This document shows, in pieces, positions 1-64,000 of a DNA stretch of 64,000 bases (within the stretch, counting starts at the first letter, position 1; each line of letters starts with the position of its first letter). The notes beneath the pieces were generated by a model, which saw nothing but the letters and a program-made list of their open reading frames with translations, searched no databases and was not told the origin of the DNA. This DNA is from Salegentibacter lacus. GTDB taxonomy: Bacteria > Bacteroidota > Bacteroidia > Flavobacteriales > Flavobacteriaceae. Both the position numbers and the translations under genes were made by a program. The stretch spans positions 1 to 64,000 of the forward strand of contig NZ_JAIQZB010000007.1 in NCBI RefSeq assembly GCF_020164555.1, given 5' to 3'.

Positions 1-308
1 CTTGCAAAGACTTCGCTACTACGATTCTTATTAGCATCGGACAAGGTGCTGCGTTTTGGAAAATGTTTGAGGTTTAAATGTCCTATTCGTCCCTCGCAGG
101 CCAATAATATCGTGGATAATTCCCGCAGAGAGCTAACACCGCTCAAAGTGGCATAGAGCATCGTTACCAAATGATCGTATGTTTTAAAACGCTTGTAATA
201 CCTGTCACTGTTATGATCAGATACTGTCCGGGTAATTATTGATGGGGAAAGCAATTTTAATAGCTGCTTAATAATGGGCTGTCCGCTAAAGTTGTTACTT
301 TTGTTCAT
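1..308 (-). CDS. IS4-family transposase, N-terminal part (truncated by window)
   Basis: About 102 residues are visible, starting at the ATG at 308-306 and open to the window edge. The N-terminus (SGQPIIKQLLKLLSP, then HNSDRYYKRFKTYDHLVTMLYA and SLREL) matches the DUF4372-type N-terminal domain found ahead of the DDE domain in one group of IS4-family transposases. The catalytic DDE part is off the window. This protein would cut and rejoin the ends of its own insertion sequence. Whether the full copy is intact cannot be judged here. Confidence 0.8.
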   Translation of the reverse strand, partial: MNKSNNFSGQPIIKQLLKLLSPSIITRTVSDHNSDRYYKRFKTYDHLVTMLYATLSGVSSLRELSTILLACEGRIGHLNLKHFPKRSTLSDANKNRSSEVFA

Positions 309-343
309 ATATCTGGTTTTGTGGTAAAAACAAGATATAAAAT

Positions 344-375
344 AAGCGGGAAATCCTTTTTAGGAAATCCCGCTT
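344..375. terminator. hairpin inside the IS end
   Basis: Arms AAGCGGGA (344-351) and TCCCGCTT (368-375) pair perfectly, with an inner TCC/GGA helix across a small internal loop. It lies between the IS end and the transposase start. It could stop outside transcripts, including that of the DUF2853 gene, from entering the transposase gene. On the minus strand the T-rich tail is weak, so efficiency is uncertain. Confidence 0.5.
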
Positions 376-407
376 TTAAAAATCTTTATCGGACACTACT
401 GTTTTAA

Positions 408-752
408 TTATTTAAAAACACTTTCTTTTTTAAAGTATTTGGTAAGCAGATAATAAACTACCGCGCGATATTTATTCCTGTTGGATTTACCATATTTTTC
501 CATTACGGCGTTTAATCCCACATCCAGTTTTGCATCATCTTTTAAACCTAATTTCTTGATTAGGAAATTACGCTTTACGGTTTCCATTTCAGATTCTGAA
601 GTACTGGAAACGGTTTCTGCATCACTTCTAAAAATACTGGGGCCACAGGCTTCGGTTACCTTTCTCAGTAAATCCACATCGGGCTCCTCGCCAATTTTTT
701 CTTTTACATCCTGGATGTATTTACCTACTTTTTCATCGGTTTTTGTACTCAT
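408..752 (-). CDS. DUF2853 family protein
   Basis: A 114-residue cytosolic protein with no signal peptide or membrane segment. The second half (NFLIKKLGLKDDAKLDVGLNAVMEKYG, then NKYRAVVYYLLTKYF) matches the small helical DUF2853 family, common in Bacteroidota and Proteobacteria and of unknown function. The start MSTKTDEKV is the first in-frame ATG and gives a family-typical length. An insertion sequence ends 6 bp past its stop codon, so the coding region looks intact but its original 3' untranslated region is probably lost. Confidence 0.8.
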   Translation of the reverse strand: MSTKTDEKVGKYIQDVKEKIGEEPDVDLLRKVTEACGPSIFRSDAETVSSTSESEMETVKRNFLIKKLGLKDDAKLDVGLNAVMEKYGKSNRNKYRAVVYYLLTKYFKKESVFK

Positions 753-820
753 AATTAAGAATTTTTGGTTTATTTCTCACCAAATTACTTAAACGAATAG
801 TTTTTTGCGAATTTAAATTC

Positions 821-2554
821 TTAAGATTTCATAAAATTGAAGTATTCCAGCAGCACTTCGTCGTTAATTTTTCTTGGGGTAAAAATTTCCAGAATTTTCG
901 GCTGATCTGAATCGCTGAAGAAATATTTTAAATTTTCTCCTATTTCTTCTGAAGTAGAAGCATTCAAATATTCAAACCCATACATTTCGCTTAAAGATTT
1001 CGCCTGAAGCTGATGCGTGGTTTCAAAATAAGTTTCAAAATTCTCGGTGTGCTTATTTCCGGGGAGAATCCTAAAAATCCCGCCCCCATTATTATTCAAA
1101 ATTATTATCCTGAAATTCTTCGGAATATAATTATTCCAAAGTGCATTGCTATCATAGAAAAAACTTAAATCACCTGCAATCATAAGCGTCGGCTCAGCAT
1201 TTAAACAAGCCGCACCAACTGCAGTCGAAATACTACCATCAATTCCGCTAGTACCGCGATTACAAAAAATACGCAAGCTTTCTTTCCATTTAAATAATTG
1301 CGCATAGCGAATGGTAGAACTATTGCCCAGATGCACAATGTAATTTTCGGGAACCCTGGGAACAATTTCCTGCATCGCCTTCAGGTCAGAATATGGAATT
1401 TCGTTCATATATTCTTCGTGCCGAATTTGGCGTTTGCTTTTCATTTCTTTCCAAAACGTTCCATAATCACTATTTAGCTTTTGGGTAAGCGGAAAGAAAT
1501 GGCTGAAGAATGAATTTACCGTGGTTTCAAAATGCTTGTTTAAGCAGAAAAAAGTATTGTAAGCTTTCTTAGGATCGATATGCCAGTGTTGCTGTGGCTG
1601 ATAATTTCTTAAAAATGCTTTGATCTTCTTTGAAACGATCATCCCGCCAAATGTGAGCAGAATTTCCGGCTGAAGTTTCTTGAATAATTCCTCCCTGTTT
1701 TCGTTTTTTTCAATGGGACCAATCAGGGTGTCAATTCGCGTAAAAAATTCAGGATGGTTTAAATTGGAGGTCGTTTCCGTCAATACAATTACCGAATCGT
1801 CCTTGGCCATTTTCTCGAGAAAGTCCTGTTCCACCACATTAGGTTGTGCCACCCCAACAATTACCATTTTTCGTTTTGCCTTATTCCAAAGATCGGCATA
1901 GCCACCCAATTGGTTTCCCGTATAAGTTCGCTCTTTAATTTCCGGCAAAATCTGAATAGGGTTTACCTCAACATTTTCCACCAAATCATACAAAGGCTCA
2001 TAAAAAGGCACATTAATATGTACCGGCCCCTTCCCTTCTATAGCCTTATTTAGCGCAAGATTTACTTCCCGCTCGTTATGCTTTTGTGATTCAAATTGTT
2101 TTTGCTGAAGTTTCTTATCGGTCGCCTCAGAATCCAAAACCAATTCTGAATGCAAGTTTGCCGAATATAAAATATGGTTTTCAAATACGTTTTTTTGCCT
2201 AATCGTTTGGCCGTCGCCAATATCTATGCGCTCAATTGGCCGGTCTGCAGAAATGATCACCAAAGGGATATCGCTATAAAAAGCTTCAGCAATCGCCGGA
2301 TAATAATTAAGCAAAGCAGAGCCTGAAGTGCACACTAGCGCCACCGGTTTTTGTAATTGCTGCGCCATTCCCAGTGCATAAAAAGCCGCGCATCGTTCAT
2401 CTACAATACTGTAAGGCTTTATCTCGGGATGATGGGTAAAACCAATGGTTAAAGGCGCATTCCTCGAACCGGGGGAAATCACAACATGAGTTATATTTTT
2501 AGCAACGCAAAGCGCCACAATAGATCTGGCAACAGGTATTTTGGAGTATTTCAC
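821..2554 (-). CDS. menD: 2-succinyl-5-enolpyruvyl-6-hydroxy-3-cyclohexene-1-carboxylate synthase
   Basis: A thiamine-diphosphate enzyme of menaquinone synthesis. It adds the succinic semialdehyde unit from 2-oxoglutarate to isochorismate. At 577 residues it is close to the usual 550-580. Visible marks are the N-terminal VISPGSRNAPL and VDERCAAFYALGMAQ (TPP-binding half, catalytic Glu region), TSGSALLNYYPAIAEA, and the C-terminal pyrophosphate-binding stretch NRGTSGIDGSISTAVGAA with GDLSFFYDSNAL. The isochorismate synthase gene lies upstream on the same strand, separated by a 223-bp gap with a palindromic repeat, so the two steps are adjacent but perhaps not in one tight operon. Confidence 0.95.
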   Translation of the reverse strand: MKYSKIPVARSIVALCVAKNITHVVISPGSRNAPLTIGFTHHPEIKPYSIVDERCAAFYALGMAQQLQKPVALVCTSGSALLNYYPAIAEAFYSDIPLVIISADRPIERIDIGDGQTIRQKNVFENHILYSANLHSELVLDSEATDKKLQQKQFESQKHNEREVNLALNKAIEGKGPVHINVPFYEPLYDLVENVEVNPIQILPEIKERTYTGNQLGGYADLWNKAKRKMVIVGVAQPNVVEQDFLEKMAKDDSVIVLTETTSNLNHPEFFTRIDTLIGPIEKNENREELFKKLQPEILLTFGGMIVSKKIKAFLRNYQPQQHWHIDPKKAYNTFFCLNKHFETTVNSFFSHFFPLTQKLNSDYGTFWKEMKSKRQIRHEEYMNEIPYSDLKAMQEIVPRVPENYIVHLGNSSTIRYAQLFKWKESLRIFCNRGTSGIDGSISTAVGAACLNAEPTLMIAGDLSFFYDSNALWNNYIPKNFRIIILNNNGGGIFRILPGNKHTENFETYFETTHQLQAKSLSEMYGFEYLNASTSEEIGENLKYFFSDSDQPKILEIFTPRKINDEVLLEYFNFMKS

Positions 2555-2628
2555 AAAGTTTATTTTTCAAACCAGACCTCACAGGGTTTGATAACTAAGA
2601 GGTTTGGTACAAGTCAGTAGTTTCTACT

Positions 2629-2719
2629 CGTCATTTTGATTCCGATATTTATCGGGAGAAGCAATCTGTAAATTACAGTTAATTGATTGAAAGATTACTT
2701 CACTTCGTTCGTAATGACG
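2629..2719. repeat. palindromic intergenic repeat (CGTCATT...AATGACG)
   Basis: A 91-bp unit bounded by CGTCATT (2629-2635) and AATGACG (2713-2719), with an inner GATTCCGATATTTATCGGGA palindrome. It lies between menF and menD. It shares its CGTCA/TGACG ends with repeats elsewhere in the window, so it looks like one member of a dispersed family. Confidence 0.6.
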
Positions 2720-2777
2720 CTTTTTTAAGCAACTCAAAATTACAATTTCAAAAAGATTTCAGATGTAGGTTTTGACC

Positions 2778-3923
2778 TTATTTAACAAGCACCGATTTTA
2801 TGGTATGCGATTTATTTACGGTTTCCAGCCATTCGTTTGCAGGATTGGAATCTTTGGTTATTCCGCCGCCAATGAATAACCGGGCTTTTCCGGCTTCCAG
2901 TTTCATACACCGTAAATTCACAAATAAGGAAGTTTGCTTCAGAATGCTTCCATAAGCTTGATTTTCCTGGTTTCTACGATTACTATTTCGCTTAACCTCT
3001 TTTGTCATGTTTAGTTCCCCCAGAAAACCCGAATAGAATTCGCGGTCATAGCCCTCATTTTCCAGGATAAATTTTTTCGCATTTACTTTCGGAAGTCCGC
3101 AAACGGCAGGAGTTGGATGCAACGCTAAAATCAAGCTTTTAAGGCTGGATTTTTCCGGATCCAGCATTCCCGTAATATCGGTTTGCAAATGCAGCAAATT
3201 ACCCGCTTTGGAAGTATATGGCTCTGATTTATGAATCTTACCGGAAACTTTATGTTTCAGATTTTCTAAAATTGAATCGGTGACTATTTGCTGTTCCTCA
3301 ATTTCTTTCTCTCCCCAATTCACAGATGAAGTGCCTTCAAACGCTTGGGTTCCGGCCAGCGCCATAGTTTTAAATTTTTCACGCTCTACATTTAAAAGCG
3401 TTTCCGGTGTAGCACCAAGCCAAATTCCGGTTTGGGGATGAAACCAGAAATACACAAATGCCGTATCATATTTTTTAAGCAAGTTCTTAAAAATACCAAG
3501 TGCTTCCAGTTGGGTTTGAACACTTTCCTTGCGCGATAAAACCACTTTTTTGAATTCCCCTTTCGCAATTGCTTCAATTCCTTTTTCAACCAATTTTTCG
3601 TGCTGAATTTTAGAATCTGTATAGGTATAAGCCGGTGGAAAATCCTGATTTATCTTCTTTGCATCCGAAGATATTTCAGCTGGATATTCCGTAGAAATAA
3701 TTTCAGCATTTTCTGAAGGAATCAAGAATGCACTTTCAGGATTTTCAAAAGGAGCGAAAACAAATCCGCTTTCGTTAAATATGGAAGTTTTATAGGTTTT
3801 CGAAGAATCCTGCAGCAAAGCTTTGGTCAATCCGCTCTTAGCCTTAGGGCCTCTATAAGCTACAAAGGGGTTTTCGTTTTGAATTTGCGTTTCTAATTTT
3901 GTAAAAAAATCTTCGCTGTTCAT
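2778..3923 (-). CDS. menF: isochorismate synthase (chorismate-binding family)
   Basis: Converts chorismate to isochorismate, the entry step of menaquinone synthesis, and sits next to menD. The 381 residues fit the short MenF/EntC form. The C-terminal chorismate-binding domain shows KVVLSRKE, WLGATPETLLNV, MALAGTQAF, the acidic EKEIEEQQIVTD stretch, LHPTPAVCGLPK and the closing LFIGGGITKDSNPANEW. The thioesterase gene ends 3 bp before this start codon, so the two are almost certainly co-transcribed. EntC for siderophores is the alternative, but no siderophore genes are nearby. Confidence 0.92.
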   Translation of the reverse strand: MNSEDFFTKLETQIQNENPFVAYRGPKAKSGLTKALLQDSSKTYKTSIFNESGFVFAPFENPESAFLIPSENAEIISTEYPAEISSDAKKINQDFPPAYTYTDSKIQHEKLVEKGIEAIAKGEFKKVVLSRKESVQTQLEALGIFKNLLKKYDTAFVYFWFHPQTGIWLGATPETLLNVEREKFKTMALAGTQAFEGTSSVNWGEKEIEEQQIVTDSILENLKHKVSGKIHKSEPYTSKAGNLLHLQTDITGMLDPEKSSLKSLILALHPTPAVCGLPKVNAKKFILENEGYDREFYSGFLGELNMTKEVKRNSNRRNQENQAYGSILKQTSLFVNLRCMKLEAGKARLFIGGGITKDSNPANEWLETVNKSHTIKSVLVK

Positions 3924-3926
3924 CTT

Positions 3927-4349
3927 CTATTTCTTTTTAGGCAACGCTATGGTAGTAAGTTTTACAATAGAAATCAGGTTTTCATCTTCATCGGTAATCC
4001 TGATTTCAAAAAGCTGGGTGGTACGGCCTTTATGGATAAAAGACGCTTTGGCATAGACAAAACCTTCAGTAATACTTTTTAAATGATTGGCCGAAATTTC
4101 AATCCCACGAACATAAAATTTTTCAGTATCCAGAAAAACATAACTTGCCATACTTCCAACACTTTCTGCTAAAGCCACACTGGCACCGCCATGCAAAACA
4201 CCGTCTGGCTGGTGCACTCTGGATGTAACCGGCATTTTAGCGATTAAATAATCGTCCCCGACTTCGGTAAATTCTATCTCCAAAGTTTCCATTAAGGTAT
4301 TTTTGCATACTTTTTTAGAAAGCTCCAGAAGTTCTTCTTTGGTCATCAT
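3927..4349 (-). CDS. PaaI-type hotdog thioesterase, possibly 1,4-dihydroxy-2-naphthoyl-CoA hydrolase
   Basis: A 140-residue single hotdog-fold domain. The core HQPDGVLHGGASVALAESVGSMAS carries the HGG turn and the acidic catalytic residue typical of PaaI/YdiI-like acyl-CoA thioesterases, and KGRTTQLFEIRITDE forms the later strands. Its position in front of menF suggests it hydrolyses 1,4-dihydroxy-2-naphthoyl-CoA in menaquinone synthesis (MenI role). That is inference from context; other aromatic acyl-CoA substrates are possible. First gene of the menaquinone cluster. Confidence 0.85.
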   Translation of the reverse strand: MMTKEELLELSKKVCKNTLMETLEIEFTEVGDDYLIAKMPVTSRVHQPDGVLHGGASVALAESVGSMASYVFLDTEKFYVRGIEISANHLKSITEGFVYAKASFIHKGRTTQLFEIRITDEDENLISIVKLTTIALPKKK

Positions 4350-4435
4350 TTGAAAGCTTAGTTATTTTGTAAAAGTACGAAACCGGGTGGGAAAAAGCGA
4401 AATGAAAGTTGCTGATGCAAAATCTCTATAAAAAA

Positions 4436-4461
4436 ACAAAGCCGCTTTAAAGCGGCTTTGT
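4436..4461 (-). terminator. perfect hairpin terminator after the TSP3 lipoprotein gene
   Basis: ACAAAGCCGCTT and AAGCGGCTTTGT form a 12-bp perfect stem around TA, with T-rich flanks on both strands. It sits 20 bp after the stop codon of the large lipoprotein gene and before the thioesterase gene, separating the two minus-strand units. Confidence 0.85.
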
Positions 4462-4480
4462 AAAATTTAAATATAATTTA

Positions 4481-6328
4481 TTAATATCCTGTGGACGAGG
4501 AAGGTCTGGGCAGTTTAATATTAGACTGTCTCAATTTTGATCTTTCAACCTGTGCTAGCTCAGTAATTGGAGCTGTATCTATTTTTGCCACTCCACCTAA
4601 TACGTATGTATTCGTGGTATCGTAGAAAAGTGCAAAATCACCTTCTCCTGGTTCAATTACAGAAGCACAAGCAATAGTTAGACTTCCTACGCCATCCATG
4701 ATGGGATGATCTCTATTAGAACTTTCTGGTAATACTGTATAATCACAATCTAATGCTCCACCTGTATTAGTCAATACGGCTCCCATATTTAATAGAAATT
4801 GATTTTCTATTGCTATTCCTGGTCCATAAAAAGAGTCATACTCTCCCATAAAGATAATTCTACCACCTTCACTTGAAAACGATTTCAGCGTGTTGATTTC
4901 AGCTACGGTATATTGAACTGTTGGAAGTACTAACATAATAATTTTTACATCATCTGGAATATTGGTTAGTGACCCGCTTGTTGAGCTGATATCAGAAATT
5001 GAGAATCCTTCATCTGAAATCAAATTTCTGAATGTTGTCCAATCTGCACAAGAAACACAGGCGGAAGACCTTCCATTATCAAACATAAATGTATTACCAG
5101 TATTCCTAGAACCTGTCGTTGTAAAATTAATTAAGTTTTTCACGAACTGCACATTATCAGGATCATTCATCGAGGTTTCATCAAAAATATTCACATCATT
5201 TAATACTACAATGTCTCTCCCTGGTACTTGAATACTTTCACAACCAACTTCATCTACCTCTACACCTGGATCTGTACCTGGACATTCATCAATATCATTA
5301 GGTACTCCATCCCCATCATCGTCCGAGCCGGTTTGACCACCATCATCATCTTCGCAATTAAAGAATATATGCCAGTAATTTATGTTATCACCATCTACAA
5401 AGAAACTCTGCACCTCGTTCCAGCTTAAATCTTCAGAAATAGGATCTACAGCGCCTGGTGCAGGATAATTAGCATCCCAATTGGCCAGGGTAGCAGTAAC
5501 CCTAATATAATCAGTATCGGGTCCCTCTCCATATATAGGAGCTGGAATAGCTAAACATAAAGGATCGGCATACCAGTCGCCAGAATCGTCATCTTCTGTA
5601 TTCCCTGTCATTGGCATTTCGCCGGTATATAACGGTATATCGTTTTCATTACCTATATAAGTTATATCAAATGTATAATTAGCGGTAAAATGTCTTCCTG
5701 CATCGTTACAGTAATTAGCAAATACACAGAATTCATAAATTTCTACAGGTACAATATCAAAAAATTGATAGCCGTACAGATTCACATCTCGGTCATCAAA
5801 GCATAATACCTCAACATCGGTATAGGTTTTGGATCCCGCTCTCAAATCCCAGCTAAAGGGAAGGGATTGAGAAACGATACCCGCAAAATCGCTTCCAGTC
5901 TTGGGAGCTGCCCATATTACTTCTCCTGGAGCACCTCCATCGTCATTCCATACAAGAAAATCGTTTAAGGTAACAGAAACTGTTGTTTCGCCAGAAGCTA
6001 CCGGAATTTCCAGAGCTTCGTCATAATCGGTAAACAAATCAGTTCCATCAATTAAAATGGGAACAATAACATCTACAGGAGAATCTGCATCACCATATAC
6101 CAAAGAAATTTGTGCATAAGCTGGCGCATCTTCTGAACATTCAGGAAGTTCAGCCTCCTGTTTTTGGAATGCTTTTCTTATTTCAGCATTAAGCACTGGA
6201 CCTAAGTACAGCTCTGCTACTCCCTCTGAAACTTGTTGCTCGACTCCAGAATTCTCATCTTTACTACAAGAAGTGAAAATAAGGGCGAAAATCGCCAAAA
6301 TCATCACGTTGAATTTAAAATTTCTCAT
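4481..6328 (-). CDS. large lipoprotein with thrombospondin type 3 calcium-binding repeat
   Basis: A 615-residue exported lipoprotein: hydrophobic N-terminus with lipobox IFTSC (Cys about residue 21) followed by SKDEN. The middle is acidic and beta-rich. Near residue 330 the DDDGDGVPNDIDECPGTD stretch is a thrombospondin type 3 repeat that would bind calcium. The C-terminal part (DIVVLNDVN, NTGNTFMFDNG, GGRIIFMGEYDSFYGPG) resembles Rossmann-like GATase1/DUF4350 domains that probably do not act as enzymes. A perfect terminator follows. No partner gene is adjacent. Function unknown; a surface-exposed location is likely. Confidence 0.75.
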   Translation of the reverse strand: MRNFKFNVMILAIFALIFTSCSKDENSGVEQQVSEGVAELYLGPVLNAEIRKAFQKQEAELPECSEDAPAYAQISLVYGDADSPVDVIVPILIDGTDLFTDYDEALEIPVASGETTVSVTLNDFLVWNDDGGAPGEVIWAAPKTGSDFAGIVSQSLPFSWDLRAGSKTYTDVEVLCFDDRDVNLYGYQFFDIVPVEIYEFCVFANYCNDAGRHFTANYTFDITYIGNENDIPLYTGEMPMTGNTEDDDSGDWYADPLCLAIPAPIYGEGPDTDYIRVTATLANWDANYPAPGAVDPISEDLSWNEVQSFFVDGDNINYWHIFFNCEDDDGGQTGSDDDGDGVPNDIDECPGTDPGVEVDEVGCESIQVPGRDIVVLNDVNIFDETSMNDPDNVQFVKNLINFTTTGSRNTGNTFMFDNGRSSACVSCADWTTFRNLISDEGFSISDISSTSGSLTNIPDDVKIIMLVLPTVQYTVAEINTLKSFSSEGGRIIFMGEYDSFYGPGIAIENQFLLNMGAVLTNTGGALDCDYTVLPESSNRDHPIMDGVGSLTIACASVIEPGEGDFALFYDTTNTYVLGGVAKIDTAPITELAQVERSKLRQSNIKLPRPSSSTGY

Positions 6329-6643
6329 ATCTAAATTATTTAAATGGTTAATAAATATTCTATCCTTAGTCCCCTCAAGTACTAAAAAAAGAGGGATAAA
6401 ATCTTAATTAATGAAACGATACTTTATGAAATGAAATCCTGCATAATAATATTGAGGTAAGATGTAAAGTATTAATATACAGGGCAGTAAAAACTTGAAT
6501 AAATTTAGAATGATTTAGAAAAAAAACATATAGGGGTTTACCCCAGAAATTAAAGAAGCTTTAAAAATTTTATAGATGATAATACCCAACCCTTGCTTAT
6601 ATTTCCAAAAATGATTTTTTTTGATAAAAACTAACTACAAAAA
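6329..6643. other. AT-rich divergent promoter region
   Basis: A 315-bp stretch between the divergent lipoprotein and hydrolase genes. It is very AT-rich. I saw a weak TCCCCTC/GAGGGA pairing near 6369-6395 but no clear -33/-7 pair, ORF or RNA gene. It presumably holds promoters for both neighbours. Confidence 0.5.
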
Positions 6644-7279
6644 ATGAGTACCGAAAAGCAGCTTTCCTACCAAATCACCAATACCTATAGCGTTTTAAAT
6701 AATTTTACTGAAAAAACAAAAACGGTATGGTTGGTTTGCCACGGAATTGGATATCTAAGTCGGTATTTTCTAAGGCATTTTAATCATTTAAACATCGAAG
6801 AAAATTACATTATCGCCCCGCAAGCGCAGTCTAAATATTACCTCAATAACGAGTATAAACACGTGGGTGCTTCCTGGCTAACCAAAGAACGCACTGAAGC
6901 GGAAACCGAAAATATACTCAACTACCTGGATGAAGTTTATAAAGCTGAAAATCTGGAAAAAGCGCCGAGACTGATTATTTTAGGCTACTCCCAGGGAGTT
7001 TCGGTAGCGACCCGGTGGATTGCAAACAGGAAAATTAAATGCAATGAGTTAATTATGCATTCCGGAAAAGTTCCGGCGGAATTGACAACCGATGATTTTA
7101 GGTTTCTAAAAAATACCAACTTCACCTTTATCTACGGCACCGAAGATGAATACCTCAAAAACGGGATTATTAAAGTGGAAGAAAAGCGGTTAAAAGAATT
7201 ATTTCCCAATAATTTTGAGATCAAAACTTATAAAGGCGGACACGAAGTCAATACTGAACTAATTGCTGAATTTGCTTAA
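6644..7279 (+). CDS. alpha/beta hydrolase (carboxylesterase/phospholipase-like)
   Basis: A 211-residue soluble protein. LIILGYSQGVSVATRW (about residues 109-124) contains the nucleophile elbow GYSQG, with Ser as catalytic residue. FIYGTEDEYL supplies the likely acid and KGGHEVN the likely His. Size and motif order fit the carboxylesterase/YpfH-type esterases that act on small or lysophospholipid esters. Substrate is not evident. A transporter gene follows on the same strand after 86 bp, which may mean shared transcription but not shared function. Confidence 0.8.
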   Translation: MSTEKQLSYQITNTYSVLNNFTEKTKTVWLVCHGIGYLSRYFLRHFNHLNIEENYIIAPQAQSKYYLNNEYKHVGASWLTKERTEAETENILNYLDEVYKAENLEKAPRLIILGYSQGVSVATRWIANRKIKCNELIMHSGKVPAELTTDDFRFLKNTNFTFIYGTEDEYLKNGIIKVEEKRLKELFPNNFEIKTYKGGHEVNTELIAEFA

Positions 7280-7365
7280 ATTGACTTCTCAACTGCCCGC
7301 CAGAATGAAATCTTTAGAAATGGCGCTCGAAGTGACATAATGTTGTCTTTTATCAGGTATTCTAT

Positions 7366-8637
7366 ATGAAACAAAAAACTACTTCTTCTAAAACATCGAT
7401 TTTAAAAAGTATTGGTCCGGGCTTTTTACTAGCAGGAGCGGCGATTGGAGTTTCACATTTAGTACAGGCCACAAGAGCCGGTGCCGATTACGGATTTATC
7501 TTAATCTGGGTATTAATTGTGGCCTGTATCTCAAAATATCCTTTCCTGGAATTTGGCCCCAGGTTTGCCGCAGGTACAGGAAATCATTTAATTACCGGGT
7601 ACAAAAAGCTAGGTAAATTTCCATACTGGATCTATATTTTTATCACCGTTGGAAGTATGTTTATTATACAGGCCGCGGTAACTATTGTGACCGCCGGTTT
7701 GGCGGAGCGTTTATTCAATTTTGGCTGGTCCCCATTTCTTTGGAGCGGCATTATCCTTATTTCCTGTATCGCTCTACTTTTAATTGGTAAATATCCCGGC
7801 CTTGATAAAAGTATGAAGGTGATTGTTACTATATTAACGTTTGCCACACTCGCTGCAGTAATTATGGCTTTGGGGGCTGGGACAGCTACCGATGCCGTAA
7901 CCACTGAACCGCCTTCACTCTGGACCACCGCTAGTTTAGGCTTTATAATCGCTTTTATGGGTTGGATGCCTATTCCTTTAGATGCCTCGGTCTGGCATTC
8001 CATCTGGACTAAAGAAAAAGCAGTTCAAAACAAACAGAAAATTTCCGTGAAAGGTGCTTTTGCCGATTTTAATGTTGGTTATATTTCGGCCGCTTTTATC
8101 GGATTATTATTTTTTCTCCTTGGGGTTTTAGTGATGTTTGGCAGTGGAACCTCCTTTTCGAGCAACAGCGTGGAGTTTTCGAGTCAGTTGGTGGAGCTTT
8201 ACGGAAAAACACTGGGAGAATGGAGTAAACCTTTAATTTCGGTTGCGGCTTTTATAACAATGCTAAGCACGGTTCTAACGGTAACTGATGCCTACCCAAG
8301 AGTAATTTCAGAATTAAAAAATCCGGAGAAGGATAAACCTGAAGACAAAAAAGAGAAATGGAAGATTTATCGTGTTTCTATTTTTACTATTCCGATCCTA
8401 TCACTTTCAATTTTATTTTTCCTTTCCGGTTCTTTTACCATTTTAGTAGATTTCGCCGCCGGACTTTCATTTCTATCGGCTCCATTTTTGGCCTGGTTCA
8501 ATTACAAACTGGTCACCGGCAAACAAATGCCCGAAAAACAACGGCCGGGTAAGAATTATAGGATTTTCAGCTTAACCTGTTTCGGGCTTTTGGTAGTTTT
8601 TAATCTTGTGTATTTGTATTATACTTTTTTAGCTTAG
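7366..8637 (+). CDS. Nramp-family-like membrane transporter lacking the DPGN motif
   Basis: A 423-residue integral membrane protein with about eleven hydrophobic helices. The start SIGPGFLLAGAAIG and the repeat architecture mark the Nramp/SLC11 fold. In canonical Nramp the first helix carries DPGN; here the matching place reads GVSH. The sixth-helix MPH motif is replaced by GWMPIPLDASVW. Both metal-ligand sites are thus altered, so manganese or iron transport should not be assumed. This divergent branch is seen in Bacteroidota. Substrate unknown. Confidence 0.8.
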   Translation: MKQKTTSSKTSILKSIGPGFLLAGAAIGVSHLVQATRAGADYGFILIWVLIVACISKYPFLEFGPRFAAGTGNHLITGYKKLGKFPYWIYIFITVGSMFIIQAAVTIVTAGLAERLFNFGWSPFLWSGIILISCIALLLIGKYPGLDKSMKVIVTILTFATLAAVIMALGAGTATDAVTTEPPSLWTTASLGFIIAFMGWMPIPLDASVWHSIWTKEKAVQNKQKISVKGAFADFNVGYISAAFIGLLFFLLGVLVMFGSGTSFSSNSVEFSSQLVELYGKTLGEWSKPLISVAAFITMLSTVLTVTDAYPRVISELKNPEKDKPEDKKEKWKIYRVSIFTIPILSLSILFFLSGSFTILVDFAAGLSFLSAPFLAWFNYKLVTGKQMPEKQRPGKNYRIFSLTCFGLLVVFNLVYLYYTFLA

Positions 8638-8732
8638 ATTTTTCAATATCTTCTGAGTTTTTATCTGCACTAATAGGCCTGGATATTAGCTGCTAGTCTT
8701 CAAAAGCCTAACATGGTGATTGATGATGAAAA

Positions 8733-9365
8733 TTAAACACAGGAATTTTCATCAACTGAAAACACTTTTTCATTTAACACTTCTATTTCGCCATTTGCCT
8801 GAACCTTAAGGTGATATCTATTAGTTTGAATGGGTGTACAGTAACTAACAGTTTTTAATACAATAAGCTCAAAACCAGTTTCTGCCGTTTTAATTGCACC
8901 GCCATCGATATCGTTAACCCGAAAATAATAAGCGTTTGCACGAGTCCAAAGCAAAGCTTCTTCTTGCGTATTTATAGTACCTAAAAATTGAAGTAATTCA
9001 TCCTTAGTAGCAACCAAATGGTTTTGATCATTAGCTTGATATTTTAAATAATAAAAGCATGATGCCGGAAGGCAACCAGCTGCAAATCCAAATTCTGGTT
9101 TTAAATTTCTAAATTCCTCCTGGCACAAGTCGTCTTCTGCACTATGACATAATGCTCCATTTCGAACTATGATCTCCTCATCAACATCATCCTGGCCATG
9201 TACTACCGCATATTTAAGCTCCCAATAATCAGTTTCTACTTCGGGCTCCAGATCTTCAAAAGGATATTGTTCAGAAATTGGTTCAAATCCATCGGTAGTA
9301 ATAGAATCATCAGAACTACAGGAAACTAAAAATATTAATGCAAGAATTAGTACTAGCGTCTTCAT
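8733..9365 (-). CDS. hypothetical lipoprotein
   Basis: A 210-residue exported lipoprotein: MKTLVLILALIFLVSCSSDD has a clear lipobox (LVSC, Cys 16) and an acidic follow-on typical of flavobacterial lipoproteins. The rest is soluble with several cysteines (for example CLPASCFYY and the C-terminal SYCTPIQTN). I recognise no domain. It lies downstream of dnaK on the same strand, with about 140 bp between, and is probably independent of it. Confidence 0.6.
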   Translation of the reverse strand: MKTLVLILALIFLVSCSSDDSITTDGFEPISEQYPFEDLEPEVETDYWELKYAVVHGQDDVDEEIIVRNGALCHSAEDDLCQEEFRNLKPEFGFAAGCLPASCFYYLKYQANDQNHLVATKDELLQFLGTINTQEEALLWTRANAYYFRVNDIDGGAIKTAETGFELIVLKTVSYCTPIQTNRYHLKVQANGEIEVLNEKVFSVDENSCV

Positions 9366-9506
9366 ATTGTGAGTTTATTAATAGATGCGTAAAATAGGCA
9401 ATGGTTGCGTGCGCAATAAAAAAAAAAGCGCAACCAAATTAATGATTACGCTTTTAAATATATGCTCTCTGATTTTGAGAACCCGACTTTCGTCGAGACA
9501 GGTTAT

Positions 9507-11438
9507 CTATTTAACCTCTTCAAAATCTACATCTTCTACATCATCTCCCTTTTTAGAGTCTCCTCCGCCGGCTTGCTGACCTCCCTGGGCTCCGGTAGCA
9601 CCTTGTTGTGGTCCTGCCTGGCCGCCTTGAGCTTCAGCTTGTGCTTTATACATTTCTTCAGAAGCTGTTTTCCAGGCTTCGTTCAATTTGTCTAAAGCAG
9701 GAGTTATTTGATCCAGCTCTTTGGTTTCGTAAGCTTTCTTCAATTCTTCTAAAGCTTCTTCTACCGGCTTTTTCTTATCTTCAGAAATCTTATCACCAAA
9801 TTCTTTCAACTGCTTTTCAGTTTGGAAGATCATAGCATCAGCTTCGTTAAGCTTATCTACTTTCTCTTTGGTTTTCTTATCGCTTTCAGCATTTGCTTCA
9901 GCTTCTTTCTTCATCTTCTCGATTTCTTCCTCGGTTAATCCTGAAGAAGCCTCGATACGAATATCCTGAGATTTTCCGGTTGCTTTATCGGTAGCGCTTA
10001 CTTTAATAATACCATTGGCATCAATATCAAAAGTCACTTCAATTTGAGGTGTTCCTCTTGGCGCTGGTGGAATTCCATCTAAATGGAATCTACCGATGGT
10101 TTTGTTATCTGCCGCCATTGGACGTTCACCCTGCAACACGTGGATTTCAACTGAAGGCTGATTATCTGCCGCAGTAGAGAAAGTCTGTGATTTCTTGGTT
10201 GGTATGGTTGTATTAGATTCTATCAATTTAGTGTTTACTCCTCCCATAGTTTCAATTCCTAAAGAAAGTGGAGTAACATCAAGTAATAATACATCTTTTA
10301 CATCTCCGGTTAATACACCACCCTGAATAGCTGCACCAATAGCAACAACCTCATCTGGGTTAACCCCTTTTGAAGGTTTCTTGCCAAAGAATGCTTCTAC
10401 TTCCTCCTGAATTTTAGGAATACGGGTAGAACCACCAACAAGAATTACCTCATCTATATCGCTTTTTGAAAGTCCTGCATCGCTAAGAGCTTTCTTAACA
10501 GGATCCATAGAACGTGTTACTAATTCTGAAGCTAATTGCTCAAACTTAGAACGGCTAATAGTTTCAACAAGGTGTTTTGGTCCACTTGAAGTTGCCGTTA
10601 CATAAGGTAAATTGATTTCAGTTTGAGTTGAAGAAGACAACTCAATCTTAGCTTTTTCAGCAGCTTCTTTTAAACGCTGAAGTGCCATTGGGTCTTTTCT
10701 CAAATCAATATCTTCAGCTTTTTGGAAAGTATCTGCAAGATAATCGATTAATACCTCATCAAAATCGTCACCACCAAGGTGAGTGTCACCATTAGTAGAC
10801 AATACTTCAAATACTCCATCACCTAATTCAAGGATAGAGATATCAAAAGTACCACCACCAAGGTCATATACAGCGATCTTTTGGTCTTGAGATTTTTTAT
10901 CAAGTCCGTAAGCAAGTGCTGCTGCGGTTGGCTCGTTTATAATTCTACTTACTTTTAACCCTGCGATCTCTCCGGCTTCTTTGGTAGCCTGACGCTGAGA
11001 ATCGTTAAAGTAAGCTGGAACAGTAATTACTGCTTCTGTTACATCCTGTCCAAGATAGTCTTCTGCAGTTTTCTTCATTTTTTGAAGTACCATAGCAGAA
11101 AGTTCCTGCGGAGTATATTTTCTTCCGTCTATTTCAACACGTGGAGTGTCATTATCACCTTTTACAACTTTATAAGGAACCCTTCCTGCTTCTTTAGAAG
11201 ACTCGGTATATTTGTTCCCCATAAATCTTTTTATAGATGCTACGGTTTTTGTTGGGTTGGTAACCGCCTGTCTTTTTGCAGGGTCACCAACTTTTATTTC
11301 GCCACCTTCTACAAATGCAATCACAGAAGGGGTAGTTCTTTTTCCTTCGGCATTAGGTATTACCGTAGGCTCGTTACCTTCCATTACTGCTACGCAAGAG
11401 TTGGTTGTTCCTAAGTCAATTCCAATTATTTTACCCAT
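9507..11438 (-). CDS. dnaK: molecular chaperone DnaK (Hsp70)
   Basis: A full-length 643-residue Hsp70. The ATPase half shows [28 protein letters not shown] and the [15 protein letters not shown] segment; the substrate-binding half starts at [14 protein letters not shown], and the tail is Gly/Gln-rich ending in EDVDFEEVK. It folds proteins with DnaJ and GrpE, neither of which is adjacent, as is usual in Flavobacteriia. A perfect ATGACA/TGTCAT palindrome and a possible -24/-12 promoter lie upstream. Confidence 0.98.
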
Positions 11439-11491
11439 AATTCTATTCGTTATATTTTATATTATTGATTTCAATTCTTCGAGATGTTAAA

Positions 11492-11533
11492 GTCAATCAT
11501 TATGCCAGCGGAAAACTTATGACATGTTGTCAT
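11492..11533 (-). promoter_or_regulatory. candidate dnaK promoter (-24/-12-like) with upstream palindrome
   Basis: Read on the minus strand, CTGGCAT is followed five bases later by TTGAC (11507-11492). This resembles the sigma-54 pattern TGGCAC-N5-TTGCW but has GA in place of the conserved GC at -12. Further upstream, ATGACA-ACA-TGTCAT (11533-11519) is a perfect palindrome, a possible activator or repressor site. The predicted start would lie about 45 bp before dnaK. The match is imperfect, so this is a hypothesis. Confidence 0.35.
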
Positions 11534-11657
11534 TTTTTACTGAAAGCACTTGCCAGATCTGCGGTTTACCAACTACGAAATCGTTTTAATATTTCTTCAA
11601 ATCTTAGGGTATCACACTAACAAATCCTTATTTTTGCAGTAAAATAGGAGTTATACA

Positions 11658-13091
11658 ATGCGAAAAATTGAATGTATTAGCGTTTTTGATATGTTGAAGG
11701 TGGGTGTTGGTCCTTCCAGTTCTCATACTTTAGGTCCCTGGCGCGCAGCGCAACGTTGGATTGCAGAATTAAAGCAAAAAGGCATCTTTAACGATGTCGA
11801 ACACATTCATATTGATCTTTATGGCTCACTTTCACTTACCGGAATTGGCCATGCTACAGATATCGCTACTATTTTAGGACTTTGCGGCCACGATCCCGTA
11901 ACTATGGATATTTCTTTAATTGATACTGAAATTGAAAAAATACGGGAGACAAAAAAACTTCAACTTAATGCTGAGCGTGAAATCGATTTTAGCATTGCCG
12001 AAGATGTAAAATTCAATCGTAATTTTTTGGAATTTCATCCTAACGGAATGACCTTCCGTGCTAAACTGACGAACGGTAAAAAATCTTCGTCCTCTTTTTA
12101 TTCCATCGGCGGCGGATTTGTGGTGAAGAAAGAACGAAAAAACGCCAGTAAAAAGATGAAAAGCTTTTTGGAATTTCCTTTTCCTATAGAAAAAGCTACA
12201 GAACTTCTCGCCTACTGCAAAGCGGAAAACAAACCGATTTCCGAAATCGTTCTGGAAAATGAAAAATCGCTTAGGAGCGAGGAAGAAATAAATTCTGGCT
12301 TAAAGCAAATTTGGGATGTAATGCTGGAGTCTATGTATATCGGTTGCCATACAGAGGGTACTCTTCCCGGTGGACTAAACGTTAAACGCCGCTCTTTTGA
12401 AATGCACCAACGCCTTATTGAAGAACAAAAGTATAATTCACCCGAAGAATGGATTAGCGCTATTAGGAGGACTGAAGTTAAGTTCAGGCAAATCCTTAAA
12501 TGGGTGAGCTGTTTTGCCATTAGCGTAAACGAAGTAAATGCATCACTTGGTCGGGTGGTTACTGCGCCCACTAATGGTAGTGCCGGTACCGTGCCCTCGG
12601 TTATGATGTATTATATGGTGATTGAAAATCACGATGCCACTTTTGAAGATATGAAACGCTTCATGCTTGTGGCCGGTGAAATTGGCAGTCTCTTTAAAAA
12701 AGGTGCTACAATTTCTGCTGCAATGGGTGGTTGCCAGGCCGAAATTGGCGTATCCTCGGCGATGGCTGCGGGCGGATTAACCGAATTGCTGGGCGGAACT
12801 CCAGAACAAGTGCTTATGGCCGCAGAAATCGCAATGGAACACCACCTGGGTTTAACCTGTGATCCTATCGCCGGATTGGTGCAAGTTCCTTGCATTGAAA
12901 GAAATGCTATGGGCGCCATAAAAGCAATAAACGCCGCCGAAATTGCTTTAGAAAGTGACGCCACCAAAGCAAAAGTGCCTCTAGATAAAGTAATTGAAAC
13001 CATGTGGGATACCGCAAAAGATATGAATTCAAAGTACAAAGAAACCTCAGAAGGTGGACTTGCCGTGAAGGTTAATTTAAGTGATTGTTAG
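11658..13091 (+). CDS. sdaA: L-serine ammonia-lyase (iron-sulfur dependent, single chain)
   Basis: Deaminates L-serine to pyruvate and ammonia using an oxygen-sensitive iron-sulfur cluster. The 477 residues combine the beta part (FDMLKVGVGPSSSHTLGPW at the N-terminus) and the alpha part (APTNGSAGTVPSVMMYY). Three cysteines in the family's cluster positions are visible: GGCQAEIGVSSAMAAGG, LTCDPIAGL and VPCIERNAMGA. It is a single gene, divergent from dnaK. Repeats and a CPBP gene follow. Confidence 0.95.
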   Translation: MRKIECISVFDMLKVGVGPSSSHTLGPWRAAQRWIAELKQKGIFNDVEHIHIDLYGSLSLTGIGHATDIATILGLCGHDPVTMDISLIDTEIEKIRETKKLQLNAEREIDFSIAEDVKFNRNFLEFHPNGMTFRAKLTNGKKSSSSFYSIGGGFVVKKERKNASKKMKSFLEFPFPIEKATELLAYCKAENKPISEIVLENEKSLRSEEEINSGLKQIWDVMLESMYIGCHTEGTLPGGLNVKRRSFEMHQRLIEEQKYNSPEEWISAIRRTEVKFRQILKWVSCFAISVNEVNASLGRVVTAPTNGSAGTVPSVMMYYMVIENHDATFEDMKRFMLVAGEIGSLFKKGATISAAMGGCQAEIGVSSAMAAGGLTELLGGTPEQVLMAAEIAMEHHLGLTCDPIAGLVQVPCIERNAMGAIKAINAAEIALESDATKAKVPLDKVIETMWDTAKDMNSKYKETSEGGLAVKVNLSDC

Positions 13092-13112
13092 AAGATTTTA
13101 CAATAATCTATA

Positions 13113-13285
13113 GTCATTGCGAAGAGCAAAACGATGCGACAATCTGTTGTTGATCTGTTCTCAGTTGTGGGTTATCAGTTTCTGAAGTTTTTCGTTTGTG
13201 GTTCATTCTTAATGTTTCTGATGACGTAAACTCAAAATCGTTGCATATTCATTGCGAAGAACGAAGCGATGCGGCAATCTTTTGT
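13113..13285. repeat. two direct copies of an ATTGCGAAG...GCAATCT repeat
   Basis: CATTGCGAAGAGCAAAACG...GACAATCTGTTG (13114-13150) and CATTGCGAAGAACGAAGCG...GGCAATCTTTTG (13250-13285) are close copies about 136 bp apart, in the 270-bp gap between sdaA and the CPBP gene. The same theme recurs at 48308. The rest of this gap shows no gene. Confidence 0.6.
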
Positions 13286-13360
13286 TATAAAAAACCACCA
13301 ATAAATAGCTGCTTAATTAAAAGACAGTTTTAAATTGCAGCAGTATTTAAAATAAAAGCC

Positions 13361-14038
13361 TTGCAATTCCCTAAAATTCCACCTAAAGTCAGCAATCTCT
13401 TTCGCAACTACTGGTTGATGATCGGGACGTATTTCCTGTTTTTCTTTATGCTTGGTTTTTTAAACACGTTTATTCCAGAATTAGACCTGGAAAAATACCA
13501 GCAAACCGAATTATTCGATTTAATGAATGAGAGTCCACTGGCATTTGTAATTATGGCAGTAATTATAGCTCCCTTGCTGGAAGAAAGTATGTTTAGAACC
13601 CTCATAAGGCCATCTTTTACCGAAATCTATATCTTTATTTGCGCCGTGCTTGCCTTTGTTGGCCTGGGTTTTATTCCGCAGGAAGCTCATTCTTTACTTA
13701 AATATAGCCTGGTAATATTATCGGCTATTATTATTTTTGTTTTTTTGCAATCTCTTAAACCTTCACGATTCCTTAGAATATTTCGTATAATCCTCTACCG
13801 AAATTATAGGCTTATATGGCTACTTACCGCTGCTCTTTTCGGTTTGGTTCATATTTGGAACTATGTTGAAGGCTGGCAATTAGACCTAATTCTATTTATC
13901 CTGATCTTCCCAAGAATTATCGCTGGTTATTTCTTCGGAAAAATTAAAATTGAAAACGGAAATCTTATCTGGCCCATAGCCATGCACGCTATGAACAACG
14001 GTATTGTAGTATTCTTCGTTCTTCCGAAGCTTTTATAA
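13361..14038 (+). CDS. CPBP-family intramembrane metalloprotease
   Basis: A 225-residue membrane protein with about six hydrophobic helices. The CPBP (Abi/CAAX-like) motifs are present: LLEESMFRT (EExxxR), FGLVHIWN and MHAMNNGIVV (motif with His and Asn). Such proteases cleave within membranes; in bacteria the substrates are mostly unknown. No ATG is well placed: the frame opens with TTG at 13361, giving MQFPKIPPKVSNLF, which I take as the start. Confidence 0.8.
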   Translation: MQFPKIPPKVSNLFRNYWLMIGTYFLFFFMLGFLNTFIPELDLEKYQQTELFDLMNESPLAFVIMAVIIAPLLEESMFRTLIRPSFTEIYIFICAVLAFVGLGFIPQEAHSLLKYSLVILSAIIIFVFLQSLKPSRFLRIFRIILYRNYRLIWLLTAALFGLVHIWNYVEGWQLDLILFILIFPRIIAGYFFGKIKIENGNLIWPIAMHAMNNGIVVFFVLPKLL

Positions 14039-14112
14039 ACTTATTTAACAAAGGATTAAAACAGAAGCTTTTAGCTGTTTTGTAACTTGAGTTTCCAATA
14101 AAAAAATTAGTT

Positions 14113-15117
14113 ATGAAAGCAGTACAGGTAAAAGAAAAAGGCGGTGATTTTCAGGTTGTGGAAATAGACAAACCATCACCCAAAGAGAACGAAATATTAA
14201 TTAAAGTAGAAGCCTGCGGCATTTGCCACAGCGATGCCTTTGTAAAAGAAGGTGCGTTTCCCGGCATTGAATATCCACGCGTTCCCGGGCACGAAGTTGT
14301 GGGAATAGTAGAAGAAGTTGGTAACCGCGTGAATAACTGGAAAAAAGGCCAACGCGTTGGCGTAGGATGGCACGGCGGACATTGTTTTGAATGTGAGCCT
14401 TGTCGCCGCGGAGATTTTATTAGTTGTGAAAATGCGAAAATTAGTGGAATCTCTTATGATGGCGGTTATGCCGAGTTTATGACTGCGCCGCAGGAAGCGA
14501 TAGCAAGTATTCCTGAAGAATTATCTTCAGCCGAGGCTGCTCCCCTACTTTGCGCCGGGATTACCGTTTTTAATGCTTTAAGAAATTCAGGAATTACAGC
14601 CGGCGATACGGTTGCGGTGCAGGGAATTGGCGGTTTGGGCCATTTGGCCATTCAATATGCCGCAAAAATGGGAATGCGCACCGTGGCAATTTCTACTAGC
14701 GACAGCAAAAAGGAACTGGCCAAAGAACTTGGCGCCCATCATTTTATCAATGCCAAACAAAAAGATGCTGCCGAAGAACTACAAAATATGGGAGGTGCAA
14801 AACTTATTTTGGCCACTGCCCCCAACAGCGAAGCAATCACCTCTGTAATTGGTGGCCTGGGAATAGACGGTAAATTATTAATGGTAGCAGCAACCGGAGA
14901 TCCTATTGAGGTTTCGCCAATGGAACTTCTTATGGGAAGAAAATCGGTTGCGGGTTGGCCTAGCGGTACCGCTATGGATTCTGAAGATACTTTAAAGTTT
15001 AGCGCAATGACCGGTACAAAACCAAAAATAGAAGAATATCCGCTGGATAAAGTCAGTGAAGCTTACGATAAAATGATCAATAATAAAGCGAGGTTTAGAG
15101 TGGTTTTAAAGCCTTAA
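14113..15117 (+). CDS. zinc-dependent alcohol dehydrogenase
   Basis: A 334-residue medium-chain dehydrogenase. Catalytic zinc ligands are in ACGICHSDAF and PGHEVVG; the structural zinc site is the four-Cys run in CFECEPCRRGDFISC. The nucleotide-binding loop is GIGGLGHLAIQYAAKMG. The set fits the AdhA/AdhP-like class that oxidises or reduces primary alcohols and aldehydes with NAD(P)H. A strong terminator follows, so it is a single-gene unit. The exact substrate is not evident. Confidence 0.9.
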   Translation: MKAVQVKEKGGDFQVVEIDKPSPKENEILIKVEACGICHSDAFVKEGAFPGIEYPRVPGHEVVGIVEEVGNRVNNWKKGQRVGVGWHGGHCFECEPCRRGDFISCENAKISGISYDGGYAEFMTAPQEAIASIPEELSSAEAAPLLCAGITVFNALRNSGITAGDTVAVQGIGGLGHLAIQYAAKMGMRTVAISTSDSKKELAKELGAHHFINAKQKDAAEELQNMGGAKLILATAPNSEAITSVIGGLGIDGKLLMVAATGDPIEVSPMELLMGRKSVAGWPSGTAMDSEDTLKFSAMTGTKPKIEEYPLDKVSEAYDKMINNKARFRVVLKP

Positions 15118-15141
15118 TAAAGTTTGATTTTTATAAAAACT

Positions 15142-15185
15142 GCCACGGAATTTTCAAATACTAATTTTGAATTCCGTGGCTTTTT
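15142..15185 (+). terminator. intrinsic terminator of the alcohol dehydrogenase gene
   Basis: GCCACGGAATT (15142-15152) and AATTCCGTGGC (15170-15180) form an 11-bp perfect stem followed by TTTTT. It begins 25 bp after the stop codon. Confidence 0.92.
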
Positions 15186-15361
15186 ATTTGTGCGATTTTG
15201 CCACGAATTCACGAATAATAAGAGGCCTTACATCTAAGTTCCAGAAAACCACTTTAAAGTTTTTATTCCTTTAATTAGTGTATTTGTAGCTGGAAAATAT
15301 TTTCACCAATGGCCAATCTTTAGTTAGAAAAGCTTCTATATCTTTAGCCGAAAATAGAATA

Positions 15362-16393
15362 ATGCGGTCCTTATATTTCAAATTTCTTTTTATCTCTTTA
15401 ATGTTTTGCTCAATTTTCAGCTGTAAAAATGAGCAAAAGAAGACTGCTGAAACTTCCGAAGAAAATATTCAGGAAACTGAAAAGTCCTACCATGAAAAAT
15501 ATCTGGAAGAAATTGCCGAAATCGAAGTACGCGATTCAGTTTCAACCTCTGGAATGCTAAAAATTGAAGGAGGGGAATATTTGATGGGTGGAAATTCACA
15601 ACAAGCCAGGCGCGATGAATTCCCGCAGCATAAAGAAACTATTGAAACAATTTGGGTAGATGAAACTGAGGTTACAAATGCTGAGTTCAGAAAATTTGTA
15701 GAAAAAACCGGATACGTAACAACCGCCGAACGCAGCTTTGAAATTAACGGAGAAAGCTTTCCTCCCGGCGCCACGGTTTTTGATCCCAAAAATCCGCAGG
15801 CCTGGTGGAAGTTTAAAGAAGGTGCCAATTGGAAACATCCGCAAGGGCCCGAGAGTAATATTAAAGGTAAAGAAGATCATCCGGTGGTGCAGGTCTCCTG
15901 GTATGATGCTATGGCCTATGCGAAATGGGCGGGAAAACGCTTACCTACCGAAGCAGAATTTGAATACCTGGCTCGAGGCGGAAAAGAAAATCAAGTTTAT
16001 CACTGGGGAAATGACTTTGAAGAAGCTACAGAGTTTGTTAATTTTCATCAGGGCGATTTTCCACTTACTAATGAAGTAAAAGACAATTTTGAAAAAACAG
16101 CACCAGTAAAAAGCTTTCCTCCTAATGCTTTCGGACTTTATGAAGTTTCCGGAAATGTCTGGGAATGGGTTTTAGACACCTATTATCCCAATGCGTACTC
16201 AAAACTGGAACAACGCACCGATGGCTATTTCAAGGAATATTTTAACGAAGCACAGCAAAAAGTTTTTCGTGGAGGTTCTTTTTTATGCAGTGAATCTTAC
16301 TGTACCGGCTATAGAACTGCCGCCCGAATGAGTTCTACACCCGAAAGCGGCCTGGAACATTTAGGCTTTAGATGTGTAAAAGATGTAGAATAA
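15362..16393 (+). CDS. formylglycine-generating-enzyme-like lipoprotein
   Basis: A 343-residue lipoprotein: N-terminal hydrophobic run with lipobox SIFSC (Cys 21). The rest is one FGE/sulfatase-modifying-factor domain: GGEYLMGG, WVDETEVTNAEFRKFV, PVVQVSWYDAMAYAKWAGKRLPTEAEFEYLARGG, SGNVWEWVLDTYY, RGGSFLCSESYCTGYRTAAR, LGFRC. True FGEs carry two cysteines five apart in the last motif (human Cys336 and Cys341); here the second is Thr. It may therefore be a non-classical or non-enzymatic member. No sulfatase gene is adjacent. Confidence 0.85.
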   Translation: MRSLYFKFLFISLMFCSIFSCKNEQKKTAETSEENIQETEKSYHEKYLEEIAEIEVRDSVSTSGMLKIEGGEYLMGGNSQQARRDEFPQHKETIETIWVDETEVTNAEFRKFVEKTGYVTTAERSFEINGESFPPGATVFDPKNPQAWWKFKEGANWKHPQGPESNIKGKEDHPVVQVSWYDAMAYAKWAGKRLPTEAEFEYLARGGKENQVYHWGNDFEEATEFVNFHQGDFPLTNEVKDNFEKTAPVKSFPPNAFGLYEVSGNVWEWVLDTYYPNAYSKLEQRTDGYFKEYFNEAQQKVFRGGSFLCSESYCTGYRTAARMSSTPESGLEHLGFRCVKDVE

Positions 16394-16397
16394 AAAT

Positions 16398-16856
16398 TTA
16401 TTTACATCCTAATTTACTGCGAGTGTCTACCAGGTAAATAATTTTCCATTCGCCTTTAGACTTCATCAATTGAAAGGTGTTTATCCCGCAATGACTTAGT
16501 CCTTCATTTACAAAAAATCTATATGGTGTACTTACATTGGCGATCATTCCGTTAGTATTGATTTCAAAATCGGTTAATTCCTCTCTGAATTTGGTAGATT
16601 TTGGGATAGAAGCAATAGATTTCAAGAAAGCAGTGTATTCTTCAGTAGATAGACTGGTATTCCCTTTTGTATCAATAGCCACCGATTGCATTTTAATTTC
16701 TGGATGGGCAAATTCTTTTAGCGCAGTAGAATCCTGGGCGTGAAAAGCTTCAAAAAAGTCTTCAATTAAAATCTTAATATCTTCTTGGTCCGTATTCTTT
16801 TGGCTCCATGCACCCTGGTAAATTAGGAAAAGGCCTATTAACAACAACTTCTTCAT
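16398..16856 (-). CDS. exported NTF2-like (SnoaL/DUF4440-type) protein
   Basis: A 152-residue protein with a signal peptide (MKKLLLIGLFLIYQGAWSQ). The mature part has the NTF2-like order: helix IKILIEDFFEAFHAQDSTALKEFAHPEIKM, middle strands, then GINTFQLMKSKGEWKIIYLVDTRSKLGC. Such domains bind small molecules or serve as enzyme-like scaffolds; no catalytic residues can be assigned. It is convergent with the FGE-like gene, with only 4 bp between stops. Confidence 0.75.
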   Translation of the reverse strand: MKKLLLIGLFLIYQGAWSQKNTDQEDIKILIEDFFEAFHAQDSTALKEFAHPEIKMQSVAIDTKGNTSLSTEEYTAFLKSIASIPKSTKFREELTDFEINTNGMIANVSTPYRFFVNEGLSHCGINTFQLMKSKGEWKIIYLVDTRSKLGCK

Positions 16857-16918
16857 TAAATCTTCTTATTTAAACGCTAACTTAGTATTTTAAAATATCA
16901 CACTCAAGGTTTTAGATT

Positions 16919-18049
16919 ATGAAAATTGTAAAAAACATCCTGCTTATACTATCGGTAGGAATAATTCTCGCTACCTGCCAATTACAAGCTCAGGAACAAA
17001 ATTCGAAAAAGATTGTAGGTTATATTGTAGCCGGCAATGTAGATGATAAATTTGATGAAATCTCTGCAGATAAGCTTACTCACATTAACTACGCTTTTGC
17101 GAATATTAAAGACGGAAAAATTATAGAGGGAAATCCCAAAGATGTAGAACGCTTGGAGAAACTGAACAGGTTGAAGAAGAATAATCCTGAATTAAAAATC
17201 CTGATTTCAGTTGGAGGCTGGACCTGGTCTGGTGGCTTTTCTGAAGCAGTTGCTACCAAAACTGGCAGGGAAAAATTTGCTAATAGCGGAATTTCCTTTC
17301 TTCAAAAACATAAAATTGATGGGATAGATTTAGACTGGGAATATCCCGGGCTACCGGGAGCGGGAAATATTCACACCCCTGAAGATAAACAAAACTTCAC
17401 CTCTATTTTAAAGCTTTTCAGGAAAAAATTAGATTCTCTGGGCAAGATAGACCAGAGAAATTATTTGCTCACTATCGCAACCGCTGCCACTCAGGAATAT
17501 TTAGATAACGTAGAATTAGATAAGATTCATCCATATCTGGATTTTATAAATATTATGAGTTACGATTACCAGGGTGGCTGGAACGATTCTACATCGCATC
17601 ATACTAATTTATATGTTTCAGAGACAGATCCTGATGATTATAAGCAAAGTACAAAAACTGCTGTAAAAGAACATTTGGAAACCGGGATTCCTTCAGAAAA
17701 AATTGTAGTAGGTGTGGCTTTCTATGGTCGCGGCTGGCACGAGACGAAAAACAAAAACTTTGGGTTACATCAAAAAGCATCAGGCAATGCTTTCAGTATA
17801 AATTACCGGGAATTAAAGGATAGTATAGCTACAGGGAAATATAAACGCCATTGGGATAAAGAAGCTAAGGCGCCCTTCCTTTGGCATGAAGCTTCCGGAA
17901 CATTTATTACTTATGATGATCCTGAATCTATAAAGCAAAAAGTAAAGTTTATTAAAGACAATAATCTTGGTGGTGCGATGTTTTGGCAATATCATGGCGA
18001 TGATGGCGAGCTTTTGGAAACTTTATATACTGAACTTAAAAAACAATAA
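16919..18049 (+). CDS. glycoside hydrolase family 18 (chitinase-like)
   Basis: A 376-residue exported enzyme with an N-terminal signal peptide that ends near QLQAQE. The GH18 barrel is clear: KIVGYIVAGN (strand 1), LKILISVGGWTWSGGF (strand 3), DGIDLDWEYPG (strand 4, DxxDxDxE with catalytic Glu), INIMSYDYQGGW (strand 6), and the final GGAMFWQYHGDD. It would cut beta-1,4-linked N-acetylglucosamine polymers such as chitin or related glycans outside the cytoplasm. No carbohydrate-binding module is present. Confidence 0.93.
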   Translation: MKIVKNILLILSVGIILATCQLQAQEQNSKKIVGYIVAGNVDDKFDEISADKLTHINYAFANIKDGKIIEGNPKDVERLEKLNRLKKNNPELKILISVGGWTWSGGFSEAVATKTGREKFANSGISFLQKHKIDGIDLDWEYPGLPGAGNIHTPEDKQNFTSILKLFRKKLDSLGKIDQRNYLLTIATAATQEYLDNVELDKIHPYLDFINIMSYDYQGGWNDSTSHHTNLYVSETDPDDYKQSTKTAVKEHLETGIPSEKIVVGVAFYGRGWHETKNKNFGLHQKASGNAFSINYRELKDSIATGKYKRHWDKEAKAPFLWHEASGTFITYDDPESIKQKVKFIKDNNLGGAMFWQYHGDDGELLETLYTELKKQ

Positions 18050-18110
18050 AACCGGCTCCCTTGCCTGAAAACCCCGCGTTTTTGTACTTTTACCTTCCAA
18101 AATCAAAAAT

Positions 18111-18929
18111 ATGTCTGTAGCTAAGAAAGAATATAAAAGAGTCACCACGAAATCACTGGTAGATATGAAGAAGAATGGTGAGAAGATTGCGATGCTGACT
18201 TCTTACGATTATTCTATGGCGAAAATTGTGGATGGAGCAGGAATTGACGTGATTTTAGTGGGCGATTCTGCCAGTAATGTTATGGCAGGACACGAAACCA
18301 CACTTCCTATTACTTTAGACCAAATGATCTATCACGCAACCAGTGTGGTAAGAGCAATAAATCGTGCGCTTGTAGTAGTAGACCTTCCTTTCGGAAGTTA
18401 TCAAAGTGATCCAAAAGAAGCTTTGCGGTCTGCCATAAGGATTATGAAGGAAAGCGGCGGACATGCGGTGAAACTTGAAGGCGGAAAAGAAATTAAAGAA
18501 TCCCTGAAACGTATACTTCACGCCGGGATTCCGGTGATGGGACATTTAGGATTAACTCCGCAATCCATTTATAAGTTTGGTACATATACCGTTAGAGCAA
18601 AAGAGGAAGAAGAAGCCGATAAATTGAAATCTGATGCAATCTTGTTGGAACGTCTCGGTTGCTTTGCAATTGTATTAGAAAAAGTCCCCGCAAAGCTTGC
18701 TAAAGAAGTAGCTGAGAGTATCAGTATTCCGGTGATAGGAATTGGTGCTGGTAACGGTGTTGACGGTCAGGTTTTGGTAGTTCATGATATGTTGGGAATG
18801 ACACACGAATTCAATCCGAGGTTTTTAAGAAGGTACGCTGACTTACACACCGAAATGACTAAAGCTTTTGAAGGCTACCGTGACGATGTAAAAAGTAAAA
18901 GTTTTCCATCTGATGATGAACAGTATTAA
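18111..18929 (+). CDS. panB: 3-methyl-2-oxobutanoate hydroxymethyltransferase
   Basis: First committed step of pantothenate synthesis: transfers a hydroxymethyl group from methylenetetrahydrofolate to 2-oxoisovalerate, a product of the ilv pathway encoded at 36.5-43.2 kb. The 272 residues match the family. Motifs: [33 protein letters not shown] (metal-binding Asp), [19 protein letters not shown] and [15 protein letters not shown]. An RluA-type gene follows on the same strand. Confidence 0.97.
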
Positions 18930-18979
18930 TTTAGTAAGCAGTTGCTGTTGGCAGTAAATAATATTGATAAATCTTCATT

Positions 18980-19678
18980 TTGGAAAAAATAATTTCAGAC
19001 AAAAACAATCTCCAGGTACTTTTTGAAGACAATCACATTATTGTTGTCAATAAACGCCCCGGGGATATTGTGCAAGGCGATAAAACCGGGGACAAACCGC
19101 TTAGCGAAGTGGTTAAATCTTACCTAAAGGAAAAATACAATAAACCAGGAGATGCTTATTTAGGCGTTGTTCACCGCCTGGATAGACCTACCAGCGGAAT
19201 TGTTCTTTTTGCTAAAACATCTAAAGCGCTACCCCGACTCAATAAACTTTTTCAGAAGAAAGAAGCTCAAAAAACATATTGGGCCATTGTCAAAAACGCT
19301 CCACCAAAAAAGTCGGATACTTTAGTACATTTTTTGAAGAGAAATCCAAAACAAAACAAATCTTACGCGCATATAAAAGAAATTCCAGATAGTAAAGAAG
19401 CTATTCTTGAATATAGAATGCTAAAAAAACTCGATAACTATTTCCTACTAGAAATAGATTTACATACTGGACGGCATCATCAAATTAGGAGTCAGCTTTC
19501 AGCGATCGGCAGCCCCATTAAGGGCGACCTTAAATACGGTTTTGACCGAAGCAATAAAGACGCTAGCATTCATTTACACGCCAGGGAACTCAAATTTATT
19601 CATCCTGTAAGAAAAGAAGAAATCCATATTATAGCACCTCCTCCAGATGAAGTATTATGGAATAATTGTTTAAACTAA
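18980..19678 (+). CDS. RluA-family pseudouridine synthase
   Basis: A 232-residue RNA-modifying enzyme that converts uridine to pseudouridine. The signature VVHRLDRPTSGIVLFAKT contains the catalytic Asp, followed by LLEIDLHTGRHHQIRSQLSAIGSPIKGD, the usual C-terminal motif. No S4 domain is present, as in the short RluA/RluC-like subgroup. The frame opens with TTG at 18980 just ahead of GAAAAAATA; no better ATG exists, so TTG is the likely start. Target position (rRNA or tRNA) cannot be read from sequence. Confidence 0.88.
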   Translation: MEKIISDKNNLQVLFEDNHIIVVNKRPGDIVQGDKTGDKPLSEVVKSYLKEKYNKPGDAYLGVVHRLDRPTSGIVLFAKTSKALPRLNKLFQKKEAQKTYWAIVKNAPPKKSDTLVHFLKRNPKQNKSYAHIKEIPDSKEAILEYRMLKKLDNYFLLEIDLHTGRHHQIRSQLSAIGSPIKGDLKYGFDRSNKDASIHLHARELKFIHPVRKEEIHIIAPPPDEVLWNNCLN

Positions 19679-19695
19679 ATACACCTAAATCACCT

Positions 19696-20424
19696 ATGAA
19701 GAATTTTTACTTAAGCTTAATCTTTACCGCAATTTCAATTTCTGCTTTTTGTCAGGATACCATTTATATGGATAAAGACTATCAGGAGCTGGACACAAAT
19801 GAAGATGCAAAATATTTTAAAATCACTACTCCTGCTTCTGAAAGTGATGCAGAATTTTTAAGAACTACCTATTTTATAGACGGCACGAAAAAAGCGGAGC
19901 AATCTTTTAACCTTAAGGGAAAAACAAAAGTTTACCATGGATTGCATAAACACTATTATGAATCTGGAGAGTTATTTTACCAACTTCCCTATAAAAATGG
20001 AAAAAAGCACGGGAACCTTGTTGCCTATTGGGAAAATGGCGAAAAAAGACGCCAGGATCTTTTTAAAAGAGATAAACTGAAAGAAGGAAAGGTGTGGAAT
20101 GAAAAAGGAGAAGAACTTGATTACTTTGCATATCTTATTCCAGCTTCATTCCCTGGCGGAAAAGAAAAATTACAAGCTTTTTTAAAGAAAAATATCAATA
20201 TGCCGCAGGAACAAAAAAGAGGAGTTTCAGTAAGAGTTGTTTTAAGATTCACTATAAATCCTGAAGGCGATCTTTCAGAAATTCAAATTATTGAAGGCGC
20301 TCCTCATCGATATAATGCAGAAGCCGTTAGGGTTTTGACTCAAATGCCACAATGGAGCCCAACCCAACATTTTGGAAAATCGGTTGCAACGAGGTATAGT
20401 TTGCCTATAATTTTTCAAAAGTAA
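19696..20424 (+). CDS. exported protein with MORN-like repeats and TonB C-terminal domain
   Basis: I start it at the ATG at 19696, which gives a clean signal peptide (MKNFYLSLIFTAISISAFCQ); an upstream ATG at 19666 overlaps the end of the RluA-type gene. About 242 residues. The middle HGLHKHYYESGELFYQLPYKNGKKHGNLVAYWENGEKR has the MORN_2-type GELxxxxxYKNGKKHG pattern. The end (VRVVLRFTINPEGDLSEIQIIEGAP...AVRVLTQMPQWSP) is a TonB C-terminal domain without the usual membrane anchor. Role unknown; the envelope is likely. Confidence 0.8.
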   Translation: MKNFYLSLIFTAISISAFCQDTIYMDKDYQELDTNEDAKYFKITTPASESDAEFLRTTYFIDGTKKAEQSFNLKGKTKVYHGLHKHYYESGELFYQLPYKNGKKHGNLVAYWENGEKRRQDLFKRDKLKEGKVWNEKGEELDYFAYLIPASFPGGKEKLQAFLKKNINMPQEQKRGVSVRVVLRFTINPEGDLSEIQIIEGAPHRYNAEAVRVLTQMPQWSPTQHFGKSVATRYSLPIIFQK

Positions 20425-21969
20425 CTAGCGACTCACCAACGCAACTTTTTCAGCAATTACATCGGCCACAGGGCGGTTTTCTATTTTGCTTTCCAACCAG
20501 GAAAGGATATCAAGATAGAGAAACGCCCTGCGTTCGTATGGATGGTCTTCATATTCTTTTAATTTGGTGTGCAACTTCTTGAATTCATCCTTGATTTCCA
20601 AAGGAGAAACTTCTGGTAGATTTCTTAGAAAACGAATCATCTCTTTCTGCACCTCATGTAAGTCGTTCATCTTAATCAAAAACTTATAGGTAGATTTTAC
20701 CAAACGGTCTAAATGATAGTCAAGCCCTGCTTCGTAATGGGCAACCAGGCTCAAAATCCGGGCAAAACACATAAGGTCTTCCCGCATTTCCAACGATTTA
20801 TTATTAATGATTTTATTAAGGAATTCTATACATTTTTTATTGTTTCCGTCACCAAAATATAGACAGGCAATTTTATAGTAAAACACCATAATATGATGCT
20901 CATCAATACGGTCCTGATATTTTTTTATCCGCTTCTGAATTTTCTCCACCAATTCATCTCCATTGGCAAAATTGCCTTGCATAAAGCGCAAATTCAGTTT
21001 ATTGGAATATAAATAAAGAAAAGCCAAAGCCTTGATATTATCATCGTCAGGGATTTTTACATCCTTCAGCATCCCTTCAAGATTCTTAAGTGTTTTTTCG
21101 AATAAATTGGTATGGTTCAAGTAAAATAAAGATTCCAATAAATAATGATTCCCCTTTAAATAGGATACCGGATGTATAGGAACCAAATGCTTGTGCTCGT
21201 TAAAAAGGTCTATCCATTTCATAGAGTAGCGGTAGCATGACAGAAAATCCTGGGTGATAAAACTAAACCATAAATGAGCTTTATACAGCCACAATTTTTC
21301 TCTAAAACCTATATTTTTAATTTGATATTCCGGTAGGTTTTGATAAAAATAATTTCTGATGCTCTCGGCCTCCTCCTGGGTTCTGGCGTAACCCATTTTC
21401 AGGAAAATAGCGTATAACTGCAAAGACAAATTCGAAAGTTTACTGGATATCAAATTAAGGTCGCTCAAATCACGCGTTTGCTGAATTAGGCTTTCGGCCC
21501 GGTTTTCTATACTTCGGGTGATATATTGCGATTCTATTATTTTTTCAAGCTCCAGTATCTCATAGGCCAGGTTTTTTTCTTCATATTCAAGCGCCTGTAC
21601 TTTTATCTTATCCAGCAATTTCAGACTTTGTTTGTATAAGCCTTTTCGGTAAAGGATATAAGCAAAATCAAATTGCTCTCTAATTTGTACCGGAATACTC
21701 TGGTGCGCAGGGTTAAGCCTTAGACTAATAAGAATTTGCTTGTATAAATGGGCCTTTACATTAGATAATTGTTGCTTACTAATTTTTGTTTTTAGAAGAA
21801 TTTCCTTCTCATTATATTTTTTCAGTTTGGTCATTACCTTAAATAAATTCAGAAATTTACTATCGGTGTTCACACCAATTCTTCCAACATACAATGAAAA
21901 TTGTCGCTTTTCTGAAGGTGAAAGTGACTTTATCAAAGAAAATAAGTTATCAGTTAAATCATTAGTCAT
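20425..21969 (-). CDS. conserved flavobacterial protein, helical (TPR-like)
   Basis: A 514-residue soluble protein, predicted almost entirely helical, with repeating YxxxLY...KSLKLLDKIK-type units that resemble degenerate tetratricopeptide repeats (for example FDFAYILYRKGLYKQSLKLLDKI near residues 112-132). The start MTNDLTDNLFSLIKSLSPSEKRQFSLY is an ordered N-terminal segment. I do not recognise a named family. It is divergent from leuA with 147 bp between, and may share a promoter region with it. Function unknown. Confidence 0.7.
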   Translation of the reverse strand: MTNDLTDNLFSLIKSLSPSEKRQFSLYVGRIGVNTDSKFLNLFKVMTKLKKYNEKEILLKTKISKQQLSNVKAHLYKQILISLRLNPAHQSIPVQIREQFDFAYILYRKGLYKQSLKLLDKIKVQALEYEEKNLAYEILELEKIIESQYITRSIENRAESLIQQTRDLSDLNLISSKLSNLSLQLYAIFLKMGYARTQEEAESIRNYFYQNLPEYQIKNIGFREKLWLYKAHLWFSFITQDFLSCYRYSMKWIDLFNEHKHLVPIHPVSYLKGNHYLLESLFYLNHTNLFEKTLKNLEGMLKDVKIPDDDNIKALAFLYLYSNKLNLRFMQGNFANGDELVEKIQKRIKKYQDRIDEHHIMVFYYKIACLYFGDGNNKKCIEFLNKIINNKSLEMREDLMCFARILSLVAHYEAGLDYHLDRLVKSTYKFLIKMNDLHEVQKEMIRFLRNLPEVSPLEIKDEFKKLHTKLKEYEDHPYERRAFLYLDILSWLESKIENRPVADVIAEKVALVSR

Positions 21970-22116
21970 TGTAACAGAATCGTTTATAAAACACTGATTT
22001 ACAGTGATATTACATCTTAATTTTTAATTTCATTATCGTAATGACCTAATAGGCAAAGGTCCGGAGTGTATAGATTAACAATACTTTAGTTAAAGATAAA
22101 GTAAAAAAAATCTCTT

Positions 22117-23289
22117 ATGAGCACAGAAAAGGTAGAAATTTTTGACACGACGTTACGAGACGGAGAGCAGGTTCCAGGTTGTAAATTGAATACGGCCCAA
22201 AAACTTAAAATTGCTGCACGCCTTGATGAGCTGGGAGTAGATGTTATTGAGGCAGGTTTTCCTGTTTCCAGTCCCGGCGATTTCCAATCGGTTTATGAAA
22301 TCTCTAAACTGGCAAAGAATGCCGCTGTTTGTGGACTCACACGTGCTGTTAAAAAAGATATCGAAGTTGCTGCTGAAGCTTTAAAATATGCTAAAAAACC
22401 GCGTATTCATACCGGTATTGGTACATCAGATTCTCATATTAAATATAAATTCAACTCTACAAGAGAAGAAATTATTGTGCGTGGTGTGGCCGCTGTTAAA
22501 CATGCTAAGAATTTTGTAGACGATGTTGAATTTTATGCTGAAGATGCCGGAAGAACAGATAATGAATTTCTTGCACGAGTTTGTACCGAAATGATCAAAG
22601 CCGGAGCAACTGTTCTAAATATCCCTGATACTACCGGATACTGCCTTCCCGATGAATACGGAAGAAAAATAAAATATCTAAAAGACAACGTGAAAGACAT
22701 CGATAAGGTTAGAATTTCCTGCCATTGTCACAATGATTTGGGTCTTGCTACAGCCAATGCTATTGCAGGTGTGCAGAATGGTGCACGCCAAATAGAATGT
22801 ACCATCAACGGGATTGGGGAGCGTGCCGGGAATACCGCTTTAGAAGAGGTCGTCATGATCTTAAGACAACACCCAACCTTAAATTTAAACACAGATATAG
22901 ACCCAAAATTCCTTTTTGATACCAGTTGCATGGTTTCTAGAGAAATGGGAATGTTCGTGCAGCCAAATAAGGCAATTGTAGGCGCTAACGCCTTTGCTCA
23001 TAGCTCAGGAATTCATCAGGATGGAGTGATTAAAAACCGTGAAACCTACGAAATTATTGATCCTGCAGAAGTTGGTGTAACCGAATCGGCGATTGTACTT
23101 ACCGCAAGAAGTGGAAGAGCTGCTTTGGCCTATAAAGCTAAGAAAATGGGATATGATTTAACTAAACTTCAGTTAGATCAGGTATATGCTGAATTCCTAA
23201 ATTATGCTGATGCCAGAAGATGCGTAGAAGACAATGATATTCACGAAATTATGGAAATTTCAGAAAGAAAAATAAGGGCTATTGCCTAA
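22117..23289 (+). CDS. leuA: 2-isopropylmalate synthase, short form
   Basis: Condenses acetyl-CoA with 2-oxoisovalerate, the first leucine-specific step. Motifs: [16 protein letters not shown] (metal-binding Asp and catalytic Arg), [14 protein letters not shown] (HxH metal ligands), [15 protein letters not shown], and [13 protein letters not shown]. The protein is 390 residues, whereas the classical enzyme has about 510; the C-terminal allosteric leucine-binding domain is absent. Feedback inhibition through that domain is therefore not expected. First gene of leuA-leuC-leuD-leuB. Confidence 0.95.
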
Positions 23290-23335
23290 TAATCCTGCAA
23301 AAGGTTAATTACAAACTAGGATTGAATTTATAAAA

Positions 23336-24718
23336 ATGAAGAAAACTTTATTCGATAAAATTTGGGATTCCCATGTGATAGAATCTATACCCAATGGTCC
23401 CGATATTTTGTATATCGATAAACACTTAATACACGAAGTCACGAGTCCGCAGGCTTTTAACGAGTTGAAAGAACGTGGGATTTCGGTATTTAGACCAGAT
23501 CAAATTGTAGCGACAGCAGATCATAATACCCCGACTGAAAATCAGCATTTACCGGTTAAAGATTTGTTGTCTAGAAAACAACTTAAGGAATTAACCCAAA
23601 ATTGCGAAGAAAATAATATTACGCTTTATGGTCTTGGCCATCCTTATAATGGAATTGTTCACGTAATGGCTCCTGAATTGGGAATTACCCAACCGGGAAT
23701 GACAATGGTTTGTGGCGACAGCCATACCTCTACTCACGGCGCATTCGGAACTATTGCCTTTGGAATTGGCACCAGTCAGGTTTCCCAGGTTTTCGCCAGC
23801 CAGTGTGTTCTGGTTCAAAAACCAAAGAAATTACGCGTAAATGTAAACGGAAAACTCAAAAAAGGGGTTTTACCTAAAGATGTGATCCTTTATATAATCA
23901 GCAAACTTGGGACAAATTCTGGAACTGGATATTTTTGTGAATACGCTGGAAATGTTTTCGAAGAGATGTCTATGGAAGGCCGAATGACGGTTTGTAATAT
24001 GAGTATTGAAATGGGCGCCCGTGGTGGCTTGATCGCTCCAGATGAAACGACTTTTGAATATGTAAAAGGTAAAGAGTTTGCACCCAAAGGGGAAAACTTT
24101 GAAGCAGCACAAGCTTATTGGAAGACATTAAAAACCGATGAGGACGCCGAGTTTGACCAGGAATATTCTTTTGATGCCGAAGATATTGAACCGATGATCA
24201 CCTACGGAACAAATCCCGGAATGGGCATAAAAATCACTGGTTCCATTCCAATGGAGGGTGGAAAAAGCGATGCAAAAGCTTTAGCCTATATGGGCTTTAA
24301 ACCCGGAGAATCTTTACTTGAAAAAACTATTAACTGGATTTTTATTGGTAGTTGTACCAATTCCAGAATTGAAGATTTTCGCCAGGCAGCGGCTTATATA
24401 AAAGGTAAACAAAAAGCTTCAAATGTAAATGCACTAATTGTACCCGGTTCGCGCCAGGTAGCCGCCCAAATTGAAGCCGAAGGCTTACGGGAAGTTTTTG
24501 AAAATGCCGGTTTCACCCTTAGACAACCAGGTTGCTCGGCTTGTTTAGCAATGAACGATGATAAAATTCCTGCAGGCGAATATTGCGTTTCTACCAGTAA
24601 CAGAAATTTTGAAGGAAGACAGGGACAGGGTTCCAGAACAATATTAGCAAGTCCGTTAACTGCCGCAGCCACGGCTGTTTCAGGAAAATTAACCGACTTT
24701 ACAAAACATTTAAATTAA
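23336..24718 (+). CDS. leuC: 3-isopropylmalate dehydratase large subunit
   Basis: With LeuD it isomerises 2-isopropylmalate to 3-isopropylmalate using a [4Fe-4S] cluster. The 460 residues match the family. Cluster cysteines sit in [13 protein letters not shown] and in [10 protein letters not shown]; early motifs include ATADHNTPT and [14 protein letters not shown]. It follows leuA after 46 bp and ends one base before leuD, so LeuC and LeuD are made from one message. Confidence 0.97.
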
Positions 24719-24719
24719 G

Positions 24720-25334
24720 ATGGAAAAGTTTATCACATTAACCGATACAGCGGTTCCTTTAGAGATAGAAAACGTAGACACCGACCAGATTATTCCGGCC
24801 AGGTTCCTAAAAGCTACCGACAAGGCCGGTTTTGGAGAAAATCTTTTTCGGGACTGGCGTTTCGACAATAACGACCAGCCAAATCCTGAATTCGCATTAA
24901 ACAAACCGGAATATAAAGGTTCCATCCTGGTAGCGGGAGATAATTTTGGATGCGGTTCCAGCCGGGAACATGCAGCCTGGGCAATTAAAGCCTATGGATT
25001 CACCGTGGTTGTTTCGAGCTATTTCGCCGATATTTTCAAAGGAAATGCACTTAACAACGGTTTGCTTCCGGTTCAGGTAAGTCCGGGATTTTTGGATGAG
25101 CTATTCATTGAAATCACCAAAGATCCTTCCGTAGAAATTAAAGTCGATCTGGAAGCTCAAAAGATCGGGATTCCAAAGAAAGATATTTCAGAACATTTTG
25201 AGATTGATCCGTATAAAAAAACCTGTATGATTAATGGTTTTGACGATATAGATTTCCTGGTAAGCAAACTGGACGCGATTAAAGAATTTGAACAGAAAAA
25301 ATCACATAAAACACAAGCAACCACACCCTTGTAG
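24720..25334 (+). CDS. leuD: 3-isopropylmalate dehydratase small subunit
   Basis: The swivel domain partner of LeuC. The 204 residues match the family. Motifs: [13 protein letters not shown] near the N-terminus and [21 protein letters not shown], the loop that closes over the active site. The start is one base after the leuC stop. A short Thr-rich tail (THKTQ-like) ends the protein. Confidence 0.96.
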
Positions 25335-25339
25335 TTAAC

Positions 25340-25418
25340 CGTCAAGCTGAACTTGTTTCAGCTTCTAATATGTTGAATAACTAAAAAACTTAGATCCTGA
25401 AATAAATTCAGGATGACG
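25340..25418. repeat. palindromic repeat between leuD and leuB
   Basis: Starts CGTCAAGCTGAACTTGTTTCAGCTTCTAA and ends ATCCTGAAATAAATTCAGGATGACG. It has two nested hairpins (AAGCTGAA...TTCAGCTT and ATCCTGAA...TTCAGGAT) inside CGTCA/TGACG ends. Same family as the copies at 28083, 31103 and 35454. Confidence 0.75.
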
Positions 25419-25471
25419 CAGACAAAAAAATTTTATAAGCATATAAAAACCACACATAAAGAAGAAGAAAA

Positions 25472-26587
25472 ATGAAATTAAAAATAGCAGTCTTGCCCGG
25501 AGACGGGATAGGCCCCGAAATTACACAGCAATCAGTTAAAGTTTTAAAAGCTGTAGCAGATCGATTCGATCACCACTTTCAATTTGAAGACGCCTTGGTA
25601 GGTGCGGCAGCAATAGATTTGCTGGACAATCCGTTACCTGAAGCTACGCTGGAATTGTGCAAGAAATCTGATGCTGTGTTATTTGGGGCAATAGGACATC
25701 CAAAATACGACAATAATCCAGATGCAAAAGTTAGACCTGAGCAGGGGCTCTTGCAGCTAAGAAAAGGCCTCGGACTTTTTGCCAATATTAGGCCGGTAAA
25801 AGCATACGACAAACTTATAGAACAATCGCCCTTAAAAGCTGACCGCATTGCAGGCGCCGATATGGTAATTTACCGCGAACTTACCGGCGGAATTTATTTT
25901 GGCGATAAATTTACTGCAGAAGACGGCCAGAGTGCTACCGATGTTTGCACCTATTCGGTAGAAGAGATTTCACGGGTAGCTAACCTGGCTTTTAAGGCTG
26001 CAGAAAAACGTTCAAAAAAATTAACCCTGGTGGACAAAGCCAATGTTTTAGAAACTTCCAGGTTATGGCGTAAAACTGTTACTGAAATTGGAAAAGATTA
26101 TCCCGATGTGGAATTGGATTTCCTTTTTGTGGATAACGCTGCAATGCAAATGATTTTGAACCCAACCCAGTTCGATGTTATTCTTACTGAAAATATGTTT
26201 GGCGATATTCTTTCTGATGAGGCCAGCGTAATTGGTGGTAGTATCGGCCTACTGGCATCAGCCTCAGTAGGAAAAGAAAGCGCAATGTTTGAACCTATCC
26301 ACGGTTCTTATCCGCAGGCAACCGGAAAAGGAATTGCTAACCCGGTAGCCTCCATTTTATCAGCTGCGATGCTTCTAGAACATTTCGGACTTATAGAAGA
26401 AGCCGAAGCAGTTAAAAAAGCTGTAGAACTTAGTATTAAACTAAATGTTTGCACCATAGACATTAACAAAGACAACCATTATACCACAGAAAAAGTGGGT
26501 GATTTCCTTGAGGGGCTTATCAGTGAAGTTGATAATATTAGCATCAACAACGAAAACCTGAACCTTGGGCAAATGACTATTATTTAA
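25472..26587 (+). CDS. leuB: 3-isopropylmalate dehydrogenase
   Basis: Oxidises and decarboxylates 3-isopropylmalate with NAD+, completing the leucine branch. The 371 residues match. Motifs: [24 protein letters not shown], the arginine-bearing [40 protein letters not shown], and [27 protein letters not shown] with the metal-binding Asp residues. A 137-bp gap with a repeat separates it from leuD. A terminator follows 26 bp after the stop. Confidence 0.97.
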
Positions 26588-26613
26588 GATTATTTTTCTT
26601 CATTTATGTTTTG

Positions 26614-26651
26614 ACCTCTCGCATTTCGTGTGGTTTTGCGGGAGGTTTTTT
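26614..26651 (+). terminator. intrinsic terminator after leuB
   Basis: ACCTCTCGCA (26614-26623) pairs with TGCGGGAGGT (26637-26646) through ten pairs including one G-U, followed by TTTTTT. It ends the leu transcript. Confidence 0.9.
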
Positions 26652-26660
26652 AGTGATACC

Positions 26661-26696
26661 CACTAGACAGGCGTTTGAAAGAACGTCTGTCTAGTG
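26661..26696. repeat. 15-bp hairpin between convergent leuB and argH
   Basis: CACTAGACAGGCGTT and AACGTCTGTCTAGTG form a 15-bp stem (one G-T pair) with loop TGAAAG. It lacks a T-run on the plus strand. A copy of CGACTGAAGTCGGGAT follows at 26712-26727 and is repeated exactly at 48450-48465. It could be a second roadblock between convergent genes or a repeat family member. Confidence 0.6.
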
Positions 26697-26761
26697 CTGG
26701 TTGAACTATCACGACTGAAGTCGGGATCCAATTATTCTTCACTATCAGCCAAATCCAAATA

Positions 26762-28039
26762 TTAAACCTGATCCTTTTTCTTTCTAATTTCCTCCAATGC
26801 AAGATTATCCTTACTACCCAGGTGTGAATGTTTCTTACCTCCAGTAGCTTCATAGGTTCCTTCCTCAACCTGCCCACCGATTATTTGATAGGCTTCTCTA
26901 AACGATTTGCCCTGCATCACCAAATCGTTAATACTATCTACTGTAAACAGATATTTATATTTTTCATCCTGTAAATTGATATCTTTAACTTTAATTAAAG
27001 CTATAGAATGGATAAAAACATCCAGGATTTCTTTAATATTTTCAACCGCATAAATGCTATTTTCCTTGATCAATTGATAATCCCTGTGATAACCACTTGG
27101 TAAATTATTGGTGATTAAAATCATCTCGTTCGCGATGCTCTGGAGTTTATTGCATTTTCCACGTATCAGTTCGAAAACATCGGGGTTCTTCTTGTGCGGC
27201 ATAATACTGGAACCGGTGGTGAGCTCATCAGGAAAAGTGATAAAATCAAAATTCTGACTCATATATAAACAAATATCCATTGCAAACCTGGAAAGCGTAT
27301 TGGAAACCGAAGCGATATTCGAAGTCACCGTTCGCTCGCATTTCCCACGACCCAATTGCGCAGCTACTACGTTGTATTTTAAAGTTGAAAATCCCAACTC
27401 TTTGGTCGTAAATTCCCGGTCTATAGGAAATGAAGAGCCATATCCAGCAGCAGATCCCAACGGATTCTGGTCTACAACTTTTAAACCGGCATCTAGTAAA
27501 TAAAGGTCATCAATAAGCAATTCTGCATAAGCCGAAAACCATAAACCAAAACTTGAAGGCATCGCTACCTGCAAATGTGTATATCCCGGAAGAAGTTTTT
27601 CCTGATGTTTATCTGCAAGTCCTAAAAGTACATCTACGAGGTTCTTTGTCTTAACGGAAATTTCCTGTAGATTTTCTTTAAAGTACAATTGCATGGCCAC
27701 CAAAACCTGGTCGTTTCTGGATCGCGCGGTATGGATTTTTTTACCGGTATCCCCCAATGCTTTGGTTAGTTCAAATTCAATTTTAGAATGTACATCTTCA
27801 AAAGCCTCTTCAATCTTAAAAGTTCCGTTTTCAAGTTGTTGCTGAAGTTTAGACAGTTCCCTTTCAATATCTTTTACTTCGTCTGAAGTCAGGATTCCGA
27901 CTTTACCAAGCATTTTAGCATGCGCTTTTGATGCTTTTAAATCGTATTCAGCAATATGCATATCCAGCTCCCGGTCGTTTCCCACCGTGAAATTTTCAAT
28001 CTTTTTATCTATAGCTAATCCTTTATCCCAGAGTTTCAT
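26762..28039 (-). CDS. argH: argininosuccinate lyase
   Basis: Splits argininosuccinate into arginine and fumarate, the last arginine step. Signature GSSIMPHKKNPDVFELIRGK holds the flexible catalytic-serine loop; other family parts are HTARSRNDQVLVAMQLY and GYTHLQVAMPSSFGLWF. At 425 residues it is shorter than the usual 455-465, missing some C-terminal helices. Last gene of the arginine run, separated from argE by 165 bp carrying a repeat. Confidence 0.96.
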   Translation of the reverse strand: MKLWDKGLAIDKKIENFTVGNDRELDMHIAEYDLKASKAHAKMLGKVGILTSDEVKDIERELSKLQQQLENGTFKIEEAFEDVHSKIEFELTKALGDTGKKIHTARSRNDQVLVAMQLYFKENLQEISVKTKNLVDVLLGLADKHQEKLLPGYTHLQVAMPSSFGLWFSAYAELLIDDLYLLDAGLKVVDQNPLGSAAGYGSSFPIDREFTTKELGFSTLKYNVVAAQLGRGKCERTVTSNIASVSNTLSRFAMDICLYMSQNFDFITFPDELTTGSSIMPHKKNPDVFELIRGKCNKLQSIANEMILITNNLPSGYHRDYQLIKENSIYAVENIKEILDVFIHSIALIKVKDINLQDEKYKYLFTVDSINDLVMQGKSFREAYQIIGGQVEEGTYEATGGKKHSHLGSKDNLALEEIRKKKDQV

Positions 28040-28082
28040 AATTTTATTTTTTCAGTCGAAGTCTTTTAAATTGAGTTATACG

Positions 28083-28183
28083 CGTCATCCTGAATCTGCC
28101 CGTTCGTTTAGGCGGGTTTATTTCAGTATCTAAGCTTTTAGAATCCTGAAGAAATTAGAAGCTGAAACAAGTTCAGCTTGACG
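28083..28183. repeat. palindromic repeat between argE and argH
   Basis: Begins CGTCATCCTGAATCTG and ends GAAACAAGTTCAGCTTGACG, with an inner CCCGTTCGTTTAGGCGGG hairpin. Same composite family as the repeats at 25340, 31103 and 35454. Confidence 0.75.
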
Positions 28184-28204
28184 AAAATATACCTTCTTCT
28201 TGGT

Positions 28205-29278
28205 TTAATATTTTCTAAAAGCCTTTTCAAGCAATTTTATATAAGTTTCAATCCCCTCCTCTATTTCATTCACATAAATAAATTCATCTGCGGAATGCGA
28301 CCTGGTGGAATCACCGGGACCTAATTTTAAGGAAGGGCATTTCAGCATCGCCTGGTCTGAAAGCGTTGGTGAACCATAGGTTTCCATTCCTAACGCAATT
28401 CCAGCCTTAACCAGCTCGTGATCTGGAGGAATAGAAGACGAATTCAACCGAAGCGAACGGGCGGTAATTTCATCTACTGGCGCTCTTTCCTGAAGAATTT
28501 GATCAATTTCAGCATTCGAGTAAGCATCATTCACCCTAACATCGATTACCAGATCTACGTGACCCGGAACTACATTATGCTGGCTCCCGGCATTCATCTG
28601 GCTTACGGTAAGTTTTACTTTTCCCAAAGCTTCCGATTCCTTTGGAAAATCAAACTCCTCAAACCATTTTAAAACATCAGCGGTTTTATAGATTGCGTTG
28701 TTATCGTTGGGATGCGCGGCGTGTGAGGGAGTTCCCTTTACTTTTGCATCAAAAACCACCAGGCCTTTTTCGGCAATGGCCAGTTGCATTAAAGTGGGTT
28801 CGCCAACAATAGCTACATCAATTTTTGGCATTTTTGGCAACATACAGGCAATCCCGTTTTCCCCGTTAATTTCTTCTTCCCCGGTTCCGGCAAAAATCAG
28901 GTTATATTTCAGGTCTTTGGCTTCGTAATACCACGTAAAGGTTGCAAGTAAGGACACCAGGCAACCACCCGCATCATTGCTACCTAAACCATATAATTTT
29001 CCGTCCTCAATTTTAGCTTCAAAAGGATCTCGTGTGTAAGCTGAATTCGGTTTTACCGTATCATGATGGGAATTAAGCAGCAAGCTGGGTTTATCTGCAT
29101 CAAAATACTTACTGGTAGCCCATACATTATTTAAATGTCGAAAAAAAGTCATGTTCTTTTCTCTAAACCAGTCACCCAGCAAATCGGCCGTTTTAACTTC
29201 TTCTTTCGAAAAAGACTGGGTAGCAATAAGCTTTTTAAGTAATTCTATCGCATCATTTTGTAATTCTTCGAGCTTCAT
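28205..29278 (-). CDS. argE: M20-family deacylase of arginine synthesis (acyl-ornithine/acyl-citrulline hydrolase)
   Basis: A 357-residue metallopeptidase-family hydrolase. LLNSHHDTVKPN supplies the first metal His and Asp, GLGSNDAGGCLVSLL the bridging Asp, and GTGEEEINGENGI the catalytic Glu pair. In the carbamoyltransferase-on-acyl-ornithine route used by Bacteroidota, this step removes the acetyl or succinyl group after carbamoylation. That placement is inferred from the operon. Its start overlaps the argB stop by one base, which implies coupled translation. Confidence 0.88.
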   Translation of the reverse strand: MKLEELQNDAIELLKKLIATQSFSKEEVKTADLLGDWFREKNMTFFRHLNNVWATSKYFDADKPSLLLNSHHDTVKPNSAYTRDPFEAKIEDGKLYGLGSNDAGGCLVSLLATFTWYYEAKDLKYNLIFAGTGEEEINGENGIACMLPKMPKIDVAIVGEPTLMQLAIAEKGLVVFDAKVKGTPSHAAHPNDNNAIYKTADVLKWFEEFDFPKESEALGKVKLTVSQMNAGSQHNVVPGHVDLVIDVRVNDAYSNAEIDQILQERAPVDEITARSLRLNSSSIPPDHELVKAGIALGMETYGSPTLSDQAMLKCPSLKLGPGDSTRSHSADEFIYVNEIEEGIETYIKLLEKAFRKY

Positions 29279-30057
29279 TAGTTACTGATTTTAGTATAAA
29301 CAGATTCATTTTTTAATAACCTGAAATCACCAAGAAATATATTCTTCACACCACCTTCCAAAGCCTGGAAACAATTGTGTAGTTTTGGTAACATCCCGTC
29401 ACTGATTACTTTTTCTTCGAGTAATTCCTTATATCTTTTCCTGGTAATTTTTTCAATTACCGAATCATCGTCTTCTGCATCGGCTAGTACGCCTTTTTTT
29501 TCGAAACAAAAGTAAAGTTCGGTTTCATAAATTGAGCTCATTGCTTTAGCGATTTCTGCAGCAACAGAGTCCCCATTGGTATTGAGGAGCAATCCATCTT
29601 CTGTACAGGAGATAGCCGAAAAAACCGGCGTTATCTGTTGTTTTAAAATTGAATTTATAAATTCTGAATTAACCCTCTCAACGTCCCCAACAAATCCAAA
29701 ATCAACTTCCTTAACAGGGCGTTTTTTGGAAACAATGCTCATCCCATCTGCCCCACAAAGGCCCAGTGCGTTATTCTGAAGAGCCTGGAGCTTAGCTACG
29801 ATGCTTTTATTTATAAGTCCGCCGTAAACCATGGTAATCACTTTAATCGAATCGGCATTGGTAATTCTACGCCCCTCAAACATCTGGGTTTTATAACCGA
29901 GTTTTCCTGCAATTTCAGTAGCCAGGTTTCCCCCGCCGTGAACCAAAATCTTCGGACCTTCCAAAGCCACAAAATCATTTAGGAATTCAGCGAATTTCAC
30001 TTCATTTTCAATAAGCTTCCCTCCTATTTTTATAACTTTTAAAACCTCTTTTTCCAT
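29278..30057 (-). CDS. argB: acylglutamate kinase
   Basis: Phosphorylates N-acetylglutamate (or N-succinylglutamate in this lineage). The 259 residues fit the family. Motifs: VIKIGGKLIEN (nucleotide-binding lysine), ILVHGGGNLATEIAGKLG, CGADGMSIVSKKRP and NTNGDSVAAEIAKAM. It lacks the N-terminal helix that marks the hexameric arginine-inhibited form, so control by arginine at this enzyme is unlikely. It lies between argF' and argE. Confidence 0.93.
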   Translation of the reverse strand: MEKEVLKVIKIGGKLIENEVKFAEFLNDFVALEGPKILVHGGGNLATEIAGKLGYKTQMFEGRRITNADSIKVITMVYGGLINKSIVAKLQALQNNALGLCGADGMSIVSKKRPVKEVDFGFVGDVERVNSEFINSILKQQITPVFSAISCTEDGLLLNTNGDSVAAEIAKAMSSIYETELYFCFEKKGVLADAEDDDSVIEKITRKRYKELLEEKVISDGMLPKLHNCFQALEGGVKNIFLGDFRLLKNESVYTKISN

Positions 30058-30085
30058 ATTATTTCAAATTGTAACCTTCTAGCGG

Positions 30086-31060
30086 TTAAGCATTTTTTCC
30101 TAACTCACTTTCTTTCACTTTTTCCTTTAAAATCCTTTTTAAAACAGCTTGTGCGGCAAAAGTTCGATTTCCTGCTTGTTGGATAACGACTGAATTATCA
30201 GAATCCAAAACATCATCGGCAATCACCATATTTCGTCTAACCGGCAAACAATGCATCACTTTTGCATTATTAGTTTTTATTAATTTTTCTGCGGAAAAAG
30301 TCCAGGTTTTGTCCTCACTTAATTTCTGCCCATAAGTTTCATAACTGCTCCAGTTCTTTACATACACAAAATCAGCATCTTTTAAAGCCTCGTTCTGGTT
30401 ATGGATTACAGGAACATTTTTAGTGATTTCAGGATTCAAATCATAGCCTTCGGGATTGGTGATTACAAAATCAACATCCAGTTTTTGCATAATTTCGGTA
30501 AAAGAATTGGGTACGCTTTGAGGTAATGTTTTTGGGTGTGGTGCCCAGCTAAGCACAACTTTTGGCCTGTCTTTTTTCTTTAATTCTGAAATTGTTATCG
30601 CATCGGTAAGCGCCTGCAATGGGTGGCCTGTAGCGCTTTCGAGGTTTACTACGGGAACCGAAGCGTATTTTTTAAAACTATTCAATACCGTTTCAGCTTC
30701 ATCTTTTTCTTTGTCCTGCAGATCCGGAAAAGCCCTTACCGCAATGATATCGCAATACTGCGACAATACAGCTGCTGCTTCTTTTATATGTTCAGCTTTA
30801 TCGGAATTCATTAGGGCACCATCTTCAAATTCCAGTTTCCAGCTGTCACTCCCGGCATTCATAACCATCACGTCCATTCCAAGTAATTTTCCCGCTTTTT
30901 CAGTACTTAAACGCGTTCGCAAACTCGGATTAAAAAAAAGCATCCCCAGGGTTTTCCCTTTACCTATTTCCAGTGAAGAAGAAGCTTTTTTTAGCTCCAG
31001 CGCTTCGGTGATTAATTGCTGTAAATCTTCTATATCTGATAATTCGGTGTAATTTTTCAT
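30086..31060 (-). CDS. argF': N-acetyl/N-succinyl-ornithine carbamoyltransferase
   Basis: I start it at the ATG at 31060 (MKNYTELSDIED) because the upstream 16 residues encoded to 31108 overlap intergenic repeat sequence. FFNPSLRTRLSTEKAGKLLGMDV is the carbamoyl-phosphate loop and VMHCLPVRRNMVIADDVLDS the C-terminal motif, both of the acyl-ornithine type rather than the ornithine type. The MNSDKAEH stretch is where, from memory, acetyl enzymes carry Glu and the Bacteroides succinyl enzyme carries Pro; here it is Ala. That is compatible with a succinyl substrate but not proof. Confidence 0.88.
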   Translation of the reverse strand: MKNYTELSDIEDLQQLITEALELKKASSSLEIGKGKTLGMLFFNPSLRTRLSTEKAGKLLGMDVMVMNAGSDSWKLEFEDGALMNSDKAEHIKEAAAVLSQYCDIIAVRAFPDLQDKEKDEAETVLNSFKKYASVPVVNLESATGHPLQALTDAITISELKKKDRPKVVLSWAPHPKTLPQSVPNSFTEIMQKLDVDFVITNPEGYDLNPEITKNVPVIHNQNEALKDADFVYVKNWSSYETYGQKLSEDKTWTFSAEKLIKTNNAKVMHCLPVRRNMVIADDVLDSDNSVVIQQAGNRTFAAQAVLKRILKEKVKESELGKNA

Positions 31061-31102
31061 TCTATTTTCTTTCTTTTGAATCAATCTAAAAGTTCTCAAT
31101 CT

Positions 31103-31164
31103 CGTCATCCTGAATTTATTTCAGGATCTAACATATTAGAAGCTGAAACAAATTCAGCTTGACG
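31103..31164. repeat. compact palindromic repeat between argD and argF'
   Basis: A 62-bp unit with two hairpins back to back: ATCCTGAA...TTCAGGAT and AGCTGAA...TTCAGCT, inside CGTCA and TGACG ends. It is the cleanest copy of the family in the window. It lies directly upstream of argF' on the message. Confidence 0.8.
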
Positions 31165-31242
31165 ATTTTTTTGAAAGTGATTCTTTTAATACTGAAATCA
31201 CTTAATTAACTAAATCTCGCCTTTGTTCGACGTGGTAGTTGT

Positions 31243-32370
31243 TCAATTTAAAACAATCTTCAAAGCTTTAAATAACTCATCAAAATGTTCTATTTTAATA
31301 TTTAAAGGCGGTAAAATCCGTAACAATTTTTTGTTTGCAGAAGCACCCGTAAAAATTTGATGTTTAAACAAAAGCTCTTTTCTTAGCTGCGCGATCTCAA
31401 AATCGAATTCCAGGCCAATCATTAATCCGCGGCCTTTGATTTTTTTAATCTGAGGAATTTCCGCTGCTTTCTCCTTTACATATTCAAAAAGTTCAGTGGC
31501 ATTTGCCAAAAGATTCTCTTTTTCAATAACTTCCAAAACCGAAATCCCAGCAGCACAGGCCAAATGATTTCCACCAAACGTAGTTCCCAGCATTCCAGAT
31601 TTTGCCTGAATAGATTTATCGATTAAAATCCCACCAACCGGAAATCCATTGCCCATTCCTTTCGCTACAGAAATAATATCAGGACGAATTTTGTGTTTTT
31701 GAAAAGCGAAAAAATCACCCGTTCTACCATATCCTGACTGCACTTCATCAGCAATTAAAACCGATTTGTATTTTTTACACAATTCAGCGATTTTTTCATA
31801 AAATTCAGTAGATGCCTCATCCAGCCCGCCAACTCCCTGGATCACTTCAAAAATAACCGCCGCAACATCGCCTTTTTTCAACTCACTTTCAAGGGCTTCA
31901 GAATCTTCAAAACCAAGTTTGGTCGCTTTATGATTCTGGTTAAACGGGGCTTTGATATTTTCATTATCGGTCACCGCAACAACTCCGGATGTCCTTCCGT
32001 GGAATGCTTTATCAAAATAAATAATCCTATCCTTTCTGGTGTGAAAAGAAGCGACTTTCAAAGCATTTTCATTTGCTTCAGCACCCGAATTACATAGAAA
32101 CAAGCTGTAATCTGTTACCCCCGAAAGCTTTTCCAGTTTATCGGCAAGTTCCTCTTGTAAAGGGTTTTTAACCGAATTTGAATAAAAACCGAGTTCGCCA
32201 ACTTGTTTAGAAACTGCATTTACGTAAGCGGGATGCGAATGCCCTATAGAAATTACCGCGTGACCACCGTAGAGGTCTAAATATTTCTTGTTTTCTTTAT
32301 CGAAAACATAAGCACCATCACCCCTAATTGGGGTAATATCATAAAGCGGATAAACATCAAATAAGTCCAT
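31243..32370 (-). CDS. argD: acylornithine aminotransferase
   Basis: A class III PLP aminotransferase, 375 residues, that makes N-acetyl- or N-succinyl-ornithine from the semialdehyde. Motifs: LDLYGGHAVISIGHSHP, FCNSGAEANENALKVA, FHGRTSGVVAVT, LIADEVQSGYGRTGDFFAF and ISVAKGMGNGFPVGG, where the Lys holds PLP. It ends the pair with proC: the two genes are 2 bp apart. Confidence 0.95.
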   Translation of the reverse strand: MDLFDVYPLYDITPIRGDGAYVFDKENKKYLDLYGGHAVISIGHSHPAYVNAVSKQVGELGFYSNSVKNPLQEELADKLEKLSGVTDYSLFLCNSGAEANENALKVASFHTRKDRIIYFDKAFHGRTSGVVAVTDNENIKAPFNQNHKATKLGFEDSEALESELKKGDVAAVIFEVIQGVGGLDEASTEFYEKIAELCKKYKSVLIADEVQSGYGRTGDFFAFQKHKIRPDIISVAKGMGNGFPVGGILIDKSIQAKSGMLGTTFGGNHLACAAGISVLEVIEKENLLANATELFEYVKEKAAEIPQIKKIKGRGLMIGLEFDFEIAQLRKELLFKHQIFTGASANKKLLRILPPLNIKIEHFDELFKALKIVLN

Positions 32371-32372
32371 AT

Positions 32373-33167
32373 TTAATCGGTTGTAATCGTGTTTATTTTC
32401 TTGAATGAAGCCTGGATCCCTTTTATTAAAGACGAACTCAGGCCGTTATGTTCCATTTCGTTTAATCCTTCAATCGTACAACCACGGGGCGTGGTTACCT
32501 TATCGATTTCTTCTTCGGGATGTTTGCCTGATTCTATAAGCAAGCTGGAAGCTCCCAAACAGGTTTGCATAGCAAGTTGCTGTGCATCTTTTGCATCAAA
32601 ACCAAGTTGCACCGCTCCCTGGGTGGTGGCGCGTATAAGACGCATCCAGAAAGCAACTCCGCTGGCACAAATAACCGTGGCGGCCTGCATTTTATTTTCA
32701 GGAATAATAATACTTGTGCCCAAACGATTAAAAATAGCCTCGGCAATAGCGATTCGTTTTTTCCCTTTTTCGTTACTGCAAAGACAGGTCATTGATTTTC
32801 CAACAGCAATAGCTGTATTGGGCATTGACCGAACAATAAATTGTTCTTCCCCAACAATAGCCTCAATAGCATCAATTTTAAATCCTGTAATTGTGGAAAT
32901 AAGCACATGCTTTTCATGAAGATCGTCTTTAATTTCTTCCAGGATCCGCTGCATTTGAGTGGGTTGTACCGCAAAAATCAGGATATCTGAATGCTTCACC
33001 GCTTCGCGGTTATCGTTGGTGACCTTAACCTTGGCATATTCCTCATATTCCTGAATTTCTTCAGTCTTTCGTTTGGTGAGGTACAAGGTGGTAAACGCAT
33101 TGTTTACAATAAGGCCTTTCGCAATGGAAAGTCCCAGGTTGCCTGCTCCTATAATGGCTATTTTCAT
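32373..33167 (-). CDS. proC: pyrroline-5-carboxylate reductase
   Basis: Reduces pyrroline-5-carboxylate to proline. I choose the ATG at 33167 (MKIAIIGAGNLGLSIAKGL), which puts the nucleotide-binding loop at the N-terminus as usual; the upstream extension to 33221 is probably not translated. The C-terminal signature VTTPRGCTIEGLNEMEHNGL is a variant of the ProC VTSPGGTT motif. Lying inside the arginine operon, it links proline and ornithine/arginine metabolism. An acyl-semialdehyde reductase is not needed here because argC is present. Confidence 0.9.
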   Translation of the reverse strand: MKIAIIGAGNLGLSIAKGLIVNNAFTTLYLTKRKTEEIQEYEEYAKVKVTNDNREAVKHSDILIFAVQPTQMQRILEEIKDDLHEKHVLISTITGFKIDAIEAIVGEEQFIVRSMPNTAIAVGKSMTCLCSNEKGKKRIAIAEAIFNRLGTSIIIPENKMQAATVICASGVAFWMRLIRATTQGAVQLGFDAKDAQQLAMQTCLGASSLLIESGKHPEEEIDKVTTPRGCTIEGLNEMEHNGLSSSLIKGIQASFKKINTITTD

Positions 33168-33286
33168 TGGTTTGGTTTTAGTTGATCGCTTGGCCACGAA
33201 ATCACTAATATCTTTTGCCAAACCTCATAGGTTTTCAAAACCTGTTAGGTTTAAACATATACAATTCGTGTATTAGTGGCTATTTT

Positions 33287-34249
33287 TTAAAAATAACTGG
33301 CTTTTAATTTTAATCCTGAAGTCTCTTCAAAGCCAAACATCAGGTTCATATTTTGAACAGCCTGCCCTGAAGCACCTTTCAGTAAATTATCAATAATACT
33401 CGTAATCAAAATTTTATCATCGAATTTCTGTATTTTCAGAAGGCATTTATTAGTATTCACCACTTGTTTTAAATGTAAATCTTCCTCAACTACAAACGTA
33501 AAAGCCGAATCCTGATAAGTTTCGGAATACAGCGCTTTAGCCTCTTCTAAATTTCCTTCAAATTTGGTGTAAGCCGTGGCGTGGATTCCCCTGGAAAAAT
33601 TCCCCCTGTTCGGAATAAAATTTATTTCCGGGAGCTTATTATTCTGAAGTAACTTTAGGCTCTGCCCTATCTCATTCAAGTGTTGGTGCTCAAAAGCTTT
33701 ATAACTGGAAAAGTTATTATCCCTCCAGGTAAAATGCGTAGTGGAAGAAAGTGAAGTCCCAGCGCCCGTTGCCCCGGTAACCGCGTTAATATGCACATCT
33801 TCTTGCAATAATCCGGCTTTGGCAAGTGGCAAAATCGCCAGGCTAATTGCTGTTGCAAAACAACCGGGATTAGCGATAAGGTCGGCTTTCTTTATCTTCT
33901 CTTTATTGAATTCAGGCAGGCCGTAAACAAAAGAGTGTTCTCCACTCATTCTATAATCGGTACTCAGATCTACGATTTTGGTATTTTCTGAAAACTGATT
34001 CTCAGCAAGAAATTTCACTGAATTTCCATGTCCCAGGCACAAAAAAACCACGTCAACATTTTTATTGATTTCCCCGCTGAATTGCAAATCGGTTTCGCCC
34101 AGTAAATCCTGATGTATCCCCGCCACCGGTTTTCCGGGTTGGGAAGTGCTGTAAACAAAATCCAGTTTAGTTTCAGGGTGATTGATAAGTATCCTAATGA
34201 GTTCCCCGGCCGTATACCCGGCCCCGCCAATTATTCCTGCTGTTATCAT
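33287..34249 (-). CDS. argC: N-acyl-gamma-glutamyl-phosphate reductase
   Basis: Reduces acylglutamyl phosphate to the semialdehyde with NADPH. The 320 residues fit. IIGGAGYTAGELIRIL binds the cofactor; NPGCFATAISLAILPL contains the catalytic Cys; the HQHLNEIGQSL stretch carries the usual acceptor His. Its start overlaps the argG stop by 4 bp (ATGA), so translation is coupled. Confidence 0.96.
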   Translation of the reverse strand: MITAGIIGGAGYTAGELIRILINHPETKLDFVYSTSQPGKPVAGIHQDLLGETDLQFSGEINKNVDVVFLCLGHGNSVKFLAENQFSENTKIVDLSTDYRMSGEHSFVYGLPEFNKEKIKKADLIANPGCFATAISLAILPLAKAGLLQEDVHINAVTGATGAGTSLSSTTHFTWRDNNFSSYKAFEHQHLNEIGQSLKLLQNNKLPEINFIPNRGNFSRGIHATAYTKFEGNLEEAKALYSETYQDSAFTFVVEEDLHLKQVVNTNKCLLKIQKFDDKILITSIIDNLLKGASGQAVQNMNLMFGFEETSGLKLKASYF

Positions 34250-35433
34250 TTCCCTTCTTTTACATGTTGGTAGATCTTTCCGGCATTCGATAGGATTTTT
34301 ATAAATCCTTTTGCATCATCTGCCGTCCAGGCTTTATTTTCTTCGCCGTAATTTCCGAAGCTGGAATTCATTAAATCGTTTTGAGATTTAATTCCATCAA
34401 GTGTAAATCGATATGGATGCAGCGTTACAAATACTTCGCCGCTAACCTGCTGCTGGGAACTTTCTAAAAAAGCCTCCAGATCTCGCATTACAGGCTCCAG
34501 GTACTGGCCTTCATGCAAGTGCGTGCCATACCAGTTAGCCAGGTAATCCTTGTGTTGTAATTGCCATTTACTAAGGGTATGTTTTTCCAGTAAATGATGG
34601 GCTTTTATGGTGATAAGCGCAGCTGCAGCTTCAAAACCAACCCTTCCTTTTATTCCTATAATCGTATCGCCAACGTGAATATCACGGCCAATGGCATATT
34701 TTGAAGCTATGTTTTCAAGGATTTCAATATTCTTTTCCGGAGAATTTTCTTTGCCATTTACTGCGGAAATTTCTCCCTTTTTAAATGTCAAACCAATCTG
34801 TATGGCTTCTTTCTCCTGAAGTTGGGAAGGATAAGCACTTTCAGGTAAAGGTTTTTCTGAAGTTAGCGTTTCCGCCCCTCCTACACTGGTTCCCCAAAGG
34901 CCTTTGTTCACCGAATATTTTGATTTTTCCCAATTCATTTCAACTCCATTCTCTTTCAGGTATTCAATCTCTTCCTGACGGCTGAGTTGCTTATCCCTGA
35001 TTGGCGTGATAATTTCAATTTCAGGAGCGATAATTTGAAAGATCATATCAAACCGCACCTGGTCGTTTCCGGCGCCTGTACTGCCATGGGCAATATACTT
35101 AGCATCGATTTTTTTTGCATAATTAACGATCTCTATGGCCTGTACTATCCTTTCTGCGCTTACCGAAAGCGGATAAGTATTGTTTTTCAAGACATTTCCG
35201 AAGATTAAATATTTTACCACCTTTTGGTAAAATGAAGAAACCGCATCGATATTTTTATAGGTCTTTGCTCCTATTTTTTGTGCATTTTCTCCAATTTTCT
35301 TCACTTCTTCTTCTGAAAATCCACCTGTATTTACGCTCACTGCGTGGACTTCAAAATTTTCTTCTTTAGACAAATATTTTGCGCAGTAAGAAGTATCCAA
35401 ACCTCCACTGTATGCTATAACTACTTTTTTCAT
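34246..35433 (-). CDS. argG: argininosuccinate synthase
   Basis: Joins citrulline and aspartate using ATP. The 395 residues are typical. Motifs: KVVIAYSGGLDTSYCAKYL (P-loop), YIAHGSTGAGNDQVRFD, and the NKGLWGTSVGGAETL stretch. Overlaps argC by 4 bp. A palindromic repeat separates it from the GNAT gene upstream. Confidence 0.97.
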   Translation of the reverse strand: MKKVVIAYSGGLDTSYCAKYLSKEENFEVHAVSVNTGGFSEEEVKKIGENAQKIGAKTYKNIDAVSSFYQKVVKYLIFGNVLKNNTYPLSVSAERIVQAIEIVNYAKKIDAKYIAHGSTGAGNDQVRFDMIFQIIAPEIEIITPIRDKQLSRQEEIEYLKENGVEMNWEKSKYSVNKGLWGTSVGGAETLTSEKPLPESAYPSQLQEKEAIQIGLTFKKGEISAVNGKENSPEKNIEILENIASKYAIGRDIHVGDTIIGIKGRVGFEAAAALITIKAHHLLEKHTLSKWQLQHKDYLANWYGTHLHEGQYLEPVMRDLEAFLESSQQQVSGEVFVTLHPYRFTLDGIKSQNDLMNSSFGNYGEENKAWTADDAKGFIKILSNAGKIYQHVKEGK

Positions 35434-35453
35434 TTGATTTATTTCGATTTTAA

Positions 35454-35529
35454 CGTCATCCTGAACTTGATTCAGGATCTAACTAACTTAGAAACTGAAA
35501 CAACCCCGAAGTTTCGGAACAGGTTGACG
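35454..35529. repeat. palindromic repeat between GNAT gene and argG
   Basis: CGTCATCCTGAACTTGATTCAGGATCTAA, then GAAACTGAAACAACC, ending GGTTGACG. The CCCGAAGTTTCGG insert is a further small hairpin. Composite family as at 31103. Confidence 0.75.
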
Positions 35530-35546
35530 ATCAATAAGTTTAATTT

Positions 35547-36182
35547 TTAACTCCCGTTTTTTTCTTTTTTGTAAAACAAGGTCTGTTTTATATTCTTCAA
35601 CCTTTTAAAAGCTTTATCATTAAAGCTTTCTTTTTTGTCTTCTTTCTTTGTATCCTTTTTTCTTTCTGGATCATACATCATTCCAGTACAGAGGCACATA
35701 TTACGTTCGGTTCTGGTTAGAATATCGTAATTCTTGCAGGTTTGACAGCCTTTCCAAAATGCGTCATCATCGGTAAGTTCAGAAAAGGTTACGGGTTGAT
35801 ATCCAAGTTCGTAATTTATCTTCATCACGGCCAGGCCGGTAGTGATCCCGAATATCTTTGCATTGGGATACATTTTCCTGGAATGGTTAAAAACCACCTC
35901 TTTGATGTCTTTGGCCAATCCCTGGTGCCTAAAATCTGGGTGTACAATTAAACCTGAGTTCGCCACATACCTATCGTGGCTCCAGGTCTCGATATAGCAG
36001 AAACCGGCGAATTTTTCGCCGTCTAAAGCAATAACCGCATTACCCTTCTCCATTTTTCCAATGATATATTCAGGGGTTCTGCGGGCAATGCCCGTGCCTC
36101 GAACCTTTGCAGATTCTTCTATGGTTGTACAAATAATCTCAGCGTATTGAGCGTGAGATTTATTAGCAATGACAATCTTCAT
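35547..36182 (-). CDS. GNAT acyltransferase, likely first enzyme of arginine synthesis
   Basis: A 211-residue protein with a GNAT fold: VIALDGEKFAGFCYIETW, then LIVHPDFRHQGLAKDIKEVV (acyl-CoA pyrophosphate loop RHQGLA). After the fold a cysteine cluster (CQTCKNYDILTRTERNMCLC) suggests metal binding, followed by a Lys-rich tail. As first gene of the arg operon it fits the acylglutamate synthase role (acetyl or succinyl donor), which no other gene here fills. The assignment to arginine synthesis is by position; the fold is from sequence. Confidence 0.78.
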   Translation of the reverse strand: MKIVIANKSHAQYAEIICTTIEESAKVRGTGIARRTPEYIIGKMEKGNAVIALDGEKFAGFCYIETWSHDRYVANSGLIVHPDFRHQGLAKDIKEVVFNHSRKMYPNAKIFGITTGLAVMKINYELGYQPVTFSELTDDDAFWKGCQTCKNYDILTRTERNMCLCTGMMYDPERKKDTKKEDKKESFNDKAFKRLKNIKQTLFYKKEKNGS

Positions 36183-36257
36183 TTGCTAAGAAATTAGTGA
36201 GAAAATAAATTTGATTTGTTTTTTTGAAAGGGGAACCGGACTCACCTAAGTTCCATT

Positions 36258-36330
36258 AAATTATACACGCACCGAGGTGCGACGCGGGAAGCGGCGGCGA
36301 ACAGGTATAATTTCAGAAATGATTCTGAAA
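36258..36330 (-). promoter_or_regulatory. structured leader RNA of the arginine operon
   Basis: Downstream of the Arg-rich leader ORF the transcript can form a stem TTTCAGAA/TTCTGAAA (36311-36330) and a larger one closed by AAATTATAC/GTATAATTT (36258-36313) enclosing CGCACC/GGTGCG. The two share bases 36311-36313, so they partly exclude each other. The GC-rich core (36267-36304) is unlike the AT-rich surroundings. Alternative structures are what an attenuator needs, but I cannot identify a clear terminator U-run here. Confidence 0.5.
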
Positions 36331-36415
36331 TTTAAATTGGACGGTATATTTTGTGGATCTCTCAAGTTATAATTAAAATCAAATAATATTAAAAAAGAAT
36401 AATGAAATTTACTTC

Positions 36416-36478
36416 TTACCTGCGGCGGCGCGGGAAGAAGCGAAAAACGGAAAATATTATTTGTTTCATTGAAAGCAT
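36416..36478 (-). CDS. arginine leader peptide (candidate attenuator ORF)
   Basis: A 20-residue ORF beginning MLSMKQIIF and ending FFPRRRR, then TAA. Four consecutive Arg codons (CGC CGC CGC AGG) precede the stop, with a fifth at position 13. It lies directly after a good promoter match and 234 bp before the first gene of the arginine operon. An internal ATG at 36469 would give 17 residues. Such an ORF is what ribosome-stalling attenuation by charged arginine tRNA requires. CTTCTT/AAGAAG flank the Arg codons and could pair when no ribosome is there. Translation is unproven. Confidence 0.72.
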   Translation of the reverse strand: MLSMKQIIFSVFRFFPRRRR

Positions 36479-36482
36479 ATTG

Positions 36483-36512
36483 TAAATGTACATAATTATT
36501 TTAACCAACAAA
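36483..36512 (-). promoter_or_regulatory. promoter of the arginine operon
   Basis: On the minus strand TTTG (36512-36509), an 18-bp spacer, then TACATTTA (36490-36483), matching the Bacteroidota -33 TTTG and -7 TAnnTTTG boxes at seven of eight bases. The expected start is within a few bases of the leader ORF's first ATG. The -33 box begins 5 bp past the ilvA stop, so the arg operon has its own promoter beside the ilv operon. Confidence 0.65.
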
Positions 36513-36516
36513 ATAT

Positions 36517-37791
36517 TTATACTAAATACTGAAACAAATTAGGCTTATCATTGAGATATTCCCCGTAAAAATTCTTCGCTTTCATCCTGGCTACCAATGG
36601 CTCAAAATCGGCAGGATCGTTTATTTCTATCCCAACAACAGCTGGGGCATTTTCACGATGATGCTTTTTTGAGTATTCAAAATGGGTAATATCGTCTTTA
36701 GGCCCCAAAACCTTTTCCAGAAAATCTTTTAAAGCTCCTGCCCGCTGAGGAAAACTAATCACAAAATAATGTTTTAGCCCGGCATACAATAAAGCTCTTT
36801 CCTTGATCTCTGCAGTTCGGGTGATATCGTTATTGCTTCCACTCACAATACAAACCACGTTTTTTCCTTTGATTTCTTCAGCAAAAAAATCGAGGGCACT
36901 TATGGCCATTGCTCCTGCGGGTTCTACCACTATAGCATCCTGATTATAAAGATCAAGGATACTTTGGCAAATCTTCCCTTCCGGAACGGTAATCATTTTA
37001 TCAAGATTTTGCTTACAAATTTCAAAATTTCGGCTCCCGACTTTCTGCACCGCGGCACCATCTACAAAACGCTCAATAGATTTTAATTCTACGAGTTTTC
37101 CTTCTTTTAAAGAAGAAGTCATAGAAGGCGCGCCCTCCGGCTCTACACCAATTATTTTAGTATTGGGCGAAAGTTCCTTGAACATAGATGATAATCCGGC
37201 TAAAAGTCCGCCCCCGCCAAGGGGTGCAAAAACATAATCTATAGGTTCAGTGGCTTGTTCCAGGATTTCCAAACCAATGGTAGCCTGCCCTTCAATCACC
37301 TTTTCATCATCAAAAGGATGTATAAATACCAGACCAAACTTTTTGGCGTGTTTTGTTGAACTTTTAAATGAATCGTCAAAAGTATCGCCTTTTAAAACCA
37401 CTTCTACCCACTCGCCACCAAACATCTTTGTTTGCTCTACTTTTTGCCTTGGGGTGGTAATTGGCATATAGATCACGCCTTTTACCTGCAGTTTATTACA
37501 GGCAAAAGCTACACCCTGTGCGTGATTTCCGGCGCTGGCACAAATAACCCCTTTATCCAGCTGTTTCTGCGGAAGACTTGAAATCTTATTATAAGCTCCG
37601 CGAATTTTGTAAGAGCGAACCTGTTGCAAGTCTTCCCTCTTCAACATCACATTTGCTGAAAATTTCTTACTATAGGTAAAAGATTGCATCAAAGGGGTTT
37701 TTACCACCACTTTGGAGATGCGTTCGGCCGCTTCTTTTACAGCTTTTAACTGAGGTTTATATGTTGTTTTATCTGCCAGCAAAGTATCCAT
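36517..37791 (-). CDS. ilvA: threonine ammonia-lyase
   Basis: Deaminates threonine to 2-oxobutanoate, the isoleucine precursor. The N-terminal PLP domain has VRSYKIRGAYNKI (PLP lysine), CASAGNHAQGVAFAC and APLGGGGLLAGLSSMFKEL. The C-terminal part (HYFVISFPQRAGALKDFLEKVLG...) is one ACT-like regulatory domain, as in the 400-430-residue form. Starts 1 bp past the ilvC stop. Last gene of ilvD-ilvB-ilvN-ilvC-ilvA. Confidence 0.96.
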   Translation of the reverse strand: MDTLLADKTTYKPQLKAVKEAAERISKVVVKTPLMQSFTYSKKFSANVMLKREDLQQVRSYKIRGAYNKISSLPQKQLDKGVICASAGNHAQGVAFACNKLQVKGVIYMPITTPRQKVEQTKMFGGEWVEVVLKGDTFDDSFKSSTKHAKKFGLVFIHPFDDEKVIEGQATIGLEILEQATEPIDYVFAPLGGGGLLAGLSSMFKELSPNTKIIGVEPEGAPSMTSSLKEGKLVELKSIERFVDGAAVQKVGSRNFEICKQNLDKMITVPEGKICQSILDLYNQDAIVVEPAGAMAISALDFFAEEIKGKNVVCIVSGSNNDITRTAEIKERALLYAGLKHYFVISFPQRAGALKDFLEKVLGPKDDITHFEYSKKHHRENAPAVVGIEINDPADFEPLVARMKAKNFYGEYLNDKPNLFQYLV

Positions 37792-37792
37792 T

Positions 37793-39271
37793 TTATTCCT
37801 GTATTTTTTTCATTGCAGTCATCGCTTTTCTTAGCCTTCCTCCCACCTTTTCAACGGGATGTTGCCTAATATCATCATTAACTGCTATTAACTGCTGATT
37901 GTCCACTCCGGTATAATCCGTTCCAAAAGAATGACCTATAACCTCTTTTGGCAAGGCACTCACATAATCTTTAATAAGTGGTTTTGCCGAATGATCGAAT
38001 AAATAACAACCATATTCTGCCGTGTCAGAAATAATCCTGTTCATCTCGAACAATTTCTTCCTGGCAATGGTGTTGGCGATTAACGGGGTTTCGTGCAGGG
38101 ATTCATAATAAGCTGAATCTGCAACAATTCCTGCTTCTACCATAGTTTCAAAAGCCAGTTCTACACCAGATTTCACAAAGGCTACCAATAAAACTCCTTT
38201 ATCGAAATATTCCTGTTCTTTGATTTCTTCAGAAGTTGCTTTAGATTTTTCAAAAGCGGTTTCCCCGGTTGCGGCTCTCCATTCCAGCAATTCTTTATCG
38301 CCGTTTTCCCAATCTTTCATCATTCTACTGCTAAAAGCTCCGGAAATAATATCGTCCATATGTTTTTGAAAAAGCGGGCGCATTATTTGTTTTAATTCTT
38401 CGGAAATCTCATCGGCCTTGATCTTGGCCGGATTTGAAAGCCTATCCATCATATTGGTAATCCCGCCGTGCTTTAAAGCTTCGGTAATGGTTTCCCAACC
38501 ATACTGAATAAGTTTCGAGGCAAAAGAAGGTTCAACACCTTCAGCTACCATTTTGTCATAGCTAAGAATAGAACCCGTTTGCAGCAATCCACATAAAATG
38601 GTTTGTTCTCCCATTAAATCAGATTTCACTTCAGCCACAAATGAAGATGCCAAAACACCGGCTTTATCGCCACCGGTAGCAACGGCATAGGCCTTGGCCC
38701 ATTCAAAACCAATCCCCTGCGGATCGTTCTCTGGGTGTACCGCAATTAAAGTTGGCACTCCAAAACCTCGTTTGTATTCTTCCCTAACCTCACTTCCGGG
38801 ACATTTTGGCGCCACCATAATTACGGTGATGTCTTCCCTAATTTTCATTCCTTCTTCCACGATATTAAACCCGTGAGAGTAAGAAAGCACCGCGTCTTTT
38901 TTAATATGAGGTTGAATAGCTTTTATTACCGAAGTATGTTGCTTATCTGGCGTTAGGTTAATTACCAGATCGGCGGTAGGGATCAATTCTTCATAAGTTC
39001 CCACCTTAAAATTATTTTCTGAAGCGTTTTTAAAAGACTGTCGTTTTTCCTTAATAGCCCCTTCACGAAGCGCATAAGAAATATCCAAACCACTGTCGCG
39101 CATATTCAAACCCTGGTTAAGGCCTTGTGCACCACAGCCCACAATCACTATTTTTTTCCCTTTTAAAGCAGCCACTCCATCGCTGAATTCATCACTACCC
39201 ATAAATCTACAGGTTCCCAGCTGGGCTAATTGTTCACGTAAAGAAAGGCTGTTAAAATAATTCGTCATCAC
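37793..39271 (-). CDS. ilvC: ketol-acid reductoisomerase, long (class II) form
   Basis: Converts acetolactate and acetohydroxybutyrate to dihydroxy acids with NADPH and magnesium. At 492 residues it is the long plant/E. coli type with duplicated C-terminal helical domain, not the 330-residue class I form. [22 protein letters not shown] is the cofactor loop; [20 protein letters not shown] is the second motif; [12 protein letters not shown] contains metal ligands. Six base pairs downstream of ilvN. Confidence 0.96.
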
Positions 39272-39277
39272 TTTTAT

Positions 39278-39808
39278 TTAATTGGTTGTATCAAATTTTT
39301 CTAAAATGTTCGAGATTGGCATTTCGTTTTTGGTCACGGCAATAGTGCCGGAACGTACAAACTGCATCAATCCATAAGGTTTTAATTTTTCGTAAAGGCT
39401 ATCGGTTTCGTGACGTTTTCCGGTTTTTTCTATCACAAAAAACTTGGGAGTAACCGTCACGATTCGAGCGTTAGATTCTTTTATAAAATCCTGGATATTA
39501 AGATCTTCAACAAAATCTGCTGAATTTATCTTATAAAGTGCCGTTTCCTGGTAGATCATTTCATCATCGGTATGATAGAAAGCTTTAATTACTTCAATTT
39601 GCTTTTCTATTTGTCCCGCGATCTTTTTAACCTGATCTTCAGTGACCTGCACCACGATTGTAAAACGCATTACCCCATTTACTTCGCTTCTGGAAGCGGT
39701 AATACTCTCAATATTGATGTGCCTTTTTTGAAAAATAGCCGCAATACGGCTCAAAAGGCCTATGTTGTTTTCGGTATAAACCGAAACTGTGAAATCTTTC
39801 TTTTCCAT
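39278..39808 (-). CDS. ilvN: acetolactate synthase small (regulatory) subunit
   Basis: A 176-residue regulatory subunit. The N-terminal ACT domain (FTVSVYTENNIGLLSRIAAIFQKRHINIESITASRSEVNGVMRFTIVV, cited as positions 4-51 of the protein) normally binds valine. The second half resembles the ALS_ss_C domain. Its ATG overlaps the ilvB stop region at 39808, indicating coupled translation with the large subunit. Confidence 0.94.
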   Translation of the reverse strand: MEKKDFTVSVYTENNIGLLSRIAAIFQKRHINIESITASRSEVNGVMRFTIVVQVTEDQVKKIAGQIEKQIEVIKAFYHTDDEMIYQETALYKINSADFVEDLNIQDFIKESNARIVTVTPKFFVIEKTGKRHETDSLYEKLKPYGLMQFVRSGTIAVTKNEMPISNILEKFDTTN

Positions 39809-41541
39809 TACTCTAATCTTATGTCTGAAACTGAAGCCCCGGTAGGTACCATCGGGAATACATTTTCTTCCTGTTCAACTTTTACTTCAAGGAAATAAGC
39901 TTCTTTAGACTCCATCATTTCCGTAACGGCCTCTTTTAGATCTTCTCGCTTACTTACCTGTTTTGCTTTAATATGGTATCCTTTGGCAATTGTTATAAAA
40001 TCGGGGTTTACCATCTCTGTGGACGCATAGCGTTTCTCGAAAAACAACTGCTGCCACTGGCGTACCATTCCAAGAAAATCATTATTTAAAATCACGATTT
40101 TCACCGGTACTTTAGTCTGAAAAATCGTGCCCAGCTCCTGAATGGTCATTTGATAACCACCATCGCCAATTACGGCTACAACATCCCGATCTGGTGCGCC
40201 CATTTTAGCGCCAATAGCTGCCGGAAGCGCAAATCCCATAGTTCCCAAACCTCCGGAAGTTACATTGCTCCTGGTTTGGTTGAATTTAGAATAGCGGCAG
40301 GCCACCATTTGATGTTGCCCCACATCTGAAACAATTACCGCATCGCCTTTGGAGCATTTATTGATCTCATCAATAACTTCAGCCATTCCAATTTTGCCGC
40401 GTTCAGCATTTAGATCATTTTTAATGATTTTATCGAATTCAATTTGATAATAATCTTTAAATTTTTGATGCCAGGCTTCGTGCTTGTTCGGTTTTAAATG
40501 CTCCAATAAGATTTTAAGGGTTTCATTTACATTCCCTAAAACCGGGATATCCGCATGTACGTTTTTATTAATTTCTGCGGGATCAATTTCAAAATGGATC
40601 ACTTTGGCCTGTTTGGCATATTTCTCCAGGTTTCCGGTTACCCTATCGTCAAAACGCATCCCGATAGCGATCAATACATCGCATTCGTTGGTTAAAACAT
40701 TTGGGCCGTAATTGCCGTGCATCCCAACCATTCCCACATTTAGCGGATGATCAGTTGGCATAGCGGAAAGCCCTAAAATGGTCCACGCAGCCGGAATACC
40801 CGATTTCTCAACCACTTGTTTAAATAGTTCTTCAGCCCCGCCTAAAATCACACCCTGACCAAAAACGATCATAGGTTTTTTAGCATTGTTAATCGCATCA
40901 GCAGCCCTTTCTAATTCTGATAAGTTTATTTCAGGCTTAGGTTTATAACTTCTAATACCGGAGCATTTTTTATAAGTAAATTCCAGTGAAGCAAACTGTG
41001 CATCCTTGGTAATATCGATTAAAACCGGCCCCGGTCTTCCCGAGCGCGCAATGAAAAATGCTTTTGCCAGAATCTCTGGAATCTCTTCAGCTTTAGTAAT
41101 CTGATAGTTCCACTTGGTTATTGGCGTAGAAATCCCAATGATATCGGTTTCCTGAAAAGCATCGCTTCCCAGTAAATGTGAACCTACCTGCCCGGTGATA
41201 CAAACCATGGGGGTTGAATCTATTTGTGCATCTGCAATTCCCGTAACCAGATTTGTAGCCCCAGGACCCGAGGTAGCCATAGCAACGCCCACTTTTCCAC
41301 TTACCCTGGCATAACCTTGCGCGGCGTGTGTTGCGCCTTGTTCGTGGCGCGTGAGGACGTGGTGAATTTGGGTTTGGTATTTATACAATTCATCGTAAAC
41401 GGGCATAATTGCTCCGCCGGGATAGCCGTAAAGCGTATCCACACCTTCTTCCAACAAACATTTTATCACTGCTTCAGCACCTGAAACCTTGGTTGTTTTT
41501 GGAGAAGAAACTTTTTCGAAACTAGCTGTTTTAACTTCCAT
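39808..41541 (-). CDS. ilvB: acetolactate synthase large (catalytic) subunit
   Basis: Thiamine-diphosphate enzyme that joins two pyruvates or pyruvate and 2-oxobutanoate. The 577 residues fit. Motifs: LYGYPGGAIMPVYDEL, LTRHEQGATHAAQGYAR (catalytic Glu), ATSGPGATNLVTGIADA, GLGTMGFALPAAIGAKMG, and GDGGYQMTIQELGT...NNDFLGMVRQWQ for TPP binding. Eleven base pairs after ilvD. Confidence 0.97.
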   Translation of the reverse strand: MEVKTASFEKVSSPKTTKVSGAEAVIKCLLEEGVDTLYGYPGGAIMPVYDELYKYQTQIHHVLTRHEQGATHAAQGYARVSGKVGVAMATSGPGATNLVTGIADAQIDSTPMVCITGQVGSHLLGSDAFQETDIIGISTPITKWNYQITKAEEIPEILAKAFFIARSGRPGPVLIDITKDAQFASLEFTYKKCSGIRSYKPKPEINLSELERAADAINNAKKPMIVFGQGVILGGAEELFKQVVEKSGIPAAWTILGLSAMPTDHPLNVGMVGMHGNYGPNVLTNECDVLIAIGMRFDDRVTGNLEKYAKQAKVIHFEIDPAEINKNVHADIPVLGNVNETLKILLEHLKPNKHEAWHQKFKDYYQIEFDKIIKNDLNAERGKIGMAEVIDEINKCSKGDAVIVSDVGQHQMVACRYSKFNQTRSNVTSGGLGTMGFALPAAIGAKMGAPDRDVVAVIGDGGYQMTIQELGTIFQTKVPVKIVILNNDFLGMVRQWQQLFFEKRYASTEMVNPDFITIAKGYHIKAKQVSKREDLKEAVTEMMESKEAYFLEVKVEQEENVFPMVPTGASVSDIRLE

Positions 41542-41552
41542 AATTCACCTTA

Positions 41553-43226
41553 TTAAAATTCGTCGGTAACGCAACCTTGTGAGGCCGAAGAAACCGTTCT
41601 TGCATATTTGTAAAGCACTCCCTTATTGAATTTTAAAGCGGGGGCTTTCCAGTTTTCTTTTCTTTTCTTTATTTCTTCTGCTGAAAGTGCAACTTCTATT
41701 TTATTGGTTTCAGCGTTAATGGTAATCTCATCCCCGTCCTTTAGAAAAGCAAGTAAACCGCCTTCCTGGGCTTCCGGAGTGATGTGCCCGACGACAAAAC
41801 CGTGTGTTCCACCAGAAAATCTTCCGTCTGTTATTAAAGCTACATCTTTACCGAGTTTTGCACCCATAATTGCTGAAGTAGGCTTAAGCATTTCCGGCAT
41901 TCCCGGGCCACCTTTTGGGCCCTCGTACCGAATGACGACTACATCGCCTTTTTTTACTTTTCCTTCTGAAATGCCATCATTAGCCTCATATTCACTATTA
42001 AACACTTTAGCGGTTCCAGTAAATTGTAACCCTTCCTTTCCTGTAATTTTTGCTACCGAACCGCCTTCAGCAAGATTTCCGTATAGAATCCTGATATGCC
42101 CGGTTTTCTTGATCGGGTTATCCAAAGGCCTGAATACATCCTGGCCTTCTTCCATATCGGGAACATCAGCAAGGTTTTCAGCTAAGGTTTTTCCGGTTAC
42201 GGTAAGACAATCGCCGTGAAGCATATCGTTTTTCAGCATATATTTTAACACCGCAGGAATCCCGCCAATTCTGTGTACATCTTCCATCGCATATTTCCCG
42301 CTTGGCTTTAGATCGGCTAAAAATGGCGTACTATCGCATATTTTTTCAAAATCTGTTAGATCAAAATCAACTTCAGCCGATTTCGCTATGGCCAAAAAAT
42401 GCAGTACCGCATTGGTAGAACCTCCTAAAACTGTAAGCAGTCTTATCGCATTTTCCAGCGATTTACGATTTACTATATCTCGGGGCTTAATATCTTTTTC
42501 TATTAACAAACGAACCGCCTTTCCAGCTTCTTCGCTTTCAGTTTTCTTTTCTTCACCCACTGCCGGATTTGAAGAGTTATATGGCAAAGCCATTCCCAAA
42601 GCTTCAATAGCCGAAGCCATTGTGTTTGCAGTATACATTCCGCCGCAGGCCCCTGCCCCAGGACAGGCCTTTTCTATAATGCTTTCGTATTCCTCTTTTT
42701 CTATATCACCGGCGGTTTTAGCACCCCAGGCTTCAAATGCTGAAACCACGTCCAGTTTTTTACCGTTGTGGCAACCGGAAGCGATGGTACCGCCGTAAAC
42801 CAAAATCGCAGGACGATTAATTCTTAACATCGCCATAAGTGCGCCTGGCATATTCTTATCGCAGCCTACAACGGTAATCAGCGCATCGTAAGACATCGCG
42901 TGGATCACGGTTTCCATAGAATCGGCTATAATATCTCGGGATGGCAACGAATAGCGCATTCCCGGCGTTCCCATAGAAATCCCGTCGCTAACACCAATGG
43001 TATTAAAAATTAAACCGACAAGCTCATTTTCATTGGCTCCTTTTTTAACTAGTTTAGCTAAATCGTTAAGGTGCATATTACACGGATTGCCCTCGTAACC
43101 CGTACTGGCAATACCTACAAATGGCTTTTTAAAATCTTCTTTGGTTAGTCCTATCGCGTGCAACATTGCCTGTGAAGCCGGTTGCGAATCGCTTTGTGTT
43201 AAAACTTTACTGAATTTGTTATGCAT
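41553..43226 (-). CDS. ilvD: dihydroxy-acid dehydratase
   Basis: An iron-sulfur dehydratase that makes the 2-oxo acids of valine and isoleucine; 2-oxoisovalerate also feeds leuA and panB in this window. The 557 residues fit. [15 protein letters not shown] and [28 protein letters not shown] carry cluster ligands; [19 protein letters not shown] is the C-terminal motif. First gene of the ilv operon, with a candidate leader ahead. Confidence 0.97.
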
Positions 43227-43246
43227 TACTTATTTCTTCTTCGTGT

Positions 43247-43366
43247 GATTTAAAAATTAAAAGTAAGCTGATAAGTTGTCAAGACAGTATATAAGCAGGA
43301 AAAAGCACTACTTTCGGAAGAAAAACAACAGGCTCAAACAACTGAATAACAAATACTTAACCTCCT
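43247..43366 (-). promoter_or_regulatory. candidate ilv operon attenuator region
   Basis: Just before ilvD, AAAGTAGTGCT (43314-43304) can pair with AGCTTACTTT (43269-43260) through nine pairs, with a large loop, followed by TTTTAATTTTT on the transcript. The left arm overlaps the stop codon of a small Leu-containing ORF, the geometry of an attenuator. The stem is modest, so confidence is low. Confidence 0.35.
43308..43352 (-). CDS. possible Leu-containing leader peptide of the ilv operon
   Basis: A 14-residue ORF reading LLFSCLSLLFFFRK from a TTG start, with an AGGAGG sequence eight bases upstream (43366-43361), unusually good for Bacteroidota where such sites are rare. It has Leu codons at positions 2, 6, 8 and 9 but no Ile or Val. 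It lies 81 bp ahead of ilvD. It may be chance. Confidence 0.3.
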   Translation of the reverse strand: MLFSCLSLLFFFRK

Positions 43367-43853
43367 ATTAATTACGATAGCTGAAAAGGCTATTTTGCAA
43401 GGGAAAATTTCATTGAAAAAAGTTCAAAAATCAATAAAATTAAGGTGTTTAAAGGATTCTTAATTTTATGACTAAAATTTTAAGATTTTAATGTTTTGAA
43501 GGAAATTTATGAGAATTTGGTAATGATTCTTTGTGGAGTCTAGGTTGTGGGTTATGAGTTGTCTGTTGTTGGAAGTTTGATGTTTGTTGATGGGGATTGT
43601 TGTTTCGCCACGAATCCACTAATATTGCCATGCAAAATTTGAGTGTCAGTTCGATTTCGTTATTTGAGCTGAAAGCGAAAATAACGTTGTATCGAGAACC
43701 TTAGAAATTGCACTTCTCAATACTTCCTCCTCACATCGGAAATCGAAGTGACGTGGAAACTTCAATCGAAAGATCGTCGCGCTCGTTCCTCGCTCGCAAT
43801 AACGAGTAAAAAACTAAAACTGCAAACTGCCTACTGACAACCGAAAACTGAAC
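43367..43853. other. gene-free interval upstream of ilvD
   Basis: About 490 bp without a supported gene. It holds AT-rich sequence with a TCTTAATTTTA/TAAAATTTTAAGA inverted repeat near 43458-43486. It then holds repeat-like sequence, GTGTCAGTTCGAT...GTATCGAGAAC around 43642-43700 and CACTTC...GAAGTG around 43709-43752, of the type scattered between flavobacterial genes. The ilv promoter should be here, but I did not find a convincing match. Confidence 0.5.
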
Positions 43854-45377
43854 CTACTTTTTCTTCTTTAATGAATACAAATCCTTCCTTCTATCTTTCA
43901 TATTCCGTACACTACCAAAAGCGTGTAGTTCTTTTAGAAGATCTAAATCTACATCTACTAGTAGTGTACTTTCGGTGTTTGGGGTGGCTTCGGCTTTAAT
44001 TCCGTTTACGGGGAAGGCGAAGTCAGATGGCGTTAACACTGCGCTTTGGGCATATTGAATATCCATATTATTTACCTTTGGCAAATTCCCTACAGATCCA
44101 GCAATGGCAACATAACATTCGTTTTCTACCGCTCTTGCCTGGGCGCATATTTTTACCCGGGAATATCCGTTTTGAGTATCGGTCATAAACGGAACAAAAA
44201 GAATGTTCATTCCTTCTTCGGCGAGAATCCTACCGACTTCAGGGAATTCTACATCATAGCAAATAAGTACGCCAATTTTTCCGCAATCGGTATCAAAAGT
44301 TTGGAGTTTGCTACCACCTTTCATACCCCAGGCGGCTTCTTCAGCCGGAGTGATATGCAATTTTTCATAGCGCTCATAACTTCCGTCCCTTCTGCATAAA
44401 AAGCCCACATTGTACATATGTTCGCCAATTACCATAGGCATACTACCGGTAATGATATTTATATTGTAATTAACCGCGAAATCCTGAAAGGTTTCCAGCA
44501 AACGTTCGGTATAGGTCGAAAGTCCGCGGATGGCTTCAGGTTCAGTCAATTCATTAAATTGAGCCATAAGCGGCGCGTTAAACAATTCCGGGAAAAGAAT
44601 AAAATCACTCTGATAATCACTAACCGCATCCACAAAAAATTCAATCTGTGAAACCAGCGCATCATAATCCTTAAAAAGTCGCATTTGCCATTGCACCAGC
44701 CCAAGCCGAACCACCGTTTTTGGCGTATCTATAAGTTTAGTGGTTTTGGTGTAGTAGATATTATTCCACTCCATCAATACTGCATACTCCTTACTTTCGG
44801 CATCGCCGGGCAAATATCCTTTAATTACTTTCTTTACGTGAAAATCGTTGGAAAGCTGAAAAGACAACACAGGATCGTGAATTTCCTGCAGTTTTACTTT
44901 CTCTATATATTTCTTTGGAGTGAGTTCTTTAGAATAAGTCGCGTAATTAGGAATACGGCCACCAAAAACGATCGATTTTAAATTAAGCTGCTCGCAAACT
45001 TCCTTTCGGGCTTCGTATAAACGTCTTCCAAGGCGCATTCCGCGGTAATCGGGATGAATAAAAACATCTATTCCGTATAAAATATCGCCGTTATTGTTAT
45101 GCGTAGAGAAATTCTCCCCCCCGGTAATTTCCTGGTAGGTATGATCTTCGTCAAATTTCTTGGAATCTATAATTATGGAAAGTGCGCAACCCGCAATTTT
45201 GTTGTCGATTATAATACAAAACTGACCTTCGGGAAACTTATTCACCAGGGTTCTGATCTCATCTTTGCTCCAATACTCATCGGGCATTTTATTGTAACTC
45301 TTAATCATAGAAACCTTGAGTTCCTGATAATCTTTAAGCTTTAAATTACGGAGTTCTATTTTTGGCGTTTCGTTCAC
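43854..45377 (-). CDS. fusion of GNAT acetyltransferase and carbon-nitrogen hydrolase
   Basis: A 507-residue two-domain protein. Residues about 10-160 form a GNAT domain (GIDVFIHPDYRGMRLGRRLYEAR, acyl-CoA loop). Residues about 220-500 form a nitrilase-superfamily domain with the Glu-Lys-Cys triad in FILFPELFNAP, YEKLHITPAEEAAWG and GVLICYDVEFPE. This fusion is known in many bacteria; it probably acts on a small amide, with the substrate unknown. It stands alone between intergenic repeats. Confidence 0.9.
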   Translation of the reverse strand: MNETPKIELRNLKLKDYQELKVSMIKSYNKMPDEYWSKDEIRTLVNKFPEGQFCIIIDNKIAGCALSIIIDSKKFDEDHTYQEITGGENFSTHNNNGDILYGIDVFIHPDYRGMRLGRRLYEARKEVCEQLNLKSIVFGGRIPNYATYSKELTPKKYIEKVKLQEIHDPVLSFQLSNDFHVKKVIKGYLPGDAESKEYAVLMEWNNIYYTKTTKLIDTPKTVVRLGLVQWQMRLFKDYDALVSQIEFFVDAVSDYQSDFILFPELFNAPLMAQFNELTEPEAIRGLSTYTERLLETFQDFAVNYNINIITGSMPMVIGEHMYNVGFLCRRDGSYERYEKLHITPAEEAAWGMKGGSKLQTFDTDCGKIGVLICYDVEFPEVGRILAEEGMNILFVPFMTDTQNGYSRVKICAQARAVENECYVAIAGSVGNLPKVNNMDIQYAQSAVLTPSDFAFPVNGIKAEATPNTESTLLVDVDLDLLKELHAFGSVRNMKDRRKDLYSLKKKK

Positions 45378-45495
45378 GGAAGTCAGTATTTATTTTCGCG
45401 AAGATACTGTAGAAAATCTTGGTTTGAAAATAGGAAACCGGTTTGCCACGAATTCAGGAATAGTTTTTACTGAATTGTGTCTTATCTGTCTTAAA

Positions 45496-45593
45496 CGTCA
45501 CCCTGAAGTTTGACGTCACCCTGAACTTGTTTCAGGGTCTAAGTACAGCTTAACTCCTTTTCATCTTAGATTCTGAAACAAGTCAGCATGACG
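45496..45593. repeat. palindromic repeat downstream of the response regulator
   Basis: Starts CGTCACCCTGAAG with a second CGTCACCCTGAACTTGTTTCAGGGT, and ends GATTCTGAAACAAGTCAGCATGACG. Same family as the arg-operon repeats with CCCTGAA in place of TCCTGAA. Confidence 0.7.
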
Positions 45594-45612
45594 TTACAAT
45601 TTATACGTAAAC

Positions 45613-46245
45613 TTACAACAACAAAATTCTATGTTTAATGGCAAAAAGTACAAGGCCGGTTCGGCTTCTTACGTTTAGTTTTTGAAACAAACTCTCGCGG
45701 TATCCGTCTATGGTTTTTGGACTTAGGTTCATCTCGTTGGCTACCTCTTTGTACGTCATTTCAGTACAGGCGTGGCCAAGAAATTCTATTTCGCGTTTGG
45801 TTAGATGGGTGAATTTATTCTCTTTATTCCGGTTTTTAATGGCTTCAGAAACCGCATCGGTATAGAAAAAACCTTCTTTTATCACTTCATCTAAAGCAAA
45901 CTTAAACTCGTCGGGATCTATATCTTTCAGTAAATAGCCGCGGCAACCGAGTTTCACCATAAAAGTGATGGTTTCCTCATCGTCTTCCATAGTAAGTGCC
46001 AGCACTTTTTGATTGGAATGGTTTTCCTTAAGCCAGGCCATAGTTTCGGGCCCGTCCATAATAGGCATTCTAATATCCAGCAAGACCAAATCGGGTTTTG
46101 GCTGATTGGCTTTAAATTTATCTACCAGTTCCCGTCCGTTTTTGTAAATTCCGTAAACCTCATAATTTTCAAAAGAATTTACTAGGTTTTTTAAAGATTG
46201 CGCAAATAAAGTGTGATCGTCTACAATTGCTACGGTATTATTCAT
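45613..46245 (-). CDS. LuxR/NarL-family response regulator
   Basis: A 210-residue transcription regulator. The receiver domain has the acidic pair VDDH (Asp 9-10), the phospho-acceptor Asp 57 in LVLLDIRMP and the conserved Lys in YLLKDI. The C-terminal LuxR helix-turn-helix is [44 protein letters not shown]. It overlaps the kinase gene upstream by 8 bp and is its likely partner. Target genes are not evident. Confidence 0.94.
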
Positions 46246-47026
46246 CTTGTTGCCCCATTAAAGAATAGCGTAAAGATAAAAAAGTTCCTTTGCCCATAGC
46301 ACTTTCCAGCTTAAACTTTGTTTGTATTAAGGCTGCCCTGCTTTCCATATTAAATAATCCTGAATTCTTCTGTACTTCTTCCAAATCAAATCCCTGCCCG
46401 TTATCTTTAGCGGTAATAATGATTTCTTCGGAAGTAAACTCAATGCGAACAATTAACGCTGAAGCCTTCGCGTGCTTTATCACGTTAGAAAAGAACTCCT
46501 GAAGGATCCTGAATAAAATAATGCTGTGTTGTTGCGGAATTTCCTGTTTTTCGCCGGTAATTTCCAGTTGGGCTTCAATAACCCCCATTCGCTGAAACCT
46601 TGCCAGTTCATTTTCTACGGAAACCACCAAACCGGCATAACCAATAACCTGGTTGTTTAAAGATTTTGAAAGCGAGCGCACTTCCTGAAGCGAACTGGCC
46701 ACGGTTTCTTTAATTTCCAAAACTGAAGTTTTCTCGGCCTCAGGCAGGTTTTTTGAAAAGATATTTAGCTGCATGTTAGCCACGGAAAGTAACTGACCAA
46801 TATTATCGTGCAACTCCCAGCCCACGTTTTTTAGGGTTTGTTCCTGCATTTCTAAACGCGATTGGGAAATTTCGCGCTCAAAACGCTTTTCGGCTTCAAA
46901 TTGTTCCAGTAACATTTTATTTTTGCGTCTTTGGTACACTATAAAAAAAACGATCACAAAAGCCGTTAGCAGCAGGATCACTACCACAAAGTAGATGATA
47001 AGTAAGAGTTCTTCTTTAGAAAGCAT
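46238..47026 (-). CDS. HisKA_3-type sensor histidine kinase
   Basis: A 262-residue kinase with one N-terminal membrane helix (about residues 7-31) and almost no outside domain. [18 protein letters not shown] holds the phospho-acceptor His 73; the ATP-binding part shows [12 protein letters not shown] (N box) and AKDNGQGFD (G box). It lacks its own sensor domain, so the signal may come from the membrane protein encoded directly upstream, with which it overlaps by 11 bp. Confidence 0.92.
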
Positions 47027-47732
47027 TTTTTAAATTCTTAGTAGAAGTTTTTTTCTTGTTGGCCAGCAATAAAAAGGCAATACTATAGGAACTATACATA
47101 AAAATATTCATTGCAATCATAATCAAACTGCTGAACTCCACAAATTCCGGACTTTTATCATTAAAATATTCAAAATAAATGAAAATAGGGCTAGTAGTTA
47201 GAAAATATAGAAGCGCCGCAAAGGAAATATAAAAACTGATTTCCCTTTTTACATTCAAAATTTTAGGACTCAGCAGAATTTCAAAATAATAGTAGAAAAT
47301 TACCCCTAAAAGAAAAAAACTTCCCAATAAATAAGTAACCACTGAATTACTCTTAAAAAATACATCTGAAAATATTAAATTGGCAATACAGATTATAACA
47401 TATAAAATCAAGCAATGATTGATAATCCGCCTTATTTTTTTATTTGAAATATTCCAGGTAAAGTATAGAATATAAATCACAAAACTGATAATCAAATAAG
47501 GATTATATAACCAATAAGTTCTGTACAAAAAAGTTTGCTTTAGAAAATGTAATTCTTCATTCCAGTAGATTGCAGCCGGAAATAATCCTATACTTTCAAC
47601 AAAGAATGTTAGCAATAGAAAATACGAAAAAAACCCAACCGCTTTATCGGCTGGGTTTTTCTGGTAAAAATATAAGCCGCATATGGCCGCAATACCCTCA
47701 AGTAAAAATACCAGGAATCTAAAATCTTGCAT
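47016..47732 (-). CDS. multi-pass membrane protein of the two-component operon
   Basis: A 238-residue protein with about seven hydrophobic helices and short loops; I recognise no named family. It overlaps the kinase gene by 11 bp and touches the gene upstream at one base, so all four are one operon. Because the kinase is nearly all cytoplasmic, this protein could be its sensory partner. The architecture recalls seven-helix sensor modules found fused to kinases, here as a separate chain. That role is inference. Confidence 0.65.
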   Translation of the reverse strand: MQDFRFLVFLLEGIAAICGLYFYQKNPADKAVGFFSYFLLLTFFVESIGLFPAAIYWNEELHFLKQTFLYRTYWLYNPYLIISFVIYILYFTWNISNKKIRRIINHCLILYVIICIANLIFSDVFFKSNSVVTYLLGSFFLLGVIFYYYFEILLSPKILNVKREISFYISFAALLYFLTTSPIFIYFEYFNDKSPEFVEFSSLIMIAMNIFMYSSYSIAFLLLANKKKTSTKNLKNAF

Positions 47733-48118
47733 TAATATTCCATTGGAGGCCAGCCCGAGCCAATTGTATTATATGGCTCAATTTCATAATTATTAGGGTC
47801 AGAGTCTTCCTCTGCATTTTCCGTATCACCCTTAGCTTCTTTGGTTGGAGAGAGAAACATGGTAGTATAGCTTTTTTTCTCATTGGTTTTAGGATAAGCT
47901 CCTAAATAAAACCTAATTCCCGGTTTTTCTACTCCCTGCTCCTTAGATTTCTCCTTTACATAATCCAGGTATTCCTGCAATTCGTCCACGCTGTACCAGA
48001 ATTCGCGGGTATCTTCATAACCCTCGGCTTCCCTAATATCTTTTCCCCTGGTTCTTACCCATTCATCTTGTTCTTTACGCGCCTCTTCTACGCTAATGCA
48101 CTTTTTTGGTTTTTTCAT
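47732..48118 (-). CDS. conserved hypothetical protein, first gene of two-component operon
   Basis: A 128-residue soluble, highly charged protein. The first part (KKCISVEEARKEQDEWVRTRGKDI) is helical; the centre has FYLGAYP; the tail is acidic and ends in NTIGSGWPPMEY. I recognise no family. It shares a base with the downstream membrane-protein gene, so translation is probably coupled. Function unknown. Confidence 0.6.
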   Translation of the reverse strand: MKKPKKCISVEEARKEQDEWVRTRGKDIREAEGYEDTREFWYSVDELQEYLDYVKEKSKEQGVEKPGIRFYLGAYPKTNEKKSYTTMFLSPTKEAKGDTENAEEDSDPNNYEIEPYNTIGSGWPPMEY

Positions 48119-48307
48119 TTGTTTTAGTTGGTTGGTTAAAAACTTAATTTTTTGTTAAGGTAAATTTAGGAGAATTTTTTTGTTTGGCAAATGTTTCCGG
48201 TTCTCGGTTCTCAGTTGTGAGTTTTCTGTTTTTGGTTATCATTTATTGGTTCTTTCTCGGTTGAACTAGATTACAAGTTCCCACGAATACAAGAATATTT
48301 TTTGTTT

Positions 48308-48388
48308 CGTCATTGCGAGGCGGCGTTAGCCGATGTGGCAATCTGTTCTGGATGAGTTCTCGGATGTCAGTCGCAACACGAAATGACG
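48308..48388. repeat. intergenic repeat CGTCATTGCGAGG...AATGACG
   Basis: Bounded by CGTCATT and AATGACG, containing GGCGGCGTTAGCCGATGTGGCAATCTG. It is akin to the ATTGCGAAG...GCAATCT copies at 13113. It generates a short spurious reading frame on the minus strand. Confidence 0.65.
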
Positions 48389-48536
48389 GGAACTCTAAAC
48401 AAAAGATCGCCGCACTCGTTCCTCGTTCGCGAAGACGATAACAAGATACCGACTGAAGTCGGGATAATTCGATCAGCATTTTGAATACGCCTTCAGCTTT
48501 TAAAAAATCCGATCTCATCAAAAGGGGGTTTTTCCC

Positions 48537-48568
48537 CTTGTAGCAAGTCTACTAATCTTCTACTTTTG
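48537..48568 (+). promoter_or_regulatory. promoter of candidate sRNA copy 1
   Basis: CTTG (48537-48540), 20 bp, then TACTTTTG (48561-48568), a full match to the Bacteroidota -7 box TAnnTTTG with a -33 TTG. An AAGGGG/CCCCTT palindrome (about 48522-48539) overlaps the -33 box and could be an operator. All this is preserved in copy 2. Confidence 0.7.
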
Positions 48569-48574
48569 ATATTG

Positions 48575-48685
48575 TCATTTTAGTTAGCTAAAATGTTTTG
48601 GGGCAAAAAAGTGTCGTCAGTGGTGTGAAGTCTGATTGGTAGGGTAATCAGATTTTTCGTAAACCTAGACGGCACTTTTTTATTT
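48575..48685 (+). ncRNA. candidate structured small RNA, copy 1
   Basis: About 110 nt. The 5' end folds as CATTTTAG/CTAAAATG around TTAG (48576-48595). Then AAAAAAGTGTCGTC (48605-48618) pairs with GACGGCACTTTTTT (48668-48681) through 14 pairs with one G-U, ending in a T-run as an intrinsic terminator. Inside, TCTGATT/AATCAGA make a hairpin with loop GGTAGGGT. No ORF of note. The promoter, body and terminator are in register. I cannot match it to a known RNA family. Confidence 0.65.
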
Positions 48686-49023
48686 TAGTGAACCTGTGTT
48701 TTAAAAAGGCCATTGGCCGAATTTAAAATATTAGGGCGAACTAATCCCGATTTTATATCGAGATCTTTCTACCTAAATACATTTCAAATCTCATTTTCAT
48801 CTAATTGGACAGCTTTCTCTAAATTTTATTCGAAGAACCATTTTATCATTTAACAATTTAGATTTCAGAAAAGAATTTAACACCGGATCTAAAATGTTCT
48901 GAAGCTTAGAAACAGCTTAGCGTACCAGGAAATCCCTACTGATGTCGGTATAATTCGATTAGTATTTTTTAATTCGCCTTCGTCTTTTTAAAAATGAGAT
49001 CTCATCAAAAGGGGATTTTTCCC

Positions 49024-49055
49024 CTTGTAGCAAGTCTACTAATCTTCTACTTTTG
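49024..49055 (+). promoter_or_regulatory. promoter of candidate sRNA copy 2
   Basis: CTTG (49024-49027), 20 bp, TACTTTTG (49048-49055), identical to copy 1. The AAGGGG/CCCCTT palindrome over the -33 box is kept although its loop differs by one base. Confidence 0.7.
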
Positions 49056-49061
49056 ATATTG

Positions 49062-49172
49062 TCATTTTAGTTAGCTAAAATGTTTTGGGGCAAAAAAGTG
49101 TCGTCAGTGGTGAGAAACCTGATTGGTAGGGTAATCAGATTTCTCGTAAACCTAGACGGCACTTTTTTATTT
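49062..49172 (+). ncRNA. candidate structured small RNA, copy 2
   Basis: Same fold as copy 1: CATTTTAG/CTAAAATG (49063-49082), outer stem 49092-49105 with 49155-49168, T-run end. Four of the five core differences from copy 1 fall in the inner hairpin arms: three turn a G-U or mismatch into a normal pair and one breaks a pair. That pattern favours a folded RNA over neutral spacer. Confidence 0.65.
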
Positions 49173-49368
49173 TAGTGAGCCTATATTTTAAAAGGCCTCT
49201 GGCGGAATTTAAGGATCAAGCCCAATTGTTGTGGAATAGGTAAAAATTGTCGTTAATCTATACAGTAAGAATTCTATATTTTTCACTCCTCTAAACTGAC
49301 TTCTAAAGGCTTTAATTTTGGCATTAAAAGATTCTGAAACAAGTTAAGAATGACGTTCTAAGGAATGA

Positions 49369-50226
49369 TCACGATTTCAACAAAAATCTAACCATATCCC
49401 CAGCCTTTTTCTGCGCCATAATATTAATTCCTTTTTCACTTAGCTGCAAAACTCTTGGATAACCACCGGTGGTCTGGCAATCACGCATTAAGACGATTAA
49501 TTTCCCGCCGGGAGTTAATTGCACAGTACCCGGAAGGACCGGGCCGGTTATAATTGGTCCCAGTTGATTTTCTAAAACCTCACTAAGCTGGATCGCCATT
49601 CTATTGTTATTTTTATCTACGCTGAATTTGCTCTGTCGTAAATGACTTTTTAAAGTTTCGGGAAGTTTTTCGAATTCAGGGCCGGGAAAAACTTCTATTT
49701 CTTCAGATTTCAAATATTCATCATCAAACTTTATCGCAGCGTGAGTCACATATTTTTCTTCCTCAGAAGCTTCATATTGCAGTTTCATTCCTTTCTCGAG
49801 CTTTTCGTGACTGGTAATATCTTCGTACCAACTTCGGCTTCCCAGGACTTTTTCGGTTTTAAAACCGTCCAGGATTGCTAAATAAGAACGCATTCCATAT
49901 TCTGGCCTTCCAAAAGATAAAATATCACCTTCATGAATTTTCACTACTTCATTATTATCAATTTCAGTATCGTTTAGTTTTGGAGAAAGGTAAGCTCCGC
50001 TAATAGCAATTTTTGTGGCTGCCGAAAATTTAAGTTTTGGTCCCATTTGGGTAATTTCCATTACCGCAGCATCGGCCTGATTTTGTAAAATCAGGTTGGC
50101 GGTTTTTAAAGCGATTCTATCCATCACTCCACTTAAAGGAACTCCATATTTTTGAAATCCGCGACGTCCAAAATCCTGAATAGTGGAAAATAATCCCGGA
50201 TATAAAATTTCAACTTCAGCCTTCAT
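49369..50226 (-). CDS. pxpC: 5-oxoprolinase subunit C (carboxyltransferase-like)
   Basis: A 285-residue subunit of the three-part ATP-dependent 5-oxoprolinase, which opens 5-oxoproline (pyroglutamate) to glutamate. Motifs: GLFSTIQDFGRRGFQKYGVPLSGVMD at the start and LGPIITGPVLPGTVQLTPGGKLIVLMRDCQTTGGYPRV near the end (KipA/AHS2 family). It overlaps pxpB by 11 bp. Confidence 0.94.
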   Translation of the reverse strand: MKAEVEILYPGLFSTIQDFGRRGFQKYGVPLSGVMDRIALKTANLILQNQADAAVMEITQMGPKLKFSAATKIAISGAYLSPKLNDTEIDNNEVVKIHEGDILSFGRPEYGMRSYLAILDGFKTEKVLGSRSWYEDITSHEKLEKGMKLQYEASEEEKYVTHAAIKFDDEYLKSEEIEVFPGPEFEKLPETLKSHLRQSKFSVDKNNNRMAIQLSEVLENQLGPIITGPVLPGTVQLTPGGKLIVLMRDCQTTGGYPRVLQLSEKGINIMAQKKAGDMVRFLLKS

Positions 50227-50947
50227 AATTTTCTTTTTTTAGTTGAAAATTTCCTTCTGAAACCTGTGCAGAAATTTCTTTAAGTTCCGCTTTGGAAACC
50301 GAATAGAATTTCACTTTATCTCCTGCTGAAATTTCACAAGGTGGATCGTTATTTTTATTGAATAACTGCACCGGGCAGTTGCCTAAAATTTGCCATCCGC
50401 CGGGGCTCGATTTTGGATAAATTCCGGTCTGATTTTCACCTATACCAACGGCTCCTTTTTCTATCTTCATTCGGGGCTGGTTTTTTCGGGAAATCTGAAG
50501 CTTTTCATCGAGCCCTCCCAGGTATAAAAATCCTGGTAAAAAACCGGTGAAATATACCGTGTAAAACGGCCTGGTATGAAGCTTAATAATTTCTTCTTTC
50601 GAAAGGTTTTTTTCCTCAGCAATAAGTTCAAGGTCCCAGCCAAATTCTTCATCGTAACAAACCGGTAGACGAAAAATTTGCCGGTTATTTATTTTTCCTA
50701 TCTTAGCCTCACTTAACAGCTCTTTAACCGCCGAAACCTCATCATAGAGGTTTTCTATACTAAACATATAACTAATTAATAACGAGTTATATGTATTGAT
50801 TATCTCAACATTTACTTCAGTATATAATTCTTCCAGTTTATTTTTATAAAAGAGCAGTTTCTCGAGTAGTCTCTCGCTAATCTCCGGCTCAAATTCTATA
50901 AGAATCCCCCGCTCTCCCATCGGTTTTATTTTAGGAAAATCGCTCAT
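50216..50947 (-). CDS. pxpB: 5-oxoprolinase subunit B
   Basis: A 243-residue KipI/AHS1-family subunit. Motifs: GERGILIEFEPEI at the start, LPVCYDEEFGWDLELIAE, YFTGFLPGFLYLGGLDEKLQISRK, and GAVGIGENQTGIYPKSSPGGWQILG. It overlaps pxpA by 4 bp and pxpC by 11 bp, so the three chains are made together. Confidence 0.94.
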   Translation of the reverse strand: MSDFPKIKPMGERGILIEFEPEISERLLEKLLFYKNKLEELYTEVNVEIINTYNSLLISYMFSIENLYDEVSAVKELLSEAKIGKINNRQIFRLPVCYDEEFGWDLELIAEEKNLSKEEIIKLHTRPFYTVYFTGFLPGFLYLGGLDEKLQISRKNQPRMKIEKGAVGIGENQTGIYPKSSPGGWQILGNCPVQLFNKNNDPPCEISAGDKVKFYSVSKAELKEISAQVSEGNFQLKKENYEG

Positions 50948-51684
50948 TTTGTATTCTTGATTTTAATATTGTGTTCAGCAAATTTCTGCTTTAAAAAAGT
51001 AATGATTTCTACTGAATTTGGAGTATCGCTATGCAGGCAAAAAGTATCAGCTTTACAGGAAACTTTTTCGGTATTTTCACAGTTGATTTTTCCTTCAGAA
51101 AACATTAAAAACAGATGCTCAAAAACAGCCTTTTTATGGGTGATTAATGCGTTAGGTTTTGAACGTGAAACCAGGCTTAAATTAGGCTCATAATTTCGGT
51201 CTGCAAAAGCTTCAAAAACGATTGGAATATCACCCTTAGCAAGTTTAGAAATTACCGATTTTGGCGGACAAAAAAGCGCTAAATTTTGGTCGAATTCAAG
51301 CAAAGAATCAATGATGATCTTAGCTGTTTTTTCATCTTTTGCGGCTTCATTATAAAGTGCTCCATGAGGTTTTACGTGAGTGATTTTCACCCCTTCTGCT
51401 TCAGCCAATTGTTTTAAACTTAAAATTTGAGCAACAATAGAACGCTGCAACTCTTGCGCAGAAATATCCATAGGTTTTCTCCCGAAATTCTCCTTATCCG
51501 GATATGAAGGATGCGCTCCTATCTCAACCCCATGCTCCATGGCCAGTTTAATGGTTTTCTGCATCGTTTCCAGGTTGCCTGCGTGGCCACCACAAGCAAT
51601 ATTACAGGCAGAGATGTGCGGCATCAAGTCAGCATCAAAATCACCTCCTTCGCCTAAATCACAGTTTATATGGATTTCTTTCAT
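50944..51684 (-). CDS. pxpA: 5-oxoprolinase subunit A
   Basis: LamB/YcsF-family subunit. I start it at 51684 (MKEIHINCDLGEGGDFDADLM), which matches the family N-terminus INxDLGE; the frame is open to an ATG at 51723 but those 13 residues look untranslated. Other motifs: ISACNIACGGHAG, GAHPSYPDKENFGR and THVKPHGALYN. About 246 residues, near the usual 250. Confidence 0.94.
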   Translation of the reverse strand: MKEIHINCDLGEGGDFDADLMPHISACNIACGGHAGNLETMQKTIKLAMEHGVEIGAHPSYPDKENFGRKPMDISAQELQRSIVAQILSLKQLAEAEGVKITHVKPHGALYNEAAKDEKTAKIIIDSLLEFDQNLALFCPPKSVISKLAKGDIPIVFEAFADRNYEPNLSLVSRSKPNALITHKKAVFEHLFLMFSEGKINCENTEKVSCKADTFCLHSDTPNSVEIITFLKQKFAEHNIKIKNTK

Positions 51685-51987
51685 ATTATTTAAATAATTA
51701 TTTATTCTGTTCATTTTTTCCATCGATGAAAAAACGAACCAAAAAAATCTAGGCTTACGAAACTTTATCTAAATTTATCGTTCTGCACCTAAATTTTAGG
51801 AACTCGCAACTAAACCTTTGATAATCAATAAAGCAATTTTGCTCAAACAGCCTAAAATTTTACGGTGCTTTCACTTCAAATTCATACGATAAATTTTCGG
51901 TAGGCCAAAAATCACAAAATCCAAGTATAAAATTTTAAAGAAAACCCTTAGGCGTTAAGGAATATCGTTACTCGCTTTAGATGATGA
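51685..51987. other. gap between pxpA and the Nramp-like gene
   Basis: About 300 bp, AT-rich, between two minus-strand genes. I see no ORF, repeat or strong terminator. It probably carries the pxp promoter. Confidence 0.4.
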
Positions 51988-53208
51988 TTAATAACCATGA
52001 ACCACACTTAGGATTGATTTAACGCCCAGAAACAGGGAGATGGCTATCACCACTATTCCCAACAGGTTTTGCAGTTTAGAATTGCGATGTGCGCCTAAAA
52101 CCGAAGCTTTATTAACTACCCAAAATAAGAAAATCGCGATGACGGGCAATAATATTCCGTTAGCAATTTGGGCGAAGCGTATAATTTCAATTGGATTGAT
52201 CTGCAGGGAAGAGAAGAAAACACCCAAAATAAGAACAACCGTCCAGACTATTTTAAATTTTGCTGATTTCATTCCTACATTCCAGCCAAAACAACCTTTT
52301 ACCACATAAGCTGCGGCCAAAGGTGCTGTTATTGAAGAAGTTATACCCGCTGCCAATAGGCCCAGAGACATAAACCAGGTGGCAAATTTCCCGAAAAGCG
52401 GCTCCAGACTCACCGCCATATCTGCAGCTGAATTTACATTTGTTAAGCCCGAAGAAGCCGCGCTTATAAGAATCGCCATAGAAACCGCCCCACCCAAAAA
52501 TATAGAAACCACCAGCTCTTTTCTGGCAATAGGCAAATAAGAAGCTTCCTTCCACTTCTCACTTACCAGGGACGCGTGTAAAAAAAAATTATAAGGCACC
52601 ACGGTGGTACCAACAATAGCCGTTACGGTAAGTAAACCAGCAGCATTACCGGTTGGGATTAGTCCGTTTAAAATTTCTAAAATATTAGGTTTGGTAAGGA
52701 TTGCGGTAAGCACAAAACTAATGCTCATTAGTAAAACCAGACCTATAAATATCTTTTCGAGGGTCTTATAACTTCCACTATACAAAAGAATAAAAGCCAG
52801 GCCACCAATAAAAATACTCCACAGATTAAGCGTAAAATCGCCAATTTGCAGGTTCTTAACCCCAAAAATAGCTTCAGCCCCTAAAACTGCTCCGGTAATG
52901 TTACCCGCTTCGTAAGCAGCGTTCCCGACAACAATGGCTGAAAAAATAAGAATGATCGCTAAAATCCTGAAAACAGGTCTTTTAATTTCTTCCCGAATAA
53001 CGTCGCTTAAACCCTTTTGCGAGACCACACCCAGCCTTGCAGCCATTTCCTGCAAAATTATACAGGAAAATATAGAAAGCAACAAGGCCCAAAGCAGGCT
53101 ATAGCCAAATTCAACCCCGGCCAACGTACAAACCGTAACCGTTCCCGGCCCAATAAAAGCCGCCGAAACAAGTATTCCCGGTCCAAGGTTATTCAGGAAA
53201 TTGCGCAC
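51988..53208 (-). CDS. Nramp-family-like transporter beside 5-oxoprolinase genes (YcsG type)
   Basis: A 406-residue protein with about eleven membrane helices of the Nramp fold. Where Nramp metal transporters carry DPGN in helix 1 this reads GPGT (SAAFIGPGTVTVCTLAG), and helix 6 has VVPYNFFLHASLV instead of MPHNLYLHS. In Bacillus subtilis a similar protein, YcsG, is encoded next to the pxpA homologue ycsF. I infer a role in moving 5-oxoproline or a related compound, not metal. Its start overlaps the DUF2891 stop by one base. Confidence 0.82.
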   Translation of the reverse strand: MRNFLNNLGPGILVSAAFIGPGTVTVCTLAGVEFGYSLLWALLLSIFSCIILQEMAARLGVVSQKGLSDVIREEIKRPVFRILAIILIFSAIVVGNAAYEAGNITGAVLGAEAIFGVKNLQIGDFTLNLWSIFIGGLAFILLYSGSYKTLEKIFIGLVLLMSISFVLTAILTKPNILEILNGLIPTGNAAGLLTVTAIVGTTVVPYNFFLHASLVSEKWKEASYLPIARKELVVSIFLGGAVSMAILISAASSGLTNVNSAADMAVSLEPLFGKFATWFMSLGLLAAGITSSITAPLAAAYVVKGCFGWNVGMKSAKFKIVWTVVLILGVFFSSLQINPIEIIRFAQIANGILLPVIAIFLFWVVNKASVLGAHRNSKLQNLLGIVVIAISLFLGVKSILSVVHGY

Positions 53209-54359
53209 TACAGGTCTTTAGATTCCTGCAAGGCATAAATGGCGAAGCTTCCCAGCCAATGGCCGCCTTCATAACTATCCCCAACTAAATTAGGAAAAGA
53301 ATAAGCTACGTGCCTATCGGCAATTCCCTGTAGATGAGAGAATTTATCGGGATATTGATTTATAAGTCCGTAGAAAACCCAGGCACGGCTAAAGTTAAGT
53401 CCGTCAAGATGTACCAGTTTTCCATCGGTTCTATCAGAAACTTCTCCAACTTCCATCTCATAATCTTCAGATTTTAGCTGTGGAAGAAAATCTTCAAGCC
53501 ACATTTCAAAAGCATTTTTCGGCAAAACACGGCGCATAATATTAACTTCTTCCAAACAAGGAGACAAGAAGTCGAAACCACCCGGTTCCCAGGTTATCGG
53601 GCAATTATCATCTTTTAAATAAAAATCTTTTGCTCGTTTTGAGATTAATTCCTTTAACTCGGTGTTTTCTGTTGCAACCGCATAATCGTATGCGAAACTC
53701 AAACCAAAAGCGGTATTGGCGTGTTCACCAACTCTAATTGGATAATTCAATTTTGGAAGAAATTTTAGGTATTTATCAACAATAAGATTGGTAAGCGGAT
53801 CTAAGTTTTGTTTTAATTCAGTAGCCATGGGATCGTTCCAGGTTTCTATTTCTTCAGCGAGTTTCAGTAACCAGGCCCAACCATAGGTACGCTCAAAAGA
53901 ATCGCTTTGTTCCCGGTTAAAATAAGCCACTTCGCCCTGAATATTTTCAGCAGAAAGAGATTCCTTTAATTTCTCCTTAATAGCTTCAGCTTTCGCCAAA
54001 TCAGGAAACTGCTTTAGCAAACTCACCAAAGACCAATGCGCGTGCACCGAAGAATGCCAATCAAAACAGCCGTAAAATGCAGGGTGTAATTCAGACGGCT
54101 CACCTAACGCCTCTTTATTCTCCAGGGTTTGATTAAGTTTATTGGGATATTCGGTATTAATACAATTCAACGGAAGTTCGGCCAACCTATTGGCTTCCTC
54201 TTTAGTAAATTCCACACGGTTTTCCCCCAATAAATCTCCGGCCAAAGTACTTTCTTCTTCGATAGTATCACTCTCCATTTCGGAAACTTCTTTAGCTTCC
54301 GGTTCTCCTTTACACGCTATAACTGAAACGGCAATAAGCAGCAATAAACCTTTTTTCAT
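53208..54359 (-). CDS. DUF2891 family lipoprotein
   Basis: A 383-residue exported lipoprotein: MKKGLLLLIAVSVIACKGEP has a lipobox (VIAC). The mature part matches DUF2891: LNCINTEYPNKLNQ, LHPAFYGCFDWHSSVHAHWSLVSLL, AFGLSFAYDYA, and the late GLNFSRAWVFYGL and GDSYEGGHWLGSFA, an (alpha/alpha)-barrel-like pattern. Function unproven. It overlaps the transporter gene by one base, so both are one unit. Confidence 0.85.
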   Translation of the reverse strand: MKKGLLLLIAVSVIACKGEPEAKEVSEMESDTIEEESTLAGDLLGENRVEFTKEEANRLAELPLNCINTEYPNKLNQTLENKEALGEPSELHPAFYGCFDWHSSVHAHWSLVSLLKQFPDLAKAEAIKEKLKESLSAENIQGEVAYFNREQSDSFERTYGWAWLLKLAEEIETWNDPMATELKQNLDPLTNLIVDKYLKFLPKLNYPIRVGEHANTAFGLSFAYDYAVATENTELKELISKRAKDFYLKDDNCPITWEPGGFDFLSPCLEEVNIMRRVLPKNAFEMWLEDFLPQLKSEDYEMEVGEVSDRTDGKLVHLDGLNFSRAWVFYGLINQYPDKFSHLQGIADRHVAYSFPNLVGDSYEGGHWLGSFAIYALQESKDL

Positions 54360-54533
54360 AGTAGTTTGGTCTTAACAAATAAGTTGCCCCCGGACAAATG
54401 TGCGAGGCAATGAGAAAAAATATATTCAAAATTTCTATAGTTTCTCAAGTGAGTAAATATAATTTTAAAAGTTGACATAGATAAAACTATACTCCTATCA
54501 AAAATATCAAAATTCTCTTAAAAAAAGGATAAT

Positions 54534-55235
54534 TTATCCGAGCCAGCCATCACGGTCCAGACTTCTATATTGAATGGCTTCACTAATATGGTTTCCTTTA
54601 ATATTTTCTGAATTTTCCAAATCGGCAATAGTTCGGGAAACTTTAAGAATACGATCGTAAGCTCGGGCCGATAGGTTTAAACGCTCCATCGCAGTTTTAA
54701 GCAATGCTTTTGAAGCTTCATCTAGCGCACAAAATTTCCTTATTTGACGAACACTCATTTGCGCATTATAATGAACAGATTCAGATTCTTTAAAACGTTC
54801 GGTTTGCAAATGGCGTGCAAGGGTTACTCTTTTTCTAATATCTACGCTGCTCTCCCCACGGCGTTCTTCGCTAAGTTTTTCAAAAGGAACGGGAGTAACC
54901 TCAATATGAATATCTATCCTATCCAAGAGCGGTCCGCTGATCTTACTTAGATAGCGCTGCATTTCTGCCGGAGAAGAAGTTGCCGGCGCATCGGGATCGT
55001 TGAAATAACCACTGGGGCTCGGGTTCATACTCGCCACCAACATAAAGCTGGAAGGATAGGTCACCGTAAACTTAGCACGGGAAATAGTCACTTCCCGATC
55101 TTCTAATGGTTGACGCATAACCTCTAAAACGCCACGCTTAAATTCAGGAAGTTCATCTAAAAATAATACGCCGTTATGTGATAAAGAAATTTCTCCCGGC
55201 TGTGGGTAAGCTCCGCCCCCGACAAGGGCTACATC
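54534..55235 (-). pseudogene. comM: comM (yifB) 3' part, split by mobile element
   Basis: The C-terminal 233 residues or so of the Mg-chelatase-like AAA+ ATPase: [32 protein letters not shown] (Walker B region), [12 protein letters not shown] and the DRIDIHIEV sensor region. The rest of the gene is at 61649-62491 on the same strand. By chance, a start codon at 55280 inside the element opens an ORF that continues into this part (248 residues with 15 foreign ones), so a truncated product could be made but without the ATP-binding P-loop. ComM helps take up DNA by branch migration in other bacteria. Confidence 0.93.
55230..55235. repeat. left attachment site core (TACATC)
   Basis: comM sequence lies to the left (GACAAGGGC) and element sequence to the right (TGTTGCAGTTGTAAAGTAGGTGGT). 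The integrase start codon is 50 bp inside. In comM the hexamer encodes Asp-Val on the other strand. Confidence 0.85.
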
Positions 55236-55284
55236 TGTTGCAGTTGTAAAGTAGGTGGTGTACATTTGCTGAAAATTCATGGTT

Positions 55285-57036
55285 ATGACTAAAGTAGCAA
55301 TTTATGCCAGAGTATCCACAAGTGACAATCAAGATTATACAAGACAGGTTGAGGAATTGACGGAAAAAATAATCAAAGACGGTTATACTGGCGAGGACAT
55401 TGACGTGTTTGCGGAATCCTTGTCTGGGTACAAGTTTGACAAGGAACGGCCCGAAATGGATAGATTAAATCAAAAAATAAAAGAAGATAAAAATTACTAT
55501 ACGAGGGTCTATGTTACGGAGATTAGCCGAATTGGTAGAAAACCGAGAAAAATTAGGGATATTATAGAAACTTGGAATGATGCTGGTGTAGATTTGTATA
55601 TCCATAATATCGGGCAGAACACACTACTCCCCAATGGTAAGAGGAATGCTGTTGTCAACATGATTATTCAGGTATTAGTGGAATTTGCCCACAGTGAAGG
55701 CGAACTCTTCAAACAAAGAAGCCGAAGCGGACTTTTGAGTTCTGCCAAGGCAGGTAAGGCAGGAGGCGGTAAATATTTACCCTATGGATACAGAAAAGAT
55801 AAAAACAAGATGTTGGCAATATGCGATGATGAAGCTGAGGTCATTGAGATGATTTTTGACCTGTACCGTAAAGATAACGGCACCAAGGTTATTAGTGGAA
55901 TTCTGAACAATAAAAATGTGCCTACCAGGACCAACAAAGCCTTAAAAGGTAAGGAATTAAACTTCAAGATTAGGAAGAAGGCGGAAGATATAAAATGGAG
56001 TGACAAGCAAGTTCATGATATCCTTAAAAATACAATCTACAAAGGTAAGAGACGATTCAAAGATAGAATCCTGGATGCACCATCGATTATTCCAGAGGAA
56101 TTATTTGATGAATGTACAGACATTAGAAAAAGTAAGACCCACCGAAACCATACAACTGAATATGTTTATTTATTGAAAGACCGCATCATTTGCGGTTGTT
56201 GTGGACGGAACTATTTTGCCAAGTTCAAACCTAAAGTGGGTGGTGACAAGGTTTATATTTGCTCTAGCCGTCTTAAGAAAAATGGTAATTGCGGTAACAC
56301 TGGGATTAATATCAGTTTAATTGAATCTGCCATTTATAACGAAATAATTTCCAGTGATTCGATACTGAAATACATAAACAAAAAAGATGAGGTTAAGAAA
56401 AGGTTAGAAGATGACATGGAGCAATTAAAGAACCGCATAGTCACAAACGAAAGATTATATGGGGAATGTGTCCATCAACAAAAGACATTGCTTAAAATTG
56501 CCTTAAAAGTGGATATGGATGCCGAACTATACGCTAATGAAAATGCCGAATTGGTTTTGGAAGAAAACCGTTTGTCCGATAAACTCAATAGGGATAGGAC
56601 CCAACTGAGAAAAATTAAAAGTAGCTTGAAGAAACAGAAAGACATAGGTACCACTGCGGCTATGCTTAAAAATGCAAAGGAAGACCGTGCTGAACTGCGA
56701 GCAATTTTTCTCAACCTGATAGATAAAGTTATAATAAATGTAATAGACAAGGATACAGTTTTAGCCAACGTATTTCTGTCGATTGAGCAGGTGGTTCTCC
56801 CGAATTCATTAAGATTATTCTTGGACACTAAGGGCCTTAGACTGCGAAAAAAAGTTTATAGATATTTGCCGATGGAAGGAAGGAATGATGCCGTTAGGTA
56901 CAATGAAAATCAGCTTCAGACACCTGTACAGAAATTTCAAGAAGAAATATATATAGTCAACGAAAATGCTGGACTAATGGATACAGATTATCTTACGATA
57001 TCACACCAAAATGTTTTAACAATACCCATAAATTAA
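55285..57036 (+). CDS. large serine integrase
   Basis: A 583-residue site-specific recombinase. The N-terminal catalytic domain has [17 protein letters not shown] with Ser 11, and [12 protein letters not shown]. The recombinase domain runs through [11 protein letters not shown] to [10 protein letters not shown]; a zinc ribbon follows (CGCCG near residue 303, then [13 protein letters not shown]), then a long coiled coil. This order is that of phage-type large serine integrases. I start at the ATG at 55285; an ATG six bases upstream is possible. It reads inward from the left junction and should carry out integration at comM. Confidence 0.95.
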
Positions 57037-57044
57037 ATGACACT

Positions 57045-57140
57045 ATGACTTTACCATATATTGTAACAGCCTTAAATGAAGGAAAAAAGTTTTTATGGGT
57101 CCCTAAATTACCAGATTATTTACAACATCGTCAACAATAA
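57045..57140 (+). CDS. possible 31-residue small protein after the integrase
   Basis: Starts 8 bp after the integrase stop: MTLPYIVTALNEGKKFLWVP, then KLPDYLQHRQQ. It ends 4 bp before the perfect hairpin at 57145. Close spacing suggests coupled translation, and small basic partners of serine integrases (directionality factors) are encoded in such places. There is no homology basis here, so this is a weak call. Confidence 0.3.
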   Translation: MTLPYIVTALNEGKKFLWVPKLPDYLQHRQQ

Positions 57141-57144
57141 TATT

Positions 57145-57172
57145 ATGATCGTGTGCCGGGGCACACGATCAT
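57145..57172. repeat. perfect 13-bp-arm hairpin ahead of the HUH gene
   Basis: ATGATCGTGTGCC and GGCACACGATCAT pair completely around GG. GC-rich arms in AT-rich DNA. No T-run follows, so it is not an ordinary terminator. Its place upstream of an HUH endonuclease gene makes it a candidate origin or nick-site hairpin, or else an operator. Confidence 0.6.
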
Positions 57173-57614
57173 ACCATCAGGTGGTTAAGGCAGTCTCTAT
57201 GTCCCCTGGCCCCCTGTTCGATTCTTCCCAACTCAATCTTCCAATCTTATAGTTACGAAAATTGTGATTTAGTACCGAAACCTTTCTTACAATAGGTATT
57301 TCATGGGTTCCCATTTCATGGTCCCGAGTATCTCTTCAAATTTTTGCCCAGAAAATATCCGATTTGTAAATACGGAGGGTGCAAATTCAAATCTGGGTAT
57401 ATTAACACTGTTCAATATCCCTACTCAATTTTTTTTCATTTATTTTTTTATATAACATACTCATCATCAGCATATTATTTTTTTTTATAAAAAAAATGAT
57501 GCATAAGATTTACAATTTTCCTTTTTAGACGATACTTATTCATAACAAGCTGGTAGGAGACTTATTCCTCTTGTCCTGCTGTTGTATAATAATAAAAGTA
57601 TTAAAGAATTAACA
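57173..57614. other. gene-free region ahead of the HUH gene
   Basis: About 440 bp. Two TTTCATGG copies lie 16 bp apart near 57299-57325. A long AT palindrome (TTTTTTTT-TAT-AAAAAAAA, with CATCA/TGATG outside) sits near 57465-57506, and TATAAT occurs at 57585-57590, 25 bp before the chosen start. Could be an origin and promoter region; no ORF is convincing. Confidence 0.45.
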
Positions 57615-58184
57615 ATGAATGTAAAACTTGATTATGAATCACAAATTGAAAGATATTATGGTACTTTAAAAAGAACAAGGTACTATAGCACCACCCAAAT
57701 TATAGATATGGTGGGAATCTGTAAGAGGACCATGCGGTCAAGAATAAAACTACTGAAGGAAAAGTTCAAGAACGTTCCTTCAAAATTATATAAGGAAAAT
57801 AACAAATGGTATATAGAAAGAAGTATTGTTCACCTCTTCTTACCAAAGTATAAATCCAGAACGAGCACTGTATATAACCAGAACTGGCAAACCTTTATAA
57901 CCTGGATTACAAAGGATGCTTATGATAAAGAATACCATTATAGATTGATAGCTGAGGTACAGTATCAATTTCCAGAAGGAAAGTTCATGTGGGTAATTGA
58001 GCAGACCGAAAACGGGGTTAATCACGTCCATATGGTAAGTGACTTACCAACCAAGGATATTCAAAAGACCATAAATGCTGTACTGAATAGATACATACCC
58101 GCCACTGAATATCGATTGGAAGTGGCACCAATCAGAAACAAAATAAACGTAATAGATTACATGCTTAAAGATAGATACCTATGA
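57615..58184 (+). CDS. HUH-type replication initiator / relaxase-like endonuclease
   Basis: A 189-residue protein. I prefer the ATG at 57615 to the TTG at 57582 because a TATAAT lies between. Residues about 25-70 look like a winged helix-turn-helix (STTQIIDMVGICKRTMRSRIKLL). The catalytic half shows WVIEQTENGVNHVHMVSD with the metal-binding HUH pair His 137/His 139, and 43 residues on IDYMLKDRY with Tyr 182 and Lys 185 (YxxK), the DNA-nicking tyrosine. Spacing is like that of rolling-circle Rep proteins. It overlaps the next gene by 4 bp. Confidence 0.78.
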   Translation: MNVKLDYESQIERYYGTLKRTRYYSTTQIIDMVGICKRTMRSRIKLLKEKFKNVPSKLYKENNKWYIERSIVHLFLPKYKSRTSTVYNQNWQTFITWITKDAYDKEYHYRLIAEVQYQFPEGKFMWVIEQTENGVNHVHMVSDLPTKDIQKTINAVLNRYIPATEYRLEVAPIRNKINVIDYMLKDRYL

Positions 58185-58420
58185 AAGATTTTATAAATGA
58201 CCAAATGACAAACTTCAACCTTGACCAGAATCCTTGGACCAAAAAAATGTTGATTAATTATATTTCAATTGAATACCAAGAAGACGCTGATTACTCCAAT
58301 GAATCATTAATGCGGGAGTGGTGGTACTTATATGAAAATAATTTATTAGCACTTCTCAATACAGCAGAAGGTTTGAATTCATATCCAGGAAAGGATGACG
58401 AAGCTGGTAATAATGAGTAA
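58181..58420 (+). CDS. small acidic protein coupled to the HUH gene
   Basis: A 79-residue soluble protein rich in Asn, Asp and Glu (LDQNPWTKKMLINYISIEYQ, then MREWWYLYENNLLALLNTAEG). Its ATG overlaps the HUH stop (ATGA), a strong sign of coupled expression, and a hairpin with T-rich tail follows. I recognise no family. A partner of the HUH protein is likely from position only. Confidence 0.6.
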   Translation: MKDFINDQMTNFNLDQNPWTKKMLINYISIEYQEDADYSNESLMREWWYLYENNLLALLNTAEGLNSYPGKDDEAGNNE

Positions 58421-58467
58421 ATAACCCGCTTTTATGTGTACCATAGAAGCTGCTTATGACAGGTCAC

Positions 58468-58505
58468 AACCCTACGATGTAAATTCAGTACTTTGTAGGG
58501 TTTTC
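58468..58505 (+). terminator. hairpin terminator after the HUH operon
   Basis: AACCCTAC (58468-58475) and GTAGGGTT (58495-58502) pair with a 19-nt loop, followed by TTTTC. It ends 85 bp after the small protein's stop. Moderate strength. Confidence 0.6.
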
Positions 58506-58627
58506 TGCGTTTACAAGGGTTCTGAGAGCCTTAAATGCAGGTATGTGGCCAAAGTAGGTGATTGAAATTTAGAATTTAAATTTTGAACATTAATTACCTA
58601 TCATACAATGAACGGAAATCTTTTGGT

Positions 58628-59533
58628 TTAATTTATTATTGATGATTTGGGTGGGCCATCAGCAAACTCTATCCACAACAAACTACTGGTTGTCCTATCT
58701 TCATAATAGAGTGTCCAGTCATTATCCTTAACCAGTTTTTTCATGCTATCATCACCCACATAAAGGACCTTTTGTAAGGTGATTCTAACACCATCTTTGA
58801 CCCAATCATAATACTCCTGTTCGTAATCACCTGCCTGACTGGTAGGTTTGTGTTCAGGTTCAAATCCCATCTTATGCGAAACAACTTCAATGACTTCATC
58901 CAAGTCATATTCACTTATCCCATGCTGGGTAATTTTATAAATATATTTACCCCCAATCAAATCCACCTGGACATCCCTGTTAGTTTTTAATGTTACAATT
59001 TCAAAAGCCCTTCCATCGTAATTGCGAGTATCTTTAACTTCTATTAAATCTCTGTCTATTGTATCCCCTATAGAAAATCCTGCAACTTCAAATTTGATAA
59101 TGTCCTTGGTTATATGGGTGGGTACTTCTGCATTTCCTTCCAATTCATATATGGCTGAATAGAATCTTCCGTTTACGGGGTAAAGGAGCAGTTTTGTGCC
59201 TTTAAATTCCCGCAATTCATAGGTTAATGTGTCAAAATATACGGTATCCCGATTAGGAATAAATTTAAAATCTTCATCAAATGTCCCTTTTGGTCCAATA
59301 CTGGTGATTACCAACAACGAATCATTCAAAACTTCAATAGGTATAAGAGAGTCTCCAACCATTTTTCCAGTATCTGGCTCAAAATGGCTGTAGGAGTTAT
59401 ACATTCCGTTTTTTATCCAAACCCTCTCCTTATCCTTCCAATTATAGTTTAAAAATTCAGGACTATCAGAATCAGAATTAGAGCAGCTTGAAAAAAAACA
59501 GATTACAATTACAAGAAGGACCGTATTTCTCAT
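58628..59533 (-). CDS. hypothetical lipoprotein, element cargo
   Basis: I start it at 59533 (MRNTVLLVIVICFFSSCSNSDSD), which gives a standard lipoprotein signal with Cys 17; the frame is open to 59566. About 301 residues, beta-rich, with no domain I recognise. The sequence describes repeated strand pairs (DSLLVITSIGPKGTFDEDF; DTLTYELREFKGTKLLLYP). It is encoded opposite to the flanking mobility genes, which is typical of cargo. Function unknown. Confidence 0.6.
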   Translation of the reverse strand: MRNTVLLVIVICFFSSCSNSDSDSPEFLNYNWKDKERVWIKNGMYNSYSHFEPDTGKMVGDSLIPIEVLNDSLLVITSIGPKGTFDEDFKFIPNRDTVYFDTLTYELREFKGTKLLLYPVNGRFYSAIYELEGNAEVPTHITKDIIKFEVAGFSIGDTIDRDLIEVKDTRNYDGRAFEIVTLKTNRDVQVDLIGGKYIYKITQHGISEYDLDEVIEVVSHKMGFEPEHKPTSQAGDYEQEYYDWVKDGVRITLQKVLYVGDDSMKKLVKDNDWTLYYEDRTTSSLLWIEFADGPPKSSIIN

Positions 59534-59587
59534 CAGGGAGGTTTTTGTTAATGGTTTGCGAATCAAATATAATTAAAATAATTACCT

Positions 59588-59716
59588 CGATGTGATCCGC
59601 AGGATCGCATCGAAATGGATAGATAATAGGAAAAGTGTATCAAAAAAGGAAGTGTATCAAATTAAATCATTAATTCCCATTTTTGAAGCACAGTCATCGT
59701 ATCAAAAAATATCAAA
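59588..59716. promoter_or_regulatory. inverted repeat and four TATCAAA repeats ahead of the small recombinase
   Basis: CGATGTGATCC/GGATCGCATCG (59588-59612) form an 11-bp stem with one G-T pair and loop GCA. TATCAAA follows at 59638, 59655, 59700 and 59710, the first two inside a repeated AGTGTATCAAA. TTGACA-N16-TATCTT near 59725-59752 is a promoter candidate. Possibly the recombinase's own site or operator. Confidence 0.45.
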
Positions 59717-59776
59717 GATTTATTTTGACACACCATTAATATATTTTATCTTAGCAGTGTCAATAATTGAGAAACT

Positions 59777-60394
59777 ATGGAAACCGCAATAATCGTTGCC
59801 AGATGCAGCACCACAGAAAAAAAGCAAGACGTTACCCGTCAGGTTAAAGAACTCCAAGAAAAATATTCTAATCTTTATGAGATTGTTGAGGTTTATAGTT
59901 ATTATGAATCAGGAACTAAGAATTCCACAGATAATACTAAGATTCTAAATCTGGTAAAAGATAAAGGCATTGAAAATATTATTGTGTCCGAAATTAGTAG
60001 AATAGCGAGACGAGTTATAAAAGTCCTTCAATTCGTTGAGGTGTGTAATGAAAATCAGGTAAACATCATTATAGATAATTATAATTTACACACACTAACC
60101 AAGGAAAAAGAGGTAAATCAAATGGTTCACATGATGCTAACTATGGGTGCCTCTTTCGCACAAATGGAGTTGGATAGCACTATGAAACGAATGAATAGCG
60201 GTCGCAAGAAATTCGTTAAAGAAGGTGGCAAATTGGGAAGAACCGAGGGAACAACGGAATCACCTCAACAATTTTTGTCTAAGCACCGTGATGTGGTAAA
60301 ACATTTAAAAGCTGGTCAATCGATAAGAAATGCAATGAAGTTAACTTTAAAAAGCAGTGGCACCGTGCAAAAGGTAAAGAAGTTGATGGTCTAA
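59777..60394 (+). CDS. small serine recombinase (resolvase/invertase type)
   Basis: A 205-residue recombinase. AIIVARCSTTEKKQDVTRQ carries the catalytic Ser 11; IIVSEISRIARRV has the conserved arginines; GASFAQMELDSTMKRMNSGRKKF is the E helix; the C-terminal GQSIRNAMKLTLKSSGTVQKVKK is a helix-turn-helix. The second recombinase of the element. It could resolve dimers, invert DNA or control the integrase; no pair of crossover sites is clear apart from the repeats upstream. Confidence 0.9.
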   Translation: METAIIVARCSTTEKKQDVTRQVKELQEKYSNLYEIVEVYSYYESGTKNSTDNTKILNLVKDKGIENIIVSEISRIARRVIKVLQFVEVCNENQVNIIIDNYNLHTLTKEKEVNQMVHMMLTMGASFAQMELDSTMKRMNSGRKKFVKEGGKLGRTEGTTESPQQFLSKHRDVVKHLKAGQSIRNAMKLTLKSSGTVQKVKKLMV

Positions 60395-60414
60395 TCCCTT
60401 CAAATAAGAAATAC

Positions 60415-61032
60415 TCAATCAGTGTCGGACCTACATATTTCGCAAATCTTGTATTTATTATTTTTAGCTCCTTTAATATCTGTTTTTCTAATATCGCCCG
60501 TACAATTTCCTATTCCCCCACATCTTAAGTTAGTATGATAAGCATACGCATCATCACTTAAACAAATAAAAACAGGAAGAAATTCAAAATTTCTATTCAA
60601 TACAGATGATGTTTTTGAAGGATACTCAATTGATATTTTAGGTTCTTCAAAATTGAATCTTATTTTGTTTCCTGAACTGGTTTGGTAATTATATGTAATC
60701 GGCTGGTTATAATCGGTACAATATTTAAAATTAAAATTAGCATTTCTTTTTATGTTTTTGACCACGGCTAAGTATTGTTCTTGAGAGGGAAAATTTATAA
60801 CCACGTTAACTATTGCTGATTTATGAAATTTAATGTAAGTGTGATTTATTTTTCCTTGGTAATAAGGATAATTTTCACTTCCTCCTGAAAAATAATCGTC
60901 ATTATTAGACAAATAGCTTTGGAAACCTTGAGCATTACCATCTAAGTGAGAATAATTCAGTTCCTGTGCAGCAACAGAGAGAGAGGAGAAAACTAAAAAG
61001 CAATAGGTTAGTTTATATAAATTTAATATCAT
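60415..61032 (-). CDS. exported protein with C-terminal Ada-like cysteine motif, element cargo
   Basis: A 205-residue protein with a signal peptide (YCFLVFSSLSVAAQE). The final 50 residues (AYHTNLRCGGIGNCTGDIRKTDIKGA, then YKICEICR) hold the YHxxxxCxxxxxC...CxxC pattern of small zinc-binding modules like that at the N-terminus of Ada, found in many exported bacterial proteins. The N-terminal 150 residues are not recognised. Its ATG overlaps the stop of the gene upstream by 4 bp. Confidence 0.65.
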   Translation of the reverse strand: MILNLYKLTYCFLVFSSLSVAAQELNYSHLDGNAQGFQSYLSNNDDYFSGGSENYPYYQGKINHTYIKFHKSAIVNVVINFPSQEQYLAVVKNIKRNANFNFKYCTDYNQPITYNYQTSSGNKIRFNFEEPKISIEYPSKTSSVLNRNFEFLPVFICLSDDAYAYHTNLRCGGIGNCTGDIRKTDIKGAKNNKYKICEICRSDTD

Positions 61033-61517
61033 AATTCTGAAATTGTGTATTGAACTGTTATTCCGTTTTTATCACTTTTGTCATGAACGCTAATAAAAAG
61101 CGTGTCATTTGTATAATATTCTTCACTATAGAAAACATCGTATTCAAGGTCGGGGTCATTAATCATAAATAGATGGGTAATGCCTTCCCCATCCTCATCT
61201 TCTTTTTTGAAAATTGCATCAAAGTTTATGACGATATCATCAGGATTATTTTTGTTTCTAATTCTTATCCAACCAGAATTCTCATCTGATTTAATAATAA
61301 TATAAAATGGATTATCAACGCTCGGATTGTTCATATTTGGTTCCAATTCAATCCCATTTCTTTTTTGTTGGGTCCATACGGTATAAGCTTCAAGGTTCTC
61401 ATTCATCAAGGTTTTGGTATAGCCAATATTGCGCATGAATTGAACCCGTGGAGAGGTTTGGGAGTAGGTTTGACAATAGATAAAAATAAATGGAATTATT
61501 AGTAATAATTTTTTCAT
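61029..61517 (-). CDS. hypothetical exported protein, element cargo
   Basis: A 162-residue protein with a signal peptide (MKKLLLIIPFIFIYCQTYSQ). The mature part is acidic and beta-rich (FYIIIKSDENSGWIRIRNKNN; EYDVFYSEEYYTNDTLFISVHD). No domain recognised. It overlaps the next gene by 4 bp, so the two exported proteins are co-expressed and may act together outside the cytoplasm. Confidence 0.6.
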   Translation of the reverse strand: MKKLLLIIPFIFIYCQTYSQTSPRVQFMRNIGYTKTLMNENLEAYTVWTQQKRNGIELEPNMNNPSVDNPFYIIIKSDENSGWIRIRNKNNPDDIVINFDAIFKKEDEDGEGITHLFMINDPDLEYDVFYSEEYYTNDTLFISVHDKSDKNGITVQYTISEL

Positions 61518-61648
61518 CGAGGATAATTTCGGTTTATATGTATAATCTGCCTTTTGAAGAGAATTTAGCGCATTAAATTTTAACCGAATATACTAAAATT
61601 TTAAGAAAAAGCTAAGACAGATTACACAACCACCCACTATGTAACACT

Positions 61649-61654
61649 TACATC
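61649..61654. repeat. right attachment site core (TACATC)
   Basis: Element sequence lies to the left (ACCACCCACTATGTAACACT) and comM to the right (CGAAATTGTGTG). With the left end, the reconstructed 50-bp attP begins ACCACC and ends GGTGGT. Confidence 0.85.
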
Positions 61655-62491
61655 CGAAATTGTGTGATGAGGACTTCTAAATGGTCTTTGCGACATTAAA
61701 CCTACATGTTCTTTTACCCTGCCAACAACACTATGAATTTTTGTAGTTTCCAGAGCTTCGTGTAAAGTCATAGGTGGCAAAATACTTGGTAAGCGTTTGG
61801 CCAGCATCGTTTTCCCAGCTCCAGGGGGACCAATTAAAATAATATTATGCCCGCCCGCTGCGGCAATTTCCATACAACGTTTTATAGATTCCTGGCCCTT
61901 TACATCTGCAAAATCATGTTCGGGATGATCAAGATTTTTGTAAAATTCTTCGCGGGTATTGATTATAGTTTGCTCTATTGACTCTCCTTTATCGAAAAAG
62001 TTGATAACCTCAGTTATATTTTCGACTCCATAAACTTCAAGACCGCTAACTATGGCCGCTTCTTTAGCATTTTGCTTCGGAAGAATAAATCCTTTAAAAC
62101 CTTCTTCCTTGGCTTTTATGGCAATAGGCAAGGCACCTTTTATGGGCTGTAAGCTTCCGTCTAGCGAAAGCTCACCCATAATAATGTATTCTGAAATATT
62201 TTTTGCTTTAATTTGGCCTGAAGCGGCCAGAATTCCCAGGCTTAAACTAAGATCGTAAGCCGAACCTTCTTTTCTAAGATCGGCCGGCGCCATATTGACA
62301 ATGATCTTCTTTCCGGGAAATTTATAAGTGTTATTTTGAAGGGCGGCGGCAATTCTAAAACTACTTTCCCTTACTGCATTATCGGGAAGGCCTACCAGAT
62401 GATAACCAATGCCGGTTGCTACATTTACCTCTATAGTAATTGTAGTTGCCTCTACCCCAAATACGGCACTTCCATAAACTTTTGTAAGCAT
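61649..62491 (-). pseudogene. comM: comM (yifB) 5' part, split by mobile element
   Basis: The first 281 residues of ComM/YifB, then three foreign residues and a stop at 61637. It holds the S5/Lon-like N-terminal domain (GLPDNAVRESSFRIAAALQN; GELSLDGSLQPIKGALP) and Walker A GPPGAGKT at residues 221-228, and breaks off in RSPHHTISDV just before Walker B. The ATPase is therefore interrupted between its two ATP-binding motifs, and function should be lost while the element is integrated. Confidence 0.94.
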
Positions 62492-62539
62492 CTAAGCGTT
62501 TGATTTCTTAAATGTACTAAATTTTATGAAAAATTATAA

Positions 62540-63400
62540 CTAATTATTAATAAGTACTTCTTTCCTGTAATATTCTATCAATGCATCAATTGGTCTACGC
62601 ACAATATTCCCTATTTCTATCCCATAAGGTTGGGCAACTGCACGAATAATATCTTCGCTGAAATAAGCGATGGTACCAATAAAATGAACCGGTGTATTTT
62701 GTGCTTGCTTATAGCACATAACACGGGAATGCATAAAATCTGTAATTCCTTCGTGCACTAACTTGTAGAAATAGCCATTGCGCTCGTTGGAGAATATAAA
62801 TTCAGCAAAAGAAGCCAGATAAGTATTTGGATTTTCTTTGCGATAGAGATTTTTCTTAATCTCATCAGACTCCATATTATATAACTTACCAAATTCCTCG
62901 GCGAGTTCCGGAGGCATTCTTTTGTAGTAGTAATCTCTTATTAGTCTTTTTCCGAAGTAATTTCCACTAGCTTCATCCATAAGAATATAACCCAGGGAAT
63001 GAACGGCCTGGTGAATATCCTTTCCATCAAAGTAACAACTGTTAGACCCAGTACCAAGAATACAAACAATTCCTGGTTCTGTGGTGGCGGCATAAACTGC
63101 AGCAACCATATCTTCCAGAATTATGACTTCTTCTACATTGGTGAAGAAATTCGTGAAAATTCCTTCCAGTAATTTTTTAGGCGTTTCGGTTCCACAACCG
63201 GCGCCGTAAAAATGCACTCGTTCTACTTTATCCTTTACTTCTTTTAAATCGGTATTTTCTTCAATACGTTGTTCCAGTACTACCTCAGGAAATACTGCAG
63301 GATTTAATCCTTTGGTGCGGGTTCTAAGTAATTCTTCCCCCGTTGCACTAAGTAAAATCCAGTCACATTTTGTAGAGCCACCGTCCGCTATTAATATCAT
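62540..63400 (-). CDS. BadF/N-acetylglucosamine-kinase-like ATPase
   Basis: A 286-residue ASKHA-fold kinase. ADGGSTKCDWILL is the phosphate-1 motif, CILGTGSNSCYFDG the phosphate-2 motif, and LGYILMDEASGNYFGKRLI the signature of the N-acetylglucosamine kinase/BadF group. Likely phosphorylates an amino sugar, which would suit the GH18 enzyme also encoded here, though they are 44 kb apart. It lies downstream of gapA, separated by a terminator. Confidence 0.88.
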   Translation of the reverse strand: MILIADGGSTKCDWILLSATGEELLRTRTKGLNPAVFPEVVLEQRIEENTDLKEVKDKVERVHFYGAGCGTETPKKLLEGIFTNFFTNVEEVIILEDMVAAVYAATTEPGIVCILGTGSNSCYFDGKDIHQAVHSLGYILMDEASGNYFGKRLIRDYYYKRMPPELAEEFGKLYNMESDEIKKNLYRKENPNTYLASFAEFIFSNERNGYFYKLVHEGITDFMHSRVMCYKQAQNTPVHFIGTIAYFSEDIIRAVAQPYGIEIGNIVRRPIDALIEYYRKEVLINN

Positions 63401-63426
63401 GTGTGTGAATATGGTTTAAATTAAAA

Positions 63427-63482
63427 AGCCTGAGGAAAGCGCTAAAAGATTAAAATAATCTAAGCGTAGCTTTCTTCAGGCT
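63427..63482 (-). terminator. terminator of gapA
   Basis: On the minus strand AGCCTGAAGAAAGC pairs with GCTTTCCTCAGGCT (one mismatch), with an inner ACGCTTAGATT/AATCTTTTAGCGC helix, followed by TTTTTAATTT. It begins 14 bp after the gapA stop. Confidence 0.88.
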
Positions 63483-63495
63483 CTAAAATAAAATA

Positions 63496-64000
<505 letters not shown>

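Follow-up and report, generated by a model that had tools for sequence, protein, structure and literature searches.

What is encoded by two nearly identical tandem sequences in a gene-poor tract of the Salegentibacter lacus genome, and what might control them? The window analysed here is a 64,000-nucleotide stretch (contig NZ_JAIQZB010000007.1, positions 1 to 64,000). An initial annotation of it, made from the sequence alone, had proposed two tandem copies of a small RNA gene.

The tandem copies in the window

Both copies are present, at 48479-48706 and 48966-49193, and are 93% identical over 228 nt; the core, for which about 97% identity had been claimed, was 97% identical over 185 nt. The tract between the flanking genes runs from 48119 to 49368, consistent with the 1.25-kb gene desert described initially, and the single listed ORF of at least 60 aa inside it has 92 aa. 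Every element attributed to the copies was found in each of them: a promoter of the form TTG-20 nt-TACTTTTG, a palindrome over the -33 box (AAAGGGG-N6-CCCCTTG), a 5' hairpin (CATTTTAG-TTAG-CTAAAATG), a 14-bp closing stem with a T-run at its end and an inner hairpin with GGTAGGGT. A re-check of the core gave the same count of five differences, four of them in the inner hairpin. Our reading of the predicted folds of both copies agreed that three of the changes improve pairing, and one inner-hairpin change (TC to CC) breaks a pair. Only the window copies matched over most of the query when the organism's own genome was searched; the remaining 21 matches were short, with E above 0.9. The features of the two copies are as follows.

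48574-48684, plus strand: RNA copy 1 (start deduced from the position of the -7 box; end in the T-run; fold z -6.1; covariance-model match 48574-48690)
49061-49171, plus strand: RNA copy 2 (fold z -5.9; covariance-model match 49061-49177)
48576-48595, plus strand: 5' hairpin, copy 1 (fold and covariation)
49063-49082, plus strand: 5' hairpin, copy 2 (fold and covariation)
48596-48604, plus strand: G-rich linker UUUUGGGGC, copy 1 (38 of 42 distinct copies retain it)
49083-49091, plus strand: G-rich linker UUUUGGGGC, copy 2 (copy comparison)
48605-48681, plus strand: closing stem (48605-48618 with 48668-48681) and inner stem, copy 1 (T-run end, terminator-like)
49092-49168, plus strand: closing stem (49092-49105 with 49155-49168) and inner stem, copy 2 (T-run end)
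48639-48644, plus strand: GUAGGG hexaloop, copy 1 (in 42 of 42 distinct copies)
49126-49131, plus strand: GUAGGG hexaloop, copy 2 (copy comparison)

The gene-poor tract also holds a GTCATTGCGAGG-type palindromic repeat at 48307-48390, which we take to be perhaps a REP-like element. Short GCC/GGC hairpins in opposite orientation flank copy 1 (48485-48505 and 48700-48725), and the same flanks occur at copy 2 and around the RNA copies of several Salegentibacter relatives. These hairpins might have aided duplication of the RNA copies.

Relatives, fold and coding capacity

The initial annotation could place the RNA in no known family, and none of 4227 Rfam families scored above its curated gathering threshold on the window; below the thresholds there were weak matches alone. 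6S-Flavo (RF01685), a flavobacterial RNA of similar length (model of 108 positions), was rejected as its identity: the Rfam scan of the window gave no 6S-Flavo match at the RNA locus, and the genome has a separate 94-bit match on another contig. All 14 other genomes of the genus carry the RNA in one or two copies each, with best E per genome from 2.7e-65 to 1.2e-10, while among the other 84 genomes of the same search seven had short weak matches (E 3.7e-5 or worse). The covariance-model search suggested at the outset was performed on 299 family genomes with a model built from 20 copies, and revealed relatives in three further genera (E 3.1e-15 to 3.7e-8); outside the genus the RNA is present in Christiangramia, Zunongwangia and Gillisia. 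Removing one reverse-strand self match and seven repeats under double locus identifiers from 51 model matches left 43 tabulated copies, of which 42 are distinct; alignment A3 contains three more that lie outside this table, two from G009 and one from G014. Scanning named genomes with a pattern located 32 loci: two, in Riflebacteria and Sulfurovum, had no model match and were taken as chance, and the others are in Salegentibacter, Christiangramia/Gramella, Zunongwangia and Gillisia. Weak model matches were seen in G139, plus one more in G152. The G139 locus (L066, E 0.0017) was rejected as the same RNA: it is a different short RNA-like transcript of another genus, with UUUGGGGC, UUUGGGGCAAAAAAG and a terminator, and the palindrome is absent from the 75 nt upstream. 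Neither this RNA nor its operator was found among the listed matches in open-licence papers, and the open-licence literature searched held nothing on a small RNA in Salegentibacter.

Both window copies were predicted to fold far more stably than shuffled sequences (-39.3 kcal/mol for copy 1 and -40.6 for copy 2, against shuffled means of -20.2 and -22.2), corresponding to z scores of -6.1 and -5.9, and for each copy none of 200 shuffles was as good. When 20 copies were aligned, 98.8% of cells paired, as compared with 41-53% when slid, and eight pairs showed changes in both partners; shuffles averaged 3.3, and none of 500 was as high. The number of further pair types was less decisive (22 against 19.4, with 19 of 500 shuffles as high), while RNAalifold found double changes in 9 of 35 pairs of the same alignment. 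Homologues whose changes ignore the stems had been named initially as evidence against an RNA; instead, the covariation among the 20 copies indicates that changes follow the stems.

Printed folds contained the closing and inner stems in all 42 distinct copies, while the 5' hairpin was absent from one (L023) and shortened in another (L110_7039). The closing stem, registered by hand across these copies, gave a weaker signal: it was 65.6% paired as compared with 60.2% after shuffling (highest shuffle 63.9%) and showed 23 pair types against a shuffle average of 20.9, with shuffles reaching up to 26; its ten outermost positions were paired in every copy and mostly invariant. Around GUAGGG, positions 1 and 2 of the inner stem were paired in 42 of 42 copies and positions 7 to 13 in 39 to 42, with T-A to G-C and C-G to G-C exchanges, and positions 3 to 6 (paired in 17 to 24 of 42) form an internal loop in the Christiangramia type. 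The GUAGGG hexaloop itself was kept in every distinct copy and the linker UUUUGGGGC in 38.

Two other explanations of the repeats can be weighed against this evidence. The transcript might be a short mRNA for a peptide starting MFWGKKV, since ATG/GTG TTT TGG GGC AAA AAA GTG is readable in most copies and the frame of copy 2 is open for 31 codons. However, the frame varies in length among the 42 distinct copies: two stop after 2 codons, one after 4 and 26 after 11-16, twelve are longer or open, and one has no such start; residues after KKV differ between genera, and the changes follow the stems. We regard a peptide gene as very improbable, and slightly more so the view that a mobile element accounts for the repeats, as its ends or as its passengers. 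The tandem arrangement, with the short GCC/GGC hairpins and the GTCATTGCGAGG-type repeat nearby, is what such an element might leave, but the syntenic position is fixed throughout the clade, the genome has two copies only, there was no plasmid match and no phage match better than E 0.6, and the same RNA pattern gave no match in viral contigs. The locus instead has, by its sequence, the marks of a structured trans-acting sRNA: its own promoter, a terminator-like end, covarying structure and no conserved ORF. We conclude that the copies almost certainly specify a conserved structured RNA, in keeping with the self-contained, folded plus-strand molecule of about 110 nt put forward initially.

The adjoining operon and the proposed operator

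The initial annotation recognized the RNA but not its relatives, the operator or the two-component operon alongside. The RNA sits between carboxyltransferase-domain genes (CT_A_B, CT_C_D, then LamB_YcsF) and the following operon, and RNA and operon share this locus throughout the clade.

47732-48118, minus strand: F1, a 128-aa protein with a variable C-terminal tail ending PPxxY (family and structure search)
47016-47732, minus strand: F0, a 238-aa protein modelled with seven long helices, predicted 7-TM (structure model)
46238-47026, minus strand: histidine kinase with HisKA_3 and HATPase_c (Pfam)
45613-46245, minus strand: response regulator with receiver and GerE domains (NarL/LuxR type; Pfam), the proposed RNA activator

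In searches of Pfam and NCBIfam, F1 had no match at E up to 1 and F0 had none over the cut-off. Mean pLDDT was 88.8 for the F0 model and 78.4 for that of F1, whose fold gave no PDB match at E <= 0.001. F0 likewise had no PDB match at E <= 0.001, and its best, to a GPCR at 0.029, was not taken as homology.

Operon genes were present in the fetched locus of 39 copies (four of the 43 could not be judged); in 36 of these the RNA and the operon are on opposite strands, and in three Salegentibacter genomes the RNA is on the strand of F1. Several Christiangramia loci have an F1-F0 neighbour for each RNA. This is not so in Salegentibacter, and the window, with two RNAs and one F1-F0 pair, is a case against a strict match of copy number. 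At two loci most of the operon has gone. In L064 (G152) the regulator is the sole operon gene beside operator and RNA, with F1, F0 and kinase gone from the locus; in L111 (Zunongwangia pacifica) regulator, operator and RNA stay, F1 and F0 are gone, and a 116-residue kinase-like match is left. The missing parts could sit elsewhere in those genomes.

Of 249 family genomes, 155 contain an F1 relative. Among the 27 best-scoring out-of-clade F1 loci, which were those fetched, an F0 match was present in 27 and a kinase match in 26. In 21 of the 27, the 400 nt upstream of F1 contain GG[AT]5-6CC boxes (40 sites, as compared with 2.98 for shuffled sequence and 6 for a control segment); a point against a common operator is that no box of this type was seen near the F1 start in the window. 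Across nine Salegentibacter F1 proteins, hand-picked with the more divergent L083, L093:5727 and L101:5814 left out, the last 13 residues were on average 57.7% identical, as compared with 86.4% for the 93-residue core, in which the least conserved 13-residue window reached 71%. Window F1 has no visible export signal. Some F1 relatives (L137, L101:5814-6305) start with a hydrophobic, signal-like stretch and others do not. One F0-type ORF of Salegentibacter flavus (L101:4149-5333) has 394 aa, the usual length being about 240 aa.

The promoters of the RNA copies have a regular layout.

48522-48539, strand not assigned: 18-bp palindrome AAGGGG-N6-CCCCTT of copy 1, proposed response-regulator operator, overlapping -33 (motif scans)
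49009-49026, strand not assigned: 18-bp palindrome AAGGGG-N6-CCCCTT of copy 2, proposed operator (motif scans)
48561-48568, plus strand: -7 element TACTTTTG, copy 1 (23 nt after CCCC)
49048-49055, plus strand: -7 element TACTTTTG, copy 2 (motif scans)

The distance from the end of the palindrome to the -7 box is 23 nt in 43 of 43 copies, despite varying spacer sequence, and the box ends in TTTG in 42 and TTTA in one. Many Christiangramia copies have lost the TTG after CCCC and kept the palindrome, which fits an activator-dependent promoter; a point against the proposed operator is that the palindrome centre is 5 or 7 nt in a few copies. When 15 genomes of the genus were scanned with AAGGGGNNTTTTTCCCCTTG, allowing up to one mismatch, all 19 matches were RNA promoters. 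AAGGGG-N6-CCCCTT was present in 14 of the 15, at RNA promoters and, in nine genomes, at a second orthologous site; points against its specificity are three other occurrences in G001, where there is no micropeptide of the kind described below, and nine matches of the reversed control in the 15 genomes. With the 23-nt spacing included and up to one mismatch allowed, the pattern was found in 18 of 18 clade genomes, at 65 places as compared with 4 for the reversed control. The composite palindrome-N23-TANNTTTG gave, after removal of overlapping duplicates, 41 distinct sites in 31 of 397 genomes, 15 of them in clade genomes; the reversed pattern gave 3. Eight of 18 clade genomes share a one-mismatch composite site of nearly identical sequence, GGGGAGCTTTCCCC...TATGTATG (for example G000:C74:87626-87670), and its conservation looks like that of coding sequence. 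Taken with the position of the regulator gene, this geometry suggests that the neighbouring response regulator is likely to control the RNAs, by binding the palindrome.

Possible further outputs, a proposed circuit and known systems

Operator and 23-nt spacing also precede a single-TM peptide frame of about 34-37 aa in 14 of 18 clade genomes. In the S. lacus genome (L147, contig C63) the composite site is at 29138-29182, and the neighbours are an Asp_protease_2 gene and a 2-oxoacid dehydrogenase acyltransferase gene. The frame is shifted in G010, and no such second operator site was found in G005, G007 (61% complete) and G163. The membrane micropeptide, of about 36 aa, is a likely second output of the same regulator. 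Pairing of the RNA with its mRNA was rejected: at -19.6 kcal/mol, against a shuffled mean of -24.6, it was weaker than in shuffles.

Outside the clade, 25 composite-site loci were examined. The site precedes a predicted short transcript beside a class II tRNA-synthetase gene (Pfam tRNA-synt_2), presumably asnS and so labelled here, in nine of them; the other 16, many of which may be chance, count against a general link. An MMPL-type exporter gene lies on the other side at eight of the nine asnS loci, and seven of the nine candidates contain GTAGGTTTGGGG. Their scaffold differs from that of the clade RNA, and GUAGG/UUUGGGG words are common to both. A search of 397 genomes with GTAGGTTTGGGGNAA gave 25 matches in 24 genomes, as compared with 10 for the reversed control. 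Eleven of the 25 were at the asnS locus, and six of these were sites that had supplied the motif GUAGGUUUGGGG; six of the nine asnS loci with a composite site are therefore not independent, and the main reading does not depend on that number. At the five new asnS loci the strict pattern found no composite site and a looser one (spacing 23 or 24) found three, against none at 14 matches elsewhere (Fisher p 0.01). Rfam gave nothing on 12 asnS-type loci. Composite site and G-rich words together point to a second candidate sRNA that differs in scaffold and seems to have the same promoter geometry; as a lead, it is weaker than the clade RNA. Candidates of this type, often with GUAGGUUUGGGG and a composite operator, are L211-L214, L217, L218, L222, L225 and L226, and also L235, L236, L239, L240 and L246. 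At L215 and L216, from two species of one genus, a composite site precedes a 120-aa ORF starting MRK.LKIRL, a possible further regulon member.

Structure, conservation, synteny and operator geometry are the observed parts from which we infer that the tandem non-coding regulatory RNAs are probably the dedicated output of the adjacent signalling operon; transcription, binding, direction and mode of action are read from sequence. The sensor-like 7-TM protein F0, with its small partner F1, would govern the histidine kinase, which would phosphorylate the NarL-type response regulator. The regulator would then bind AAGGGG-N6-CCCCTT, sit over -33 and activate an otherwise weak promoter, the micropeptide gene elsewhere being a likely second output through the same promoter. 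Two G-rich words that the fold leaves exposed, the hexaloop GUAGGG and the linker UUUUGGGGC, may be the parts by which the RNA acts in trans, and pairing with C-rich mRNA stretches seems likelier than capture of an RNA-binding protein. If pairing is the mode, mRNAs with CCCUAC or GCCCCAAAA sites would be its targets. Against the proposal, the loop complement TTACCCTACC had eight matches in the genome, six of them outside the RNA itself and none in a 5' leader; the reversed control had 16.

The palindrome could be owned by another regulator. An unrelated repressor or activator would then bind it, and the two-component operon would be a bystander kept by synteny beside a real RNA. The window itself, with no box seen near the F1 start, would suit this account, as would the out-of-clade asnS-linked RNAs, which are not beside the operon and have no match to its families there. 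It is nevertheless unlikely: boxes of the same type precede the operon at 21 of 27 other loci, and regulator, operator and RNA are still together in L111 and L064, where the other three genes have gone from the locus. A further rival concerns the mode of action alone: the RNA might sequester an RNA-binding protein, in the way that RsmY/Z act on RsmA. The RNA occurs in multiple copies and has two conserved, short, single-stranded G-rich words, and the asnS-linked candidates have similar words in another scaffold, which makes a decoy plausible, albeit less probable than pairing; the hexaloop equally resembles a pairing seed. With the regulator of the operon retained as activator, a broader and speculative proposal is a Flavobacteriaceae signalling system of new make. 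F1 would be a self-made peptide signal or ligand for a 7-TM receptor, and kinase and regulator would relay it. Its outputs would be a feedback membrane micropeptide and G-rich sRNAs, which in the Salegentibacter clade are tandem and linked to the operon and elsewhere are linked to asnS. The variable F1 tail is no more than suggestive of such a signal; were it one, the system would be a Bacteroidota counterpart of agr-RNAIII.

Circuits that join a two-component system to sRNAs of its own have been studied in depth in Proteobacteria and Firmicutes; in Bacteroidota they are, to our knowledge, little known. The locus supplies an RNA family, a fixed-geometry operator and an adjoining candidate regulator, and leads to a second candidate member of the regulon and perhaps to a relative shared across the family. 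With these in hand the proposed circuit is directly testable, and an output is suggested for a widespread, uncharacterized operon.

GacA, like the regulator here, is of NarL/LuxR type. The GacA-RsmY/RsmZ system of Pseudomonas also resembles this locus in having several redundant sRNAs and an 18-bp N6 palindrome, which in passages of PMC4950607 is TGTAAG-N6-CTTACA at -75 and -196, whereas here the operator is AAGGGG-N6-CCCCTT, differs from the GacA UAS in sequence and overlaps -33. Here, in addition, kinase and regulator adjoin the RNA, and the hexaloop is GUAGGG, with no shown GGA/CsrA link. The LisRK regulator of Listeria belongs to a different class from the one described here. All five LhrC1-5 sRNA copies need that one system, according to PMC4132741, and a multicopy sRNA tied to one two-component system is what we propose here. 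LhrC sites are CU-rich, whereas those of this RNA are G-rich. The agr-RNAIII locus of Staphylococcus has a divergent gene layout, and here too the RNA would mostly be read away from the sensor operon. RNAIII is described in passages of PMC9266662 as a regulatory RNA and the main effector of agr signalling. Unlike the RNA here, RNAIII has 514 nt and encodes a peptide, and F1 and F0 have no AgrD/AgrB family match in Pfam or NCBIfam. Rfp18 of Flavobacterium psychrophilum is, like this RNA, a structured sRNA conserved in a flavobacterial genus (PMC9723704), but the passages of that paper mention neither an operator nor a regulator. PMC5399024 describes a Riemerella system, in its passages a BaeS/OmpR pair, which was rejected as a counterpart. 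By analogy, our best reading likens the circuit proposed here to GacA-RsmY/Z or LisRK-LhrC.
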